A stretch of DNA of 57,807 nt from Deltaproteobacteria bacterium. GTDB taxonomy: Bacteria > Desulfobacterota > Desulfarculia > JACQYL01. The DNA lies in NCBI GenBank assembly GCA_016208165.1, contig JACQYL010000082.1, forward strand, positions 1 through 57,807, written 5' to 3'. The position numbers were made by a program, and so were the translations under genes. Below, one piece after another: positions 1 through 57,807 of this stretch. The notes beneath the pieces were generated by a model. That model searched no databases. It saw only the letters and a list, made by a program, of their open reading frames with translations, and had not been told where the DNA came from. Position 1 is the stretch's first letter. The number at the start of each line of letters is the position of its first letter.

Positions 1-560
1 TTGATGATTCAAGGGGAAGGCTCCCTCAGGAGTTTCTCCGGGCCGACGGCAACCGCCAATCGGGGCCGTGAAGCGCCCGAACGGGGCCTCCTCCGATCAT
101 TTCTTTTTTAGACCGCACCCCCCCGGCACGAGGTTGGGCAAGAAATTCACGACCCGGCCCCCATCCAAGGCAAGAGCAGATCCTATTCACGGAGAGATAC
201 CAGGGATGCGAACGTATTTTTGATGTTTCCCCGATCTCGCATCATAACCATACGTACGTTCCTCTATACCGGGCTTTCCAGGTTTCGACGTAATGAGCGA
301 TTGTTTACTTGTGTACCTACACGCCCATGGTGTACAAACTTTGCGTCGTGACCCACCTTGCGAGAATTCCAAATCGCATCAACAGGCCGACTTGGCCGGC
401 ATGGCAGCGGAGGTTTCGCACGGGCGCTTCCTATGATTTCCGATGCTCCTGGCGGCATCCCCGGCCGGAATGGTGGGAACGCTCGGAACACTTCCGAAAT
501 GCTGTGGAAGAGCCGAAACATGAGTTCGAATTCAGTCAGCAACCTGAAAAGAGGAACCGT
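1..560. other. Non-coding stretch before the first gene
   Basis: I see no convincing gene here. Open frames exist on both strands, but they are short or have compositionally odd translations with no recognisable motif. The 84 residues upstream of the first gene's chosen start, in the same frame, read as arginine- and proline-rich nonsense. A GAGGAA-type ribosome binding site just before position 561 marks the real gene start. No RNA gene or clear terminator was recognised. Confidence 0.55.
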
Positions 561-2006
561 ATGAATTGGGAAAAGCTTTTCAAGCCCCGCTCCATTGCTG
601 TGGTAGGAGCTTCCACGAAAACGGGGCTGAACATCAATATGTTCTTTTCTTCTCTGGTAACAGCCAAGTTTCCAGGCCGGCTCTACCCGGTAAATCGTAA
701 TGCCACGGAGGTCCTCGGCTATACGGCTTACCGCTCGGTACGGGATATTCCCGACGCGGTGGATTATGTGATCATCGCCGTGCCCCGAGCCGGCATTATC
801 CAGGTGATCGAGGACTGCATCGCCAAACAGGTTCCCGTGGCCCACATATTCACCGCGGGGTTCGGGGAAACCACCACCCCCGAGGGAGAAAAGCTGAACA
901 GGGAACTGAAAGATCTGATTTCAGGCCGTATCCGGCTGATCGGGCCGAATTGCGTGGGTATTTATTGTCCGGCATCGCACATGGCGTACCTGCCGAATCA
1001 GCCTATCGTTCCAGGAGATATCGGCTTCGTTTCCCAGTCCGGAGGACATAATTCCCTATTCGTGGCCACGGCTACGTCCCAGGGGCTTTACTTCTCGAAG
1101 GCCGTCAGTGTGGGCAACGCCATGGACTTGGGAGTCAACGACTTCCTCGAGTACCTCGAGGGGGACCCGGACTCCCGCATCATCGGAGTGTACGTGGAAG
1201 GCATGCGAAACGACCAGGGCCGTCGGTTTCTCGAGCTGGTGCGCAGGATCTCCCCGAAAAAACCGGTCATGATCATGAAGGCGGGCCGGGGTGAAGCGGG
1301 AGCCCGCGCCGCCGCCAGCCACACGGGTTCCATGGCGGGGACCTACTCGATATGGGAGGATATGGCGGCTCAGGCCAATGCCGTGCTCGTGGACGATTAC
1401 ACGGAGATGGCGGATTTCGTCTGGGCCTACAAGTGCATCGAGCGCCTTTCCGGCCTCAGGGCAGGCGTGGTGGCCGGAGGTGGAGGAAACTCGGTCTGGA
1501 CCGGAGACACACTTTCCACTCTGGGACTCACATTGCCCCCCCTGAGCACGGATACGCAAAAGAAGATCTTGTCGCTCACCGACGCAGTGGGAACGATCGC
1601 CCGAAACCCCGTGGACCCCAACTTCTCCATGTTCGATCCGGAAGCGCAGTACGGGGTTTTCACCACATTGGACGCTCAACCGGATATCGATTTCCTGGTC
1701 AACGTGGGCGTATTCGACTTCCTGTACCATCAAACCGTGGCTTCCGGCCTCGTTACCGCCGGAGAGCTCATACAGGACTATGTGCTGCGCCTCGACACCA
1801 TTCGCGCGCGGGTGGAAAAACCTTTTGTGAGTGTGGCCTTTCATGTGTCCGAGAACGCGGACATGACCGCCATTCTGAACCGGGTCAAGCACGAAGCCCG
1901 CGCCAAAGGGATCCCCTGCTATTCCAGTCTCGAGCGCATGGCCGCGGCCATGTGGCGGCTCCATGGGTATCTGGTGCGCCGCAACGGCGCCGGTGGGAAC
2001 GCCTGA
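561..2006 (+). CDS. ADP-forming acyl-CoA synthetase, alpha-type (CoA-binding) protein
   Basis: The 481-residue protein has the two-part architecture of the alpha subunit of NDP-forming acetyl/acyl-CoA synthetases. An N-terminal Rossmann CoA-binding domain (AVVGAS near residue 14) is followed by succinyl-CoA-ligase-like flavodoxin domains. Family hallmarks visible are GPNCVGIY, GFVSQSGG and AASHTGSMAG; the last likely contains the phosphohistidine of this family. Such enzymes convert acyl-CoA, ADP and phosphate to acid, CoA and ATP. No ATP-grasp (beta) domain follows in this gene or its neighbours, so a partner must come from elsewhere or the protein may be non-canonical. I chose the ATG at 561 over an upstream in-frame start because it has a GAGGAA ribosome site and begins exactly where family similarity starts. 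Substrate unknown. Confidence 0.8.
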   Translation: MNWEKLFKPRSIAVVGASTKTGLNINMFFSSLVTAKFPGRLYPVNRNATEVLGYTAYRSVRDIPDAVDYVIIAVPRAGIIQVIEDCIAKQVPVAHIFTAGFGETTTPEGEKLNRELKDLISGRIRLIGPNCVGIYCPASHMAYLPNQPIVPGDIGFVSQSGGHNSLFVATATSQGLYFSKAVSVGNAMDLGVNDFLEYLEGDPDSRIIGVYVEGMRNDQGRRFLELVRRISPKKPVMIMKAGRGEAGARAAASHTGSMAGTYSIWEDMAAQANAVLVDDYTEMADFVWAYKCIERLSGLRAGVVAGGGGNSVWTGDTLSTLGLTLPPLSTDTQKKILSLTDAVGTIARNPVDPNFSMFDPEAQYGVFTTLDAQPDIDFLVNVGVFDFLYHQTVASGLVTAGELIQDYVLRLDTIRARVEKPFVSVAFHVSENADMTAILNRVKHEARAKGIPCYSSLERMAAAMWRLHGYLVRRNGAGGNA

Positions 2007-2262
2007 TTATTCTTGACGAAGAACACGCCGGCGGAGAGTTTAGAGAAGAAGGGAATCTCAAGGGCCCGCAACTTCGGAGCCGGTGTGCTTGTTGGCAAGG
2101 GTTTATTCCTTTTCGCATGTTCAGCCCCCAACGTGGCCGACCCACGATCCGGCAAGGGGCGCGCGATTTCGGACATTAGGGATGTATTATCCACCCGGCA
2201 GGCTTATCGGAAGGGCGTAAATCCGCAGCAGCGACTTCAAAAACCATTGGGGGAGAGGCGTC

Positions 2263-2478
2263 ATGGACAAACAGAGCATCTTGAGAAAAGTCAATGCGAT
2301 TATGGCCGTTGTTTTGTTGCTCCAACCCCTTTCCGGATTCCTCCTTGCCGGCACGGATTGGGAGTTCTTCGAGGGCATGCACGTCATTGGAGGAATCACG
2401 TTGCTGGCGTTTGCGGCGATCCACCTTTGGTTGAACTGGGGCTGGGTCCGTATGAATTTTCTGAAGAAGGCAAAGTAG
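2263..2478 (+). CDS. Small two-helix membrane protein, DUF4405-like
   Basis: This 71-residue protein has two hydrophobic segments (about residues 12-30 and 40-58) joined by a short acidic loop. Histidines lie at the start of and inside the second segment (GMHVIGG and AIHLWLNW). This resembles small DUF4405-type membrane proteins, in which such histidines suggest haem b or quinone-side contacts; that role is inference. A purine-rich GGGAGAGG sequence precedes the ATG. It is separated from the upstream synthetase by about 250 bases and faces the converging 2.7-10.8 kb cluster, so no operon partner is evident. Confidence 0.6.
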   Translation: MDKQSILRKVNAIMAVVLLLQPLSGFLLAGTDWEFFEGMHVIGGITLLAFAAIHLWLNWGWVRMNFLKKAK

Positions 2479-2773
2479 GTGAAGCCCTGAACCGCTGGGC
2501 ATGGAGGCATAAGCTTATAGGATTCATTGCAGAACGAGGAACAGATTCGCAACTCCACCGGATCTTTCTCCTCCAGACTGCTCTGTTCACTCCTGGTTTG
2601 GTCGGCTTCCGGCGATTTCACCGTCCGATTGAAAACTATGATTCTATGTCTCCCATGCCCGCACTGAGTTCAGAAACGGCGACTATCGCAGTGTATATCC
2701 AGTAACCTTAAATCACTACGAACAGTTGCCGACCCGCCGTTGAAGTTCGTTTTGATGCAAAGAATTTCATCGA

Positions 2774-3538
2774 TCAAATCCTCTCCAACAATTTCAAGAT
2801 CCCATCAAGAATGGACAGTGGATGCGGCGGGCAGCCGGGAATAAAGAGGTCCACCGGGACGACGGACACAGCACCGTTGTGCTGTTCGGCATGACCAATG
2901 AAGGGCCCACCGGACACGGCGCAGGCTCCCACAGCAATGACGATCTTGGGATCAGGGACGGCCGCGTACGTTTTTTCCAGAGCAAGACGCATGTTGACGG
3001 TCACCGGACCGGTGATCAGCAGTCCGTCGGCGTGCCGTGGCGAGGCGACGAATTGAATCCCAAAACGGCCCATATCCCAGGCCGGCGTACCGAGCACGTT
3101 GCAATCGGCCTCGCAGGCGTTGCAGCCGCCGGCTGAGACTTGCCGAAGTTTGAGGGAGCGGACAAAGAATTTGGCGGCCGGTTCGTTGCGAGCTTGTATC
3201 GTATGATCGACCCCGCCTCCGATGACCAATCCCTCTCGTGTGGGGGATGCCGAAGAGTAATCCCGGGTGAACCGGATCAAGCCCTGGGGGCAGGCCTTTT
3301 CACAGGCCCGGCAGAAAAGGCACCGGCCGGTATCCAGTGTCACGGAGCTTCTTTCGCGCGCAAGGGCTATGGCGTTCGTAGGACACACGGTCATGCATGC
3401 GCCGCAATCGGCGTTGCAGGCATCGTCTCGAAGCACGGGTCTTCCCGCGAACCGGGCAGGCAGCTCCGGAGCCGGGCCGCCCGGATAGGTCATGGTGCGA
3501 TATTTCTGTTGAAATCGTGTTTTGAGTGTTCTCAGCAT
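2774..3538 (-). CDS. Ehr/group 4 hydrogenase-like small subunit fused to a ferredoxin domain
   Basis: The 254-residue protein joins a two-cluster ferredoxin domain (CNADCGACMTVCP and CLFCRACEKACP, about residues 38-85) to a NuoB/HycG-type small subunit. The proximal [4Fe-4S] cysteines are present: CNACEADC, GACAVSGG and PGCPPHP. In E. coli hydrogenases 3 and 4 these two parts are separate proteins (HycF and HycG types), so this is a compact fusion. It should carry electrons from a soluble donor to the interface with the large subunit. It is the last gene of the minus-strand cluster, starting 25 bases after the large subunit ends. All iron-sulphur ligands appear intact, unlike the nickel site of its partner. 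Confidence 0.85.
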   Translation of the reverse strand: MLRTLKTRFQQKYRTMTYPGGPAPELPARFAGRPVLRDDACNADCGACMTVCPTNAIALARERSSVTLDTGRCLFCRACEKACPQGLIRFTRDYSSASPTREGLVIGGGVDHTIQARNEPAAKFFVRSLKLRQVSAGGCNACEADCNVLGTPAWDMGRFGIQFVASPRHADGLLITGPVTVNMRLALEKTYAAVPDPKIVIAVGACAVSGGPFIGHAEQHNGAVSVVPVDLFIPGCPPHPLSILDGILKLLERI

Positions 3539-3562
3539 GAGATCTTCTCGGTACAGTGACGG

Positions 3563-5077
3563 CTATAGATCGTGACCACAATAAGACAGGTTGAAGCTTT
3601 TGTTACACAATGGAAAATCGGAAATCTGCTGCCGGCGCAAGGCCAGGGCCAGACCAAACCAATTGTGAAACGACGGGTCGACCACTTTGTAAAAAGCAAA
3701 ACGGCCTTCCTTGTCCGTACCGGCCACGTGGCAGATCTCACCTCGCCATCCTTCCACCAGACTGACCGCTAGGGCATCGGATTTCAATGCCGGTAAGTCC
3801 CGGCTAAGGGGCCCCTTCGGAAGCTCCTGCAAGCGTTGGCGGATGAAGTCGATCGATGCTTGAACCTCCAACCAGCGAACCTGGGCGCGGCCGAAGCAAT
3901 CACCGCTGTGCCAGGTATTCACCGGCAGATGCGCCAGCCGGTATAATCCGTACGGAAATTCGAAGCGTACGTCCCGAGCCAGTCCACACGCCCGGGCGGC
4001 TACTCCTACCAGCCCGATTCGCCGGGCGGTATCGACGGATACAACACCGGTCGACTCGAAACGCGCCATCACCGAAGGAGTATCGAGCATGAGCGTCACC
4101 GCTGCAATCACATCCTTTTGAACGGCTTCCAGGCGTGCCGACAGATCATCGATCAGCTCGGAATCCAGATCCCATTCCACACCAGCCGGCCGGATCAGTC
4201 CGCGGCCAAAGCGGTTTCCGCACAAGGCGGCTGTCATATTCAGCACATCGCCGCGAATTCGACCGCAATAATTCATGGTCGGCAAGAACCCCACATCACC
4301 GGCCATCGCGCCCAAGTCACCGATGTGGTTGGCCATTCGCTCCAACTCGGCGGCAATCACCCGGATTACCTCGGCTCGGGGCGGAACCTGAATGCCCGCC
4401 AGCGCTTCCACGGCGTGACTATAGGCCATGACATGTCCGATGGTGGTGTCCCCGGCGAGGGTCTCCATGTAATGAACCGTGCGGGGGCCCGGACCTCCGA
4501 TCATGGCCCGCTCGATGCCCCGATGCTGGTAGCCCAGAGAAATCTCAAGGTGATACACGGTTTCGCCGTGGCACAGGAAACGGAAATGGCCGGGCTCGAT
4601 GACACCGGCGTGCACCGGACCGACCGCCACTTCGTGGCTTTCCTCGCCTTCCATCGAAAAGAAGTCTGTCACTCCCACGGGAGCGGTTTCCGGACAACCG
4701 GCCGCATGACCGCGCGGAGGTTCGAAACGGATTGGCTTGAGCCAGGGATGGCCTTCAGGAGTTATTCCCCATTGCTCGGCGATTTCCCGTTCGAACCAAT
4801 GCGCCGCCGCGCAATCAGGCGTCAGCGAGGGCCATCGATCGAAGAGGGCGCCGGTCAGGAGCCCAATCTCGGAATTTTCCGGAAAGCTCAATACGGCGAT
4901 TATTGTCAATTCGCCGTTGTCGGCGGAGGGCCGGACCGGCATGGCCGAAAGACGCGCGCCGTATGCAACAGCCGCGATAACCGCCTGACGGAACCGTTCG
5001 AAGGGGACCGCGGGGATGGCCTCCAGACTTATGGTTTCGTTGTTTCCGATCATGCAGAAATCGTTGATGATCGACAT
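3563..5077 (-). CDS. Hydrogenase-like large subunit lacking Ni-Fe ligands (Ehr-type)
   Basis: The 504-residue protein has an N-terminal NuoC/HycE-like domain (about residues 30-130) followed by a NuoD/HycE large-subunit domain. Where nickel enzymes carry the first CxxC, this protein reads TLAGDTTIGH, replacing both cysteines by Ala and Thr. Where they carry the C-terminal DPCxxC, it reads SFNLSYCGHDL, so those two cysteines are also lost by alignment. Known Ehr complexes share this feature and are not expected to make or oxidise H2. The ATG at 5077 overlaps the stop of the upstream antiporter-like gene (TGATG). A longer open frame extends to 5521 but lies inside that gene. The role inferred is electron transfer coupled to ion translocation, with substrate unknown. 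Confidence 0.85.
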   Translation of the reverse strand: MSIINDFCMIGNNETISLEAIPAVPFERFRQAVIAAVAYGARLSAMPVRPSADNGELTIIAVLSFPENSEIGLLTGALFDRWPSLTPDCAAAHWFEREIAEQWGITPEGHPWLKPIRFEPPRGHAAGCPETAPVGVTDFFSMEGEESHEVAVGPVHAGVIEPGHFRFLCHGETVYHLEISLGYQHRGIERAMIGGPGPRTVHYMETLAGDTTIGHVMAYSHAVEALAGIQVPPRAEVIRVIAAELERMANHIGDLGAMAGDVGFLPTMNYCGRIRGDVLNMTAALCGNRFGRGLIRPAGVEWDLDSELIDDLSARLEAVQKDVIAAVTLMLDTPSVMARFESTGVVSVDTARRIGLVGVAARACGLARDVRFEFPYGLYRLAHLPVNTWHSGDCFGRAQVRWLEVQASIDFIRQRLQELPKGPLSRDLPALKSDALAVSLVEGWRGEICHVAGTDKEGRFAFYKVVDPSFHNWFGLALALRRQQISDFPLCNKSFNLSYCGHDL

Positions 5078-6552
5078 CAGCGCCCTCCTGCCAATTGGGC
5101 GGCCCGAGACAGAAAGTCCCAGATGGCCGGGGGCATGTACAGACCCAAGAAAACGACTCCGATGCCCAGACTCGCCGCCGGGATAACGAACCAGCGAGGT
5201 TCGCGGGCATAAGATGCGTCGCCGGTCGTTGCCGCCGGCTCCCGGGTCGAACCGAAGACCATCGGCAAAACGACCCGCGCCATGGCAATGAAAATGATTC
5301 CCAGGGCCGCCAGGTATCCGGCCGCAACGGCCCAGCGCCCGCTTTCCAATGCCCCTTTGAGAATGGTCAGTTCGCTGATGAACAGACCGAACGGCGGCGA
5401 ACCCGTGATTGCGAGAAACCCGGCCATCCACAGGAAAGCGGTTATAGGGAGGGAATGCAGTGCATGGCGAACGTCGGCCGCGGTTTTGGCGCCATAGACG
5501 TGCAGCAGCTGTCCGGCGCACAGGAACAGCATCCCTTTCGTCAACGAATGGCAGGCCGCGTGGAGCATGGCGCCGACGCCGGACAGACCTCCAAGGCCCA
5601 CGCCGAGGGAGAGGATTCCCATGTGCTCGATACTCGAGTAAGCCAACATCCGCTTGTAGTCGACCTGCCCGACAATAAACACGGCGGCGATCGACATGGA
5701 AAGCAGCCCGAAAAAGACCAGCAGCTCGCCGCTGAACGTCCCCAATCCAGCGGCATTCAGCACGCTGTTTCCTCGCAAGATGCCCAGAAAGGCGCAGTTG
5801 AGCAAGGTCCCCGAGAGCAGCGTCGAGACCATGGACGGGGCCTCGCTATGGGCATCGGGCAACCAGGTATGCATGGGGGCAAGCCCCATCTTTGTGCCGT
5901 AGCCGACGAGCAACATGAGGAATGCGGCTTTAAGCCACAAGGGGTCCAGGCCGGCGGCTTTGGACAAAAGATCGTCCAGGTTGAGATGCACCTGACCATG
6001 GCCGGCGTATGCCAGGAAGAAATTGCCCAAAAGGGCCATGGCTATTCCCACCGAGCAGATCATCAGGTACTTCCAGGTCGCTTCCAGACTGCGGTGATGC
6101 CGGTGAAAGCCGATGAGCGGCGCACTGACCAACGTGGTCGCTTCGACCGCCACCCACAGCAAGCCCAGATCCCGACTGATGCAGACCAGGCTCATGGTGG
6201 CGAGAAATAGCAGCAGGCAGCCGATGAATTTCGCTTCCGGCCAATTGTAAAAAGCGAAACCTTCTTCCGCGTCATTGACAATACGACCCGATTCGCGTCC
6301 GAGATAGCCGGCGGTATAAACGGCAACAGCGGCGAATAGGATGCTGGTGACCGCCAAGAACAGCAGGCCCGTGGCGTCGAGGCCGACCCACGCTCCGGGT
6401 TCGACGGCCGCTGGGCGCACGGCGTTTACGGCGACCGCAGCGACGTGCCCGCCGCTGCCGAGCAGCAGCATGGCCCGGCGCAGACGCCGGGAGGAAATGA
6501 AGAAAGCCGCGGCTCCGAGAACCGCGGGAATCGCAACAATACTCAACAGCAT
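5077..6552 (-). CDS. HyfF/NuoN-like antiporter-type membrane subunit
   Basis: This 491-residue polytopic membrane protein belongs to the Mrp antiporter/NuoL-M-N superfamily. The signature around KMGLAPMHTWLPDAHSEAPS is present, with about 14 hydrophobic segments. In group 4 hydrogenases and complex I such subunits form the ion-pumping arm. It lies between the HyfE-like gene (four-base gap) and the large subunit (overlapping stop and start), so it is surely co-transcribed. It is one of two antiporter-like subunits in the cluster, the other being at 8125-10113. The assignment to HyfF rather than HyfD type is by gene order and size. Confidence 0.85.
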   Translation of the reverse strand: MLLSIVAIPAVLGAAAFFISSRRLRRAMLLLGSGGHVAAVAVNAVRPAAVEPGAWVGLDATGLLFLAVTSILFAAVAVYTAGYLGRESGRIVNDAEEGFAFYNWPEAKFIGCLLLFLATMSLVCISRDLGLLWVAVEATTLVSAPLIGFHRHHRSLEATWKYLMICSVGIAMALLGNFFLAYAGHGQVHLNLDDLLSKAAGLDPLWLKAAFLMLLVGYGTKMGLAPMHTWLPDAHSEAPSMVSTLLSGTLLNCAFLGILRGNSVLNAAGLGTFSGELLVFFGLLSMSIAAVFIVGQVDYKRMLAYSSIEHMGILSLGVGLGGLSGVGAMLHAACHSLTKGMLFLCAGQLLHVYGAKTAADVRHALHSLPITAFLWMAGFLAITGSPPFGLFISELTILKGALESGRWAVAAGYLAALGIIFIAMARVVLPMVFGSTREPAATTGDASYAREPRWFVIPAASLGIGVVFLGLYMPPAIWDFLSRAAQLAGGR

Positions 6553-6556
6553 GATC

Positions 6557-7201
6557 TCAATCCTTCAGTTCTGACAAGCGGTCGGTATCGATATGGTCGA
6601 ATTCTCGGTTGATCTGGTAGATGGTAATCCCCATAACGAAGACCGCCACGAACACGTCAAGCAGTACGCCCATTTCCACCAGCAAAGGTTCCTTGACCGC
6701 GAGCGCCGCGCCGAAGGCATAGATCCCGTTTTCCATGACCAGGTACCCAACCACCTGGGTCAGCGCTTTGCGGCGCGAGACGATGATCAACAGACCGGTC
6801 AGAATGCTGAACAGGGCACCGGGGAGCAATGATGCCAGACCAGGCCCCGTGGCTGCTTTCAACGGCTGGGCAATCAGAAACGCCAGACCGAGCAAGGCGA
6901 TGCCGGTGAGAATGGACACGGTATAGCCAATAAAGGGTTCAATCTCCCGTTGTACGTCCGCTGCACGCATGCTTCGGCGCAGGAGCCAGGGCAACAGCAC
7001 CCCCTTGACCGTCAGGGTTACCAGCGAAAGCGTCATAAGCCGAAGAGGCCAAGGGTGGTCGGCCAAGGTCAGGGGAATCACGGTCAGGGCAATTGCCTGC
7101 AGCACCATGGTCTCAATCATGGCTGCCAGTCGGCTCGAGGACAGCAGCCGGAAATTGGTCAACACCAAGCCCAAAACAAACACATCGGTCCAGATCGCCA
7201 T
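6557..7201 (-). CDS. HyfE-like membrane subunit
   Basis: The 214-residue protein is almost entirely hydrophobic, with about six to seven predicted helices and a short hydrophilic tail (INREFDHIDTDRLSELKD). That size, the acidic C-terminus and the position between HyfC-like and HyfF-like genes fit HyfE, a NuoK-related subunit. I chose the ATG at 7201 because it falls immediately after the upstream gene's stop at 7204. The open frame continues to 7423, but that part overlaps the upstream gene and reads as non-membrane nonsense. It should sit in the membrane arm that couples electron flow to ion movement. Confidence 0.8.
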   Translation of the reverse strand: MAIWTDVFVLGLVLTNFRLLSSSRLAAMIETMVLQAIALTVIPLTLADHPWPLRLMTLSLVTLTVKGVLLPWLLRRSMRAADVQREIEPFIGYTVSILTGIALLGLAFLIAQPLKAATGPGLASLLPGALFSILTGLLIIVSRRKALTQVVGYLVMENGIYAFGAALAVKEPLLVEMGVLLDVFVAVFVMGITIYQINREFDHIDTDRLSELKD

Positions 7202-7203
7202 GC

Positions 7204-8118
7204 TCACCTCAGTATCCAGAAGAATGCCGCCAGTGTAAGGGCCAGGGCCACCACCAGCATCTGCGGCACACGCAAGAGGCGGAGGCGGGCCATGGTCGAT
7301 TCGATAATTCCGACGATCACCGCCGCAATAAAAACCCCACCAATATGGACGGCCAGATCCAACATCGGTCGTCCCGTGCGTAGAGGTATTGCCAGGCCCG
7401 CCAGCAGTGCGGCGAACAGCCACAATTTCAGGGCGGCGCCGTATTGAATGAACGCCAGATCCACTCCGCCGTGGTCCAGCACCATGAGTTCATGAATCAT
7501 GGTCAACTCCAGATGGGTCGTGGGGTCGTCCACCGGGATGCGGGCATTTTCGGCCAGCAGCACCATCAACAACGCCATGGCCACCAGCAGGACCGAAGCA
7601 CTGGCGGGGAGCGTGCCTTCAGACCAGAGGCGGCCGTAAATGCCGGAGAGGTTGAACTGGCCGGTGCCGGCAGCCAACACCGCCAGCCCGGAAAAGAGAA
7701 CCGGCTCGGCCAGAAGCGCAAACTGCATCTCCCGGGCGGCCCCCATTCCTTCGAAGGCCGATCCCGTATCCAGAGCGGCCAGGACCGTGAAGAAACGCAT
7801 CAGACCCAAGGAATAGGCCAGAAAAACAAAGTCCCCCTGAAAGGCAAATGTCGCCCTGAGTCCTCCTGCCGGGACAGTGGCCATGACCGCCAGAAGAACG
7901 GCCAGCCCGATCAGCGGCCCTGCTCGGAATATCCAGGTGGCGGTCCGGCTGTAGACCGCGCCTTTTCTCATCAATTTGAATAGATCATAGTAGGCCTGCA
8001 GAAGCGGCTGGCCTTTGCGTCCGCCGAAAAAAGCTTTGGTCCGGTTGATGACGCCCAGCAGCAGCGGCGCCAGCACTACCGCCAAAACCCAGTAGAGAAT
8101 GGATGCCGTCAATGTCAT
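7204..8118 (-). CDS. HyfC/HycD/NuoH-like membrane subunit
   Basis: The 304-residue protein shows the NuoH/HycD family pattern. It has about eight membrane helices, an early cytoplasmic loop rich in Arg and Lys (INRTKAFFGGRKGQPLLQAY), and acidic loops such as ENARIPVDDPTTHLELTMIH. In complex I and group 4 hydrogenases this subunit connects the peripheral electron-transfer arm to the ion-pumping arm. Spacing to neighbours is 6 bases upstream and about 2 downstream. The characteristic E-x-x-R-x-P-x-D loop is intact, so the coupling subunit appears functional even though the large subunit lacks a nickel site. Confidence 0.87.
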   Translation of the reverse strand: MTLTASILYWVLAVVLAPLLLGVINRTKAFFGGRKGQPLLQAYYDLFKLMRKGAVYSRTATWIFRAGPLIGLAVLLAVMATVPAGGLRATFAFQGDFVFLAYSLGLMRFFTVLAALDTGSAFEGMGAAREMQFALLAEPVLFSGLAVLAAGTGQFNLSGIYGRLWSEGTLPASASVLLVAMALLMVLLAENARIPVDDPTTHLELTMIHELMVLDHGGVDLAFIQYGAALKLWLFAALLAGLAIPLRTGRPMLDLAVHIGGVFIAAVIVGIIESTMARLRLLRVPQMLVVALALTLAAFFWILR

Positions 8119-8124
8119 GATTGA

Positions 8125-10113
8125 TCACCTCAGCTTCAGCACCAATAGAACGAGAGCGGTAACCGCAATGTAAAGCACATAGAGCTGGTTGCGGCCCTGC
8201 TGCAGCCAGCGCAGGCTGCGGGACAGGCTTGCGACGGCTCGGAACAGCGGCGCGAAAAGATGCTGTCGGAAAGGGTCGGCGGTGTGCGAGGCCAGGTACG
8301 CCTGCTGCGGAAAATCACCGACATCCATGCGCTCCACCATTCGGGGTCGAACTATCCAGCGGAACATGTTGATGATCGGCCAGGCAAAAGAGGATGCGGT
8401 ATATTGCATGCGGGCCGTCGGGGCGGCGTAGCCGCAGTCCCAAGTCGGCCCTTCGGAGATCGATCGGCCGTTAAACAGTCGGCGTCGGAAACCCGCCAAA
8501 ACGATCGTTATCGTGACAATGATGCCACCCCCCAAACTGACGGAGACTAGCCAAGGTCGAACGGAGACGGACGCGGCCGCTGCGGCTGATTCCCCCAGCA
8601 GCTGCGCGGCCGCCGGGTAAACCAGCCCCACGCCCAGTGGAGCCCCCAGACCAAGAAGGACGCACAACCCGGCCAGCACCACCATGGGGCGCCGCATGGT
8701 ATAGGGGCGCTCTTGGGCATGCAGAGCGCCCTCGGATCGCGGGGATCCCAAAAAGGCAACACCGTACACCTTCGCGAAACAAGCCGCCGCCAAGCCGCCG
8801 ATCATGCTGAGGGCGAGCAGTGTAGTCATGCCTGCGACCACGAGACCACGATCGACGGCTGCCGACGTAACGGCGTTGAAGGCCCCCATGTAGATGAGCA
8901 GCTCGCTGACAAATCCATTTAACGGAGGAAGCCCGCAGATGGCCACCGCGCCGATCAGGAAGGACACAGCGGTGTTCGGCATGAGTTTCTGCAACCCGCC
9001 GAGACGATCGATTTCGAGCGTATGGGCACCTTGTTTCACTGCGCCTGCCCCGAGAAAAAGCAGGCTTTTGAAGATGGCATGATTACAGACGTGCAGCAAC
9101 CCGCCCAATATCCCCAAAGCGGCCAACTCCGGACTTCGGAAGGCGCTGCCCAGCAGCCACAATCCGAGCCCCAGGCAGATGATGCCGATATTCTCGACGC
9201 TGTGGTAAGCCAGCAGGCGCTTGAGGTCATGCTGGGCCAGAGCGTACAGCACGCCAAGAACGCCCGAGATCGCGCCGATGATCAGCAGGGTCCAGCCCCA
9301 CCAGCTCGGCGGCGGCCCCATCAGCGACAGAATGCGAACCAGACCGTAAATGCCGGTCTTGATCATCACTCCGCTCATCACTGCCGAGACATGCGACGGC
9401 GCCGCCGGGTGGGCTTCCGGCAGCCAGATATGCAGTGGGAAGAAACCAGCCTTGGCGCCAAAACCCAAGACCGCCAGCACAAACAGCACACCCGCCATGA
9501 GCGCGCCGGAAGGAGCGGCGAGCCGGTCGAAGTCAAGATTCGCATGTGCTCCGCCAAGCAGCACAAACAACGCCAGCAGGCAGGCTGCTCCCAGATGCGC
9601 GGCGGTCAGATAAATCCAGCCCGCTTCGCGCACTGAAGCTTTTTCGTGTTCGAACATCACCAGGAAGAACGACGACAGGGACATGCCTTCCCAGGCCATG
9701 ATAAATAAGATGCCGTTCCGCGCCATCACCACCAGCAACATTCCTGCAATCAGCAGGTTGAAAAATGTCCACGCCGTCCCAATATCTCTGCGTTCCTCGT
9801 AGGCTTTGAGATAACCCACTCCGTAGATCGCCGCCAGGGCGCTGACAACGGAAATCAGAACGATAAAAAGGGCTGTAAGGGGGTCGACGGCGACATAGAA
9901 GCTTCCAAAGGGCGCCTGCCATGCTAGCCGCAGGGTCAACGTTCGACCGGTGAACAACACCTCGGCCGCCGGCCATAGAGACAGAACCGCCCCGGTCACA
10001 CTGACGGCAGCGCCCAAGCGGGATGCAGCTCTCGATGAACCCCGGAGAAAAGAACAGGCGATACCGCCTGCGGTCAGCACCAGCAGCGAGAGTAGACTTA
10101 ATCCCATGCTCAT
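8125..10113 (-). CDS. HyfB-like antiporter-type membrane subunit (NuoL/M family)
   Basis: This 662-residue polytopic protein has the NuoL/M signature near AKAGFFPLHIWLPEAHPAAP, preceded by the family's conserved acidic helix (MAWEGMSLSSFFLVMFEHE). About 15-16 helices are visible, with a C-terminal extension typical of HyfB/HycC. It is the first structural gene after the regulator, whose stop overlaps its start by four bases (ATGA), a strong sign of translational coupling. Together with the HyfF-like subunit it would provide two antiporter modules for proton or sodium movement. Which ion is pumped cannot be read from the sequence. Confidence 0.87.
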   Translation of the reverse strand: MSMGLSLLSLLVLTAGGIACSFLRGSSRAASRLGAAVSVTGAVLSLWPAAEVLFTGRTLTLRLAWQAPFGSFYVAVDPLTALFIVLISVVSALAAIYGVGYLKAYEERRDIGTAWTFFNLLIAGMLLVVMARNGILFIMAWEGMSLSSFFLVMFEHEKASVREAGWIYLTAAHLGAACLLALFVLLGGAHANLDFDRLAAPSGALMAGVLFVLAVLGFGAKAGFFPLHIWLPEAHPAAPSHVSAVMSGVMIKTGIYGLVRILSLMGPPPSWWGWTLLIIGAISGVLGVLYALAQHDLKRLLAYHSVENIGIICLGLGLWLLGSAFRSPELAALGILGGLLHVCNHAIFKSLLFLGAGAVKQGAHTLEIDRLGGLQKLMPNTAVSFLIGAVAICGLPPLNGFVSELLIYMGAFNAVTSAAVDRGLVVAGMTTLLALSMIGGLAAACFAKVYGVAFLGSPRSEGALHAQERPYTMRRPMVVLAGLCVLLGLGAPLGVGLVYPAAAQLLGESAAAAASVSVRPWLVSVSLGGGIIVTITIVLAGFRRRLFNGRSISEGPTWDCGYAAPTARMQYTASSFAWPIINMFRWIVRPRMVERMDVGDFPQQAYLASHTADPFRQHLFAPLFRAVASLSRSLRWLQQGRNQLYVLYIAVTALVLLVLKLR

Positions 10114-10811
10114 GACGGTTGTTTCACCTCGAACTTGATCTTCTCCGCTAGATGAGCATCCAACAGGCTCGCGGCCTGCAGGATGGTGTCCCGTGAGTCG
10201 ATTCGCGCAACGGCATCGGCAAATTCCGAAGCGCGCAGTCCAAAGGAAAGCTTGGAAAGCAGATTGAGGTGAGCTTTGATGGTCGGACTGACAATAGTGA
10301 AAAGCGTATGCACCGGACGTCCGTCGATGGCCTGGAAGTCAATGGCGTGCTCCAAGAAACACAGAGCCACCAACGGCCGGGGTACGTGCAAGGCGATGGG
10401 ATTTCTCACATGAGGGATGGCGATTCCGCCGCCGATGGCCGTGGAACCCAGTGATTCACGAGCCAGCAGAACCTGATACAGAAATTCGCGATCCACCTCC
10501 TGGGGTAGCGCCAGGATGTTCACCACACTGTTCAGTACCGCCGCTTTATCGCGGCCCTCCACACGGTAATGAATACCGCCGGTTTGCAGGGCTTCGGCCA
10601 ACGAAGGGACCACGGCGCCCTCCGGCTCCTCCAGGATTCGGGGCGAGATCGGCACTCGGTTGGATGTCGCCCACTCCAGTAATTCCGCTCGATTGAAGCG
10701 GTATTGATTGCTGATTCGATGAAACGGCAGCTTGGCCTGCGCGACCCAACGATAGATGGTCTTCTCCGACACGTGAAGTAAGGCGGCCGCGTCTTTGATT
10801 CGAAGCTTCAT
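10110..10811 (-). CDS. HTH (excisionase-type) regulator fused to a PTS EIIA/PtsN-like domain
   Basis: About 233 residues. The N-terminus is a helix-turn-helix of the MerR/excisionase type (KDAAALLHVSEKTIYRWVAQ), followed from about residue 75 by a fructose-type EIIA (PtsN-like) domain. The EIIA phospho-acceptor histidine is visible in GGGIAIPHVRNP. The design suggests a DNA-binding regulator or sensor whose state is set by phosphorylation through EI/HPr-type components. It precedes and overlaps the HyfB-like gene by four bases, so it probably controls, and is transcribed with, the complex. An in-frame TTG nine bases upstream (10820) is an alternative start; a GGAG motif lies before both. That it regulates this cluster is inferred from position. 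Confidence 0.82.
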   Translation of the reverse strand: MKLRIKDAAALLHVSEKTIYRWVAQAKLPFHRISNQYRFNRAELLEWATSNRVPISPRILEEPEGAVVPSLAEALQTGGIHYRVEGRDKAAVLNSVVNILALPQEVDREFLYQVLLARESLGSTAIGGGIAIPHVRNPIALHVPRPLVALCFLEHAIDFQAIDGRPVHTLFTIVSPTIKAHLNLLSKLSFGLRASEFADAVARIDSRDTILQAASLLDAHLAEKIKFEVKQPS

Positions 10812-10820
10812 ACGTCTCAA

Positions 10821-11280
10821 ACTCTCCTTCCGTTCTCAAAACCACTACCTCTTAGACAAAGGTGGACACATTTATTCCTTTGCATGGCGCCTGTCAATCG
10901 CTATTTGGACTTTATGCGATTTCACCGGCGGCGAAGCCGGTATGGAATATCCCTGATCGAAAGGGCATCCATGGGAAGGATTGCGGCGCGACGGAGATTA
11001 TCGAACTCTCCCTCAGCGGACAAAAGAGCAAAGGGTTTCAAATCTGCCGTACGCACCCCGCAGCGTTCGAATCGACGTGCGGTGGCCCTCCTGCGACGAG
11101 CGACCGGACGATGCATGATGTCGATGACACGGATGGTTTGGCAACGCGAAAAGGTTCATGTATACTAAATAACTTTTAGCGTTCCAGCTTACCGGGAAGT
11201 GGGCTCCGGGCGTTTGTCCGCTTAAGCCGCTTAACCCCAACTCGTGTTTCACGGGTTTCAATTATGCATAAGGAGCAACT
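10821..11280. other. Divergent intergenic region between regulator and thiolase
   Basis: About 460 bases separate the minus-strand complex from the plus-strand thiolase and should contain both promoters. A good sigma70-type promoter for the thiolase lies at 11138-11166. The minus-strand promoter could not be placed confidently. Open frames across the region translate to arginine-rich sequence without motifs, and I see no gene. The roughly 110-base leader between the predicted transcription start and the thiolase ATG holds no riboswitch I recognise. Confidence 0.55.
11138..11166 (+). promoter_or_regulatory. Predicted sigma70-type promoter for the thiolase
   Basis: TTGGCA (11138-11143) and TATACT (11161-11166) each match the consensus at five of six positions and are separated by exactly 17 bases. 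Transcription would start near 11173, giving a leader of about 108 bases before the thiolase ATG. Confidence 0.6.
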
Positions 11281-12531
11281 ATGGGTCAGAAGAAGATGAA
11301 CAAATCGGCAACGGATGTGGTGCTGGTCAGTGGAGTTCGAACCCCCTACGGGAAATTCGGGGGCGTGCTGCGCGACGTGGAAAGCGTCGAACTGGGCGGG
11401 CATGCCATCCGTGAGGTGCTTAACCGTGTAAACGTTCCCGGCAGCGAGGTGGACGAACTGTTCTACGGATTATCCATCATTTCGGAACCGGTACAGGACG
11501 GAAAGGGAGACGTGCCGGATCGGCGGGCGTTGCTGAAAGCGGGCCTTCCACCGGAAACCGTGTCAATGGCCATCAACAAAGCCTGCTGTTCTTCGCTGGT
11601 GGCGGCCCACATGGGGGCCAGAGCCCTGAAGACAGGGGAAGCGGAAGTGGTCATCGCAGCGGGCGCAGACAATATGGGCCGCTCGCCGCTCATCATTTCA
11701 GCGGGAGTCCGCTCAGGCACTCGCATCGGGCACGTTGTGGCGCATGATACCTTGTTCGAACTGGGGTATAAGGATTTCAACCCCGTGTCCGTGGACGCGG
11801 GCCAAGTGGCCCTCGAATACGGCGTTTCCCGGGAAGAACAGGACCAATGGGCCCTTCGAAGCCAGATGCGGTACGCCGCGGCGGCAGCCGCCGGCAAAAT
11901 CAAAGCCGAACTCATGTCCATCGAGATCCCGCAGGCGAAGGGTCCGGCCCTGATCTTCGACAAGGATGAATGCCCCAGGCCGGACACCACCTTGGAAAAA
12001 CTGGCCAAGCTTCGTACCGTGTACGGCAGCCCAACGATCACACCGGGTAACGCTCCGGGCCTGGACGCCGGCGCAACGGCGCTTCTTCTCATGACCCGCA
12101 AGAAAGCGGAATCCATGGGCCTGCCTGTTATGGCCACCATCCGCTCCGCGGCCATGTTGACCATGAAGCCCAATTATATCGCCGTGGTTCCGGCGCCGAC
12201 TATCGAAAAGGCCCTGAAGCTGACCGGCCTGACCCTGGACGACATCGACCTCATCGAGATCAACGAGGCGTTCGCCGCCATGCCGCTGGTTTCCAGCAAA
12301 GTGCTGGCTCAGACCTACTACAACGGCGATCCGAAAAAGCTCGAAGAGATCAGGGAAAAGATCAACATAAACGGCGGATGCATCGCGTGCGGTCATCCCG
12401 TGGGCGCCAGCGGTGCGCGCATCCTCATGACCTTGGCTAATGAGCTGAAACGACGCGGAGGCGGACTGGGCGTCTGCGCGATCTGCGGAGGCCTGGCCCA
12501 AGGCGCCGCTGCCGTGATCGAGGTGGAGTAG
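11281..12531 (+). CDS. Acetyl-CoA acetyltransferase (thiolase)
   Basis: The 416-residue protein is a thiolase, catalysing reversible condensation of two acyl-CoA molecules or thiolytic cleavage of 3-ketoacyl-CoA. The nucleophilic cysteine sits in NKACCSSLVAAHMGA. The C-terminal catalytic histidine is in GCIACGHPVGASGARI, the NEAFAA motif is present, and a second conserved cysteine lies in GVCAICGGLAQGAA. Length is slightly above the typical 390-400. The ATG at 11281 has GGAG seven bases upstream; an internal ATG five codons in is less likely. It appears monocistronic, with its own promoter and a palindrome after the stop. Biosynthetic or degradative use cannot be decided. Confidence 0.9.
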   Translation: MGQKKMNKSATDVVLVSGVRTPYGKFGGVLRDVESVELGGHAIREVLNRVNVPGSEVDELFYGLSIISEPVQDGKGDVPDRRALLKAGLPPETVSMAINKACCSSLVAAHMGARALKTGEAEVVIAAGADNMGRSPLIISAGVRSGTRIGHVVAHDTLFELGYKDFNPVSVDAGQVALEYGVSREEQDQWALRSQMRYAAAAAAGKIKAELMSIEIPQAKGPALIFDKDECPRPDTTLEKLAKLRTVYGSPTITPGNAPGLDAGATALLLMTRKKAESMGLPVMATIRSAAMLTMKPNYIAVVPAPTIEKALKLTGLTLDDIDLIEINEAFAAMPLVSSKVLAQTYYNGDPKKLEEIREKININGGCIACGHPVGASGARILMTLANELKRRGGGLGVCAICGGLAQGAAAVIEVE

Positions 12532-12550
12532 AGATTATTCTTTAGGAATT

Positions 12551-12576
12551 GAGGGAAACTTTAGAAAGTTTCCCTC
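12551..12576. repeat. Palindrome after thiolase, left copy of an inverted pair
   Basis: A perfect 12-base inverted repeat (GAGGGAAACTTT, AG, AAAGTTTCCCTC) lies 20 bases after the thiolase stop. A related palindrome in the opposite orientation lies at 12724-12758, so it may be one end of a small non-autonomous element as well as a transcription stop. Confidence 0.6.
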
Positions 12577-12723
12577 AAACTCCCTTCAAATACCTTGAGC
12601 AGTCTTGAATGGTTAGCAAGCTCCTTCGGTCTCGGGGTATTACGGACCCGAAATTCGTCTTTCCTCCAGCCTCTCCGCCTAATTATAGGCGGTGAGGCCT
12701 GCGTAAAGAGCTTTGAAAGAGGG

Positions 12724-12758
12724 CGCGGGGGAAAACTTTCTCGAAAGTTTCCCCCCGT
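12724..12758. repeat. Palindrome before the VIT-vWA gene, right copy of the pair
   Basis: This imperfect palindrome (GGGGGAAAACTTTC, TC, GAAAGTTTCCCCCC) resembles the reverse complement of the element at 12551-12576, including an adjoining TTTGAA segment outside the palindrome. It ends about 43 bases before the next gene. Palindromic repeats of this kind are often dispersed in bacterial genomes; copy number elsewhere cannot be seen here. Confidence 0.55.
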
Positions 12759-12800
12759 GCATGATTACTTTCCTTTTCCCTGACAGCAAAGGGGCGCAGA

Positions 12801-15155
12801 ATGAAACAGGCTTTGAAAGGCATGCAGGTGGTCCTTCTTCCGTTGCTGATTCTATCATGGTGCGCCGCGAGTGCGGCCGAACCGTACGAGGATGCCGACA
12901 AGACGCTTTCACCCTATTTTTTCGTTAAAAGCGAGGATCCCACCCTGGATCAGCTTCCACTGAAATCAACGTCCGTCAAAGTCGAGGTTGCGGGCGTCAT
13001 TGCGGACGTTCGGGTTACCCAGGTCTACAAGAACGAAGGGAAGCGCCCCCTCGAGGCGATCTATACCTTTCCGGCCTCTACAAGAGCGGCCGTTTACGGC
13101 ATGCAGATGACCATCGGCGAACGTACGATCGTGGCCCGGATCCAGGAACGGGAGGACGCGAGGCAAGCCTACGAAAAAGCGAAAAGTGAGGGGAAGAGCG
13201 CTTCCCTGCTCGAGCAGCAGCGTCCCAACGTATTCCAGATGAATGTGGCCAACATCCTTCCGGAGGACGTGATCAAGGTAGAACTGAGTTACACGGAACT
13301 CCTGGCGCCCACCGACGGCCTGTACGAGTTCGTCTACCCCACGGTGGTGGGTCCCCGCTATTCCAATCTCCCGGCTTCGGCGGCCCCTCCGTCCGAGAAA
13401 TGGGTGGAAAATCCCTATCTTCGAGAGGGTGAACCCCCTACGTATACGTTCGATATTCAGGTGGATGTGGCTGCGGGCATACCAATCCGAGACATCGGTT
13501 GCAACTCCCATGAGATCCTCACCAAGTTTCATGGTCCGAGCCGGGCCACGGTTCGACTCATGGAAAACGAAGGGCATGGCGGAAATCGCGATTATATTCT
13601 CAAATACCGTCTCGCCGGTGACCAGATCGAATCCGGGCTGCTGTTGTATCGGGGGGAAAAGGAAAACTTCTTCCTGCTCATGGCGCAGCCTCCCAACCGA
13701 GTCACCGAACAAGAGATCCCGGCCCGGGAGTATATTTTCGTCGTGGACGTTTCGGGCTCCATGCGCGGGTTTCCTCTGGATACCTCCAAGGCCCTGCTGA
13801 TGGATCTCATCGGACGCCTCCGGACCGTGGATCATTTCAACGTGCTGTTGTTTGCGGGCGAATCCAGCCTGATGGCCGAAAAGTCCGTTCCGGCCACAGC
13901 CGAGAACATTCAACGAGCCATGCATCTCATCGATACGCAACGGGGTGGAGGCGGGACCGAACTGCTTTCGGCCCTTCGGCGGGCCCTGGCCCTTCCGAGA
14001 GAAGATAAGTGCTCCCGAAGTGTTATCATCGCAACGGACGGGTATGTACACGTGGAGAAAGAGGCCTTCGATCTGATCCGGAACGAGCTGGGAGGCGCCA
14101 ACTTTTTTTCCTTCGGGATCGGGACGAGCGTCAACCGCTTCCTCATCGAGGGCATGTCCCGGGCGGGGATGGGCGAATCGTTCATAGTGACCAAGCCCGG
14201 GGAGGCGGAAGCCAAGGCGAAACAGTTCGTCCAGTACATCCAGGCTCCGGTCCTTACCGACATTTCCATAGATTACGACGGATTTGAAGTAGGGGACGTG
14301 GAACCTCCCGCCATTCCGGACGTTCTGGCCAAGCGACCAGTCATCGTTTTCGGAAAATGGAAGGGAGAACCTTCGGGCGTTATCCGCCTGAGAGGAATGG
14401 CGGCCGGCGGACCCTTCGAGGCCGCGTTTGACGTCGCCGAGATCGAGCCTTTGGACATCAATGCTCCCCTGCGTTACTTGTGGGCCAGACACCGGATCGC
14501 CGTGCTCGGAGACTACAACATTGTGGCGCCCGATGACGAGCGTGCAAAGGAAATCACCCGATTGGGCCTCGAGTACAACCTGCTCACGGCCTACACCTCC
14601 TTTGTTGCCATCGACACCCTGGCTCGCCGGGAAGACGGCCAGGTGACCACGGTAAAACAGCCGCTTCCCTTGCCTCAGGGAGTCTCCGATTACGCAATCG
14701 GTAGCGGGGCTTTCGGAGCGGCCCAGATGAGGATGACGAGTCCTTCTCCCGCGGCCCCAACGGCGTCTCCGACCGGGTATCCCTCCTATCAGAACGCGAA
14801 AGCCGAGGAATCTGCGCCCGCTGTGCGCGTTCAGGAGGCGCCGACCGGGATCGAGGTGAAGGGGGATCTGACCGTGGAAGCGGTGCGACGGGTAGTGCAA
14901 GACCGGTTCACGGACATGGAGCGATGTTACCTGGAAGGGTCAAAAAGGCGTTCCGGCCTCAGAGGAACGGTGAAGGTCGCCTTCATCATAGGTCCCGACG
15001 GCCGCATCGAAAAGGCGTGGATTGCTTCGGGTCTCGAGGATGCGGATTTCGACAAGTGTATCAAGGATCTCGTTTCCCGGCTGCTGTTTCCCAAACCCAA
15101 GGATGGAAAGAACGTATCCGTGGTCTATCCGGTGACCTTCGAAACGCTCCGTTAA
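12801..15155 (+). CDS. Exported VIT and von Willebrand factor A domain protein with AgmX/TonB-like C-terminus
   Basis: The 784-residue protein starts with a signal peptide (hydrophobic core to about residue 25, ending SAA). A vault/inter-alpha-trypsin (VIT) domain follows (about residues 40-165), then a von Willebrand factor A domain with an intact MIDAS motif (DVSGSMRG near residue 315). The last 90 residues (GLRGTVKVAFIIGPDGRIEKA to the end) match the AgmX/PglI or TonB-like C-terminal domain, with two cysteines (MERCYLEG and DFDKCIKD) that could pair. A Pro/Ala/Ser-rich linker separates the last two parts. The family is usually envelope-associated with adhesive or scaffold roles, but no specific function can be given. 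It stands alone between palindromic repeats. Confidence 0.82.
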   Translation: MKQALKGMQVVLLPLLILSWCAASAAEPYEDADKTLSPYFFVKSEDPTLDQLPLKSTSVKVEVAGVIADVRVTQVYKNEGKRPLEAIYTFPASTRAAVYGMQMTIGERTIVARIQEREDARQAYEKAKSEGKSASLLEQQRPNVFQMNVANILPEDVIKVELSYTELLAPTDGLYEFVYPTVVGPRYSNLPASAAPPSEKWVENPYLREGEPPTYTFDIQVDVAAGIPIRDIGCNSHEILTKFHGPSRATVRLMENEGHGGNRDYILKYRLAGDQIESGLLLYRGEKENFFLLMAQPPNRVTEQEIPAREYIFVVDVSGSMRGFPLDTSKALLMDLIGRLRTVDHFNVLLFAGESSLMAEKSVPATAENIQRAMHLIDTQRGGGGTELLSALRRALALPREDKCSRSVIIATDGYVHVEKEAFDLIRNELGGANFFSFGIGTSVNRFLIEGMSRAGMGESFIVTKPGEAEAKAKQFVQYIQAPVLTDISIDYDGFEVGDVEPPAIPDVLAKRPVIVFGKWKGEPSGVIRLRGMAAGGPFEAAFDVAEIEPLDINAPLRYLWARHRIAVLGDYNIVAPDDERAKEITRLGLEYNLLTAYTSFVAIDTLARREDGQVTTVKQPLPLPQGVSDYAIGSGAFGAAQMRMTSPSPAAPTASPTGYPSYQNAKAEESAPAVRVQEAPTGIEVKGDLTVEAVRRVVQDRFTDMERCYLEGSKRRSGLRGTVKVAFIIGPDGRIEKAWIASGLEDADFDKCIKDLVSRLLFPKPKDGKNVSVVYPVTFETLR

Positions 15156-15713
15156 CAGCGGACCTCGATTTTCGCCGAACATCCGGTCATTATTGACGGG
15201 GGGAGGCCGTTTGATACCCGCCTTTGGCGGCTTCCCCCGATACTTCCTGCTTAAGAGCTTTTTGGCGAACGCCGCCCTCGAGCGGACGCTCGACTTTTGT
15301 TAAGCGGGAGTCGGCTCACGAGGACACAATTAGGTCACGGATTCAGCCCCAAGAGCTCCCATCTTCCAGACCCGCGTCCTTTTCCACAGACAGTTTTGCT
15401 CTCCTTGCTCCAATCCTCCCAAAAGTCCGAAAAAAAAAGTCGAAATGCATTGTCACGACTAGAAAAAGCCCATAAGATATAATGAATGGAGGTTTCACCC
15501 CCACTGGATATGAGAAATCCATTGCGGTTTCCGGAGGTCTCGCACATTTCATAATCTTTCCGGCGCAGGTGCGACTTTCGACATCACAGGCAGGCCTCAA
15601 CCATGCTTGAAAGGCCCGAAACTTGCCTATCATGAAACCGACCGGCGGAATCAATAAGAGTTGAAACAAGAGTACGTCCATACCGGACGAACGGATGATA
15701 GAAAGGAGGGGTT
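15156..15713. other. Long intergenic region with a hairpin and a possible promoter
   Basis: No convincing gene is visible in these 558 bases. A strong hairpin lies at 15199-15238. A weak sigma70-like pair, TTGTCA (15450-15455) and TAAGAT (15473-15478) with 17-base spacing, could drive the next gene with a leader of about 230 bases. A GAAAGGAGG-type ribosome site sits just before 15714. Short open frames on both strands have no recognisable motifs. Confidence 0.5.
15199..15238 (+). terminator. Hairpin, probable terminator of the VIT-vWA gene
   Basis: GGGGGAGGCCG (15199-15209) pairs with CGGCTTCCCCC (15228-15238), allowing one G-U pair, about 45 bases after the gene's stop. The stem is very stable but there is no run of T after it, so termination would be atypical. 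Confidence 0.5.
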
Positions 15714-17009
15714 ATGAATCGTGCCAAAGGACTCTTTCTGTGCATTCTGTGGTCTTGGCTCGTGTGCGGTCCCGCAGTAGCCTGGGAGACGACCGGAAGC
15801 CTTAGGGAATGGGACACCTCGCCTTTTCGGCCCTACGATATTGCGGTGACGTCGGACGGGAAGGCATGGATGACCTATCGCAACGTGAGCGGGGCTGGCT
15901 GGCCCGAGGGAATTATCATGAGGCTTGACCCGACCAGTGGATCACAGGCTCTATTTGGTACCCCGCCGGCGTGGGGGGACGTCGGCTTCCAGACCATCGA
16001 ACGGGCTTCGGACGACACCCTTTGGGTCACCGACGATATAGGCGACCGCCTCGTGCGCGTAGTAGGCACATCGGGCGCCGTCGGCTTTCAGGAATTCCCG
16101 ATCCCCAGCCCTCCTTTCGGTTCGCCGGCGGAACCATTCGGTGTTCGAATCGCCCGGGACGGTTCCATATGGTTCACCTGCTGGGGCGATCCCTCTCTTG
16201 GACGCTACGTTCCAGCAACGGGAACCTGGCAGCGCTTCGCGCCTCCCGGGGGTTTTAACGGCGGCCTCCCGGTGGATATCGCTTTTGCTGAGAATGGAAC
16301 GGTCTGGTTCACGATCAAGGAGGTGCCTTCCGCCGATCCCCAACCCGGATTGGGCCGTTTGATTCCCGGAACCGGCGCGTTCACCCTGTGGACCGGAGAT
16401 CCTTACATCGGCATACGAAATCCTTTCGGCATCCTGATGGTGGACGGCCTCATCTGGTTTCTCGATCACACCGCCAGCCTCCTGATCCGGTTCGACCCGG
16501 CCACCTCGACCTTTAGCAGGTTCCCCATGCAGTTGAACTCCGATGCGCACTTTCTGGTAGCGGACCCGGACGGCAAACTCTGGATGACCGCCTTCGGAAA
16601 TTCACGTATTTACACCTTCGACACCGATATGTACAGCTTCGAGAGCTTCGGGTTACTGGACGTGACGAACGTAGGTCCCATGGGCATAGCGCTCGGCTTC
16701 AACGGAGACGTATGGTGGGCGGAGTCGTATTCCGCCGATTTGGGCGGCGCGGGCCGCTTCATCCCCAAACAAGTATTCGGTCTTTTCCTCGGCCGCTCTT
16801 CCTCCTGCGACCTCAGCAGAGCCATCTCCGACTTACAATGTCTGGGCATTACCATCCAGGACGGAGCAACCTTGGACATGGGCAGCGGAGTCATCGAGAA
16901 TATAGGCAGGCTGAAGATGGAGGAGGGCGGAATCCTGATACGTGGCAGCGCCATGACCACGAACCCGTGTTTCGGATTCATCCCGGTGATCCTGATGATG
17001 ATGGAGTGA
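15714..17009 (+). CDS. Exported Vgb/NHL-like beta-propeller protein
   Basis: The 431-residue protein has a signal peptide (residues 1-23, ending AVA). About six repeats follow of the virginiamycin-B-lyase/NHL type, visible as recurring segments such as DGKAWMT, DDTLWVTD, DGSIWFT, NGTVWFT and DGKLWMT. They predict a beta-propeller. The last 80 residues contain two cysteine pairs and a DMGSGVIENIGR stretch reminiscent of a short beta-helical tail seen in exported proteins. Enzymatic activity on streptogramins is not implied, because most such propellers in environmental bacteria are of unknown function. It lies 82 bases before another exported protein in the same direction, possibly co-transcribed. 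A strong AGGAGG site precedes the ATG. Confidence 0.75.
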   Translation: MNRAKGLFLCILWSWLVCGPAVAWETTGSLREWDTSPFRPYDIAVTSDGKAWMTYRNVSGAGWPEGIIMRLDPTSGSQALFGTPPAWGDVGFQTIERASDDTLWVTDDIGDRLVRVVGTSGAVGFQEFPIPSPPFGSPAEPFGVRIARDGSIWFTCWGDPSLGRYVPATGTWQRFAPPGGFNGGLPVDIAFAENGTVWFTIKEVPSADPQPGLGRLIPGTGAFTLWTGDPYIGIRNPFGILMVDGLIWFLDHTASLLIRFDPATSTFSRFPMQLNSDAHFLVADPDGKLWMTAFGNSRIYTFDTDMYSFESFGLLDVTNVGPMGIALGFNGDVWWAESYSADLGGAGRFIPKQVFGLFLGRSSSCDLSRAISDLQCLGITIQDGATLDMGSGVIENIGRLKMEEGGILIRGSAMTTNPCFGFIPVILMMME

Positions 17010-17091
17010 CGCCGGGTTCGGGCGAAACGCCGGGTCGAAAAGGTTTTAGGATAGTGGATTTCCTTAAACAGGCGGATTGGAGGGGGATATC

Positions 17092-18378
17092 ATGCGAATA
17101 AGAATAAAGAAAGTGGTCACGACTATGTTCGGAGCAGCCCTTCTGCTGGGAAGTCTGACGGCTTGGGTCGGGACGGCTTTGGCGGGCAACGTCGAGATCC
17201 AGCTGCCGAGCACGAACGGCGGTGATTCATTCCAGGTGGAGGATGCGCTGAGCAGCGAGATCTTCCAAGTGCTGAGCAATGGAAGGGTCGCGATCGGAAC
17301 CACCAACCCTCACGACCGGAAACTACACATATCCACGGCAGGGAATCTGGTCAAGTTCGAATATACGGGCACCGCCGGTCACGCCGCGTTGGATCTGGAC
17401 AGCCCCAACATCCTGGTCGGAAACCTGTGCAGGCTGGACTGGCGGTCCAACGACAGCAACGGCAACAATGATCAGTTCGCCGCCATCGATGTGGTCTACC
17501 GCGACAAAACCAGCGGTTCGGAAGACGCGGATATGGTGTTCAGAACGATGAAGAGTGGATCCAACGACGAGCACATGGTCATCAGCCACGAAGGCTTTGT
17601 GGGTATCGGATACTCGACTCCGAGCCGAAAGCTCCATGTCAAAGACAGCCAAAGCACCATCACGGTCGTCAATTTCGAGAACACGTACAACGGTTCCAAC
17701 GCCGATGTCATGAATCTGAAAATCAACCGCAGTGATCCGGGCGTCAGTAATCGCTTCATCACGTTTTATGACGACGTGGGAGTGGTCGGCCGCATCGAGG
17801 GAAACGGGGCAGGCGGTATTACCTGGGTGAGCGGGGGCCTTGATTTTGCCGAATGGCTGCCCCGGCTCGATCCGGACGAGATCATCGATGCCGGTGAGAT
17901 CGTGGGCGTGTTTGGCGGCGAAATAACAAAAGCCACAACCGGCGCCGACCAAATAATGGCCGTAGCCGCAGCGCCTCTGGTTCTGGGGAATGCCCCGGAT
18001 GAAGAAAGCGAATCGTCTTATGAAAAAGTAGCATTTATCGGTCAGATCCCGATCAAGGTTCGGGGACCCGTCCGATCGGGTGATTATATTGTGCCTTCAG
18101 GATTGGACGATGGAACGGGCATGGCCGTTTCTCCCGAGGCCATGACACCCGATCTGGCGCTCCTGGTGGTGGGAAAAGCCTGGGAAACGGCAACGGGCGA
18201 AGACGTAAAGCCGGTCAACGTGGCCGTCGGCCTGCATACGGCGGCCCCATCCCTCTATGCCTTAAACCTAAGAATGGACGTCGAGATCAAGAACTTGAAG
18301 CAAGCCAATGACGATTTGCTGGCGCGCCTGGAAGCCCTCGAACGTCAGGTACGGTCCCTGCAGCAAGGACTTAGATAG
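17092..18378 (+). CDS. Exported tail-fibre-like protein with coiled-coil C-terminus
   Basis: The 428-residue protein begins with a signal peptide (MRIRIKK, then a hydrophobic core ending ALA). It contains repeats of the form GRVAIGTTNPHDRKLHIS and GFVGIGYSTPSRKLHVKD, typical of phage-tail-fibre-like shaft proteins. From about residue 255 (GGLDFAEWLPRLDPDE) a domain resembling the peptidase G2/intramolecular-chaperone type follows, with paired GEIVGV and KVRGPVRSGDYIVPSG segments. The end is a heptad coiled coil (residues about 390-428). Together these suggest a trimeric surface fibre; whether the chaperone-like domain self-cleaves is unknown. The ATG at 17092 has GGAGGGGG upstream, better than the in-frame ATG at 17077. 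A strong terminator follows. Confidence 0.7.
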   Translation: MRIRIKKVVTTMFGAALLLGSLTAWVGTALAGNVEIQLPSTNGGDSFQVEDALSSEIFQVLSNGRVAIGTTNPHDRKLHISTAGNLVKFEYTGTAGHAALDLDSPNILVGNLCRLDWRSNDSNGNNDQFAAIDVVYRDKTSGSEDADMVFRTMKSGSNDEHMVISHEGFVGIGYSTPSRKLHVKDSQSTITVVNFENTYNGSNADVMNLKINRSDPGVSNRFITFYDDVGVVGRIEGNGAGGITWVSGGLDFAEWLPRLDPDEIIDAGEIVGVFGGEITKATTGADQIMAVAAAPLVLGNAPDEESESSYEKVAFIGQIPIKVRGPVRSGDYIVPSGLDDGTGMAVSPEAMTPDLALLVVGKAWETATGEDVKPVNVAVGLHTAAPSLYALNLRMDVEIKNLKQANDDLLARLEALERQVRSLQQGLR

Positions 18379-18406
18379 GAGCTAAACGCAGCAGAAATCG
18401 TGTCCA

Positions 18407-18436
18407 CGAGGCCGGCACACCGGCCTCGTTCTGTTT
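18407..18436. terminator. Terminator between converging genes
   Basis: CGAGGCCGG (18407-18415), loop CACA, CCGGCCTCG (18420-18428), then TTCTGTTT. It is a perfect nine-base-pair stem 29 bases after the fibre-like gene and about 30 bases from the end of the converging minus-strand gene, so it may serve both. Confidence 0.75.
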
Positions 18437-18457
18437 CCGGTTCGCGATTTGACACGG

Positions 18458-18940
18458 CTATTCCACCACAAAGACAAACGGATTGGGCGACATGACGGTC
18501 ACGCCCTCTCCAATAATCACCAGATGCAGCAAGTACGTTCCCGCTCCGAGCGATACATTCGTGCTCCTCGCATTCACACCGCCCGTGTTGGTGGAATTGA
18601 ATGAATTAAAGAATACAATCTGCCCTCCCCCGTTTACCACGATCCAATAGCCGGTGTAGGTTTTCTCGGATTCGAAGGCATACCTTGCATAAAGGTTAAC
18701 CGTCTCCCCGGATTTGAAAACTCGTGTTGCAAAGTCATTGAGGAAGGCTTCGGGATCGGACGGGGCAACGGCTGTGTACACCTCTCTCACGATCGACCCG
18801 TCGCTGATGGCCTGGTTCGAAAGAGCGCCAGGAGAATAGGACCAGGATTCATCCTGCATGACCTCTGTCCCCGAGTAGGCCAAACTTCCCATGTTCAGAA
18901 CCAGCAGACACGTTAAAAGCAGGTAACTCATTCTTCTCAT
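18458..18940 (-). CDS. Small exported protein of unknown function
   Basis: The 160-residue protein has a signal peptide (residues 1-23, MRRMSYLLLT then a core ending AYSG). The mature part is beta-rich and polar, with GETVNLYARYAFESEKTYTGYW and GAGTYLLHLVIIGEG segments suggestive of an immunoglobulin-like or jelly-roll fold. I do not recognise the family. I chose the ATG at 18940 because an AGGAGGTGAT sequence lies 3 bases before it; the in-frame upstream start at 18961 lacks one. It converges with the fibre-like gene and shares a terminator with it. No partner is evident. Confidence 0.65.
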   Translation of the reverse strand: MRRMSYLLLTCLLVLNMGSLAYSGTEVMQDESWSYSPGALSNQAISDGSIVREVYTAVAPSDPEAFLNDFATRVFKSGETVNLYARYAFESEKTYTGYWIVVNGGGQIVFFNSFNSTNTGGVNARSTNVSLGAGTYLLHLVIIGEGVTVMSPNPFVFVVE

Positions 18941-19233
18941 AAGATCACCTCCTGTCGCCACCCGATCAGCCGGGCAGCGCCTTTGTGTTTAACGTAAGCA
19001 TCAACCGTCCAAAATCCAGACTGAGTCCACGTTAACCTACTCCCTCCGCCTTTCAGCATCCGCGAATCCAATCCGAGCGACAACAAAAGGCACGCCTTCA
19101 TAGCACCGGTCCTTTGATCCATTCTACCGTAGGACGGACATGACGAAGTGCCCCGCTTCAATGAATGTCACGATAGTCCGATTCGGAGTTCGGAACGGCT
19201 CGTCATCGCATTTCGATGGATACATCTTATGGA

Positions 19234-21306
19234 TCAAGGCTGCATAATGATGCGGACATCGACGGCCAAAAGCGCCGCTCCCTCGCCCTTAAGCGGATTG
19301 ATGTCCATCTCTTGAATGCGTGGGGTGTCACGCGCAAGCAGAGACACCCTTACCAGCAGATCCGCCAGGACCTCTACATCCATCCCCGCTTGACCGCGTA
19401 CTCCCTCGATCACACGCAGGGCCCGCATAGAAGTGATCAAGCGGCGGGCCTCTTCCTTTGATAGAGGCGCCAGGGCGAAATGAACGTCGCCCAGGGCCTC
19501 GGCATATATGCCGCCCAAGCCGAAGGCCACCAAATGACCAAAGGCGTCCTGCCGGCTCAGGCCCAATAACACTTCATTGCCGGAAACCGTCTGTTGAACC
19601 ATAACCCCGGTAGCCTGGGCGATATTCATCAGCCGGTCCCAGGCGGCGTGGGCCGCGGTCAGATCCCGAATACCGGTCATAATCCCACCCAGGTCACTCT
19701 TGTGCAGGGGACCGATGACCTTCATGACCCAAGGGAAAGGAATCTCTCTCGCCAACTCGTCCAACTCCTTGCGCTCGATGAGTTCGCGCTGCGCCGGGAC
19801 CGGGATACCCGCGGCGGCCAAGACCTGCCGTGTCCGGCTCCCGGATACCGTACCCCGAATGCCGTCCAGGAGATTCCTGATTGCGTCCGGATCGTAGCCG
19901 GACGGGCAGGATTCCGGTTCCATGGGCTTGGGCCGGTTTACCATCCTGCCCAGGGCTCGCGCCAGGGACACCTCGTCCTCGAAGTAGCATTTCCCGGCCG
20001 TCCGGAATCTCTCCAAGCCCGCGGCGGAGGAAACGGCCGTGACAAAGGAAGGGAAAATCGGGATGTCCATGGTGTCCATGGCTTTGATGATAACCTCATA
20101 TATGTCCCAGTTGTGGGAGCCCCACGGATTCGCGGCAAGAAGTACAATAGAGTCCAATGCATCCGACTCTTCCCTGCCCAGTATCTCGAGAACGCTCGAG
20201 AGCTGAGCCGGGGTGCGCGATGGGAGACAGTCCACAGGGTTGCCCAACCCGGCGCCGGGGGGCAATACCTCACCCAGAAGTTCGCGGGTTCGAGATTTGA
20301 GCTGAGGCACCACAAACCCCTGACGATTCAACTCATCAGCGGCCATGACTCCGGGACCGCCTGCGTCGGTGATGACGCACACTCTGCGACCGTTGTAGGA
20401 TCCTTTGGCCAGGACCAGGGCTATGGCCAGGTCCACCAATTCCAATCGCGACTGGACGCGAATGATCCCGGCTTTGTCGAGCAAGGCTTGCACTGTTTTG
20501 TCGCTTGTGGCCATGGCCCCGGTGTGACTGGCCGCCGCCCGGGAGCCGGCTTCGGTGACTCCGGACTTGATACCCGTGAGGATGCAGCCTTTGGCCGCCA
20601 GGCTGCGGGCATGTTTCAGCAGGATCTCGGGATCGCCCACCTTCTCCAAATAGAGCATGATAAACTTCGAACTCATCGGCCCGTGATCCGCGTCATAGAG
20701 GGCCAGCGCATCGGTGACGCCGATCTGGGCCGAGTTGCCCACTGTAACGAACGTGTGGAACTCGAGTCCGCGCCTCACCGCCTGCTCGATCAGACAGTCC
20801 ACCGTAGCTCCGGAACCGCTGATGAAGTCGATCCCTCCGGGACGCATGTCCGGCAGAAGGCCCGCAAATTTGCCCGCGTGGACCGGAGACATGACGCCCA
20901 GGCAATTGGGACCCAGGAGCAGTATTCCGTTTTCTCCGGCGATTTGCGCCAGGCGCATCTCCTCTTGTCGGCCGCGCTCGTCCACTTCGCCAAAACCCGC
21001 GCTGAGAACGATGACATGCTTCGTGCCCAGTTCCGCCAATTCAGTTAGGGCGGATACCACCGACCTCGCGGGGATTGCGATAAAGGCCAGATCCGGTTTC
21101 TGGGGAAGGTCCTGCAACGTGGGAAACGCCGGCCTCCCCTGAACTGTTGAAGCTTTGGGGTTGATCAAGAAAAGCCGCCCGGTATAGCCCTTGCTCAGAA
21201 TGTTCTGGACGATTTTCCCTCCGGGCTTTTGCGTGTCGTCACTGGCTCCGATCACCGCGATGCTGTTCGGAGCGATGAAATTATGCAACATAGTCGTCTC
21301 CAACAT
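19234..21306 (-). CDS. ADP-forming acyl-CoA synthetase, fused alpha-beta
   Basis: The 690-residue protein carries a CoA-binding domain (IAVIGASDD), succinyl-CoA-ligase-like domains (GPNCLGVMSP, AASHTGAMATSD) and a C-terminal ATP-grasp domain (about residues 470-690, with PWVMKVIGPLHKSDLGG). All parts of the enzyme are in one chain, unlike the alpha-only protein at 561-2006. The reaction is acyl-CoA plus ADP and phosphate to acid, CoA and ATP, or the reverse. It sits 55 bases downstream of a lactate permease on the same strand, hinting at shared transcription and organic acid metabolism. Two ATGs (21306 and 21291) both have AAGGA/GGAG sites; I take the first. Confidence 0.85.
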   Translation of the reverse strand: MLETTMLHNFIAPNSIAVIGASDDTQKPGGKIVQNILSKGYTGRLFLINPKASTVQGRPAFPTLQDLPQKPDLAFIAIPARSVVSALTELAELGTKHVIVLSAGFGEVDERGRQEEMRLAQIAGENGILLLGPNCLGVMSPVHAGKFAGLLPDMRPGGIDFISGSGATVDCLIEQAVRRGLEFHTFVTVGNSAQIGVTDALALYDADHGPMSSKFIMLYLEKVGDPEILLKHARSLAAKGCILTGIKSGVTEAGSRAAASHTGAMATSDKTVQALLDKAGIIRVQSRLELVDLAIALVLAKGSYNGRRVCVITDAGGPGVMAADELNRQGFVVPQLKSRTRELLGEVLPPGAGLGNPVDCLPSRTPAQLSSVLEILGREESDALDSIVLLAANPWGSHNWDIYEVIIKAMDTMDIPIFPSFVTAVSSAAGLERFRTAGKCYFEDEVSLARALGRMVNRPKPMEPESCPSGYDPDAIRNLLDGIRGTVSGSRTRQVLAAAGIPVPAQRELIERKELDELAREIPFPWVMKVIGPLHKSDLGGIMTGIRDLTAAHAAWDRLMNIAQATGVMVQQTVSGNEVLLGLSRQDAFGHLVAFGLGGIYAEALGDVHFALAPLSKEEARRLITSMRALRVIEGVRGQAGMDVEVLADLLVRVSLLARDTPRIQEMDINPLKGEGAALLAVDVRIIMQP

Positions 21307-21361
21307 TGTATTCCTTTTTCAGCAGAACGATGCTGTCTTGAATCTACCTCGCGCAGTCGAG

Positions 21362-22858
21362 TCAAACGGTCAGCCAAACCACTACGCCTATCAGTAATGA
21401 GGCAAGCGCTCCCAAGGGTATGGTCCACCGCAGGATGTCGCCCTCCCTTCCAACCGCCCCGCACATGGGTGTAGCCAGTGCGACTTTGATCGGGGAGGAG
21501 ATCGATCCCACCGAACTTCCCACGGCCAACGCCGCGGAAAGCCATACGGCGGACACTCCCAGCAGCGACGCGGCTTGCACCTGAAGCTGACCGAAGAGCA
21601 TTAGCGACGCCACGCCGTACCCGGTGAGAAATGTTCCCACCCACCCCAACAAAGGAACGAACACCGGATAGAATTCCCCCGTATACTGCGCCAGTCCATG
21701 AGAAATGATCCAAGGGATGTTGTGGGCGGAATCGAGCTCGGAAAAGCCGGGCGCGTAGCCGGTATAGGAAATCACCTGACCCATGGCGCCGAACAGCCCC
21801 ATGGCTACAAACGCGCGCCAACCCTTCCTCGCACCATTTCCAATCACGGCCTTCATCTGCTCTTTCGGAACCCGCTGCAGTCGAACGGCAAGCAAAAACG
21901 CCAGAAAAATGTACAGATAGGCCGAAAACAGGGGCCGGAAGGCGATGGCGTGAACGCTGATGAGCTTCACCTTGACCACGAGATGCTCGAAGGTCAGTTG
22001 GCGCAGGTACGGAATCGAACTCACCGAAAGCAGGCACACCAACAGAAAAAGAAAAGGCGCCAGGTCCACGAAAATACCCTGGTTCACCCGAAGCCTGCCG
22101 GATCCGAAAAGGATGAAGCCAAAGATCACCGCCATTCCCGCCAACGTCCCGGAAACCGAAACGTCCACGAAGACCGCGGCGGCAAGCGCTACCACTCCCG
22201 AGAATAGTCCGGTGAACATGATCACGGTGAGCCTGCCAAGGCCCCAGGCCCGCTGGGGAAGATACACCGGTAAGAGCAGCGCCATGAGTAACGATGCCGG
22301 AATGGAAAGCCATGCAGCGGCAATCCCGAGGTCTCGGACCGGCAATCCGGTGACCAGAGCAAGCACGGTCACAATAATGCCGCCCAATTCCAGTGTCATC
22401 AACCCCGCATAGCCGATGATCGAAAGGGCCGCGGATCCGGTGGGCGACACACCGGCCGCGTTCAGCATGGGCGCTACCACGGGTTCCGCGATCACGCCCG
22501 AACCTTCCATAAAGTTGCCGACGCCAAAGGTGATCAGCACGTTCCGACCGAAGGCGTCCCCTGCCCCGCCCTTGAACCATTCCACGATGCGCTTGAGGGA
22601 ACCCGTGGTCATCAAGAGGCTGGACAAAAAAATCCCGCCCAGGACCACGAGCAACAAGGGCAACGTGGTCAATATCCCGTCCAAGGCGGCCATGACCGCC
22701 ACGACCGGCGACGTGTTAAAGAAGCCCACGGCCAAAATCAAGGAGAAGAGAAGACCGTACACGGAAAGTTCGAGGGCGGACCGTCGCAGAAAAACGGTGA
22801 GCACCGTCAGAAGCACAACCGGTGACCAACTCAATAAAAATAATCCCGTATTCAGCAC
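21362..22858 (-). CDS. L-lactate permease family transporter
   Basis: The 498-residue protein has about 12-13 hydrophobic segments and matches the LctP family in length (usually 500-560) and in motifs around FGVGNFMEGSGVIAEPVVAPML and SSVGSISSPIKVALAT. It should import lactate or glycolate with protons or sodium. It is followed on the same strand by a fused acyl-CoA synthetase. No lactate dehydrogenase genes are in the window, so substrate assignment rests on family membership only. Confidence 0.82.
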   Translation of the reverse strand: MLNTGLFLLSWSPVVLLTVLTVFLRRSALELSVYGLLFSLILAVGFFNTSPVVAVMAALDGILTTLPLLLVVLGGIFLSSLLMTTGSLKRIVEWFKGGAGDAFGRNVLITFGVGNFMEGSGVIAEPVVAPMLNAAGVSPTGSAALSIIGYAGLMTLELGGIIVTVLALVTGLPVRDLGIAAAWLSIPASLLMALLLPVYLPQRAWGLGRLTVIMFTGLFSGVVALAAAVFVDVSVSGTLAGMAVIFGFILFGSGRLRVNQGIFVDLAPFLFLLVCLLSVSSIPYLRQLTFEHLVVKVKLISVHAIAFRPLFSAYLYIFLAFLLAVRLQRVPKEQMKAVIGNGARKGWRAFVAMGLFGAMGQVISYTGYAPGFSELDSAHNIPWIISHGLAQYTGEFYPVFVPLLGWVGTFLTGYGVASLMLFGQLQVQAASLLGVSAVWLSAALAVGSSVGSISSPIKVALATPMCGAVGREGDILRWTIPLGALASLLIGVVVWLTV

Positions 22859-23167
22859 ATCTACTTAGACCAACATGATCTATCGGGACGCGCAACAAGC
22901 CGATTCAGTCCGGACAGGTGCAAGTCGCCGGCCGGCAGTTGATCCATACCTTTCGGATGAGACGTTTGGGTAGAAAAAGGGCGTACTCGTGAATCTTCGC
23001 GCACACTAAGATGATCCCGTTCCGCTGTCAAAATCTTTTTGGATAGGCGTTCAAAGAACCCTCAAGGAGGCAAACGTATATGAACGTCGGATTCCAGACA
23101 GGTGAAACGAACCATCCGGCGACGATCCGCGCATGCCTCGCCGGATATCCGGCAGGCATCTACATCG
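22859..23167. other. Intergenic region with a short orphan reading frame
   Basis: About 310 bases lie between the permease start and the end of lgt. A plus-strand ATG at 23080 has a near-perfect AAGGAGG site eight bases upstream. Its frame gives about 30 residues before running antisense through lgt. The peptide (MNVGFQTGETNHPATIRACL and on) matches nothing I recognise; it may be a leader remnant or truncated gene. No other feature is evident. Confidence 0.4.
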
Positions 23168-23947
23168 TCAAGGTAGGTCGTCCCTCGCCTGAGCTCTGCG
23201 CCGAAACCGGACCCAGACCAGTACTCCCGCCGCCATCAGACCAAGGGTCACCAGCCTGGTGGTGGTCATCAGGCCGTAGAACATTTCTCCCCGGAAGTCG
23301 TCACGAAAGCTTTCCAGCACCATGCGCACGGCGCCGTGCAGGATCAAAAAAAGACAGATCACCTGAGCGTCCCATTTCTTCTGTTTGCTGAAAACCCACA
23401 GTACGACGAACGTAATAAACGACGTAACGGACGTATAGATCTGGGTAGGGTGAAGCGGTATTCCCTGGGGCGCCATGGAACCGGGGTGATCGAACACGAT
23501 GGCCCACGGAAGCTCCGTGGGTTTCCCGTAACAGCATCCCGCGCACAAACAACCGATGCGGCCGATCGCGTCCCCCAGTGCAATACCAGGGGCAACGATG
23601 TCAGCCACCATCCACTCATTCAATCTTACCCGTCGCATATAAATGAATCCCACCGCCAGGGCTGCCGCCAACCCTCCTGAAAATACCATACCGCCTTTCC
23701 AGATCCGGAGAACCTCAAAAGGGTGACTCGCAAAAAAATCGGGGTACAAAAACACGAAAAGCCCACGTGATCCCACAATGGCCGCCACCATACTCCAGGC
23801 ATAGAGATTCCGAATGAGCCTGACGTCCAGTCCGTTTCTCCGGGCTTCTCGCACGGACAACTCGAATCCCACGAGAAATCCCAAAGCCACAAACACGCCC
23901 CAGGAATGAAGAACAAATCCTTTGAATTCAGCGATCTCGGGAAACAT
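23168..23947 (-). CDS. lgt: Prolipoprotein diacylglyceryl transferase
   Basis: The 259-residue protein transfers diacylglycerol from phosphatidylglycerol to the lipobox cysteine of prolipoproteins in the cytoplasmic membrane. About seven helices are visible. The family signature is recognisable as GDAIGRIGCLCAGCCYGKPTEL, a cysteine-rich variant of the usual GRIGNFxNGExxG box. HPTQIYTS and the REARRNGLD loop are also present. I chose the ATG at 23947 because family similarity begins there; the open frame extends upstream to 24019 without support. It is on the same strand as ubiD, about 200 bases away, but functional linkage is not expected. Confidence 0.85.
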   Translation of the reverse strand: MFPEIAEFKGFVLHSWGVFVALGFLVGFELSVREARRNGLDVRLIRNLYAWSMVAAIVGSRGLFVFLYPDFFASHPFEVLRIWKGGMVFSGGLAAALAVGFIYMRRVRLNEWMVADIVAPGIALGDAIGRIGCLCAGCCYGKPTELPWAIVFDHPGSMAPQGIPLHPTQIYTSVTSFITFVVLWVFSKQKKWDAQVICLFLILHGAVRMVLESFRDDFRGEMFYGLMTTTRLVTLGLMAAGVLVWVRFRRRAQARDDLP

Positions 23948-24142
23948 GGTGTTTTCCGGTGGGGCTCCTTGATGGGGAATCTGCCGCTGCATCGCGGCTA
24001 CCCACAATCGCCTTGTCATTTCAGCATAGGCGAGCGCCTGAACGACGTCAAACGAAGAAACGCGCCCGCCTGGAATGCGTCTCTATCCGAGGAAATGATC
24101 GAGCGGGCGGCTCCAAAGGTTTACCTGACGGGTGAGCCTGGT

Positions 24143-25612
24143 CTACGAAGGTCCGGATTTTCGTCCAAATCCGGGAATTCCCAGTCTGTCCCATATCTGA
24201 TCGATCTTTCGTTTCACCGTTTCCTCCATCTCGATCACTTTAGGCCAGGGACGCAAGTGACCTTCCTCGGGCCAGGGGCGGGTAGCGTCGATGCCCATCT
24301 TGCTCCCCAGAAGGGGCAACGGGGCCGCATGGTCCAGAGCATCCACGGGCCCTTTAACAAAACACACATCCCTTTCCGGATCCACACAGTTGCACATGAC
24401 CCACAGGGCCTGGGAAAGATTCTGCACATCCACCCATCCATCGAATACCACGATGATTTTGGCGAACATCATCTGTCCCAAACCCCAAAAGGCGTGCATG
24501 ATCTTCTGGGCATGCCCGGGATATCGCTTGTCGATACTCACAAATACGAGATTGTGGAATACTCCTTCCATGGGTAGATTGAGGTCCACGATTTCGGGCA
24601 GCGTTTTCTTGAGAATGGGCAGAAAGATGCGTTCCGTGGCTTTGGCCATGTAGCAGTCTTCCATGGGTGGCCGGCCTACGATGGTCGTGGAATAGATGGG
24701 ACTTCTCTTGTGCGTGACGCAGGACACATGAAAAATAGGATAGTCATCCGCCAGCGAGTAGTATCCCGTATGATCCCCGAAGGGACCTTCCCTTCTGCGT
24801 TCCTTGGGATTGACGTAGCCTTCAAGTATAAACTCGGCGTGCGCCGGCACCAACAGGTCCACGGTCTTGCACGGCGCCACCTCCACCGGACGCTTACGGA
24901 TCAGGCCTGCCAACAGCAATTCGTCCATATCTTCCGGCAAGGGCGCGGTGGCCACGTACGTGGTAACCGGATCGGTTCCGATGGCCACCGCCACCGGCAG
25001 GGGTTCACCCATAGCTTCCGCCACCCGATAGTGTTGAGCCCCTCCTTTGTGCGTATGCCAGTGCATGCCGGTGGTTTGACGGTCATAGACCTGCAGGCGG
25101 TACATACCCATGTTGGTTTGGCCGGTCCGGGGATGCTTGGTAAAAACGAGAGGCAGAGTGACAAAGGGACCCCCGTCTTCCGGCCAGCAGGTCAGCACGG
25201 GCAGCCTGTCAAGGTTCACCTCCTCCTCGACCACCTCCTGGCAAGGCGCCTTCAGGATCTTTTTCGGAAACACGTCTCCCATACGTTTCAGTTTGGGCAG
25301 CATGCGAAGTTTATCTAAAAGCGTTTCCGGCTTTTCCAAGTCGATAAACGACTCCAACTCCTCCGCGAGGGCATCCAGACTCTGTCGCTCGAAGGCGAGG
25401 TTCATGCGGCGCGTGGACCCCATGGCATTGATCAGAACGGGATAGTCGCTATCCACCACATTCTCGAAAAGCAGGGCAGGTCCACCTTTTTTGGAAACGC
25501 GATCCGTAACTTCCGTAATCTCGAGAACCCTGCTGATCGGTTCCTTGATGCGAACCAGTTCCCCCTGACTTTCCAACACCCCTATGAATTCTCTCAGATC
25601 CTTGTATGCCAT
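24143..25612 (-). CDS. ubiD: UbiD family decarboxylase
   Basis: The 489-residue protein is a UbiD-type decarboxylase that uses prenylated FMN; in anaerobes the usual role is menaquinone synthesis, but aromatic acid decarboxylation is also possible. The prFMN and metal-binding region is visible (MGMYRLQVYDRQT, MHWHTHKGG, VAVAIG), as is EGPFGDHTGYYS. Length matches the family. No UbiX-type prenyltransferase, which makes its cofactor, is in the window. The start at 25612 (MAYKDLREF) has GGAA upstream; a GTG at 25636 is possible. The stretch immediately upstream holds a relic of a UbiE-type methyltransferase, which supports a former quinone-synthesis gene pair. Confidence 0.85.
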   Translation of the reverse strand: MAYKDLREFIGVLESQGELVRIKEPISRVLEITEVTDRVSKKGGPALLFENVVDSDYPVLINAMGSTRRMNLAFERQSLDALAEELESFIDLEKPETLLDKLRMLPKLKRMGDVFPKKILKAPCQEVVEEEVNLDRLPVLTCWPEDGGPFVTLPLVFTKHPRTGQTNMGMYRLQVYDRQTTGMHWHTHKGGAQHYRVAEAMGEPLPVAVAIGTDPVTTYVATAPLPEDMDELLLAGLIRKRPVEVAPCKTVDLLVPAHAEFILEGYVNPKERRREGPFGDHTGYYSLADDYPIFHVSCVTHKRSPIYSTTIVGRPPMEDCYMAKATERIFLPILKKTLPEIVDLNLPMEGVFHNLVFVSIDKRYPGHAQKIMHAFWGLGQMMFAKIIVVFDGWVDVQNLSQALWVMCNCVDPERDVCFVKGPVDALDHAAPLPLLGSKMGIDATRPWPEEGHLRPWPKVIEMEETVKRKIDQIWDRLGIPGFGRKSGPS

Positions 25613-25654
25613 GGCAGGTCTTTCCGAAGGCGGCACTAAAGCGCCGACATGAAG

Positions 25655-25777
25655 TCAACGATCTCCCTTGTCGCAAACATAAATGGTAACGATGCCGCGT
25701 GTGAGCGGCCGAGTGCTCACGTTCATGAAGCCGGTTCGCTCAAGCATGATTGCGAACTCTTCCCGATCCCGGAGTTC
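25655..25777 (-). pseudogene. Relic of the C-terminus of a UbiE/MenG-type methyltransferase
   Basis: Between sua5 and ubiD, a minus-strand frame without its own start encodes 40 residues ending at a TGA at 25655-25657. The segments EEFAIMLERTGFMNV and RPLTRGIVTIYVCDKG match the C-terminal helix and strand of UbiE/COQ5 quinone methyltransferases. The rest of the domain is absent because sua5 occupies the upstream DNA in another frame. It seems to be the stump of a gene removed by deletion. Alternatively it could be chance similarity, but the match to the LTxGIVTIYxxxK ending and the position beside ubiD make that less likely. Confidence 0.55.
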
Positions 25778-26423
25778 ATATAGCGATTTTCCCGTTCCGG
25801 ACGACCGACTCGATCATTTCCAGGGTAACCGGGCCCCGGCGTATCACAACAATCGTTTCCGAGACCGCGTCCACCACGGTGGAAGCAGGGGCTCCGGGGG
25901 TGGTCCCGCCGTCAAGAACAAGATCGACACCCTCCAAGAGATCGGCTCGGATGTCCGATCCTGTTGTTATTGCCGGCTCTCCGGAACGGTTGGCGCTGGT
26001 GGCGGTGATGGGAGATCCGAGGCGTTTCACCAGCGTGAGGGCCACAGGATGACCGGGAAAGCGCAGACCTACGCACCCTGTTTCAGACAAGACGTGTTTC
26101 GGAACTTCAGGTTTGGCTTTAACCACAATGGTCAGGCCGCCCGGCCAGAACGCACGCGCCAGACGGCGCGCGGCGTCTGAGACCGACTGCCCCCAACGGT
26201 CTAGGTAGTCGGAGCGAGGGACAAGGACAGGTAAGGGATCTTTCGGATTCCTGCTTTTGATTTCGTAGATTCGTTCGCATGCAGCCTTGATTCGGACGTC
26301 CGCACCCAGACCGTAAGAACTCTCCGTGGGATAGGCGACAATGCCGCCCGACCTCAACACTTCCACCGCGGCATGAAGCGAATCGGGTCCAAGGTCATCG
26401 GGATCTATGGAGAGTCGAATCAC
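25776..26423 (-). CDS. Sua5/YciO/YrdC family L-threonylcarbamoyladenylate synthase
   Basis: The 215-residue protein makes threonylcarbamoyl-AMP from threonine, bicarbonate and ATP, for the t6A modification of tRNA. Family motifs are visible: PTESSYGLGAD, the K-x-R region at EIKSRNPKDPLPVLV, GLRFPGHPVAL and TSANRSGEPA. The length fits the short YrdC-type protein without the Sua5 C-terminal domain. Its start overlaps the purE stop by four bases (ATGA), so it is translationally coupled to the purine genes. It ends at 25776, immediately before the methyltransferase relic. Confidence 0.88.
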   Translation of the reverse strand: MIRLSIDPDDLGPDSLHAAVEVLRSGGIVAYPTESSYGLGADVRIKAACERIYEIKSRNPKDPLPVLVPRSDYLDRWGQSVSDAARRLARAFWPGGLTIVVKAKPEVPKHVLSETGCVGLRFPGHPVALTLVKRLGSPITATSANRSGEPAITTGSDIRADLLEGVDLVLDGGTTPGAPASTVVDAVSETIVVIRRGPVTLEMIESVVRNGKIAI

Positions 26424-26908
26424 GGCGAAACCCTGGCAAACGCCTCCTCGGATTGTTTCCGACGATAGGAGCCGAGCCTTTCCCGAATTCCCGGATACTT
26501 GACGGCCAGGATCTGAGCGGAAAAAAGAGCGGCATTCTTGGCCCCATTCACCGCCATCACGGCCACCGGCACTCCGGGGGGCATCATCACAGAAGACAGG
26601 AGGGCGTCCAGCCCCTGAAAAGGCGAGCTGCCGATAGGAACCGCGATTACGGGCACATCCGTCCAGCCCGCCAGAACTCCCGCCAGATGGGCTGCCCAGC
26701 CCGCCCCGGCCACGATGACCTCAATCCCCCGATCGCGGGCAGTCAAAGCGTATTCCCGGACCTTTTCAGGCGACCTGTGCGCGGATGCGATCAGCACTTC
26801 GCTCGATATTCCCATTTCCTCGAGGACCTTTTGCGCCATAGACATAACATCAAGATCCGATGCGCTCCCCATAAGGATACCGACCATTGGCGTTCCCGAT
26901 CCATTCAT
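26420..26908 (-). CDS. purE: N5-carboxyaminoimidazole ribonucleotide mutase
   Basis: The 162-residue protein catalyses the PurE step of purine synthesis. Signature motifs are GSASDLDVM (phosphate-binding), SAHRSPEKV (with the catalytic histidine) and GAGWAAHLAGV. Length matches class I PurE. The ATG at 26908 begins family similarity; an upstream open frame to 27226 lies antisense or out of frame to purD. It lies 8 bases after the purD stop and overlaps sua5. No purK is present in the window, so whether it acts as a mutase or direct carboxylase is open. Confidence 0.9.
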   Translation of the reverse strand: MNGSGTPMVGILMGSASDLDVMSMAQKVLEEMGISSEVLIASAHRSPEKVREYALTARDRGIEVIVAGAGWAAHLAGVLAGWTDVPVIAVPIGSSPFQGLDALLSSVMMPPGVPVAVMAVNGAKNAALFSAQILAVKYPGIRERLGSYRRKQSEEAFARVSP

Positions 26909-26916
26909 GGCTGCAA

Positions 26917-28191
26917 TCACCTGTCGAGGGCTTTCCGGCCGATATCCCTTCGGAAGTACGCGTCTTCCCACGAGATCTTGTTGACGGCCTCGTAGCATGT
27001 ATCGATCGCCTCGGCAATGGTGTCGCCTATACTGGTTACCCCCAGGACACGACCGCAGCTGGTGATATATCGACCATGGACGTCGAAATCCGTCCCGGCG
27101 TGGAATACGAGCACATCGCTCATGGAGGAAACGGCTTCCAGGCCCGAAATCACGTTTCCCTTCCGGTATTTTCCGGGATATCCTCCCGAGGTCATGACCA
27201 CACACACTGCGGGCCGGTGGCTCCATTTGACTTCCATTTCTCCGAGACGACCCTCGTTGACCGCTTGCAAAATACCTATCAGGTCGCTCTCAAGCCGCAT
27301 GAGCAAAGGTTGAGCCTCCGGATCGCCGAAGCGAGCATTGAATTCCAGCACCTGGGGGAGGCCGTCTTTGATCATAAGCCCCGCGTACAAAACCCCCTTA
27401 TAAGGGCGCCCTTCCTTGGCCATGCCTTCGATGGTCGGTATCATGATCTCCTTCATGATCCTGGTTTCAAGGGCCGGGCTGACGACCGGCGCGGGAGAAT
27501 AAGCGCCCATGCCCCCGGTATTAGGGCCCCGGTCGCCTTCGTAAATAGGCTTATGATCCTGGGAAGTGGGCATGGGGAGCACCGTTACGCCATCCGTAAA
27601 GACCAGGAAGCTCGCTTCTTCACCCTCGAGCTTGTCTTCCACGATCACGCGCTTGCCGGCGTCACCGAACAGCCTCTGAGTCATGATCCTGTCCAGGGCC
27701 TCCAGGGCCTCGGCTTCCTTATCGCAGAGGATAACCCCTTTACCCGCAGCCAGCCCATCGGCCTTCACCACTAAAGGAGTTCCCCTTTTCTTGATGTACT
27801 TCTCAGCTTCGGCCTGATCTTCAAATACTTCGAATTCCGCCGTTGGAATGCCATATTTTTTCATCAAGTTCTTCGAAAAGACCTTGCTTCCTTCGATTTC
27901 CGCCGCCGCCTTCGTGGGCCCGAATATGGGCAAACCCTTTTCCTGGAACGTATCCACAATGCCTTTGGTCAGAGGCACTTCCGGACCCACAACCGTGAGG
28001 TCCACCTGCGTCGTCTCCGCGTATTTGGTAAGGGTTTCGACGTCTTCCGCGACGATATCCAGGCACCATCCGATGCCGCTGATGCCGGCGTTGCCCGGCG
28101 CACACGCAACCGTTTCCACATCCGGGTTCTGCTTCAACTTCCAGACCAAGGCGTGCTCCCGGCCTCCTCCCCCAACCACCAGAATTTTCAT
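26917..28191 (-). CDS. purD: Phosphoribosylamine-glycine ligase
   Basis: The 424-residue protein joins glycine to phosphoribosylamine with ATP, the second step of purine synthesis. It has the N-terminal [13 protein letters not shown] motif, an ATP-grasp core ([47 protein letters not shown]) and the C-terminal domain. Length is typical. Its start overlaps the stop of the IMP cyclohydrolase gene by four bases (ATGA), and purE begins eight bases after its end, giving a tight purine block. Confidence 0.93.
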
Positions 28192-28799
28192 ACTTCTGTC
28201 CCCTCCACGGTCTGCCCTTCCAGATATCGGGAAATGGCGGCGTCGTACCGGTTCGTCAACTTGAACACCTTTCGAGCCAGATAGAAGCGTGTGGCCAACG
28301 TGGTCGAACCACTCCGCTCTCCCAACTCCTTCAGGACTCGCCCGTAGTCCGCGGGATCCACCACGACCGTGACGTATTTGAAGTTCTTGGCGGACGATCG
28401 CAGTAGCGTCGGCCCCCCTATGTCGATGTTTTCTATGGCCTCGTCCAGAGTGCAGCCTTCCCTCGCCACCGTCTTTTCGAAAGCATAAAGGTTCACCACA
28501 AGCAGGTCGATGGGGGCTATGCCGTACTCCTTCACTTGCCTCAAATGCTCTCGGTTTTCGCGTATGTAGAGAATGCCTCCATGGATTTTGGGGTGGAGCG
28601 TTTTCACCCGACCATCGAGCATCTCGGGAAATCCGGTGTATTCGGAAACCTCTTTGACGGTCACACCCCCCTCTTTCAAAGCCCGAGCCGTGCCACCGGT
28701 GGATAATATCTCCACTCCGAGTTCTCCCAGTTTCCGGGCGAACTCGACAATTCCCGTCTTATCCGTCACGCTGATCAAAGCGCGCTCAACTTTAGACAC
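28188..28799 (-). CDS. Stand-alone IMP cyclohydrolase (PurH N-terminal domain only)
   Basis: The 203-residue protein corresponds to only the MGS-like IMP cyclohydrolase half of PurH. Visible motifs are [37 protein letters not shown] and [15 protein letters not shown]. The AICAR transformylase domain that normally follows (about 310 residues) is absent. The gene stops naturally with a four-base overlap into purD, so this is not an interrupted reading frame. The AICAR formylation step must be done by another protein, such as a stand-alone transformylase or a PurP-type enzyme, not in this window. Stand-alone IMP cyclohydrolases are known in some deltaproteobacteria. Confidence 0.85.
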
Positions 28800-28856
28800 T
28801 GCGTTCTCCTCACAAACGATAATGGTAGCAAACAGGGCAGCAACTATACATATTTT

Positions 28857-29339
28857 TCAGCTGGATGGCAACGGCGCTTCGGACCGGAGGAGCGTCATCA
28901 GTTCCTCGGTTTTCTCCTCCATAATTCTCGCCTCGGACTCGTCTTCCTCATGATCGTATCCAAATAAATGGAGGATTCCGTGGATCAGCAGAAAGTCGAG
29001 CCTCTCCCCGACCGTGATCCCAGAGTCTTCAGCCTCGCGGCTCGCCGTCTCGACGGAAATCACCACGTCTCCCAGAATCTCGGGCTGATCTTCCGAAAAG
29101 GGACCTTCACGCATTGGAAAGGAAAGCACATTGGTAGGGCGCCGGCGATTCAGATATTGCGAGTTGAGTTCGGCAATCGTCCGATCGTCTACCAGCAGAA
29201 CACTCAGTTCCACCGGATCAGAGACCAAGGCGCTTAAGATTTTCTTGATCCTGGACTTGAGGCTCGGCTTGTCGATCCCTAGCAGACGTTGCCGGTTGTC
29301 TAGAGATACTACCGTCTTTGTTTTTTGTTTGCGCTGCAC
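28857..29339 (-). CDS. ybeY: Endoribonuclease/rRNA maturation factor YbeY
   Basis: The 160-residue protein has the YbeY metal site HGILHLFGYDHEED, giving three histidines in the H-x3-H-x5-H pattern that bind zinc. It acts in 16S rRNA processing and ribosome quality control. Its start lies inside the upstream HD-hydrolase gene, overlapping by 122 bases. The family's N-terminal strand (VVSLDNRQRLLG) is encoded within the overlap, so the overlap appears real. The order phoH, HD hydrolase, ybeY is a widespread cluster. Confidence 0.88.
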   Translation of the reverse strand: MQRKQKTKTVVSLDNRQRLLGIDKPSLKSRIKKILSALVSDPVELSVLLVDDRTIAELNSQYLNRRRPTNVLSFPMREGPFSEDQPEILGDVVISVETASREAEDSGITVGERLDFLLIHGILHLFGYDHEEDESEARIMEEKTEELMTLLRSEAPLPSS

Positions 29340-31575
29340 CCTTTTCCACAGATTCCGGGTATTCGATTCGTTGATGAAAGATACCGTTTAGGATCTGATT
29401 AAAACTCTTAGCCACCTCGTGGAGATCTTTCAGGGTCAATTCGCACTGATCCAGCTGGCCGTCCGAAAACGCCTTGTTGATGATTTTTTGCACCATGCCC
29501 TGAACGCGGGCCGGATTCGGGTTTTGAAGCGTGTGGGATGCAGCTTCCACCACGTCGGCCAGCAGGACGAGCCCCGCCTCTTTGGTCTGCGGCTTTGGGC
29601 CTGGGTACCTGAAATCCGCTTCACTCAGACTTCCCTGATCCTGGGGTCCTTTCAACTCTTTGGCTTTCTGGTAGAAATAGGAAATGATGTTCGTGCCGTG
29701 GTGCTGTTGGATGATGTCTATAATTGCATTGCCCAATCGATTCTTCCTGGCCAACTCCACGCCTTCCTTCACATGGGAAATCAAAATAAGCGCGCTCATC
29801 GAAGGGGCCAACTTTTCGTGTCTGTTCTTGCCGGTTTGGTTCTCTATAAAATAGTCCGGTTTCTTGATCTTGCCCAGATCGTGGTAGTAGGCAGCTACCT
29901 TACATAGGAGCGAATTGGCGCCGATAGCCCTGCCCGCCGCTTCCACCAGCGTGCCGGCGATCAAGCTGTGATGGTAGGTACCCGGCGCCACGATCATGAG
30001 CCGTTTCAAAATGGGCGAGTCGAGATTGGCCAATTCCAGAAGTTTGATGTTCGTGGTGTATCCGAACGCCATTTCCCCGAGGGGAGTTAAACCCGTCACA
30101 ATAATTCCCGCCACGACGCCCCCGAGCAAGGCGAACGAGACATCGTAAATCGCCGCCTGAGTGAACAGGCTGTCCGTGACCATGTTGAGAGCCACAACCA
30201 GGAAGATATTGGACATCCCCACCAGCAGTCCGGCTTTGAGGAGCACGCTCCGATCGCGGCAATCCTGAACGGATATGGCGGCTACGAAGCCGCCGACCAG
30301 AAAATAGACGAAAAAGTGAAGGCTGTTTTGAATAACGAGCGCAGCGATAAAAGCAATGACCACTGAGACCATGATGGCCACGGGAACGCCAAGGAAAACG
30401 CTCGACAACATGGAACCGAGAGTGAGTGGAGTACTGTAAAGAGTCGAAGTCAAAGGGAAAATGAACAGGTCGGGGTCAAAACTACCTACGTAACCGGCAG
30501 GAAGCACGACAAGAAAACCCACGAAAGTCACAATGCCAAGAAAAAGCAGATCCTTGCTGTTCAATCGAATCCTCGGCATCATCTGTCCGACGGACTCACT
30601 GGCCACATACACAAGCATGCCCAGCAACAGGGACAGGCCGAAGAACCGTATCCAGGCCTGACCTTCCTTTTGCTTCGAGGCCAACGCGGCAAGTTCATCA
30701 ATTCGTCTTTGGTTGAGCTTCTCTCCTTCACGGACGATCATCTCATGCTTCTTGATCTTGTAGTATACGGGCTTGAAATCTCCGGCGGCATTGTCTTTTC
30801 TGCGGTCCCATTCCACCTTGTTCAGTATCAGGTTCGGGGCTAACAGGTCCTGAGCGATGCGAACAGCAAGCATCAAAGAAGGATACTTGTACTGACGCAA
30901 AAAATCGGCGGCGCGACTCTCGATGGTCTGTCGCGCCTGGCGTAACGATAGAAAACCTTCCAGATCAGGTACATGTTCTTCTTCCTTCGTCACAATGTTG
31001 CGGACGACGACGCCGCGTCCTCTGTCCACGTAGATGTCTCGCTTGGTGGCGATCAGGCCCTGGCGGAACACGGGTTCGATCAGGAAAAGGATGAGGTTCT
31101 CAACGTCTTCTGAAAACTTTCCCCGTTTGAGGATGTCGAACGCTTCGGCGTCCAAGTCCAGCCCTAAATCCTGGTTCCATTTAGCGAGACTCTGATCGAG
31201 AACCTCTTGCGGAATCTCTCCCGTCGGGTCGTCGGTATCGCTCTCCTGGGATAGCGTTCTTCGGGTAGTTTCGAACGTGGAGTGCAGCTTGGTGCTGATC
31301 TTTTTGAACATCACGGGATCGTAGTCGAACACAGCCGGCACGTCGTCTCTGGCCTGCTGTCGCCGTTCGTCCGTGGACGCCGTGTCTACAACCAGAAAGG
31401 TCACGTCCGCCTTGATATTGCTTTCCGCGACGTCTCCCACTTCGTACAGCTTTACTTTGGACAGCGTCTTGTGCGAGACCAAAAACGCAATGGAAAGGCA
31501 GAGCAAGATCAGAACGGCCCACCTGGGGGTGGAAGCGTGAACAAGCGTTTCCCGAAGAAACAGAATCTTCTTCAT
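29218..31575 (-). CDS. PgpH-type 7TM-HD family hydrolase (probable c-di-AMP phosphodiesterase)
   Basis: About 785 residues. An N-terminal membrane segment is followed by a long extracytoplasmic 7TMR-HDED domain (about residues 40-300), seven membrane helices (about 310-490), and a cytoplasmic HD domain. The HD metal ligands are visible in YHHSLIAGTLVEAAG, YYHDLGKIKKPDYF, LISHVKEGVELARK and IIQQHHGTN. In Listeria, PgpH hydrolyses cyclic di-AMP; the substrate here is inferred by family. The start is uncertain: 31575 begins one base after the phoH stop, while 31614 and 31653 are in-frame starts within phoH. The C-terminal 40 residues are low complexity and overlap ybeY. Confidence 0.85.
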   Translation of the reverse strand: MKKILFLRETLVHASTPRWAVLILLCLSIAFLVSHKTLSKVKLYEVGDVAESNIKADVTFLVVDTASTDERRQQARDDVPAVFDYDPVMFKKISTKLHSTFETTRRTLSQESDTDDPTGEIPQEVLDQSLAKWNQDLGLDLDAEAFDILKRGKFSEDVENLILFLIEPVFRQGLIATKRDIYVDRGRGVVVRNIVTKEEEHVPDLEGFLSLRQARQTIESRAADFLRQYKYPSLMLAVRIAQDLLAPNLILNKVEWDRRKDNAAGDFKPVYYKIKKHEMIVREGEKLNQRRIDELAALASKQKEGQAWIRFFGLSLLLGMLVYVASESVGQMMPRIRLNSKDLLFLGIVTFVGFLVVLPAGYVGSFDPDLFIFPLTSTLYSTPLTLGSMLSSVFLGVPVAIMVSVVIAFIAALVIQNSLHFFVYFLVGGFVAAISVQDCRDRSVLLKAGLLVGMSNIFLVVALNMVTDSLFTQAAIYDVSFALLGGVVAGIIVTGLTPLGEMAFGYTTNIKLLELANLDSPILKRLMIVAPGTYHHSLIAGTLVEAAGRAIGANSLLCKVAAYYHDLGKIKKPDYFIENQTGKNRHEKLAPSMSALILISHVKEGVELARKNRLGNAIIDIIQQHHGTNIISYFYQKAKELKGPQDQGSLSEADFRYPGPKPQTKEAGLVLLADVVEAASHTLQNPNPARVQGMVQKIINKAFSDGQLDQCELTLKDLHEVAKSFNQILNGIFHQRIEYPESVEKGAAQTKNKDGSISRQPATSARDRQAEPQVQDQENLKRLGL

Positions 31576-31576
31576 C

Positions 31577-32578
31577 CTAGAGGATATCTTGTCTCTTTTC
31601 TTCCGCTTTTCCATTCCGTTTGCGCTCCGATCGCCTCTGATCCAGTTTTTCATATGCTTCGATGATTTCCTGTACCAAAGGGTGGCGGATCACGTCCTCC
31701 CTGGTGAAGTACACAACTTCAATGCCTTTGATATTTGAAAGAATATCTCTGGCCTCGACCAATCCTGATGTGACGCCTGAAGGCAAATCAATTTGCGTTA
31801 TATCACCCGTGACCACGGCTTTCGACCCAAAACCGAGGCGGGTGAGAAACATCTTCATCTGTTCAGTCGTGCTGTTTTGCGCTTCGTCCAACACTACAAA
31901 AGAGTCATTCAAAGTTCGACCTCGCATGTACGCTAGAGGGGCCACTTCGATGGTGCCTTTCTGAATCGATCTCGAGGCCCGATCAAAATCCATCATATCG
32001 TGGAGTGCGTCATACAGAGGTCTCAGATAAGGGTCCACTTTTTCATATAAATCGCCGGGAAGGAATCCCAATTTTTCGCCTGCTTCCACGGCAGGCCGGG
32101 CCAGCACGATGCGGTTTACGTCCCCTCTGGAAAGTGCTGAAACCGCCATGGCCATGGCCAGATAGGTCTTCCCCGTCCCCGCGGGACCGATTCCGAATAC
32201 GAGATCGGCCCTTCGAACTGCATCGATGTACTGTTTTTGATTCCAGGTCTTCGGAATTATGACCCGCTTCTTGGAAGGAACAGGGATCCGCTCTTGAAAG
32301 ATTTCTTTCAAGCTGGTCTTTTTGTCGCTTCGTAAAACCCGAACGGCGAGTTCAACGTCGTTCGGGTGCAGAGAGTATCCATCCTCGATCAGGTGGTACA
32401 TCTCGATGAGGGATGCGTTGGCAACGGCGACATCATCGGCGCCGCCGGTTATGATCAGTTCATTCCCCCTGGCGTCTATCTTGACCCCTAGCTTGCGCTC
32501 CAATAGCTTGAGATTGGCGTTGTATTCGCCGAACAGAACCCGGGCGTAATTGTTATCCTTGAGTAAAAGCCTTTCCAT
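31577..32578 (-). CDS. phoH: PhoH-like ATPase
   Basis: The 333-residue protein has a KH-like N-terminal part (residues about 15-60) and a P-loop ATPase core with Walker A GPAGTGKT and Walker B VVLDEAQN, plus the arginine-rich RGRTLNDSF segment. PhoH-like proteins of this type are associated with ribosome or RNA handling alongside YbeY. The ATG at 32578 has GGGAG three bases upstream and matches the family's N-terminus. The open frame to 32812 contains non-family sequence. It leads a minus-strand operon with the HD hydrolase, ybeY and the purine genes. Confidence 0.88.
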
Positions 32579-32705
32579 AAGCTCCCGATTATGTTTCCAC
32601 TTCGCGAATGCCCAGTTTGTTTCTCGTCGTGTGAGGCTTCCTCTTCGCAGGACGATTCCCGTGTCGTCTCCATAGTGCGAGCATCCGGAGACGACGGCTC
32701 CCGAA

Positions 32706-33152
32706 TCAGGGTTCCTTTGGGATCTGCCCTGCTCCCATGATTTGTAGGATGACTTCTCTCTGGCGGGGTCGATTATCGAAATCGAGCAACACAATCTGCT
32801 GCCACGTGCCAAGGGTCAGCTTACCGGATAGAAGCGGAATGGACAACGACGGTCCCACCATGGCTGCCCGAACGTGAGAATACCCGTTGCCGTCGGACCA
32901 TCGTCGATCATGCTCGTATTCCAGATCCCGAGACGCCATTCGCTCGATCGCGCGCCTCAAGTCGTCGATTACCCCTCTTTCATACTCGATGGTGGTCAAC
33001 GCACCGGTAGACCCCGGCACAAACAGGGTAACCACGCCGTCTCGACAACCCGATTCACCGACCCTGTCCAGCACCTCCCCCGTTATGTCTAGGATATCGG
33101 TGCCGGAGGAGGTCTCGAAGGTCAGAATATAATGTGTAGATTTTGGTACCAT
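32706..33152 (-). CDS. YjbQ (UPF0047) family protein
   Basis: The 148-residue protein matches the small YjbQ family: [17 protein letters not shown] at the N-terminus, [14 protein letters not shown], then [20 protein letters not shown] with [13 protein letters not shown]. coli YjbQ has weak thiamine phosphate synthase activity; the true role is unclear. Key histidines of the family (HVRA and the HDRRW region) are visible. The start is uncertain between 33152 (ATG) and an upstream TTG at 33170. It is on the same strand as phoH but 127 bases away, so may be separately transcribed. Confidence 0.8.
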
Positions 33153-33309
33153 TTCGTGGGCCGACTGCAATCACCCTTAACACAACTATCTCCGCGAGGC
33201 AAGTAGATTCCTGTTTGTCGGCGAACGAAGTTTTTGAAATAACATGAAATAAAACGTTGCCTTACGAAGTAATACCTGTTATGAAAACCAAACAAGGAGC
33301 TTAAAATCG

Positions 33310-33870
33310 ATGTCGTTCAATCTCCTCGACCTAATCATAGTTCTCGTTTTGCTTATTCTGACCGCCCGCGGTTTTCAACAGGGAGTCATGCGTAACATGT
33401 TTTCAACCGTGGGCTTGATTGGGGGCTTTATCGCGGCATCACACTTCTTTTCCGATTTAGAGGCGATGTTGAGGGATTTCGTTTCTCTGAGTTTCCTCGA
33501 CTTTCTCTCGTTCGGACTGATTTTCCTGGTCGTCTATATGGGGGTGGCCCTGATTGGTCTCTCGTTCAGAAAGGCATTGTCCTCGGCGTCTCTTGGGATC
33601 GGGGACCGATTGTTGGGAGCTTCTCTGGGGCTGGCGAAAGGCGCCCTCGTGGTTTCGTTTGGCTTGATCGTGCTGACGTCGTTCCCAACGGATTCCGCTT
33701 TCGTCAACGAATCCGTTCTTGCTCGAAGAGGTCAGCCTTTTTATCAGCAAGTTGCCAGACTGGTGCCGGAGAAGCTTCAGAACGAATTGAATCGTAAATG
33801 GACAGAGACCAAGGATTCCTACGAACGCAAGTTGGAGGAGTTGCGGGCTCCGAAAAAGAGCAGCGAGTAG
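33310..33870 (+). CDS. cvpA: CvpA family membrane protein
   Basis: The 186-residue protein has four hydrophobic helices in its first 130 residues and a charged C-terminal tail, as in CvpA proteins (colicin V production accessory proteins), which have roles in envelope homeostasis. Recognisable family features are the FNLLDLIIVLVLLI start, RGFQQGVMRN and DRLLGASLGLAKGALV. An AAGGAG site lies about 10 bases before the ATG. It precedes the MazG-RNase III gene by 226 bases in the same direction. A 43-residue orphan frame (33933-34064) lies in that gap but has no recognisable similarity. Confidence 0.83.
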   Translation: MSFNLLDLIIVLVLLILTARGFQQGVMRNMFSTVGLIGGFIAASHFFSDLEAMLRDFVSLSFLDFLSFGLIFLVVYMGVALIGLSFRKALSSASLGIGDRLLGASLGLAKGALVVSFGLIVLTSFPTDSAFVNESVLARRGQPFYQQVARLVPEKLQNELNRKWTETKDSYERKLEELRAPKKSSE

Positions 33871-34096
33871 GACGGGCATTCCTGGACGCATAGCGAACGG
33901 CATCTATCGAGGAGGCGTGACTAGCTTTTATCATGCAGGAGACGTGCACTACGGTTGATCACCGTACATTCTCGTTTGGCTCCGGACACCCGATCGTGGA
34001 TCCGGAAGACCTGCATGCCGTGATTCCACCCCTGTTCCGTATCATCTCTACGCCCTCCGCCTAAACATTTCCACGACTTTTCCCTACTGACGAATT

Positions 34097-35611
34097 ATGG
34101 AAACAACGACTACAGAAAAGGCCTTCTCTCGTCTGATCGAATTGATACGCACGCTTCGTGGCGAAGACGGTTGTCCATGGGACCGCGTACAGACTCCCGC
34201 GTCCGTGGTCCCATATCTTCTGGAAGAGGCATTCGAGGTGGCCGATGCCTTCGAACGAGGTGACTCGGAGCAGTCCGCCTCTGAGTTGGGCGATCTTTTC
34301 TTCCAACTTATCTTCCTAATCGAAATGGAAAAGGAAAAGGGACATTTCGATTACACCACGGTCCTCGAATCCATTACAGAAAAGATGATCCGGAGACATC
34401 CTCACGTTTTCGGGGACGAGAAGATCTCGAGCGTTTCGGAAGTGGCGCAAAATTGGCATCGCATCAAACAGGAGGAACATAAAGGTAGAGAGTCCGACCA
34501 GCTGGACTCCATTCCCGGAAACATGCCGGCCCTCATGTACGCTCAACGCGTGGGAGAGCGTGCTTCCAAAGCAGGGTTTGACTGGAATGATGCGCAAGGC
34601 GTCCTGGACAAAGCCGAAGAGGAATGGCGCGAGCTCAGGGAATCCATCGGGTCCAATGGCATGGACCACCCTTCGGTTCGAGAGGAATTAGGCGATCTGC
34701 TGTTCACGCTTGTGAATGTCTGCCGGTTCATGAAAGCCCCGGCGGAGCTTCTGCTCCGGTATGCGGTGATCAAGTTCCTCCGTCGGTTTAAAGCAGTCCT
34801 GCAAGATATCGAGTCTTCCGGCAAGGCCGCAAGGGATGTGTCGCCGGCCGAACTCGATCAAGTATGGAATGCAATCAAGGGCGCCGAAAAGCCCGGGGAA
34901 GAAAGGCTCCAGGAGTTGCAGGCGCAGGTCGAGCGGTCGGTGGGATATCGCTTCGGACGCCCGGAATTGTTGAGACAGGCCCTCTGTCATGACTCGTACG
35001 CCAACGAGCACCCGCAAGAATTCGATCAGAGTAACGAACGACTTGAATTCTTGGGGGATTCCGTATTGTCGCTTCTGATTTCAACCAAACTCTTCCACAG
35101 GTTCCCGGACGCGCAAGAGGGTGACTTGTCGAAAATGCGCGCCTTTTTGGTCAACTCCCAGTCATTGGCTACCGCAAGCAGGTCCCTTGGATTGGACCAT
35201 TTCTTGTTGCTCGGAAAAGGTGAAGAAAGCACGGGAGGACGTCAAAAGGATTCGATTCTCGCCGACACCATGGAAGCCGTATTGGGTGCAATCTATTTGG
35301 ACGGCGGACTGGCGGCGACCGAAGGGATCGTGGAAAGGACCATAGGAGAACAGATTCGCTCAGGGGAACTGGTTACCAAGACGTCCGACCACAAAAGTCG
35401 GCTTCAGGAAATCTCCTATGCTCTCTTTAAGATCCACCCTCAGTATGAGCTCATTGGTGAAGAAGGTCCTGATCACGACAAAACCTTCTCGGTCCAGGCA
35501 CTACTCGACGGCAAAAAACTGGCGGAAGGAAAAGGCCGTACAAAAAAGGACGCGGCTCAACAGGCCGCTCAAACAGCCTTGAAAAGGATTGAAGCGGGGT
35601 GGCGTCCCTAA
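34097..35611 (+). CDS. MazG nucleotide pyrophosphohydrolase fused to RNase III
   Basis: The 504-residue protein joins two complete enzymes. Residues about 1-265 are MazG with both repeats and their metal motifs: EEAFEVADAFERG with ELGDLFFQLIF, and KAEEEWRELRES with REELGDLLFTLV. Residues about 275-504 are RNase III: NERLEFLGDSVL, EGDLSKMRAF, DTMEAVLGAIYLDGG, and a C-terminal double-stranded RNA-binding domain (SRLQEISYALF, EGKGRTKKDAAQQAAQTAL). All catalytic acidic residues I can identify are kept. MazG removes abnormal NTPs; RNase III processes rRNA and other double-stranded RNA. The linker (KGAEKPGEERLQELQAQ) has no stop or start. The radical SAM and era genes that often accompany rnc follow directly, so this is the organism's likely RNase III. 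Confidence 0.88.
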   Translation: METTTTEKAFSRLIELIRTLRGEDGCPWDRVQTPASVVPYLLEEAFEVADAFERGDSEQSASELGDLFFQLIFLIEMEKEKGHFDYTTVLESITEKMIRRHPHVFGDEKISSVSEVAQNWHRIKQEEHKGRESDQLDSIPGNMPALMYAQRVGERASKAGFDWNDAQGVLDKAEEEWRELRESIGSNGMDHPSVREELGDLLFTLVNVCRFMKAPAELLLRYAVIKFLRRFKAVLQDIESSGKAARDVSPAELDQVWNAIKGAEKPGEERLQELQAQVERSVGYRFGRPELLRQALCHDSYANEHPQEFDQSNERLEFLGDSVLSLLISTKLFHRFPDAQEGDLSKMRAFLVNSQSLATASRSLGLDHFLLLGKGEESTGGRQKDSILADTMEAVLGAIYLDGGLAATEGIVERTIGEQIRSGELVTKTSDHKSRLQEISYALFKIHPQYELIGEEGPDHDKTFSVQALLDGKKLAEGKGRTKKDAAQQAAQTALKRIEAGWRP

Positions 35612-36618
35612 CTCCTTTCATTATACCCATTTTTACACCCCATTTAGGGTGCCCGCACAGATGCGTATTCTGCAACCAGCACGCCATTACGGGAACACGG
35701 TTGGAGATCCATCGAATTCCCGGAATCATCGAGACGGCTCTCTCTTCCCCTAAACGGAAGAACCGACCGGTTGAGATCGCGTTCTACGGAGGCAATTTCG
35801 CTTCCTTGCCCGACGACGTCCAGGCGGATCTCCTCTCGCCCTGCATGAAGTACATAGAGTCCAAAGTGGTCCGGACCATCCGCATTTCCTCTAGACCGGA
35901 CTCGTTCGACAGGCGCGTCGTGCAGCGCCTCAAAGACCTGGGGGTCGGCGCCATAGAGATCGGAGCCCAAAGCCTCGACGACAGTGTGTTGAAACTCAGT
36001 AAAAGAGGACATACATCTCGTCAGATTCAAGAAGCGGCTGGATTATTGCACTCGGCCGGCCTGCACGTCGGTATTCAAATCATGCTCGGGCTTCCGGGTG
36101 ACACCCGACAGAAAGCCTTGGACACGGCGCAGAAGGTGGTGGAACTCGGTCCGCAGATAGCCCGTATCTACCCGACGGTAGTTCTGCGAGACAGCGAATT
36201 GGCTCATCAATACCTCATGGGCAGATACCATCCTTTGTCTCTGGAGGAAGCAGTTGGACTCTGTAGCGAAATATTGAATATACTGGAACGAGGTGGCGTC
36301 CGGGTTATCCGAATGGGACTTCAGGACAGCGAGTCTCTCACCGGAAGTAACGGCCTTTTTGCTGGGCCCCACCACCCGGCTTTCGGACAACTGGTCCGGG
36401 CCGCTTCATGGCTGCACCGGGCCCAATCTGCGATTCAGGCCTGCTCCTGTCCGGGCGACGGGGGATGTTTCCGCGTACACCCTTCCCAGGTGAGCAACCT
36501 GAAGGGACAGAGAAGTAGTAACTTGCGAGCACTAGAAAAGAACTGGGGCCTCCGAAAACTTAGTGTTGTCGGAGATCCCTCACTGGACATAACGGAATGC
36601 TGTTTTGAACCGGACTGA
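35599..36618 (+). CDS. Radical SAM protein, Elp3-like without acetyltransferase domain
   Basis: The 339-residue protein has the radical SAM cluster motif CPHRCVFCNQ (C-x3-C-x2-C near residue 18) and further family features (AFYGGNFASLP, ISSRPDS, EIGAQSLDD, GLQIMLGLPGD-like segment). It resembles the Elp3 catalytic domain but lacks the GNAT acetyltransferase part. Genes of this type commonly sit between rnc and era. Its product is uncharacterised; a role in tRNA or rRNA modification is inference. The likely start is a GTG at 35599 that overlaps the end of the MazG-RNase III gene by 13 bases. Its own end overlaps era by 14 bases. Confidence 0.8.
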   Translation: MASLTPFIIPIFTPHLGCPHRCVFCNQHAITGTRLEIHRIPGIIETALSSPKRKNRPVEIAFYGGNFASLPDDVQADLLSPCMKYIESKVVRTIRISSRPDSFDRRVVQRLKDLGVGAIEIGAQSLDDSVLKLSKRGHTSRQIQEAAGLLHSAGLHVGIQIMLGLPGDTRQKALDTAQKVVELGPQIARIYPTVVLRDSELAHQYLMGRYHPLSLEEAVGLCSEILNILERGGVRVIRMGLQDSESLTGSNGLFAGPHHPAFGQLVRAASWLHRAQSAIQACSCPGDGGCFRVHPSQVSNLKGQRSSNLRALEKNWGLRKLSVVGDPSLDITECCFEPD

Positions 36619-37504
36619 GATCTACAAATCGGGATTTGTCGCTTTGATCGGAACGCCCAACGCGGGCAAGTCGACCTTACTGAACCGGATTTTGGGGCAG
36701 AAGATATCCATTACTTCCTCGAAACCTCAGACCACGAGAAATCGCATACTGGGTGTAAGGCATTACGATGGAGGTCAAATGGTCTTCTTGGATACTCCCG
36801 GTATCCACCGCGCCCAATCGAAACTGAACCAGCGGATGGTATCGACGGCGACGTCCACCCTCTCCGAAGTCGACGCCATACTCTGGGTGCTCGACGCCTC
36901 CACGTCTGCCTACAGGGATTCGGAGGAGCTGATTGCAAGCCTTTTACTCGACTCATCGGCGCCGGTAGTCCTGTGCGCAAACAAGGCGGACCTCGTATCG
37001 GAAGAGACTCTCCAGGAGGCCATCGAGCGAGTGAAATCCGGACAGCGCTTTCAACGAATCCTGACGGTTTCCGCCCTTCGTGGAACAGGCATAGATGAAT
37101 TGCTGGGCGAAATCGAGCGCCTGCTTCCCGAAGGCCCTCCCTATTTCCCACCGGACATGGTGACCGACCTTCCGGAACGTTTTCTGGCGGCCGAAATTAT
37201 TCGGGAGAAAGTCATCAGGCTGTGCTCTCAGGAAATACCCCACGCCGTGGCGGTCACCGTAGATTCATTCAAGGAAAACGAAGCCAAAAAGATGGTTGTG
37301 ATCCAGGCCACCATTCATGTGGAACGCGACTCTCAAAAGGGAATTCTGATAGGCAAGGAAGGCAAAATGCTCAAACGCATCGGTTCGTCTTCCAGGCAGG
37401 ATCTCGAAGTTTTGCTGGGAGTGCACGTCTATTTGGAGCTGTGGGTTCGCGTTCAGCGTGACTGGAGAAAGAAGGACCGGGCAATTGAGGATTTCGGCTA
37501 TTAG
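36605..37504 (+). CDS. era: GTPase Era
   Basis: The 299-residue protein has all five GTPase motifs (GTPNAGKST, the TT pair after SSKPQ, DTPG, NKAD and SALRGTG). It ends with the KH RNA-binding domain (GILIGKEGKMLKRIG). Era binds the 3' end of 16S rRNA during small-subunit assembly. The start appears to be a TTG at 36605 overlapping the upstream radical SAM gene, which suggests translational coupling. Together with RNase III upstream this forms the common rnc-era ribosome-maturation cluster. Confidence 0.93.
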   Translation: MNRTEIYKSGFVALIGTPNAGKSTLLNRILGQKISITSSKPQTTRNRILGVRHYDGGQMVFLDTPGIHRAQSKLNQRMVSTATSTLSEVDAILWVLDASTSAYRDSEELIASLLLDSSAPVVLCANKADLVSEETLQEAIERVKSGQRFQRILTVSALRGTGIDELLGEIERLLPEGPPYFPPDMVTDLPERFLAAEIIREKVIRLCSQEIPHAVAVTVDSFKENEAKKMVVIQATIHVERDSQKGILIGKEGKMLKRIGSSSRQDLEVLLGVHVYLELWVRVQRDWRKKDRAIEDFGY

Positions 37505-37538
37505 CCCGGCGTCTTCATGAAATCGTCTACCGTGGTTT

Positions 37539-38255
37539 TCAGTCCAAAAGATGATCCTGAAACCACTTTTCCGTCAATTCGTATGCCTGACGGCGGAGGG
37601 TCGGATCGGACAGACGATGATCCCCACCGGCGATAATCTCCAGGCGCCTGGGCTCTGAAAGTGCTTCGTAGAGCGATCGAGCGTGAGCCTTCGGCACCAG
37701 TTCGTCACGTTCACCATGCACGATCATGACACGCTCCAATCCCGAGATCTCGGACAACAGGTCATACTGTTTCAAATCCTCGAAAAACGCCGGCGAGAGC
37801 ATCGAGACCTCATCGACCGGAGGTTTCTTGCGTCGATCGACGATGGTAAAAGGAGCGGCCCAGGAAACCACTGCACAAATGTCCGAATGGCGCGCCGCCG
37901 CCAAAAGGGACAGGAAACCGCCCAGACTGCTGCCCATGAGTCCGATCCTAGGCTTCCCCGAAAGCCGGCGGGTTCGCACCCAATCCAGAGCGCATTCCAG
38001 GTCCTTCAATCGACCGCTGATCGTAGTATCACTCAGATCACCGGCGCTTTCGCCGCATCCCGAATAATCGAAACGCAACGAAGCGATGTCCAAAGCTGTG
38101 AGTCTCCATCCCAACTCCACAAATTTCTCGCTGTCTTTCGAGCTGAGTAAACCGTGGGACACGATCACAATGGCTGATTCCCGTTTTTCAGGAACGTGTA
38201 AGACCGCTGAAAGCATACCCACACTACCGGGAAACGAGATTGAAATCTCTTTCAC
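37539..38255 (-). CDS. Alpha/beta hydrolase, serine-hydrolase type
   Basis: The 238-residue protein has an alpha/beta-hydrolase fold with the nucleophile elbow GLMGSSLGG (about residues 105-113). An acidic residue follows in MIVHGERDELVP, and a histidine near the end in AGGDHRLSDP, completing a plausible catalytic triad. The N-terminal SHGLLSSKDSEKF is typical of the YtmA/Hydrolase_4-type lipase or peptidase group. The substrate is unknown. It converges with era, with 35 bases between them, and has no operon partner. Confidence 0.82.
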   Translation of the reverse strand: MKEISISFPGSVGMLSAVLHVPEKRESAIVIVSHGLLSSKDSEKFVELGWRLTALDIASLRFDYSGCGESAGDLSDTTISGRLKDLECALDWVRTRRLSGKPRIGLMGSSLGGFLSLLAAARHSDICAVVSWAAPFTIVDRRKKPPVDEVSMLSPAFFEDLKQYDLLSEISGLERVMIVHGERDELVPKAHARSLYEALSEPRRLEIIAGGDHRLSDPTLRRQAYELTEKWFQDHLLD

Positions 38256-38867
38256 AAATGGTTATCCTTACTTATAAGCGAAAAATGATGTTCGGCGATT
38301 CGGGCCCACATGCTTCCGCATGAGGAACGGCCTCTCCTGTATGGTTCTGCAGGATGGAAATCAGAAGATCCGACGCTCCGGATGAAGGCAAAGCATTACT
38401 ATTGACAGACGTCCTTGCCTAGGCTATGTACAGACTGCGGTTGTGAAGATCGGCACGATGTAGGACGTAAACCCAACGAGCTTGAAGGAGCAACCAAGGT
38501 CGAATTGAACCCTGTGGCGAAGCCACAGACGAAAGCCGGGTTCTCTGTTCCGTCCTCTCACCGCTATTAAAACGGTCGTGCATGGGCCCTGCGGGGGATG
38601 GCTTCCGCCTTCGCACCGAGAAAAGCTGAACGAGCGGTCGTTCCTTTCTTTGATTTCCGTGCGGACGGCATATCCCGGGTCCTTGAAGGCTGCCATCTCT
38701 CTCCGAACCGCCAGGTTTGTACGGTTCCTTGGCGCGACCGCTCCTGCGCAATCACTTAGGTTGCGCATTCTATTAGAAACCGCTTTGGTTTACAATAAAC
38801 TATTTTTATTGATTTGGAGCTGGATGGACAAAGTATCATTTTTCGGAAGTTTCAAGGGGAACATTTC
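38256..38867. other. Long unassigned region between hydrolase and the Hdr cluster
   Basis: No convincing gene is visible in about 610 bases, although minus-strand open frames of 110 residues run through it with no recognisable similarity. A perfect small hairpin CTGTGGC-GAA-GCCACAG lies at 38512-38528. An AT-rich palindrome CAATAAA-CTATT-TTTATTG (38793-38811) lies 57 bases before the HdrC-like gene and could be an operator. The middle part is GC-rich and could hold a structured RNA, but I cannot match it to any family. Confidence 0.4.
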
Positions 38868-40509
38868 ATGCTTTTCTCTGTATGTTTGTATGTCGCTTTA
38901 GTTATCTTTGGAATCGGTATTTGCGTCCGGCTGGCATCGTGGTTTCGGTACCGAATAGGGAATGAAGCTCAGGCAATTACGGCTTGGGAGAGGATCTCTT
39001 CCGCTGTTTCAGGTCTGTTTCAAGTTGTTTTCAGCGCTAAGATAGGTACGCTTATTAAGGTATTCTTCCTGGACGTTCTGCTCCAGCGAAAGGTGCTGAA
39101 AGAAGATGTCGTTCGATGGATCATGCACATGTGCATTTACGGCGGTTTTACCTTGCTGTTATTGATGCTTCACGGGGTACTCGGCCACCGTAAACCCTTA
39201 CCTGTTCCTGAGGAATCTATTTGGCGCGCTGGTGATCCTGGGTCTGGCGATCGCCGTCGTCCGGCGTATAGTTGTGCCCGGCATGAGGCGGACGACCCGG
39301 CCCATGGATGTCTACGTCATGACCTTGGTGGGAATCATCCTGGTCTCCGGCGTTTTTCTGGAAGCGACCAAGATCGTGTCCTATACCAGCTTTCAAGAGA
39401 TGGTAGAGGAGTGGGCCTCCCTGGATGAGGACGAACTGGAACATCTGAAAGCGTATTGGGCCGAAGACTTCGGCGTGGTGTTTCCCGAACCCGTGGCCGC
39501 CACGGATCCGGACGCCCTTGAGATGGGAAAAGAGGTGCATGAGGTCAGCTGCGCCTCGTGCCATTCGAAACCGACCTGGGCGTTCCTGTCGTACGGCGTG
39601 TCCAAGGCCATCGGCCCCATAGCCGTGACCCTGACGGACGCCCGTACGCAGGTGGGACTCTGGTATCTCCATTTCCTGGTCTGTTTCGTGGGCCTGGCCT
39701 ACCTTCCCTTCAGCAAGCTCTTTCACATGTTGTCCAGCCCGGTAAGCCTTCTGGCCAACGCCGTCATGGATACCGGCGCGTCGGCGAGGGCCAACGTAGT
39801 GACCCGGCGGGCGATGGAGCTGGATGCGTGCACGCATTGCGCTACGTGCAGTATACACTGCTCCGTGGGGGTGGTGTTCCGGCAGATTGCCAATGAGACC
39901 ATCCTGCCTTCGGAAAAGTTGATTTCATTGAAGGCCATGGCATCGGGGAAACCGCTGGATGGGAAGGAACTCCGAAGGATCCAGGAGGGGAGTTACATCT
40001 GCACCAGCTGTTATCGGTGCACGTCGGTGTGTCCCGTGGGCATCAATCTGCAGGACTTGTGGCTGAGCATGCGGGAGGATCTGTTGCGTCAAGGATATCC
40101 TGAAAACGCGGCCTGGGCCCGCCACGTGCTTGCGGACCGGTTCGGCGGCGCGTTGAGGGACAAGAACGCATCCGTGACGCCCGCCGCCGGGGATCTGCAG
40201 AAGGACATGACGGTATCCCTGCAGGCCGAGACGTTTTCATCCTGTTTCGAGTGCCAGACCTGCACCAATGTCTGCCCGGTGGTCGGCAACTATGAAAATC
40301 CCCGGGAAACCTTGGGCCTGCTCCCGCACCAGATCATGCATTCGCTGGGCCTGGGCCTGGAAAACGAAGCGTTGGGTAATCAGATGATTTGGGATTGTCT
40401 GACCTGCTACATGTGTCAGGAACACTGTCCTCAGGGAGTTCAGGTGACCGACGTCCTGTACGAGTTGAAAAACAGGGCTTACGCCCGCCTGACCGACGAG
40501 GAAGCGTAG
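38868..40509 (+). pseudogene. HdrC-like membrane iron-sulphur protein with haem motif, frameshifted
   Basis: The gene starts at 38868 (MLFSVCLYVALVIFGIGI, with AGGGGAAC upstream) and runs to about 39175. There the frame shifts by one and continues to 40509. In the second frame, reading back from 39232, the sequence GYSATVNPYLFLRNLFGALV joins naturally to the first part. The whole encodes about five NarI-like membrane helices, a haem c site (CASCH), and four sets of iron-sulphur cysteines (CTHCATCSIHC, CTSCYRCTSVC, CFECQTCTNVC and CLTCYMCQEHC). It resembles HdrC/E or DsrM/K-type electron-transfer subunits. It leads an HdrCBA-like set. The shift could be genuine inactivation, programmed frameshifting or sequencing error; a stop at 39163-39165 in the second frame rules out initiation further upstream. 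Confidence 0.7.
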
Positions 40510-40562
40510 TCGAGGGGTTCCGCTGGACGACGCTGGTTACCGTTTATGATATCGAGGTTTTT

Positions 40563-41471
40563 ATGATTAAATTCGCATTGTTCCCGGGATGTAAGATTCC
40601 CTATTTCGTTCCCCAGTACGAAACGTCGATGAGGATGGTTTTGAAGGAATTGGATGTGGAGTTGGAGGACATTGAATTCAACTGCTGCGGATATCCCGTG
40701 AGGAATCTCCACGAGCGTTCGTATGTGCTTTCCTCCGCCCGGATCCTGGCCCTGTCCGAGGGACGTAATCTCGGCATTCTGACTCCGTGCAAATGCTGTT
40801 ACGGGAGTCTGAAAAAGGCGCAATATCTGCTCGAAAACCACCCGAACCTGCGCGATGAAATCAACGAGCTCCTGGCGGAGGAAGACCTCAAATACGAAGG
40901 CCGGATCGAGGTGAAACATCTTCTTTCCGTGCTTTTCCACGACGTGGGTCTTGAAGCCATCAAAGAGAAGATCACGAATCCGTACGAAGGGCTCAAAATC
41001 GCCACCCATTACGGGTGCCTCAAAATCGCCACCCATTACGGGTGCCATGCTCTGCGGCCGAGCAAGGTGGTTCAGTTCGACGATCCGTTGGCGCCGACCT
41101 TGTTCGATCGTCTGGTGGAAATCACCGGGGCGGTGAGCGTCGATTGGCCGCTGAAGCTTCAGTGCTGCGGCAACCCCTTGTGGGGCAAGAATGACGCTTT
41201 ATCCCTGGATCTGAGCGTGAAGAAGATCGAGGACGCCGCGAAATCGGAGGCGCACGCACTCTGTGTGGCCTGTACATACTGTCAGATCCAGTTCGACACG
41301 GTCCAGAAAGAGCATATCGCCGGCAGAGCCTCGAAGGTGACCATTCCCTCGATACTGTATCCCCAGCTTCTGGGGCTGGCCATGGGCATGGAGCCGGGGG
41401 CTTTGGGGATGGATAGGAATAAGATCAAGTCGGACAACGTACTCGAGTTCGTCTCGTCGTCCGCTGAATAA
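40563..41471 (+). CDS. HdrB-like CCG-domain heterodisulfide reductase subunit
   Basis: The 302-residue protein carries the two CCG domains that bind noncubane [4Fe-4S] clusters in HdrB. The first is FPGC, FNCCGYP and CKCCYGSL; the second is [19 protein letters not shown] and CTYCQIQF. It should receive or donate electrons for disulfide or heterodisulfide chemistry. A tandem 27-base duplication puts nine residues (LKIATHYGC) in twice, just at the start of the second domain, adding an extra cysteine near the cluster. The start at 40563 is chosen because FALFPGC opens the family; the open frame from 40389 overlaps the upstream gene. It sits between the HdrC-like and HdrA genes, 54 and 57 bases from each. 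Confidence 0.85.
40992..41045 (+). repeat. 27-bp perfect tandem duplication inside the HdrB-like gene
   Basis: Two exact 27-base copies (40992-41018 and 41019-41045) encode LKIATHYGC twice in frame. The single-copy form would read smoothly into HALRPSK, as in other HdrB proteins. Confidence 0.9.
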
Positions 41472-41527
41472 GTTACACGCAATCTCGGTTTCCCCGTCCG
41501 GAAGTCAAGATTAGAAAGGATAAACAC

Positions 41528-44500
41528 ATGTCTGGAGAGAAGATCGGTTCCGTCATGGTGGTCGGCGGTGGGATCTCCGGGATGCAGGCCGCTTTGGACC
41601 TGGCCGAGTCCGGATTCTATGTCTACCTGGTGGAGAAGTCCCCTTCCATCGGTGGTATCATGTCCCAATTGGACAAGACGTTCCCCACCGAGGACTGCAC
41701 CACGTGAATTATCTCCCCGAAACTGGTCGAGGTCGGCCGGCATATCAACATCGAGTTGTTGTCCCTGTCTGAGATTGAAGCGGTTGAAGGAGAAGCGGGC
41801 AATTTCAAAGTGAAGGTTCGCCGCAAGGCCCGTTACGTCAAAGAAGGCGTATGCACGGGCTGTGGGGAATGCGCCATTGCGTGTCCCGTCGAGAGGCCCA
41901 ACGAGTTCGACAAAGGGCTTTCCAAACGAAAGGCCATCTACAGAGCTTTCCCCCAGGGGATTCCCATCACCTACGCCATCGAGAAGTTGGATCGGGCCCC
42001 CTGCGTTATCGCCTGTCCGGCGGGAGTCAATGTTCAGGGCTATGTCCAGCTTGTCGGGCAGGGCAAATACGAACAAGCCGTCCGGCTGATCATGGAACGC
42101 CTGCCGTTGCCCGGCGTGCTCGGGCGGGTCTGTCCTCATCCTTGTGAGTCTCAATGCCGAAGGCTCGAGGTAGACCAGGCTATCGCCATAAGGGACTTAA
42201 AACGCCACGCCGCCGACCACGTCGATCTCGAAACCCTGCCCGTTCCGGAGATTGTGGATCGAGAGGAAAAGGTGGCCGTCGTCGGATCCGGTCCGGCAGG
42301 ACTGACCGTGGCCTACTACCTGAGACTAAAGCGCTATCGAGTCACCATTTTTGAAGCGCTCGATTGTTTGGGCGGAATGCTTCGCGTGGGTATTCCGGAT
42401 TATCGATTGCCCCCCGATATATTGGACAAGGAGATCAACTACCTTCTGAAAACAGGCATAGAGGTGAAATCAGGAGTTCGTCTGGGCGTCGATTTCACGC
42501 TCGACAGCTTGAGAGAGCAGGGGTTCAATGCCATTTTTCTCGGAACGGGCGCCCACGATACGATGAAACTCAAAATTCCCGGTGAGGACGAGTTCGAAGG
42601 AGTTATCGACGCGGTGGAATTTCTGAGACACGTCAACCTGGGACTCCGCAAGCGCCCGGGTAATCGTGTGACCATTATAGGGGGAGGTAATGTAGCCATT
42701 GACGCCGCCAGAGCTGCAAAGCGGCTTGGCAGCACGGAAGTCACAATTGTGTACCGCCGCACCAAGGACGAAATGCCGGCCTATGCCGAGGAGATCGAAG
42801 GCGCTTTGGCCGAGGGCGTCCGGATGCACTTCCTCACGGTCCCGATTCGTATTCTGGGTTCCGACGGTAAAACCACGGGACTGGAATGCCTCAGGACCGA
42901 GTTGAGTACGCCTGACGACAGCGGCCGTCGTCGCCCGGTACCGGTGGAGGGTTCCGAATTCGTGATCGAATGCGACGTGGTCATTCCGGCCATCGGCCAG
43001 ATGCCCGACGTAAAATGGGCCGAAGGCTTGAGCGACCTGGCGCTCACCGCCCGGAGTATGTACGCGGTCAACCCGCATACCATGCAATCCACCGTGCCCG
43101 ACGTGTTTGCGGCAGGGGATTCGGTATCGGGCCCGGCTACGGTGGTAAAAGCCATAGCCGACGGTCACAAGGCCGTGGAAGCCATTCATGGCTATCTGAA
43201 CGGCGAGGATCTGGGAGCCCTGGCGAAAAAGTTAGAGGCACAGGAACCTCCCGGTCACAACTGGAACGATATTCCCGAGGATACTCCCGTGGAAAAGCGG
43301 GCAGCCGCGCGCCATAGGGACGTCCGGGAAAGCGTCGCCGGTTTTGATGAAGTCGATCTAGGGTTCCAGGAACAAGCGGCGAGGAGCGAGGCGTCCCGGT
43401 GCCTCAACTGCGGGATCTGCAGCGAGTGCATGGAGTGTGTTCGCGTGTGCGAAGCCAAGGCTGTGGATCACCGCATGGAGGAAGAGGTAAGAGAAGTTGA
43501 AGTGGGCGGCATCATCCTCGCCCCCGGCACCCAGCCCACGGATCCTGCGGTTTACGATACGTATGGGTACACCCGGTTCCCGAATGTCATGACGAGCCTG
43601 GAATTCGAACGTATGCTCAGCCCCTCCGGCCCGTACGAAGGCCACGTCGTACGGCCGTCCGACCACAAAGAACCCAAGAAAATAGCGTGGTTGCAGTGCG
43701 TCGGCTCCAGAGACGTGCACGAGGGCGCAAGACCGTACTGCTCCACGGTATGCTGCACCTATGCGATCAAGGAAGCGTCGGTAGCGAAGGAGCATGTAAA
43801 AGGCCTCGATACCGCCATTTTCTACATCGACATCCGGACGCACGGCAAAGGGTACGAACAGTACTACAACCGGGCCCGGGACCAGAAAGGGGTCCGCTTT
43901 ATCAAATCCAGGATTGCCTCGCTACGACAGGTGAGTAACTCAGGCGACCTGCAGATCTGGTATACCGACGAAACGGGTCGAAGACTCGAAGAGACGTTCG
44001 ACATGGTCATCTTGTCCGTAGGTCTCTGCGTCTCGGAAGAAAGCGTAGAACTCGCCAAAAAACTGGGCGTGGATCTGGACGCAAACGGCTATCCCGTGGC
44101 GAACGGCTTCGATCCCCTGAAAACGACCCGACCGGGCGTGTTCGCAAGCGGCACCTTTCGTAGTCCCAAAGCCATCCCTTCTTCGGTCATTGACGCCAGC
44201 GGTTCGGCCGGCGTCGCAGCGGCGCTTCTGGCCGATTCGCGAAACACACGGACGCGCTCTCGGGACATCCCCCGGCAAAAGGACGTGAGGGGCGAACCAC
44301 CCAAGATCGGCGTCTTTATTTGTGATTGCGGAAAAAACATCGCGGGTATCGTAGACGTGCCCTCGGTGGTGGAATATGCGAGGAACTTACCATACGTCGC
44401 CCACGTTCAAGAAACGTTGTTCACTTGCGCCCAGAACGTTCAGGAAGACATGGCCGAGATGATCCGGGATAAGGGGCTGAACCGCATTGTGGTGGCCGCC

Positions 44501-45979
44501 TGCACGCCAAGAACACATGCCCCTTTGTTTCAGGAAACTCTGGTAAAAGCGGGACTCAACCGGTACTTGTTCGAAATGGCCAATATTCGAAACCAGTGCT
44601 CATGGGTACACGCCGCCGAGCCGGATCTGGCCACGGAAAAATCCAAGGATCTGGTCCGAATGGCTGCCGCCAGGGCCGCTCAACTCGAGCCGCTTTTGGA
44701 ACACGAGCTTGAGATCAACCATGAGGCGTTGGTGATCGGAGGAGGTATTGCCGGTATGACCGCGGCGTTGAATCTGGCGGCGCAAGGGTACCACACCCAT
44801 CTCATCGAAAGAAGTCCTGTTCTGGGAGGCCAGGCCCGCAATCTCAGACAAGGGTGGAGGGGAGAAGACGTCCAGGAACACCTGAACCGGATGATCGCCG
44901 ACGTCGAGTCCCAGGATGCCGTGGATGTTCATCTCAACGCGGAAGTCAGGAATGTTGAGGGGTTTGTCGGTAACTTCAAGACCACGATCAAAGTAGGTAC
45001 GGAAGAGCGGGCTATCGAGCACGGAGTGATCATTGTCGCCACCGGCGCGTCGGAACTTAAGCCCAAGAACTATTTGTATGGCGAGGACCCCCGAGTCCTT
45101 ACCAATCTGGATCTGGACCGGAAACTGATGGACAACGAGAGCGCTCTCCGCGACACGCGCTGCGCCGTCTTCCTGCAGTGCGTGGGATCGCGCATTCCGG
45201 AACGCCCTTACTGCTCTAAAATCTGTTGCACGCATTCCGTTGTAAGCGCGCTTAAGTTGAAGGAAGTGAAACCGGAAATGGATGTGTACGTGATCTACCG
45301 GGATCTCCGTACCTATGGACTGAAGGAGGAGCTGTACCGGCGCGCCCGTCAGGCTGGAATTCATTTCATCCGATACGTGTTCGAAAACGGCTTCTCGGTA
45401 GCCGCAAACCCTGCGGGCCTTCAGATCGGTTTCACGGATTACGTACTTCAGAGAAGGGTGGAGCTTCGGGCGGATCTGTTGGCATTGGCGGCCGCCATGG
45501 CGCCGTACTCCGAGGATCCTCTGGGTCGTATGTTAAAGGTGCCTTTGAACGACGAGGGCTTTTTTTCCGAAGCTCACATCAAGCTGCGTCCGGTGGACTT
45601 CGCTACGGATGGTGTGTTCGTCTGCGGGCTGGCGCACAATCCCAAGCCCATCGACGAATCCGTCGTTCAGGCTATGGCGGCGGCCGCTCGGGCGGGCACC
45701 ATCCTGGCCAAAGAGCGGATGGTGCTGAAATCCGTGGTTTCTAAAATCAACGAGGACCTCTGCCGCGGTTGCGGCAAGTGCGTGGATGTCTGTCCGTATA
45801 ACGCCGCCGCACTGGTAACACTCGATTCCGGCAAAGAAGTCTCGAGCGTTATCGAAGCCGTGTGCAAGGGATGCGGGCAATGCGCTTCCGTCTGTCCGAC
45901 GGGCGCGGCCACCCTGCAACATTTTACGGACAATCTGATTCTAACCATGGTGGAATCCGCCCTCCAAAAAGCCGGGTAG
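41528..45979 (+). CDS. Giant HdrA-like flavoprotein with predicted selenocysteine and inserted GltD-like module
   Basis: Reading through an in-frame TGA at codon 60 gives about 1,483 residues. Before the TGA lie the HdrA FAD motif (VGGGISG, residues 12-18) and [15 protein letters not shown]; after it comes [18 protein letters not shown]. In HdrA proteins this spot is CxxC, with cysteine replaced by selenocysteine in known selenoproteins, so the TGA (C57-x2-U60) is almost certainly Sec. Ferredoxin-type cysteines follow ([12 protein letters not shown], about residue 108). A GltD-like region has its own iron-sulphur helices, FAD motif (VVGSGPAG, about 250) and NAD(P) motif ([11 protein letters not shown], about 383). 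A second HdrA-type part carries FICDCGKN, another FAD motif (VIGGGIAGM, about 1068) and two C-terminal ferredoxin clusters. Ribosome site GAAAGGAT precedes the ATG. An electron-bifurcating flavin role is inference. Confidence 0.85.
41705..41740 (+). promoter_or_regulatory. In-frame UGA with predicted bacterial SECIS hairpin
   Basis: The TGA is at 41705-41707. Fifteen bases later CTGGTC (41723-41728) pairs with GGCCGG (41735-41740), using two G-U pairs, around the loop GAGGTC. The loop begins 21 bases after the TGA and contains GGUC, as the E. coli fdhF SECIS loop does. This geometry fits insertion of selenocysteine by SelB. Confidence 0.72.
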
Positions 45980-46091
45980 CGCCGAGACCATGGTGACCTA
46001 CAACCTCGACTCCTTTCCGGTCTTCCTTTAGGTAGAGAGAGTTCAGGTCAGGTTTAGGGACGGTTCATCAGCCGTGAATGGCGGCCTTTGT

Positions 46092-47876
46092 CTAGTTGAG
46101 GGCGAGCGGTTGGGCCAGACGCTCGGCCTCCCGGAGCAATTCCTCCAGGAAGTCCAGACCCTGAGTCCAGAAACCGGCGTCCGCCAAATCAATTCCCAGG
46201 GGCCGCAAAAGATCCTCGGGGGACGCTTTACCTCCCGATTCCAGCAATTCCAGATACAAGGGAACAAGAGCGCACCGGCCTTCCCGATACCGTCGAATCA
46301 GCGCGAACACCAGCAGTTCACCGAAGGCATAGGCATACACGTACCCCGGAGATTGAACGAAGTGGGGTATGTATGACCACCAAAGGCCATAATGGTCCAG
46401 TAACCGAACCGAATCGCCGAACATGGCGCGCTGAGTTTCCATCCAGACCTCGGAAATTCGCTCTCGCGAACGTTCTCCCTGCTCCCTTCTTTCTATATGG
46501 AGCGATTCTTCAAACCGGTGCATGGCGGCCTGTCGGAATATGGTGGCGATCACGTCTTCCAGTTTGGTGCACAGAGCGGCCAAACGCGCTTCCCCCGAAG
46601 GCAGAGCTTCGAGTAGATGTTCGAAAATGAGCATTTCTCCGAACACGGAAGCGGTTTCCGCCGTGGTCAGGGGAACCTCGCTGTTGAAAAGACCCTGACG
46701 GCGGCTGAGATACTGATGGATGCCGTGTCCCAGCTCGTGAGCCAGAGTCATGATATCCCGGTGTTTGCCCGTAAAATTCAACAATATGTATGGATGAACG
46801 GACGGAATCGCCGGATGAGAAAAAGCGCCGCTCCGTTTTCCGGCCATGACCGGGGCATGGATCCAGCGGTCGTCAAAAAACCGGCGCGCGATCTGTTCCA
46901 TCCTTGGGGAAAAACCTCTGAAGGCGGACAAGACCAGATCCCTGGCCTGATCCCACGAGAATTGCGTTTGCGCCTGTCCCGGCAGGGGTGCGTATCGATC
47001 ATAGTCCAGGAGTTCCTCATAGCCCAGGATATCTCTTTTGAGACGGTAGTATCGCGCCACGAAGTCATAACGGGAGGTTACGGACTGCACCAGGAGCCGG
47101 ACTACTTCGTCGGCGATTTCATTATCGAGGTTTCTTGCGCTCAGCCAATGAGGGTGCTTCCTCAGCCGATCTTCAATGGATTTATCCAAGAGAATCGTGT
47201 TGAAAATGTGCGTCAGAACGTGGGAGATTTCGTCGAGGCCGGCCGTGAAATCCTCGGCGGCGCGGCGGCGCACCTCCTGTTCCCTGTGGTAAAGATCGCT
47301 CAATACTTCGGATTCCGCGCGCCGACGTTCCCCGAAGCGCTGCCGGCCCATCACCTTGTCGAACAGCGAACGCCACGAGCCGTTCCCACTGGGTTGCTTC
47401 TCCGCCAGAATGCGTTCCTCCGGCTCCGTGAGGAGGTAGGGCCTGTATCGCCGCAACGATTTCAGGAAGTGGCCGTAGGCCGCCAACACGGGACTGTCGA
47501 TCTGCCTGCGCGCCGACTCGTCGTCCATCTGCGCCCATTCCAAGGTGAAGAAGATGGTATCGCGTTGAAGCCGGCTGTTAAACTCCATGGCCTCCTGCCA
47601 CAATCGACTGCTAACGGGATTTCCGGTTTGGGTGGCAAAATGGAGATGGGCGAAGGTCACGATCTTGCGGGACCGCTCCCGGAGATTCTCGAGGTCCCGA
47701 AGAAACTCGAGGAGTTCGTCCGGGCTCAGTTCCCCGATTCGGCCCTTGAAGGTGCTCGAAAGACGTTGCGCTTCCCCGATGCAATGGAGTTTATCCTGTT
47801 CCAGGTTGCCGTCGTCGGGTCCATCGTATAAGTCCTCAAGCCGCCATACCACCTCTTCCGCTGAAATCGGATCCAT
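46092..47876 (-). CDS. M3 family oligoendopeptidase (PepF-like)
   Basis: The 594-residue protein is a zinc metallopeptidase of family M3. The HExxH-type metal motif appears as HELGHGIHQYLS and the downstream glutamate helix lies in FGEMLIFEHLL. The C-terminal YVYAYAFGELLVFALIRRY is also typical. It should cleave small peptides in the cytoplasm. The start at 47876 has AAGGAG six bases upstream; the open frame extends to 48080 without family sequence. It is convergent with the HdrA gene and divergent from the cobalamin adenosyltransferase. Length matches PepF homologues. Confidence 0.87.
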   Translation of the reverse strand: MDPISAEEVVWRLEDLYDGPDDGNLEQDKLHCIGEAQRLSSTFKGRIGELSPDELLEFLRDLENLRERSRKIVTFAHLHFATQTGNPVSSRLWQEAMEFNSRLQRDTIFFTLEWAQMDDESARRQIDSPVLAAYGHFLKSLRRYRPYLLTEPEERILAEKQPSGNGSWRSLFDKVMGRQRFGERRRAESEVLSDLYHREQEVRRRAAEDFTAGLDEISHVLTHIFNTILLDKSIEDRLRKHPHWLSARNLDNEIADEVVRLLVQSVTSRYDFVARYYRLKRDILGYEELLDYDRYAPLPGQAQTQFSWDQARDLVLSAFRGFSPRMEQIARRFFDDRWIHAPVMAGKRSGAFSHPAIPSVHPYILLNFTGKHRDIMTLAHELGHGIHQYLSRRQGLFNSEVPLTTAETASVFGEMLIFEHLLEALPSGEARLAALCTKLEDVIATIFRQAAMHRFEESLHIERREQGERSRERISEVWMETQRAMFGDSVRLLDHYGLWWSYIPHFVQSPGYVYAYAFGELLVFALIRRYREGRCALVPLYLELLESGGKASPEDLLRPLGIDLADAGFWTQGLDFLEELLREAERLAQPLALN

Positions 47877-48187
47877 GGATACTCCTTTTTGATGCGATGT
47901 GAACCCGCTCCCTCTACGTCGGATTCTTACAAGACAACGATCACGCGGGTGGCCGTCTGGAATGGAGGAAATCCGGTGCAGGCAAAAACGGTTCGTTTGC
48001 GACCGGAATTTCAATAGGTGGAGTGTAGCACAGACGTGTCCGATTTTCCTCTTTTCGAACCCGACCATCCATTGGAGCAACGCCGGACGTATGTGGGCAT
48101 CCGATGGGGATTTCTCATCGTTGCAATCAACCGATCACTCCTTACTTTATACAAATAGAGGAGAGCATTGGAAGGAGTTGATGGAGC

Positions 48188-48745
48188 ATGTCTATTACCA
48201 CGCGAATGGGAGACACCGGAACAACCAGTCTGGTGGATGAAACCCAACGGGTAAAAAAAACTCATATCCGGAAACAGGTCGTGGGCACGCTGGACGAACT
48301 GAATTCGTTTCTCGGGTTGGCTCGGGCGTCGGGCCTGCCCGGAAGGATTGGAGAATCGATTTTCAGATTTCAGGAAGAGCTGTTTGTCATCGGCTCGGAG
48401 GTGTCCTCGTCACCGGCCGACCTAGCCGAGCTTGACGTGCGCATCGGCTACAAGCACGTTCGGCGGTTGGACGACATCCTGAGACGCATCGAAAAAAGGA
48501 TGCCGATGCCGGAGAATTTTATCGTTCCAGGGACCACACGGAGCGGCGCCCTGCTGGACGTTGCCCGGACCGTTACACGCCGACTCGAACGGAAGGCAGT
48601 CGAGGCCTTCGAGGAGGGGAAGATAGGGAACCGGTTTATCTTGAAATACCTGAATCGGCTTTCGGACGTCCTCTTTACGCTGGCGCGCTATGCTGAATTC
48701 CTCGAGACCGGTAAGGCCGAATGGGCTCCACCCCGCCGGAGGTGA
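48188..48745 (+). CDS. PduO-type cob(I)alamin adenosyltransferase
   Basis: The 185-residue protein transfers adenosyl from ATP to cobalamin. The ATP-binding N-terminus is visible (MSITTRMGDTGTTSL), along with GTLDELNSFLGLAR and the RR-containing helix VARTVTRRLERKAVE, with a KYLNRLSDVLFTLARY ending typical of PduO/MMAB proteins. Length is standard. It stands alone between the M3 peptidase and the secreted protease. Cobalamin use fits an anaerobe with methyl-transfer or mutase enzymes, but none is in the window. The RBS is GGAG 10 bases before the ATG. Confidence 0.9.
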   Translation: MSITTRMGDTGTTSLVDETQRVKKTHIRKQVVGTLDELNSFLGLARASGLPGRIGESIFRFQEELFVIGSEVSSSPADLAELDVRIGYKHVRRLDDILRRIEKRMPMPENFIVPGTTRSGALLDVARTVTRRLERKAVEAFEEGKIGNRFILKYLNRLSDVLFTLARYAEFLETGKAEWAPPRRR

Positions 48746-48818
48746 GAAGCCCACTCCGATTCGGAGTCGGAGAAACGCCTTTTCCGGAAGGTTACCGGCC
48801 CGAGGAGCCGTCGCGTGG

Positions 48819-51200
48819 TCAGCTGTTTTCCGGGTACTTGAACGAAACCCAGTAGACTCCCGATATTCCCGGAAGGTTGACGGTCATCATTCCGCTTGTG
48901 CTTCCGGTGAGCATGAGGCTGAGGGAATACGCACGGCCCAGGACATCGTGGCTGCAGTCAATGCCGTCTTCATAGTCCTCGTCCAGAAATACGGTGAACT
49001 TGCCCTCGGCCAGCATCACGATGACGCAGGAGCCGGCCTCATATTTCTGGAGGTAAAACTTTAACTTTCCGTCCGAACTGTGCCATATTGCATTCGTGGG
49101 GATAAAAGGCGACGTGCTCCCGTCGTCGGGAAAAGCAAGAGAAACGGGATACGTGCCGGTCTTGCCCGGGAGTTTGAGGGTCAATGTTCCGGAGGTGCTG
49201 TTGTTGAGACTCAGCGACAGTTGCCCGCCCTGCGCCATTACATCGTCTTTGCAGTCGATCCCGTCCCTGTAAGCCGGATCGAGGAAGGCGGTCAGTGTGT
49301 TGTTTGCCATGATTGCGATAACGGCGGAGCCGGTCTGATATTTTTGAAGATAGAAGCTGATGCCTTCATTCGAGTTCTTCCAGATGCCGTTGTCGGCGAA
49401 TGAAGTGTCCGTGCCGATGAGCAACTCCACTTCGTCGATAAAAAAGTTGGTGACCACGTTCTCATCGGTTTGTGCATCAAAGTAGAGGTATATATCCTTT
49501 CCGATGAATTCGGATACGTCGAAGGATTGGCTTTGAACCCAGTCCGACGTCGCGTCCACGTTACTCAGGGATAAGATATTCTTGTAGAAGTCATTGTCGT
49601 TCCTGCCGATACCCACTTCGAAGATATCGTACGGCTCGTTATCCTCCTCGTTGGTTCCAATGGCGTACCGGAACCTCAGGGTAGCGTTCTTGGCGAAAGA
49701 AGGTATGGTGAAATCCTGATACATAAAGTCGTATTCCTCATAGTCGTATCCGCCGAACCAGGCGGCCCAATCGCCTTGATAGGCGCAGTCGTAACCGGCC
49801 TGGGTGAAGCAGGGGATCTTCCAAAGAATCCATCCGCTGCTGACCCAGCTTCCGTCTTCCCCATTTTCAAAACCCGGATTATTGAGGATGTTGGTGGACA
49901 GCTGCGAGCCGGCCTGTGTGATGGTGACCGTCTTGCCCGCTACCGTGAGTGTGCCCGTCCTCTCGTTTCCCGAATTCGCCGGGATTCGATATTGGACGGA
50001 GCCGTTGCCCGTTCCGGAATTCGCCGACTCGAGAACGATCCACGAAGCGTTGGATGCGGCCGTCCACGCGCAACCGGGAGATGAACTGGTCACTTCTATG
50101 GCGCCGCCTCCGCCGCTCGAGTTGAAATCCACCGTTGCAGGGTAGACGGAATAGGTGCATTGTGGGGAGTTCTGGGAAAACTGAACATCGATGGTCTGCC
50201 AGAATACCGCATTGAAGTTCTGGTTTTCATAGGAGTACAGGCAGTCATAGTCCATGTTCATTTTCATTCGATACAAGCCGTTGGGACGATTCCCGGAGGA
50301 AGTGCCCCAACTGTTGAGCAGGACCCAGTAGTGGTTTTCGGGGTTGGGGTCCTGATCGTTGTACCCGACCAGGAGCACGGCATGGCCTCCCCCGTCGTTG
50401 CCATAGGCCTGACCGCACTCGAGATCATGATCCCAGATCGTGTTTTCCGGGCCGTTCCAGAAGGAGAAAAACCGATCCCAGGCGGCTTGAGTGGGCAAAT
50501 AGAAAGCGAAGTACGCCGCCTTGTTCTGATTGAGCACGTTCTTGAGATTGGCTATGGCCGTTGCCTTTCCCACGTCCGCAGTGGGGATCGTGGCATAGGA
50601 AATGGAAGTGATGGGGTAGTTGGGCGAAGTGGAAACACTTCCGCAATAGGTAACGCTGGAGCCGTAATCGCACGTGGTGTCTCCGTCGGCGAAGTGCGCG
50701 CTGTTGTTGGACCAGGGGAAAAACATGCCCACCTGCTCGTACCAGTTGACGAACTTAACCAGAGTCCCTCCGCAACAGGCGAAGTTGTCGGTTTTACAGG
50801 AGTTCAGATACTGGGTGGACAGTCGATCGCTAATTCCCTCCTGGACGTTGAGCGCCACCTCCACGACCCCCGTGCAGGCCCAGTTCCAGCAGTTGCCGCA
50901 ACTGCCTTGCTGGCGCTCTTCGGGCACGTATGAGACGTAGCCGAGCAGGTTGACGGAGGACCCCTGACCTTCGTAGGCCCGCCTTAAGAGCTGTTTGTTG
51001 ATGTCGTCGCTGATATAGGCTTTTCGGGCCTTTTTCACCTGGTCGTCCCACTCCATGATTTCGGAAATGGACGGGCGCATGATGGACGCATTGAGTTCTT
51101 CAAATTCATACACATCGGACTGCTGTGCTCCGACGCCGGCCGCGACAAGGACTAACGAAACGACGAACAAGGTTCGCAGGAGGGCTTTAACGCTATTCAT
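48819..51200 (-). CDS. Exported papain-family (C1) protease with BACON domain and C-terminal repeats
   Basis: The 793-residue protein has a signal peptide (residues 1-25, ending VGA). The papain catalytic residues are visible: Q98 and C104 in QGSCGNCW, a histidine in GGGHAVLLVGY, and an asparagine in VLLNSWGTS. A BACON-type Ig-like domain follows (GCAWTAASNASWI to TVTITQAG), then a beta-sandwich possibly carbohydrate-binding or MAM-like (NPGFENGEDGSW onward). The end carries two tandem repeats of about 85 residues, each with IW-x-S-x-(E/G)-x-F-YLQKY and DGIDC. A GGGGAG site is 6 bases before the ATG. A secreted protein- or matrix-targeting role is inferred. Confidence 0.82.
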   Translation of the reverse strand: MNSVKALLRTLFVVSLVLVAAGVGAQQSDVYEFEELNASIMRPSISEIMEWDDQVKKARKAYISDDINKQLLRRAYEGQGSSVNLLGYVSYVPEERQQGSCGNCWNWACTGVVEVALNVQEGISDRLSTQYLNSCKTDNFACCGGTLVKFVNWYEQVGMFFPWSNNSAHFADGDTTCDYGSSVTYCGSVSTSPNYPITSISYATIPTADVGKATAIANLKNVLNQNKAAYFAFYLPTQAAWDRFFSFWNGPENTIWDHDLECGQAYGNDGGGHAVLLVGYNDQDPNPENHYWVLLNSWGTSSGNRPNGLYRMKMNMDYDCLYSYENQNFNAVFWQTIDVQFSQNSPQCTYSVYPATVDFNSSGGGGAIEVTSSSPGCAWTAASNASWIVLESANSGTGNGSVQYRIPANSGNERTGTLTVAGKTVTITQAGSQLSTNILNNPGFENGEDGSWVSSGWILWKIPCFTQAGYDCAYQGDWAAWFGGYDYEEYDFMYQDFTIPSFAKNATLRFRYAIGTNEEDNEPYDIFEVGIGRNDNDFYKNILSLSNVDATSDWVQSQSFDVSEFIGKDIYLYFDAQTDENVVTNFFIDEVELLIGTDTSFADNGIWKNSNEGISFYLQKYQTGSAVIAIMANNTLTAFLDPAYRDGIDCKDDVMAQGGQLSLSLNNSTSGTLTLKLPGKTGTYPVSLAFPDDGSTSPFIPTNAIWHSSDGKLKFYLQKYEAGSCVIVMLAEGKFTVFLDEDYEDGIDCSHDVLGRAYSLSLMLTGSTSGMMTVNLPGISGVYWVSFKYPENS

Positions 51201-51663
51201 TTCGATCTCCCCGAATAAAGGAACACCAAATAAATAACCAAATAAATAACCGACTAGAGATCAACCTCTGTAAACACATACGCCCCGATGAAATCATCCA
51301 CGTCCGGGCGTGGCGTTAACGGCAGCGTCTCGCGGTTCGTGAACGGTGTTTTTGAGGTAACGCCCATCTCCGATTCGGAAACCGTTCGGTCGTCGGATCG
51401 GTATCATGGACGGCGCTCCACCGGTTGGCGTTGGAGCTTACATGGCCACACCGGGTTGGCTAACACGGATGTCGGAAGAGAGTGGACAATGCGCCGTATG
51501 CCGCTGCTAGTTCAAAAAATGAAGACTATGAGAACAATACCTAATTTAGTATATCACAGCGGACGGGAAATAGGAATAGGCCATGGATGCGGGGTCTAAG
51601 GACGAGGTCGCAGGATGGTCGTAGGTTCCGGTAAATGAAGTCCGATGGGGGGTTGGCCTGTTT
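51201..51663. other. Intergenic region upstream of the secreted protease
   Basis: A 12-base direct repeat (CCAAATAAATAA, two copies, 51226-51249) lies directly upstream of the secreted protease's start, on the side where its promoter should be. The rest shows no recognisable gene; the plus-strand frame 51288-51599 has no family motifs. Confidence 0.4.
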
Positions 51664-52038
51664 TTGCAATCAAGGGCTGAATCCGCGTTTGACGCCGCAT
51701 CCAGTCTGTTCCTCTTCAGTGTTGTGGACGTGGAGCAGGGCGAAGCGGCGGGCTATTCGGTGACGTTCTATGACGACGATCTGTTTCAAACGTTCAGTTT
51801 TACGGATCTGCGGGCCAGGGACGGCTCCATCGTGTGGGGCGGCGACAATACGGCCAACTATGTTTCAGCCTTTACAGCCGCTGAGCTTGGCTTCACTGAA
51901 ATTGACCAGGTGAAGTTCGTTTATGGAGGATCCGGCGGCATCGCTCTGGGCGCGCCGGTTCCCGTCCCGGCCGTGGTGTGGCTGCTCGGCACGGCATTGC
52001 TGGGACTATCAGGGTTTCGGAGAAGACGGCTGAGTTAA
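51664..52038 (+). pseudogene. N-terminally truncated VPLPA-CTERM protein
   Basis: About 124 residues remain. The C-terminus is a classic VPLPA-CTERM sorting signal: VPVPAVVWLLGTALLGLSGFRRRRL, whose motif, hydrophobic helix and arginine cluster lie in its last 25 residues. Such signals are processed by exosortase-type enzymes. There is no signal peptide; the frame is open upstream only to about 51625 and any start would be a TTG. The upstream DNA does not restore a longer protein. It therefore looks like the stub of a larger exported protein, and no exosortase gene is seen here. A clear terminator follows. Confidence 0.6.
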
Positions 52039-52403
52039 CAGCGGCAAACAGGGTGCAAGGGTAGAGGGAGCCCGAACCGGGGATTCATCTACCCTTTTTT
52101 GTGTTTGGAGGGCAGGGAAACTCATGTTCGAGGCCGGCTCACAAAAGGTTTCCGATTCCAAGCATTCGGCGGCACGCGAGTGTAAAATGCGATGCATTTG
52201 ACCCTGGACGACTTTCTGCCCGAAAGCTATAATGTGTGCCGTCTTTCCTGCAGGGTCGAAGGGCCGTGTATCGTCCGGTGCAGCCATCCGGTCCGGGAGT
52301 GCAAAGAGCCTTTCGCCCAGGGAGAGGGAGACCCGCGCGCCGCTCCGGTCGGTTCGCCGTTCATTGCCCATCATTCACCCTGAGTGCTCGAAGGGGGTAG
52401 GTC
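52039..52403. other. Terminator-containing intergenic region before the hybrid kinase
   Basis: Beyond the terminator at 52057-52100, I see no gene in these 365 bases. A short plus-strand frame with an ATG at 52192 gives about 63 residues (MHLTLDDFLPESYNVC and on) with scattered cysteines but no family I recognise. The kinase ATG at 52404 has GGGGGTAGG upstream, a modest ribosome site. Confidence 0.45.
52057..52100 (+). terminator. Rho-independent terminator
   Basis: AAGGGTAGA (52057-52065) pairs with TCTACCCTT (52088-52096), followed by TTTT. It lies 20 bases after the VPLPA-CTERM fragment. Confidence 0.75.
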
Positions 52404-55400
52404 ATGAAGTTCTTCAAGAATCTCTCGATCGGCCGAAAGATCGTCGCGATCCTGATGTTGATCGTCGCCATCGAGGTCCTTATCGCCTTGTGCGGCCTGC
52501 ACTTTCTCCGGCAAATGCAAGGGGACCTGCATCGAATCGTGGACAGGGATGCGGAGAGCGTCCGGTTGGCCGGAGAAATGCAGGCCAACATGCTCCAGAT
52601 CGTCCGGGCGGAGAAGAACATGATCCTCTCTGCCACGGAAGAGGAACGAACCAGACTTGCGGAGAGCATAGCCGGCTTGCAGGCCGATCTCCGGGAGGCC
52701 CAGATCCGCTTGAAGGAGCTGTCCGATCCGGATGAGAAGGTCCTTCTGGATGAGTTCGATGGGATGTGGAGCCGTTTTATGGAGGCGGACGAAGAGATAC
52801 GCCGGCTCTCAGCGCTCGAGCGGAAGGATGAAGCCGCCGGCCTGAGCATGGGAAACGCCCGTGAGCTTAGAAGTGCGGCTGGAGATTTGATGCAGGCAAT
52901 TGTTAAGAAGAACGTCAAGGCGTTCGAGGAAGGCAGAGCCCAGGCGGATAGGAATACCCAGAGGGCCGTCACCCTGATGATCGTCTTGATCCTGGCGTCG
53001 CTTGCAGTGGCGCTGACCCTGGGGCTGTTGGTGTCCCGTTCCATATCCGCGAGTCTGAACGACATGGTCATTGTGGCCGACGCCATAGCCCAAGGCAACC
53101 TGGACGTCCCGGTCGAGGCCAAGGGAAAGGACGAGACAGGCAGGCTCGGCGCGTCCATCCGCCAGATGCAGAGTTCGTTGCGGAAATCGCGGGATGACGC
53201 AGCGGCCCGAGACTGGCTCAAGACCGGCATAGCGCGTCTCAACGACCTCATGAGGGGGGAGCAGGAACTGACGGATTTGAGCGCCGGAATTATTTCTGAA
53301 ATAGTCACTTACTTAGGAGCCCAGGTCGGCGCTTTCTATCTGATGGACAACACCCATGGTAAACCTCTCCTGAGGCTTACCGGCAGCTATGCCTACTCGA
53401 AGCGGAAGAACCTCTCCAACGAGTTCGGCTTGGGGGAAGGGCTGGTAGGACAAGCGGCCCTCGAGAAGAAGCCCATCGTGGTAAGAAACGTGCCGGAAGA
53501 TTACATCAAAGTCACCTCGGGCCTGGGCGAAGCTGTTCCCCGGTTCGTCTCCGTGTTTCCGTTTCTCTTCGACGGTCGCGTGAAGGGATTGGTTGAAATA
53601 GGAGCCCTCGACGAGGTGTCCGACCTTCACTTCGAGTATCTGAAACAGGCGATGCCGGCCGTGGCCATCAGCATCGAGACCGCCCAGAAGAGGGAACAGC
53701 TTTCAGAGTCCCTGGCCCGTGCCCAGGCCCTCACTGAAGAACTCGAGGCCCAGCAGGAGGAGCTCAAAGCGGCCAACGAAGAGCTCGAGGAGCAGACTCG
53801 GGCGCTGCGGGAGTCGGAAGAGAAGCTCAAAGCCCAGCAGGAAGAGCTGGAGGCCACCAACGAAGAGCTCGAAGAGAAGACCGAGGCGTTGGAGCGGCAG
53901 AAGCGGGACGTGGAGCGGACCAATCGTGAACTCGAGCGGGCAAGGGGCGAAATCGAGGAGAGGGCCGAGGAACTTGCCATTGCGAGTAAGTACAAATCGG
54001 AATTCCTTGCCAACATGTCTCACGAGCTTCGCACCCCCCTGAACAGCTTGCTTCTGCTATCGAAGTCCCTGGCGGACAACAAGGAAGGCACCCTTACCGG
54101 GGAGCAGATCGAATCGGCTCGGGTGATTTACGACAGCGGGAATCAACTCCTTTCCCTCATCAACGAGATCCTGGACCTCTCCAAGATCGAGGCCGGCAGG
54201 ATGGAATTGCACCTCGAGAAGGTCGGCCTGGACGCCCTGGCAAACAGTATTCAGGACCATTTTGCCCATATGGCGAAGGAGAAAGGGCTCGGGCTCCACA
54301 TCTCACTCAGTGAGACCGCTCCCAAGGAGATCGAGACGGATCGGAAAAGGGCCGAACAGATCATCCGAAACCTCATGTCCAACGCCATCAAGTTCACGGA
54401 AGCCGGAGATATCCGAGTCCTTTTCGGCGGACCGAGGCAGGGCGTGAGCCTTTCTCGAAGCGGACTCGACACAAGCAATGCCGTGGCGGTTTCCATCTAA
54501 GACACAGGGATCGGCATCCCTGCGGACAAGCAGAAGATCATCTTCGAGGCGTTTCAGCAAGCGGACGGCACCACCGCCCGGAGATTCGGCGGAACCGGTC
54601 TCGGGCTTTCGATCTCGAGGGAACTGGCTCATCTCTTGGCAGGTGAGATTCAGCTTGAGAGCGAAACGGGGAAGGGTAGTACGTTCACGCTGTACTTGCC
54701 CATTGAAAGGGGACGATTGTCCCAGCGCAGCACGGGGCCCGCCTTGAAGGAAGGAAGCTCGAAGAGTGCCGGATGGAGATCGGAGTCTGCTCGCATCGAG
54801 GCCGAGCCAACGGATAGCTCTCGGGTTTTGAGTCCCCTTTTACCGTTGTCCATTCCGGACGACAGGGAGACGCTAAAAGACGCGGACAAGACCATCCTCG
54901 TTATCGAGGATGACGCCAGGTTTGTCAAATTGCTCTTGAGACAGTGCCATGACAGAGGGTTCAAGTGCCTGGCGGCGGCAACGGGAGAGGAGGGACTCGA
55001 CCTGGCGATCCGGCATGTGCCTCAGGCCATCATCCTGGATATCCGCCTCCCCGGCATGGACGGCTGGGCCGTTCTCGAGAGCCTAAAGGGAAATCCGAAT
55101 TTGCGACACATCCCCGTTCATATCATGTCCGTCGAGGACCCGAGTATCGAGGCTTTCAGGAAGGGCGCCATCGGCTTCCTGAACAAGCCGGCAAGTCAGG
55201 AAGATCTCGAGGAAGCCTTCTCGACCCTTGAAAGCATGCTCAGCAGGAAAATGAAGAACCTGCTTGTGGTCGAGGACGACGAGCATCTTCGAAAGAGTGT
55301 CGTCAACCTCATCGGAAACGGGGACGTTCAGGTGGATGAGGCCGCAACGGGTATTCAAGCCTTGGGGGCCATGAAGTCCACCAGATACGATTGCATCATC

Positions 55401-56057
55401 CTGGACCTGGGACTTCCGGACATGACCGGGTTCGAACTTCTCGAGGCTCTGGAGAAGGACGAAGCCCTATCGATTCCCCCGGTCATCGTTCACACAGCCA
55501 GAGATCTGACTCGGGAAGAGGAGGTAAAGCTGCGACAGTATGCCGATTCCATTATCATCAAGGGGGTCAGGTCGGACGAGCGTCTGCTGGACGAAACTTC
55601 CCTTTTCCTGCATCGCATGGTTGGGAGGTTGCCCGAAAAGCAGCGGAAAATGATCATCGATCTCCATGATACGGACGCCTTGTTCCGTGCCAGGAAAGTC
55701 CTGATCGTAGACGATGACATGCGCAATGTATTTGCCATTTCGAAGCTCCTGGAAGAAAAAGGAATGAAGGTCGTCAAGGCGGAAGACGGCAAGAGAGCCC
55801 TGGATGCCCTCGAGCAGCACCCGGACGTGGATCTTGTGCTCATGGACATCATGATGCCTGTTATGGACGGGTACGAAGCCATGCAGCGGATCCGGTCCCA
55901 GGCGCGGTTCCATCGGCTGCCCATCATCGCCCTCACGGCCAAGGCCATGGCCGGGGACAGGGATCGCTGTATCGAGGCCGGGGCCAACGATTACCTGGCA
56001 AAGCCCGTGGACGTCAAACGACTGCTTTCCATGTTGCGCGTCTGGCTGTATCCGTAA
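52404..56057 (+). pseudogene. Hybrid histidine kinase with three receiver domains, split by an in-frame TAA
   Basis: A single frame of 1,218 codons is broken only by a TAA at 54498-54500 (codon 699). The order is: membrane helix, periplasmic four-helix bundle (about residues 35-190), second helix, HAMP, GAF (about 290-435), a long EEL-rich coiled coil, HisKA with H540 in MSHELRTPLN, then HATPase. The stop falls inside the ATP-binding domain, just before the G1 box DTGIGIP, and GGTGLGLSI follows. Three receivers carry phosphorylatable aspartates in [22 protein letters not shown] and [11 protein letters not shown]. As written, the first product lacks half the ATP site, and the second could start at 54636. 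Nonsense mutation or a single-base sequencing error are both possible. CheR and CheB follow. Confidence 0.8.
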
Positions 56058-56107
56058 TAGGTGTGTAAACCGGATAAATCGATGCCTTCGTAAGAAGTCC
56101 TCCGGGT

Positions 56108-56180
56108 CGTCATGCCGGACTTGATCCGGCATCCGGACCATTTGAAATTGCTGGATTCCGGTTTTCGCCGGAACGAAGGA
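56108..56180. repeat. Dispersed-type palindromic repeat before cheR
   Basis: The stretch includes the palindrome ATGCCGGA-CTTGA-TCCGGCAT and the segment CTGGATTCCGGTTTTCGCCG, a well-known pattern of intergenic repeats in many bacteria (sequences of the form GTCATTCCGGCGAAAGCCGG). It lies between the kinase and cheR; any cheR start within it is unlikely. Confidence 0.65.
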
Positions 56181-56246
56181 AAACGGCCGCTTTCGACTCT
56201 TTACGAGCTTATCAGAACTGAGCAGGTTCGGGTTGACATTAACGTG

Positions 56247-57071
56247 ATGAAACCGGCGGAAGTAGAATCCATCGAAATCGACTTGCTGTTGGAAGCCGTT
56301 TTCCGGCGATACGGCCACGACTTCAGGCAGTATGCCAGGGCCTCGGTGGAGCGCAGGGTGAGACAGTTCCTTCCCAAGGCGGGTTGCGAAACCGTAGCCG
56401 AGATGATTCCGAAGCTGCTCCATGATGAGGCTTTTTTCGAGCAGTTCCTCGGGCAATTTTCCATCACTGTGACCGAGATGTTCCGCGATCCTTTCGTGTA
56501 TCGATTCCTCCGGAGCGAGATCATGCCGGTATTGAAGACCTACCCGTCGATCCGGATCTGGCACGCCGGCTGCGCCAGCGGGGAAGAGGCATATTCGCTG
56601 GCAATCGTGCTGAAGGAAGAAGGTCTTTACGACAGGGCAACCATATATGCCACGGATTTCAATGACGCGATTATCGAGAAGGCGAGGGAAGGGATCTACG
56701 GTATCGAAAACATGAAGCAGTTTACTCAGAACTATCAACTTTCATGCGGCGCCCGCTCCTTTTCAGACTACTACCACGCAAAATACGGCGCCATTATTAT
56801 AGACCAGGCCCTCAGACGGAACATCACCTTTGCGAATCACAACCTGGCTACGGACGGCGTGTTCACCGAGGCCCATCTTATTTTGTGCAGAAACGTGCTC
56901 ATCTATTTTGATAAATACCTTCAGAACCGGGTTCTTACCCTTTTCAGAGACTCCCTGGTGCGGGGAGGGTTCCTCTGCCTTGGAACAAAGGAGAGTATTC
57001 AGTTTTCCGAGGTCAGGGACGATTTCAGGACGGTCGATGAAAGATCGAGGATCTACCGCAGGCGGTTATAG
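56247..57071 (+). CDS. cheR: CheR-type methyltransferase
   Basis: The 274-residue protein has the CheR N-terminal helical domain (about residues 10-65) and SAM-binding domain with WHAGCASGEEAYSLAI, ATDFNDAI and LILCRNVLIYFDKYLQ. It methylates glutamates of chemoreceptors or related signalling proteins. The ATG at 56247 (or the GTG just before it) is chosen because similarity begins there; the open frame upstream to 56112 is a dispersed repeat. The gene overlaps the following cheB by 35 bases. In this setting CheR/CheB probably act with the hybrid kinase rather than in classical chemotaxis, which is inference. Confidence 0.85.
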   Translation: MKPAEVESIEIDLLLEAVFRRYGHDFRQYARASVERRVRQFLPKAGCETVAEMIPKLLHDEAFFEQFLGQFSITVTEMFRDPFVYRFLRSEIMPVLKTYPSIRIWHAGCASGEEAYSLAIVLKEEGLYDRATIYATDFNDAIIEKAREGIYGIENMKQFTQNYQLSCGARSFSDYYHAKYGAIIIDQALRRNITFANHNLATDGVFTEAHLILCRNVLIYFDKYLQNRVLTLFRDSLVRGGFLCLGTKESIQFSEVRDDFRTVDERSRIYRRRL

Positions 57072-57489
57072 GGCCGTTGTTATCGGTGCGTCCGCGGGCG
57101 GCCTGGCGGCCCTGGGGAAGCTCCTGTCGTTCTTGCCCGAAACGTTCCCTCCGACCGTGATTATAGTGCAACACATGCACCCTGCGGAGGGAGGCTACCT
57201 CGTGGAATTTCTGGACGGGAGGTGCGCCGTGCCGGTGCACGAGGCGGAAGACAAAATGCCGGCTCTGCCTGCCAACGTGTATGTCGCCCCTGCGAACTAC
57301 CATCTCCTCGTTGAAAAGGAGGAAACTCTGTCTCTTTCCATCGACGCGAGGACCAACTACGTTCTTGAATGCTCTGGAGAGCCACAGAGACGTGGATGCC
57401 GGCGGCTGAAACGGATCGTCCTCCGTCTTGTAGCTTCACCGGCAGGATCGAGGGCCGTCCATCCTTGGGTCTTCCGTGCGACGCATTGA
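57037..57489 (+). pseudogene. CheB-type methylesterase, C-terminally truncated
   Basis: The 150-residue frame starts with the CheB esterase catalytic region: GASAGGLAAL (serine) and VQHMHPAEGGYLVEF (histidine). Family similarity runs to about residue 108 (SIDARTNY), after which the translation turns arginine-rich. The catalytic aspartate (in the LTG-x-x-x-DG region) and the rest of the domain are missing in all frames I checked. It therefore appears inactive. There is no N-terminal receiver domain, so this is a stand-alone esterase type, as in CheBR pairs near hybrid kinases. Starting within cheR suggests former translational coupling. Confidence 0.7.
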
Positions 57490-57807
57490 CGCGAAGAACC
57501 TTGTACGTTGCTCAATTTCATTACACCGGCTATGGGAATTTGCGCAATTTTTGAGCAGATCCTTCACCGTGGAAATTGGCGGTTTCAGAAAATGCTAAGC
57601 ATACAAAGAGGTTATATTTGTGGTATATTTCTTGCTTCAATCTCGGATTAAAAAACGGGTTAATTCGTGTCTGTCCATAAAGACCCGATTTCGGACTTAT
57701 AATTGGGGTCGGGATCGGTGGTTGCCGGCCACATAGAGTATTCTATTGGCTGTGCCGATGCTTTCCGGCTTTATTCGTCGATACGGGTGGTTATGATGAC
57801 ACACGTA
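57490..57807. other. Trailing unassigned sequence
   Basis: The last 318 bases are noticeably AT-richer than the rest and contain no recognisable gene, RNA or repeat. A new gene may start beyond the window. Confidence 0.45.

Follow-up and report, generated by a model that had tools for sequence, protein, structure and literature searches.

The question raised by this locus is whether MazG and RNase III, two widespread housekeeping enzymes, are encoded as one polypeptide in a deltaproteobacterial genome and, if so, how such a gene came about and whether the joining serves a function. The window, by which we mean the whole stretch of 57,807 nucleotides that was analysed, carries the gene on its forward strand, with the following features:

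34097..35611 (+), MazG-RNase III fusion gene, 504 aa, single open frame
34106..34888 (+), MazG half, residues ~4-264, two MazG domains in tandem that carry acidic metal-binding motifs
34889..34897 (+), junction, residues 265-267 (KPG), where the native C-terminus of MazG meets the native N-terminus of RNase III
34898..35593 (+), RNase III half, residues ~268-499, N-terminal helix, endonuclease domain and dsRNA-binding domain

The fusion gene and its active sites

The frame runs from ATG to TAA through 504 codons without an internal stop. The NCBIfam MazG equivalog NF007113 was matched by residues 10-261 over profile positions 2-249 of 251 (283.9 bits against a cut-off of 208), and the RNase III equivalog TIGR02191 by residues 279-498 over positions 2-219 of 219 (249.5 bits against 166.25), while Pfam recognised MazG in two stretches, alongside the RNase III domain and the dsRBD (PF14622, PF00636, PF00035). 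Among solved structures, the sequence was matched best by E. coli MazG over residues 10-263 (3CRA) and by T. maritima RNase III over residues 273-497 (1O0W). Catalytic residues were mapped by alignment to E. coli K-12 MazG and RNase III. The motif EExx(E/D)...ExxD is the metal-binding motif of MazG (PMC10014863), and its acids are kept in both domains, with E39/E42/E58/D61 of E. coli domain 1 at fusion positions 44, 47, 63 and 66, and E172/E175/E193/D196 of domain 2 at 176, 179, 197 and 200. In the second enzyme E38, E41, D45, E65, D114 and E117 are identical in all six cases, at 314, 317, 321, 341, 390 and 393. The N-terminal half thus has what defines a MazG, namely an above-cut-off match to the whole profile together with the motif acids, and the C-terminal half has what defines a bacterial RNase III, an above-cut-off match, an endonuclease domain with dsRBD and the six catalytic acids. 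The original prediction of a single-polypeptide fusion with both active sites intact was therefore borne out, as one continuous frame holds a complete MazG and a complete RNase III in which every mapped catalytic acid is kept.

The junction reads ...VWNAIKGAE-KPG-EERLQELQAQVERSVGYRF, with a linker of 3-6 residues. The MazG tail VWNAIKGAE corresponds to LWEEVKAAE in relatives, whose MazG C-termini end in an LWEEVKAAE-like stretch and then 0-15 residues; the RNase III N-terminus EERLQELQAQVERSVGYRF corresponds to NEERTIALRNLERRLSYNF in relatives, whose N-termini have about 5-20 residues ahead of an LGYRF-like motif. Judged by these alignments, neither the MazG nor the RNase III end has lost anything recognisable at the junction.

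The source genome comprises 5.69 Mb in 142 contigs and is estimated to be 95.5% complete. A whole-genome search of this 95.5%-complete assembly found neither a second MazG nor a second RNase III, so that the separate rnc or mazG which the original prediction had proposed to look for was not encountered. The fusion is the only known source of both functions in this genome, of which about 4-5% is missing, and since it is the sole MazG and the sole RNase III, selection on both halves is expected.

Gene neighborhood and gene order in relatives

The fusion gene is flanked by the following genes:

28857..29339 (-), presumed YbeY-like rRNA-processing protein, HGILHLFGYDH motif
29218..31653 (-), PgpH-like 7TMR-HD protein
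31577..32812 (-), PhoH/YbeZ
32706..33170 (-), YjbQ/UPF0047 protein, divergent neighbor of CvpA-MazG in relatives
33310..33870 (+), CvpA-family gene, upstream partner of mazG in relatives
35599..36618 (+), radical SAM protein (Elp3-like), overlapping the end of the fusion gene
36605..37504 (+), GTPase Era

The gene at 28857..29339 is one that we take to be YbeY-like from its HGILHLFGYDH motif, recognised from family knowledge. Across 28857-37504 the genes YbeY-PgpH-PhoH-YjbQ are divergent from CvpA-MazG::RNaseIII-rSAM-Era, forming a cluster rich in ribosome-biogenesis genes. The genes rnc and era are classical operon partners, and the rnc-era context that had been noted for this locus was found, in the order rnc-radical SAM-era. 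Next to this cluster, at 28188-28799 (-) and adjoining purD, lies a gene for a 203-aa protein in which an MGS-like domain is accompanied by no more than the first 60 positions of the AICARFT/IMPCHase model, a candidate for an IMP cyclohydrolase-only or truncated PurH protein.

When the window genes were searched by tblastn against relatives of the class, two separate conserved modules were seen, PhoH(-)-YjbQ(-)/CvpA(+)-MazG(+) and RNaseIII-rSAM-Era, and in those relatives where both genes were located mazG and rnc lay apart. In the window both modules stand end to end, and the boundary between them is the exact fusion point. An unfused counterpart was found in loci L097 and L098 of the genomes G736 and G772, the matching two of three genomes examined of their class, a class more distant from the source. 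Here mazG-rnc-rSAM have the same order and orientation as in the window, and the two halves of the fusion are matched at 44% and 47-48% identity, but a TAA closes mazG and, after a spacer of about 90 nt, rnc begins with an ATG of its own; era comes next in G772, whose stretch reaches era. A 539-aa open frame in G736 was considered as a second fusion and rejected, since TAA stops and a spacer separate mazG from rnc in its DNA. The order in these two genomes indicates that mazG-rnc adjacency is natural and that deletion of a short spacer with its stop and start would yield the gene observed; the adjacency itself is either ancestral to the source lineage or of independent origin.

These data suggest a lineage-specific fusion that followed the juxtaposition of two operons and yielded a bifunctional housekeeping protein in which both halves would keep their ordinary jobs, a reading to which we assign a probability of roughly 0.77. 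In the ancestry of the organism the CvpA-mazG module would have come to sit directly upstream of the rnc-rSAM-era module, after which the two frames would have been joined when a short spacer was lost together with the stop of mazG and the start of rnc; the order in G736 and G772 would represent the gene order before fusion. The original prediction had offered fusion by loss of a stop as one explanation, which comes close to this reading, although the case is better described as two operons brought side by side, with the spacer, stop and start between them lost afterwards.

Distribution of the architecture

The genomes compared include none of the source's own order, the nearest relative among them belonging to another order, and a MazG-RNase III fusion was present in 0 of the 62 other genomes of the class. 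With a junction query (residues 201-338) run on 395 sampled genomes of the phylum, none of the matches listed spanned both sides; those listed cover the RNase III side. Full-length searches were run on 249 genomes from the phylum to which G441 belongs (G441 being the source of locus L034, a Thermoactinomyces record) and on 148 from that of G444. Their best matches listed (E <= 1e-66) were all of MazG length, at a cut-off so strict that a distant fusion whose two parts score separately could be missed. A viral origin of the fusion was rejected, as no related viral contig was matched. Occurrence in more than one lineage, the mark of an established architecture, was not observed in the genomes surveyed. 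The openly licensed literature that was searched held nothing relevant on a MazG-RNase III protein, and the claim that this is not a described architecture accordingly stands for that literature and for the genomes surveyed. The domain architecture is apparently undescribed, is built of known families and has been seen so far in one genome.

Other RNase III proteins with additions at the N-terminus were met during the survey:

L076:577-2184 (+), PHP phosphoesterase-RNase III fusion, genome G094
L121:1576-3186 (-), PHP phosphoesterase-RNase III fusion, genome G432
L123:1759-2844 (+), RNase III extended at its N-terminus by about 100 residues, no kind assigned, genome G445 (Deltaproteobacteria record)

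In G094 and G432, which belong to one family of the source's phylum, a PHP-domain phosphoesterase is fused to a complete RNase III in a protein of 535-536 aa that is conserved in both; their long rnc frames were for this reason rejected as MazG fusions. Of the genomes with a long open frame around rnc, G020 and G079 among them, a subset was read.

Possible assembly error and internal starts

It is possible to explain a fused frame by a sequencing or assembly error in which two adjacent genes were joined by an indel, a substitution or a chimeric join near 34880-34930. The linker contains CCCGGGG and AAA runs, several of its codons are one substitution away from a stop, and mazG and rnc are unlinked in class relatives. 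The contig also holds a second gene of interest in this respect, an Hdr-like Fe-S/cytochrome gene (Nitrate_red_gam and Fer4; 38814-40509, +) about 3.6 kb downstream, in which a deletion of about 40 nt near 39165 changes the frame and splits the gene; it is intact in 13 of 13 matching class relatives, with frames of about 560-605 aa. This split is either a pseudogene or an assembly fault, and it means that changes of frame, whether real or introduced by assembly, do arise in the contig. Nonetheless, the original suggestion of a missed stop near 34900 did not hold, as there is none in frame, and the other two frames have their nearest stops at 34971 and 34990; had an indel joined the genes, mazG would reach one of these and overlap rnc by about 80-120 nt, which is unusual. 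Furthermore, a canonical rnc start is absent from the expected place in frame 0, the base composition of the linker is coding-like in that frame, a chimeric join would need an exact, in-frame meeting of both gene ends, and G736 and G772 demonstrate that mazG-rnc adjacency is a real gene order. We therefore regard an error as very unlikely.

A different matter is whether a free RNase III is made besides the fusion, either from an internal start (TTG 34916 or GTG 34940) or by a cut at the hinge between the halves. The TTG lies as follows:

34916..34918 (+), in-frame TTG, residue 274, possible start of a free RNase III, with the purine-rich GGGGAAGAAAGG upstream (not distinguishable from chance)

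Translation from this TTG would yield MQAQVERSVGYRF..., a length that is natural for many RNase IIIs, and the neighboring rSAM and Era frames, as listed, also start with GTG or TTG. As for cleavage, the AlphaFold2 model of the fusion has two well-folded halves (mean pLDDT 87.5, pTM 0.46) with a helix break or hinge at residues 263-266, predicted to be non-helical and modelled at lower confidence; at a pTM of 0.46 the relative orientation of the two halves is not predicted. In the model alignment the G736 mazG-rnc region, read through its TAA, served as anchor row only, and the E. coli rows were left out. Against an internal start, the anti-SD pairing upstream of TTG 34916 (-5.7 kcal/mol) is matched by 23% of random positions, no ATG lies near the junction, and residues 249 to 273 contain no ATG, GTG or TTG in frame 0. 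A free RNase III is thus a tentative and somewhat doubtful addition, and it is compatible with the fusion reading, to which it is not an exclusive alternative.

Discussion

The preferred reading remains that of a lineage-specific fusion of neighboring genes. Each half would work much like the separate enzyme, MazG splitting (non-canonical) NTPs into NMP and pyrophosphate and RNase III cutting double-stranded RNA, such as rRNA precursors. From the sequence, two ordinary housekeeping activities in one chain is the safest reading, and we infer expression as one polypeptide with both activities and no essential coupling between the halves. RNase III is a dimer. Characterised MazG members are dimeric or tetrameric (PMC10014863). 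For both reasons the fusion chain is expected to be dimeric or larger.

It may also be proposed that the fusion was selected for its function. Binding of Era by E. coli MazG has been published (Zhang and Inouye 2002, cited in PMC10582724), and the MazG-Era pair has been used as a two-hybrid positive control (PMC5101352). A natural MazG-RNase III-Era module can be imagined in which the affinity of MazG for Era would tether RNase III to Era and the pre-30S particle, bringing it to the assembling small subunit and coupling nucleotide sanitation, or GTP/ppGpp-linked alarmone control, with rRNA processing. The fusion gene and era apparently share one operon, beside ybeY-, phoH/ybeZ- and pgpH-like genes, and mazG and rnc are unfused neighbors in another lineage (G736, G772); both observations are consistent with such a role. 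Yet the fused state was seen in one genome only, a fusion can be neutral, and PMC10582724 gives Era GTPase activity as unchanged by MazG and the significance of the binding as unexplained. Coupling of nucleotide quality control to rRNA processing is conceivable because of the published MazG-Era interaction and nothing else, and we consider a selected module improbable, if less so than an assembly error.

If real and made as one chain, the protein would be an apparently undescribed architecture of two widespread housekeeping enzymes, encoded beside era, would indicate that RNase III tolerates a large N-terminal enzyme, and would offer a concrete handle on the long-known, unexplained MazG-Era binding; were the module proposal true, MazG-RNase III-Era would be a "Rosetta stone" for that interaction in E. 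coli. If neutral, it would be an ordinary fusion of neighboring genes.

Compared with known systems, the protein resembles E. coli MazG (PDB 3CRA, NF007113) as a full-length tandem-domain MazG over the equivalog cut-off with its catalytic acids kept, but it has no stop of its own and runs on into RNase III. It likewise resembles the bacterial RNase III proteins (E. coli Rnc, T. maritima 1O0W, TIGR02191) in its complete endonuclease domain and dsRBD, its six catalytic acids and its rnc-rSAM-era context, but it lacks its own start codon at the usual place and carries a 264-residue MazG at the N-terminus. The PHP-RNase III proteins of G094 and G432 are alike in placing another phosphohydrolase N-terminal to a complete RNase III, whereas their N-terminal domain (3',5'-nucleoside bisphosphate phosphatase / RNase Rnm-like) is unrelated to MazG and the pair is known from two genomes of one family. 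In YabN, the tetrapyrrole methylase-MazG fusion (NF052436), the partner is an N-terminal methyltransferase and not RNase III, and the present fusion falls under the NF052436 cut-off (284 against 525 bits); nevertheless the MazG half matches at 2.4e-84, and YabN provides a precedent for MazG inside a bifunctional protein.

Follow-up and report, generated by a model that had tools for sequence, protein, structure and literature searches.

Selenocysteine (Sec)-containing HdrA has been in print since 2006, from both bacteria (Deltaproteobacteria) and methanogens (PMC1794560). The operons of that account, which like the other papers cited here by PMC number is drawn on in part, are of the hdrA-frhD-frhG-frhA types, and the gene lying between the hdrA parts had no function assigned to it there. 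Fusions of Sec HdrA with glutamate synthase were described in 2009 from Desulfobacterium autotrophicum HRM2 as HdrL (HdrL1 and HdrL3), with NADH as the proposed source of electrons (PMC2702500), and genes for Sec HdrA and BamE have also been reported (PMC5109826). In the HdrA dimer, Cys197 of one subunit ligates the N-terminal cluster of its partner, and fused archaeal HdrA proteins exhibit a complementary loss in which Cys197 is missing from whichever half has the N-terminal domain (PMC9012536). A 2025 classification of HdrA in methane-metabolizing archaea distinguished type II (two thioredoxin-reductase domains) from type III (a GltD insert) as separate classes, named residues E356 and K409 for electron bifurcation, and observed that gene prediction misreads Sec HdrA genes as truncated (PMC12054007).

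The window considered here is the whole 57,807-nucleotide stretch of contig JACQYL010000082.1 (C82) from a Deltaproteobacteria bacterium. It carries a bacterial Sec HdrA, as in PMC1794560, that is also a Sec Hdr/glutamate-synthase fusion, like HdrL of HRM2 as far as the published description goes (PMC2702500). Sec HdrA and Sec HdrL are thus already published, and the window gene is a further example of them. The hdrL genes of HRM2 are colocated with mvhD (PMC2702500), whereas the window gene has a membrane hdrC and hdrB upstream instead, an arrangement likewise seen at four sampled loci (L094, L099, L103 and L111). No mvhD lies beside it: the next long downstream ORF runs on the opposite strand, and all 11 MvhD-type matches in the genome sit on contigs other than this one; the gene is therefore labeled HdrL-type. 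Set against the archaeal classes of PMC12054007, its product combines type II and type III features and adds Sec, and its Rossmann motif at residue 385 is GGGNVA (GxGxxA) where GxGxxG was reported for type III. The double-HdrA plan with a GltD insert, the mosaic origin and the prior publication of Sec HdrA and HdrL are additions to a first-pass annotation of this DNA.

A fused double HdrA and the place of residue 60

Translation of the whole frame, from ATG at 41528 to a TAG ending at 45979, meets a single in-frame stop, the TGA of codon 60 (Table 1). The probability that this is a Sec-encoding HdrL-type gene is put at roughly 93%. The first-pass annotation had proposed an HdrA with Sec from an in-frame TGA, and the lone TGA, the codons of homologues, the adjacent hairpin and the decoding machinery all agree with it. 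It had also set codon 60 at the conserved HdrA site, which is borne out by phmmer: residue 60 pairs with Cys197 of the solved HdrA 5odc, and the peptide around the site aligns free of gaps.

Table 1. Features of the hdrA region, in window coordinates
Feature	Position	Strand	Remarks
5' piece of membrane hdrC	38868..39180	+	out of frame with remainder
Rest of membrane hdrC (nitrate-reductase-gamma-like, then HdrC-type 4Fe-4S)	39199..40509	+
hdrB	40563..41471	+	perfect 27-bp tandem duplication at 40992-41045
Purine-rich ribosome-binding-like stretch ahead of ATG	41513..41520	+	by eye only
hdrA (HdrL-type) selenoprotein gene	41528..45979	+	1483 residues with TGA = Sec; ORF translation, Pfam/NCBIfam, phmmer
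Half 1: FAD domain and inserted ferredoxin (Cys109/112/115/119), aa 1-153	41528..41986	+
In-frame TGA, Sec60	41705..41707	+	aligned with Cys197 of HdrA
Bacterial SECIS-like hairpin	41723..41740	+	GGUC in and beside apical loop (41730-41733 in minimum-energy fold)
Stretch shared with C115-like Cys paralogue	41840..43500	+	joints approximate, from 90-base steps
GltD/NfnB-like insert, about aa 154-611	41987..43360	+	Pfam, NCBIfam, phmmer, structure superposition
Half 1 continued: rest of thioredoxin-reductase-like domain, CX13CX3CC, E694, K748	43361..44290	+
Half 2: N-terminal FeS domain, Cys932/934/967/992	44291..44719	+
Half 2: FAD domain without Cys197 site, then C-terminal double 4Fe-4S	44720..45979	+

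Pfam and NCBIfam matches to the protein are of FAD, 4Fe-4S, HdrA and GltD type, the top NCBIfam model being HdrA2 at 937 bits, below its cut-off of 1100. Against solved HdrA, phmmer aligns the FAD domain with aa 9-153 and 631-849, the N-terminal part with aa 923-1081 and the C-terminal part with aa 1330-1476. This piecewise alignment points to two fused HdrA halves, the first of which lacks the N-terminal domain and holds the GltD module. All the features of HdrA are found, divided between the halves: FAD/ferredoxin, CX..CX3CC, the N-terminal cluster domain and the C-terminal double 4Fe-4S. A GltD-type domain fused within HdrA is the mark of HdrL. An AlphaFold2 model of aa 1-1071, with Sec modeled as Cys (pLDDT 87.8, pTM 0.82), superposes on HdrA 8rvy_A with Z 51.4 and 1.5 Å over 426 residues. 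The insert of the model (about aa 152-646) superposes on NfnABC/StnABC entries 9bov, 9n5u, 9n5v and 8oh5 with Z 46.8-48.9, highest on NfnABC 9bov_A; these are transhydrogenase complexes, not HdrA. The domain order recurs in 65 of 131 rows, the window included, of a set drawn from a capped sample of relatives: 30 loci out of 60 genomes, together with the 80 best among 274 relatives from named genomes and the window itself.

In the window protein, Sec60 belongs to half 1, from which the N-terminal domain is absent; that domain, with its four cysteines, is in half 2, and no Cys occurs in the stretch of half 2 that matches the Cys197 region. The complementary loss is like that of the archaeal fusions in PMC9012536, with the halves in the opposite order. 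It extends to the relatives: of 106 fused rows, the 94 in which half 2 could be examined have no CxxC/U in the Cys197 stretch of that half (six have a lone Cys), and the CxxC/U site is present in all 57 first halves that were placed by motif search. Cys57, residue 60 and Cys932/934/967/992 are invariant in 32 of 32 rows (five Sec rows read as C), as are E694 and K748 of half 1, which when aligned by eye correspond to E356 and K409; the half 2 equivalents, also by eye, are D and V. Because Sec60 sits in the half without an N-terminal cluster domain and that domain lies in the other half, Sec60 is predicted to be a cluster ligand and probably binds the half 2 cluster through its selenolate. A pairing of Sec with the cluster-ligand role of Cys197 in HdrA was not found in the openly accessible literature, as far as its available parts go.

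It could also be that Sec60 is inserted but forms a thiol/selenol redox pair with Cys57 (CxxU), leaving cluster ligation aside. The invariance of Cys57 in all 32 rows would suit such a pair, and HdrA is tabulated as CxxU in a 2026 review (PMC13188914, in the part available). However, the structure of HdrA has the aligned Cys197 ligating a cluster (PMC9012536), and in the fused proteins it is half 2, where the cluster domain is present, that lacks the site, so that a redox pair is judged unlikely.

The TGA codon, its hairpin and the decoding machinery

Among the sampled relatives, one row (L024) proved to be the window again and was dropped, taking the TGA rows from 48 to 47 (46 distinct). TGC or TGT was found at the aligned site in 82 rows, and the 77 with a D/E-C-x-x context were kept and the 5 without it dropped. 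In the 124 sampled HdrA-type rows the site codon is TGA in 47 and Cys in 77, and TAA or TAG in none. Other codons met at the site come from second halves or from stretches that are unrelated. TGA is also what L117, an HdrA lacking GltD in Desulfospira joergensenii, has at this codon. In quick trees, Sec and Cys have switched at least nine times (N segment) and at least 11 times (M segment), 2 and 6 of these switches being required by well-supported branches.

In a bacterial SECIS, the apical loop lies some 16-37 nt after the UGA, with a G among the first two loop bases. The window hairpin conforms, with 22 nt from TGA to loop and a loop of AGGU or GAGGUC: the stem can be drawn with 6 bp, CUGGUC/GGCCGG enclosing GAGGUC, and in the minimum-energy fold it has 7 bp and closes on AGGU. 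Its fold energy is no better than that of shuffled sequences (z 0.54; 141 of 200 shuffles equal or better it), and since energy alone is thus unremarkable the hairpin counts only together with its position, loop letters and conservation. By a rule set after the related rows had been seen (stem of at least 5 bp, GGTC in or beside the apical loop), a GGUC-loop hairpin occurs 22-27 nt downstream in 47 of 47 Sec rows versus 3 of 77 Cys rows. When Sec rows were recoded with random synonymous codons, the hairpin survived in a mean of 5.1% (maximum 16%, window 3.3%). The window holds 100 TGAs preceded by 25 or more open codons and followed by 80 or more; under the same rule only that of codon 60 passes.

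The window's hairpin type (CUGGUC-GAGGUC-GGCCGG, 22 nt before the loop) is shared by 37 rows, and two further types, each with 27 nt before the loop, occur in 5 rows apiece. The main type is nearly invariant in its letters, which leaves little covariation to exploit. Wherever distinct Sec rows have Glu at codon +8 it is written GAG (41 of 41), and Val at codon +9 is always GTC (41 of 41); codons +13 to +18 are variable in the Sec and Cys groups alike. Across the genome, the exact pattern of the main type is present only in the window and in a paralogue on contig C61, a reversed control pattern giving 1 chance match. The genome holds four TGA-bearing HdrA genes (window, C61, C5 and C29), three with a GGUC-loop hairpin; the loop in C29 reads GGC, not GGUC. 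The hairpins of C5 and C29 differ in letters from the main type.

The assembly (5.69 Mb in 142 contigs, an estimated 95.5% complete and 4.4% contaminated) contains a tRNA-Sec with anticodon TCA on C33, selB (384 bits) and a selD match. At that level of contamination, a foreign origin is conceivable for any contig except C82. A weaker tRNA-Sec match on C28, the second best, was rejected, ARAGORN calling it a tRNA-Ser. The selA match is gapped: profile positions 1-50 and 100-454 stand only 14 bases apart in different frames, and part of selA is missing from the assembly. Upstream of the selD match, beyond an N run, a frame reads AAGUASKIPP, which we take to be the likely Sec site of SelD. Assembly flaws are thus visible at the selA and selD regions also. 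Five of the 11 MvhD-type matches bear a TGA, as do two of formate-dehydrogenase type, one of them below the family cut-off; with the window the genome has 12 TGA-bearing selenoprotein candidates (11 besides it), with hairpins checked at the HdrA sites. The first-pass annotation had described a 6-bp stem with a GGUC-containing loop at the expected distance, which is what was found, and had named the alignment of homologues and a search for selA, selB, selC and selD as its checks; Cys or TGA with no TAA or TAG at the site, and tRNA-Sec, selB, selD and a gapped selA in the genome, give no refutation.

The region upstream of hdrA is irregular. A stretch of hdrC measures 37 nt in the window versus 69 in L094, L099, L103 and L111, so that it is 32 nt short and the frame is changed, and none of the 6 other HdrB rows covering the place of the 27-bp duplication in hdrB has it. 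From the frameshift and the duplication it follows that the operon may be either damaged or misassembled. The start of C5 is 97.9% identical to 38842-39168, a match that breaks off at the point from which hdrC is short, and 41450-41809 is matched at 92% identity by the end of C61; from these matches a second copy of the operon seems to have been broken at contig ends. Misassembly in a repeated part would be the simplest account of the hdrC and hdrB anomalies.

A decaying operon of this kind could contain a pseudogene in which TGA is a true stop, or a shorter hdrA beginning near 41756, where the table 11 ORF list does offer an alternative TTG start; that gene callers would annotate this shortened start had been anticipated in the first-pass annotation. 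Against a true stop stand the TGA with its hairpin in 47 sampled rows and the 1423 open codons that follow the TGA with no other stop in frame, and a protein from 41756 would, judging from the alignment, miss the first Rossmann motif and the CxxC/U site. We consider termination at codon 60 very improbable. A TGC or TGT misread as TGA in sequencing is harder still to credit: the assembly has other flaws, but the TGA is accompanied by its GGUC hairpin, and the C61 paralogue, on a separate contig, has both a TGA and the same hairpin.

Mosaic origin and proposed function

In protein sequence the insert shares 88% identity with the GltD of a Cys paralogue on contig C115, and aa 632-1477 share 74% with the Sec paralogue on C61, a protein lacking the insert. 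In 90-base steps, the DNA is C61-like over 41480-41749 (90-99%), C115-like over 41840-43459 (72-90%) and C61-like again over 43550-45709 (73-87%), the C61 comparison covering up to about 45710. A GltD tree of 74 rows joins the window to C115 (100/100), and a tree of about aa 631-900 in 26 chosen rows joins it to C61 (100/100); for the same residues and 26-row subset, placement of the window with C115 is rejected by the AU test (p 2.8e-5). Judged by these comparisons, the gene is a mosaic with ends like the Sec paralogue of C61 and a middle like the Cys paralogue of C115, the trees being silent on the direction of donor and recipient. In the N-segment protein tree the window takes no settled position, consistent with one of the joints falling within that segment.

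The mosaic is unlikely to be an artefact of chimeric assembly, as identities are 73-99% with C61 and 72-90% with C115, not 100%, the frame is open through both joints, and the same domain order is found in the 65 of 131 rows noted above. Some slight doubt about the mosaic is left by the contamination of the assembly.

With the machinery and hairpin found, SelB and tRNA-Sec, together with the adjacent hairpin, would insert Sec at UGA codon 60. The domains and gene order suggest that NAD(P)H electrons would enter or leave through the insert, that the flavin of half 1, with its two bifurcation-linked residues, would split or join electron pairs, and that one branch would be carried by HdrB and the membrane HdrC. 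Half 2 of the same chain would take the place of the dimer partner, Sec60 ligating its cluster through selenium on the electron path of the bifurcating half 1. As a tentative proposal, a natural selenolate ligand to a [4Fe-4S] cluster, Sec60, may act across the interface of a single-chain pseudo-dimer to tune one of the branches of electron bifurcation, in a protein whose Sec/SECIS backbone may have been joined to an NAD(P)H module by recombination between Sec and Cys paralogues of one genome.

Where truncated calls are made, the energy metabolism of anaerobes is misread wherever Sec HdrA occurs. A single assembly here provides a natural comparison set of Sec HdrA without GltD (C61), Sec with GltD (window) and Cys with GltD (C115), which brings two questions within reach of testing: the gain from selenium at residue 60, and the way in which an NAD(P)H input is added to HdrA.

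Duplications and apparent breaks around the operon

The hdrB gene upstream of hdrA carries a perfect 27-bp tandem duplication that encodes LKIATHYGC twice, and that was not found in any of the six other HdrB rows spanning the site. In the membrane hdrC gene, two conserved motifs are spaced 37 nt apart, versus 69 in relatives' loci of like gene order (L094, L099, L103 and L111), and the frame changes within this interval. Because two contig ends of the same genome are 97.9% (L158) and 92% (L157) identical to parts of the window, a second copy of the hdrC-hdrB-hdrA operon seems to be broken in the assembly. Elsewhere in the window, a cluster of genes, named by reading translations alone, looks like one for a membrane complex of the group 4 [NiFe] hydrogenase/Hyf type.

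Coordinates of the features, numbered within each locus
Feature	Locus	Position	Window counterpart
hdrB duplication	window	40992-41045	
hdrC motif interval	window	39168-39204	
Contig C5 start	L158	1-327	38842-39168
Contig C61 end	L157	11599-11958	41450-41809
selA gap	L018	1501-1700	
Apparent SelD TGA	L019	about 1430-1510	
HdrA TGA, contig C29	L159	about 9626	
Hydrogenase-like cluster	window	2774-10113 (minus)	

Selenocysteine genes and further candidates

As assembled here, selA is missing some 50 positions of its profile, and its reading frame shifts. SelD itself appears, from its sequence, to carry an in-frame TGA (context AAGUASKIPP), upstream of a short N run. The hairpin loop of the TGA-bearing HdrA on contig C29 is GGC, not GGUC. 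Five MvhD-type and two formate-dehydrogenase-type matches (L165, L166, L168, L169, L170, L175 and L179) contain one in-frame TGA each, and by these candidates the genome is selenoprotein-rich.
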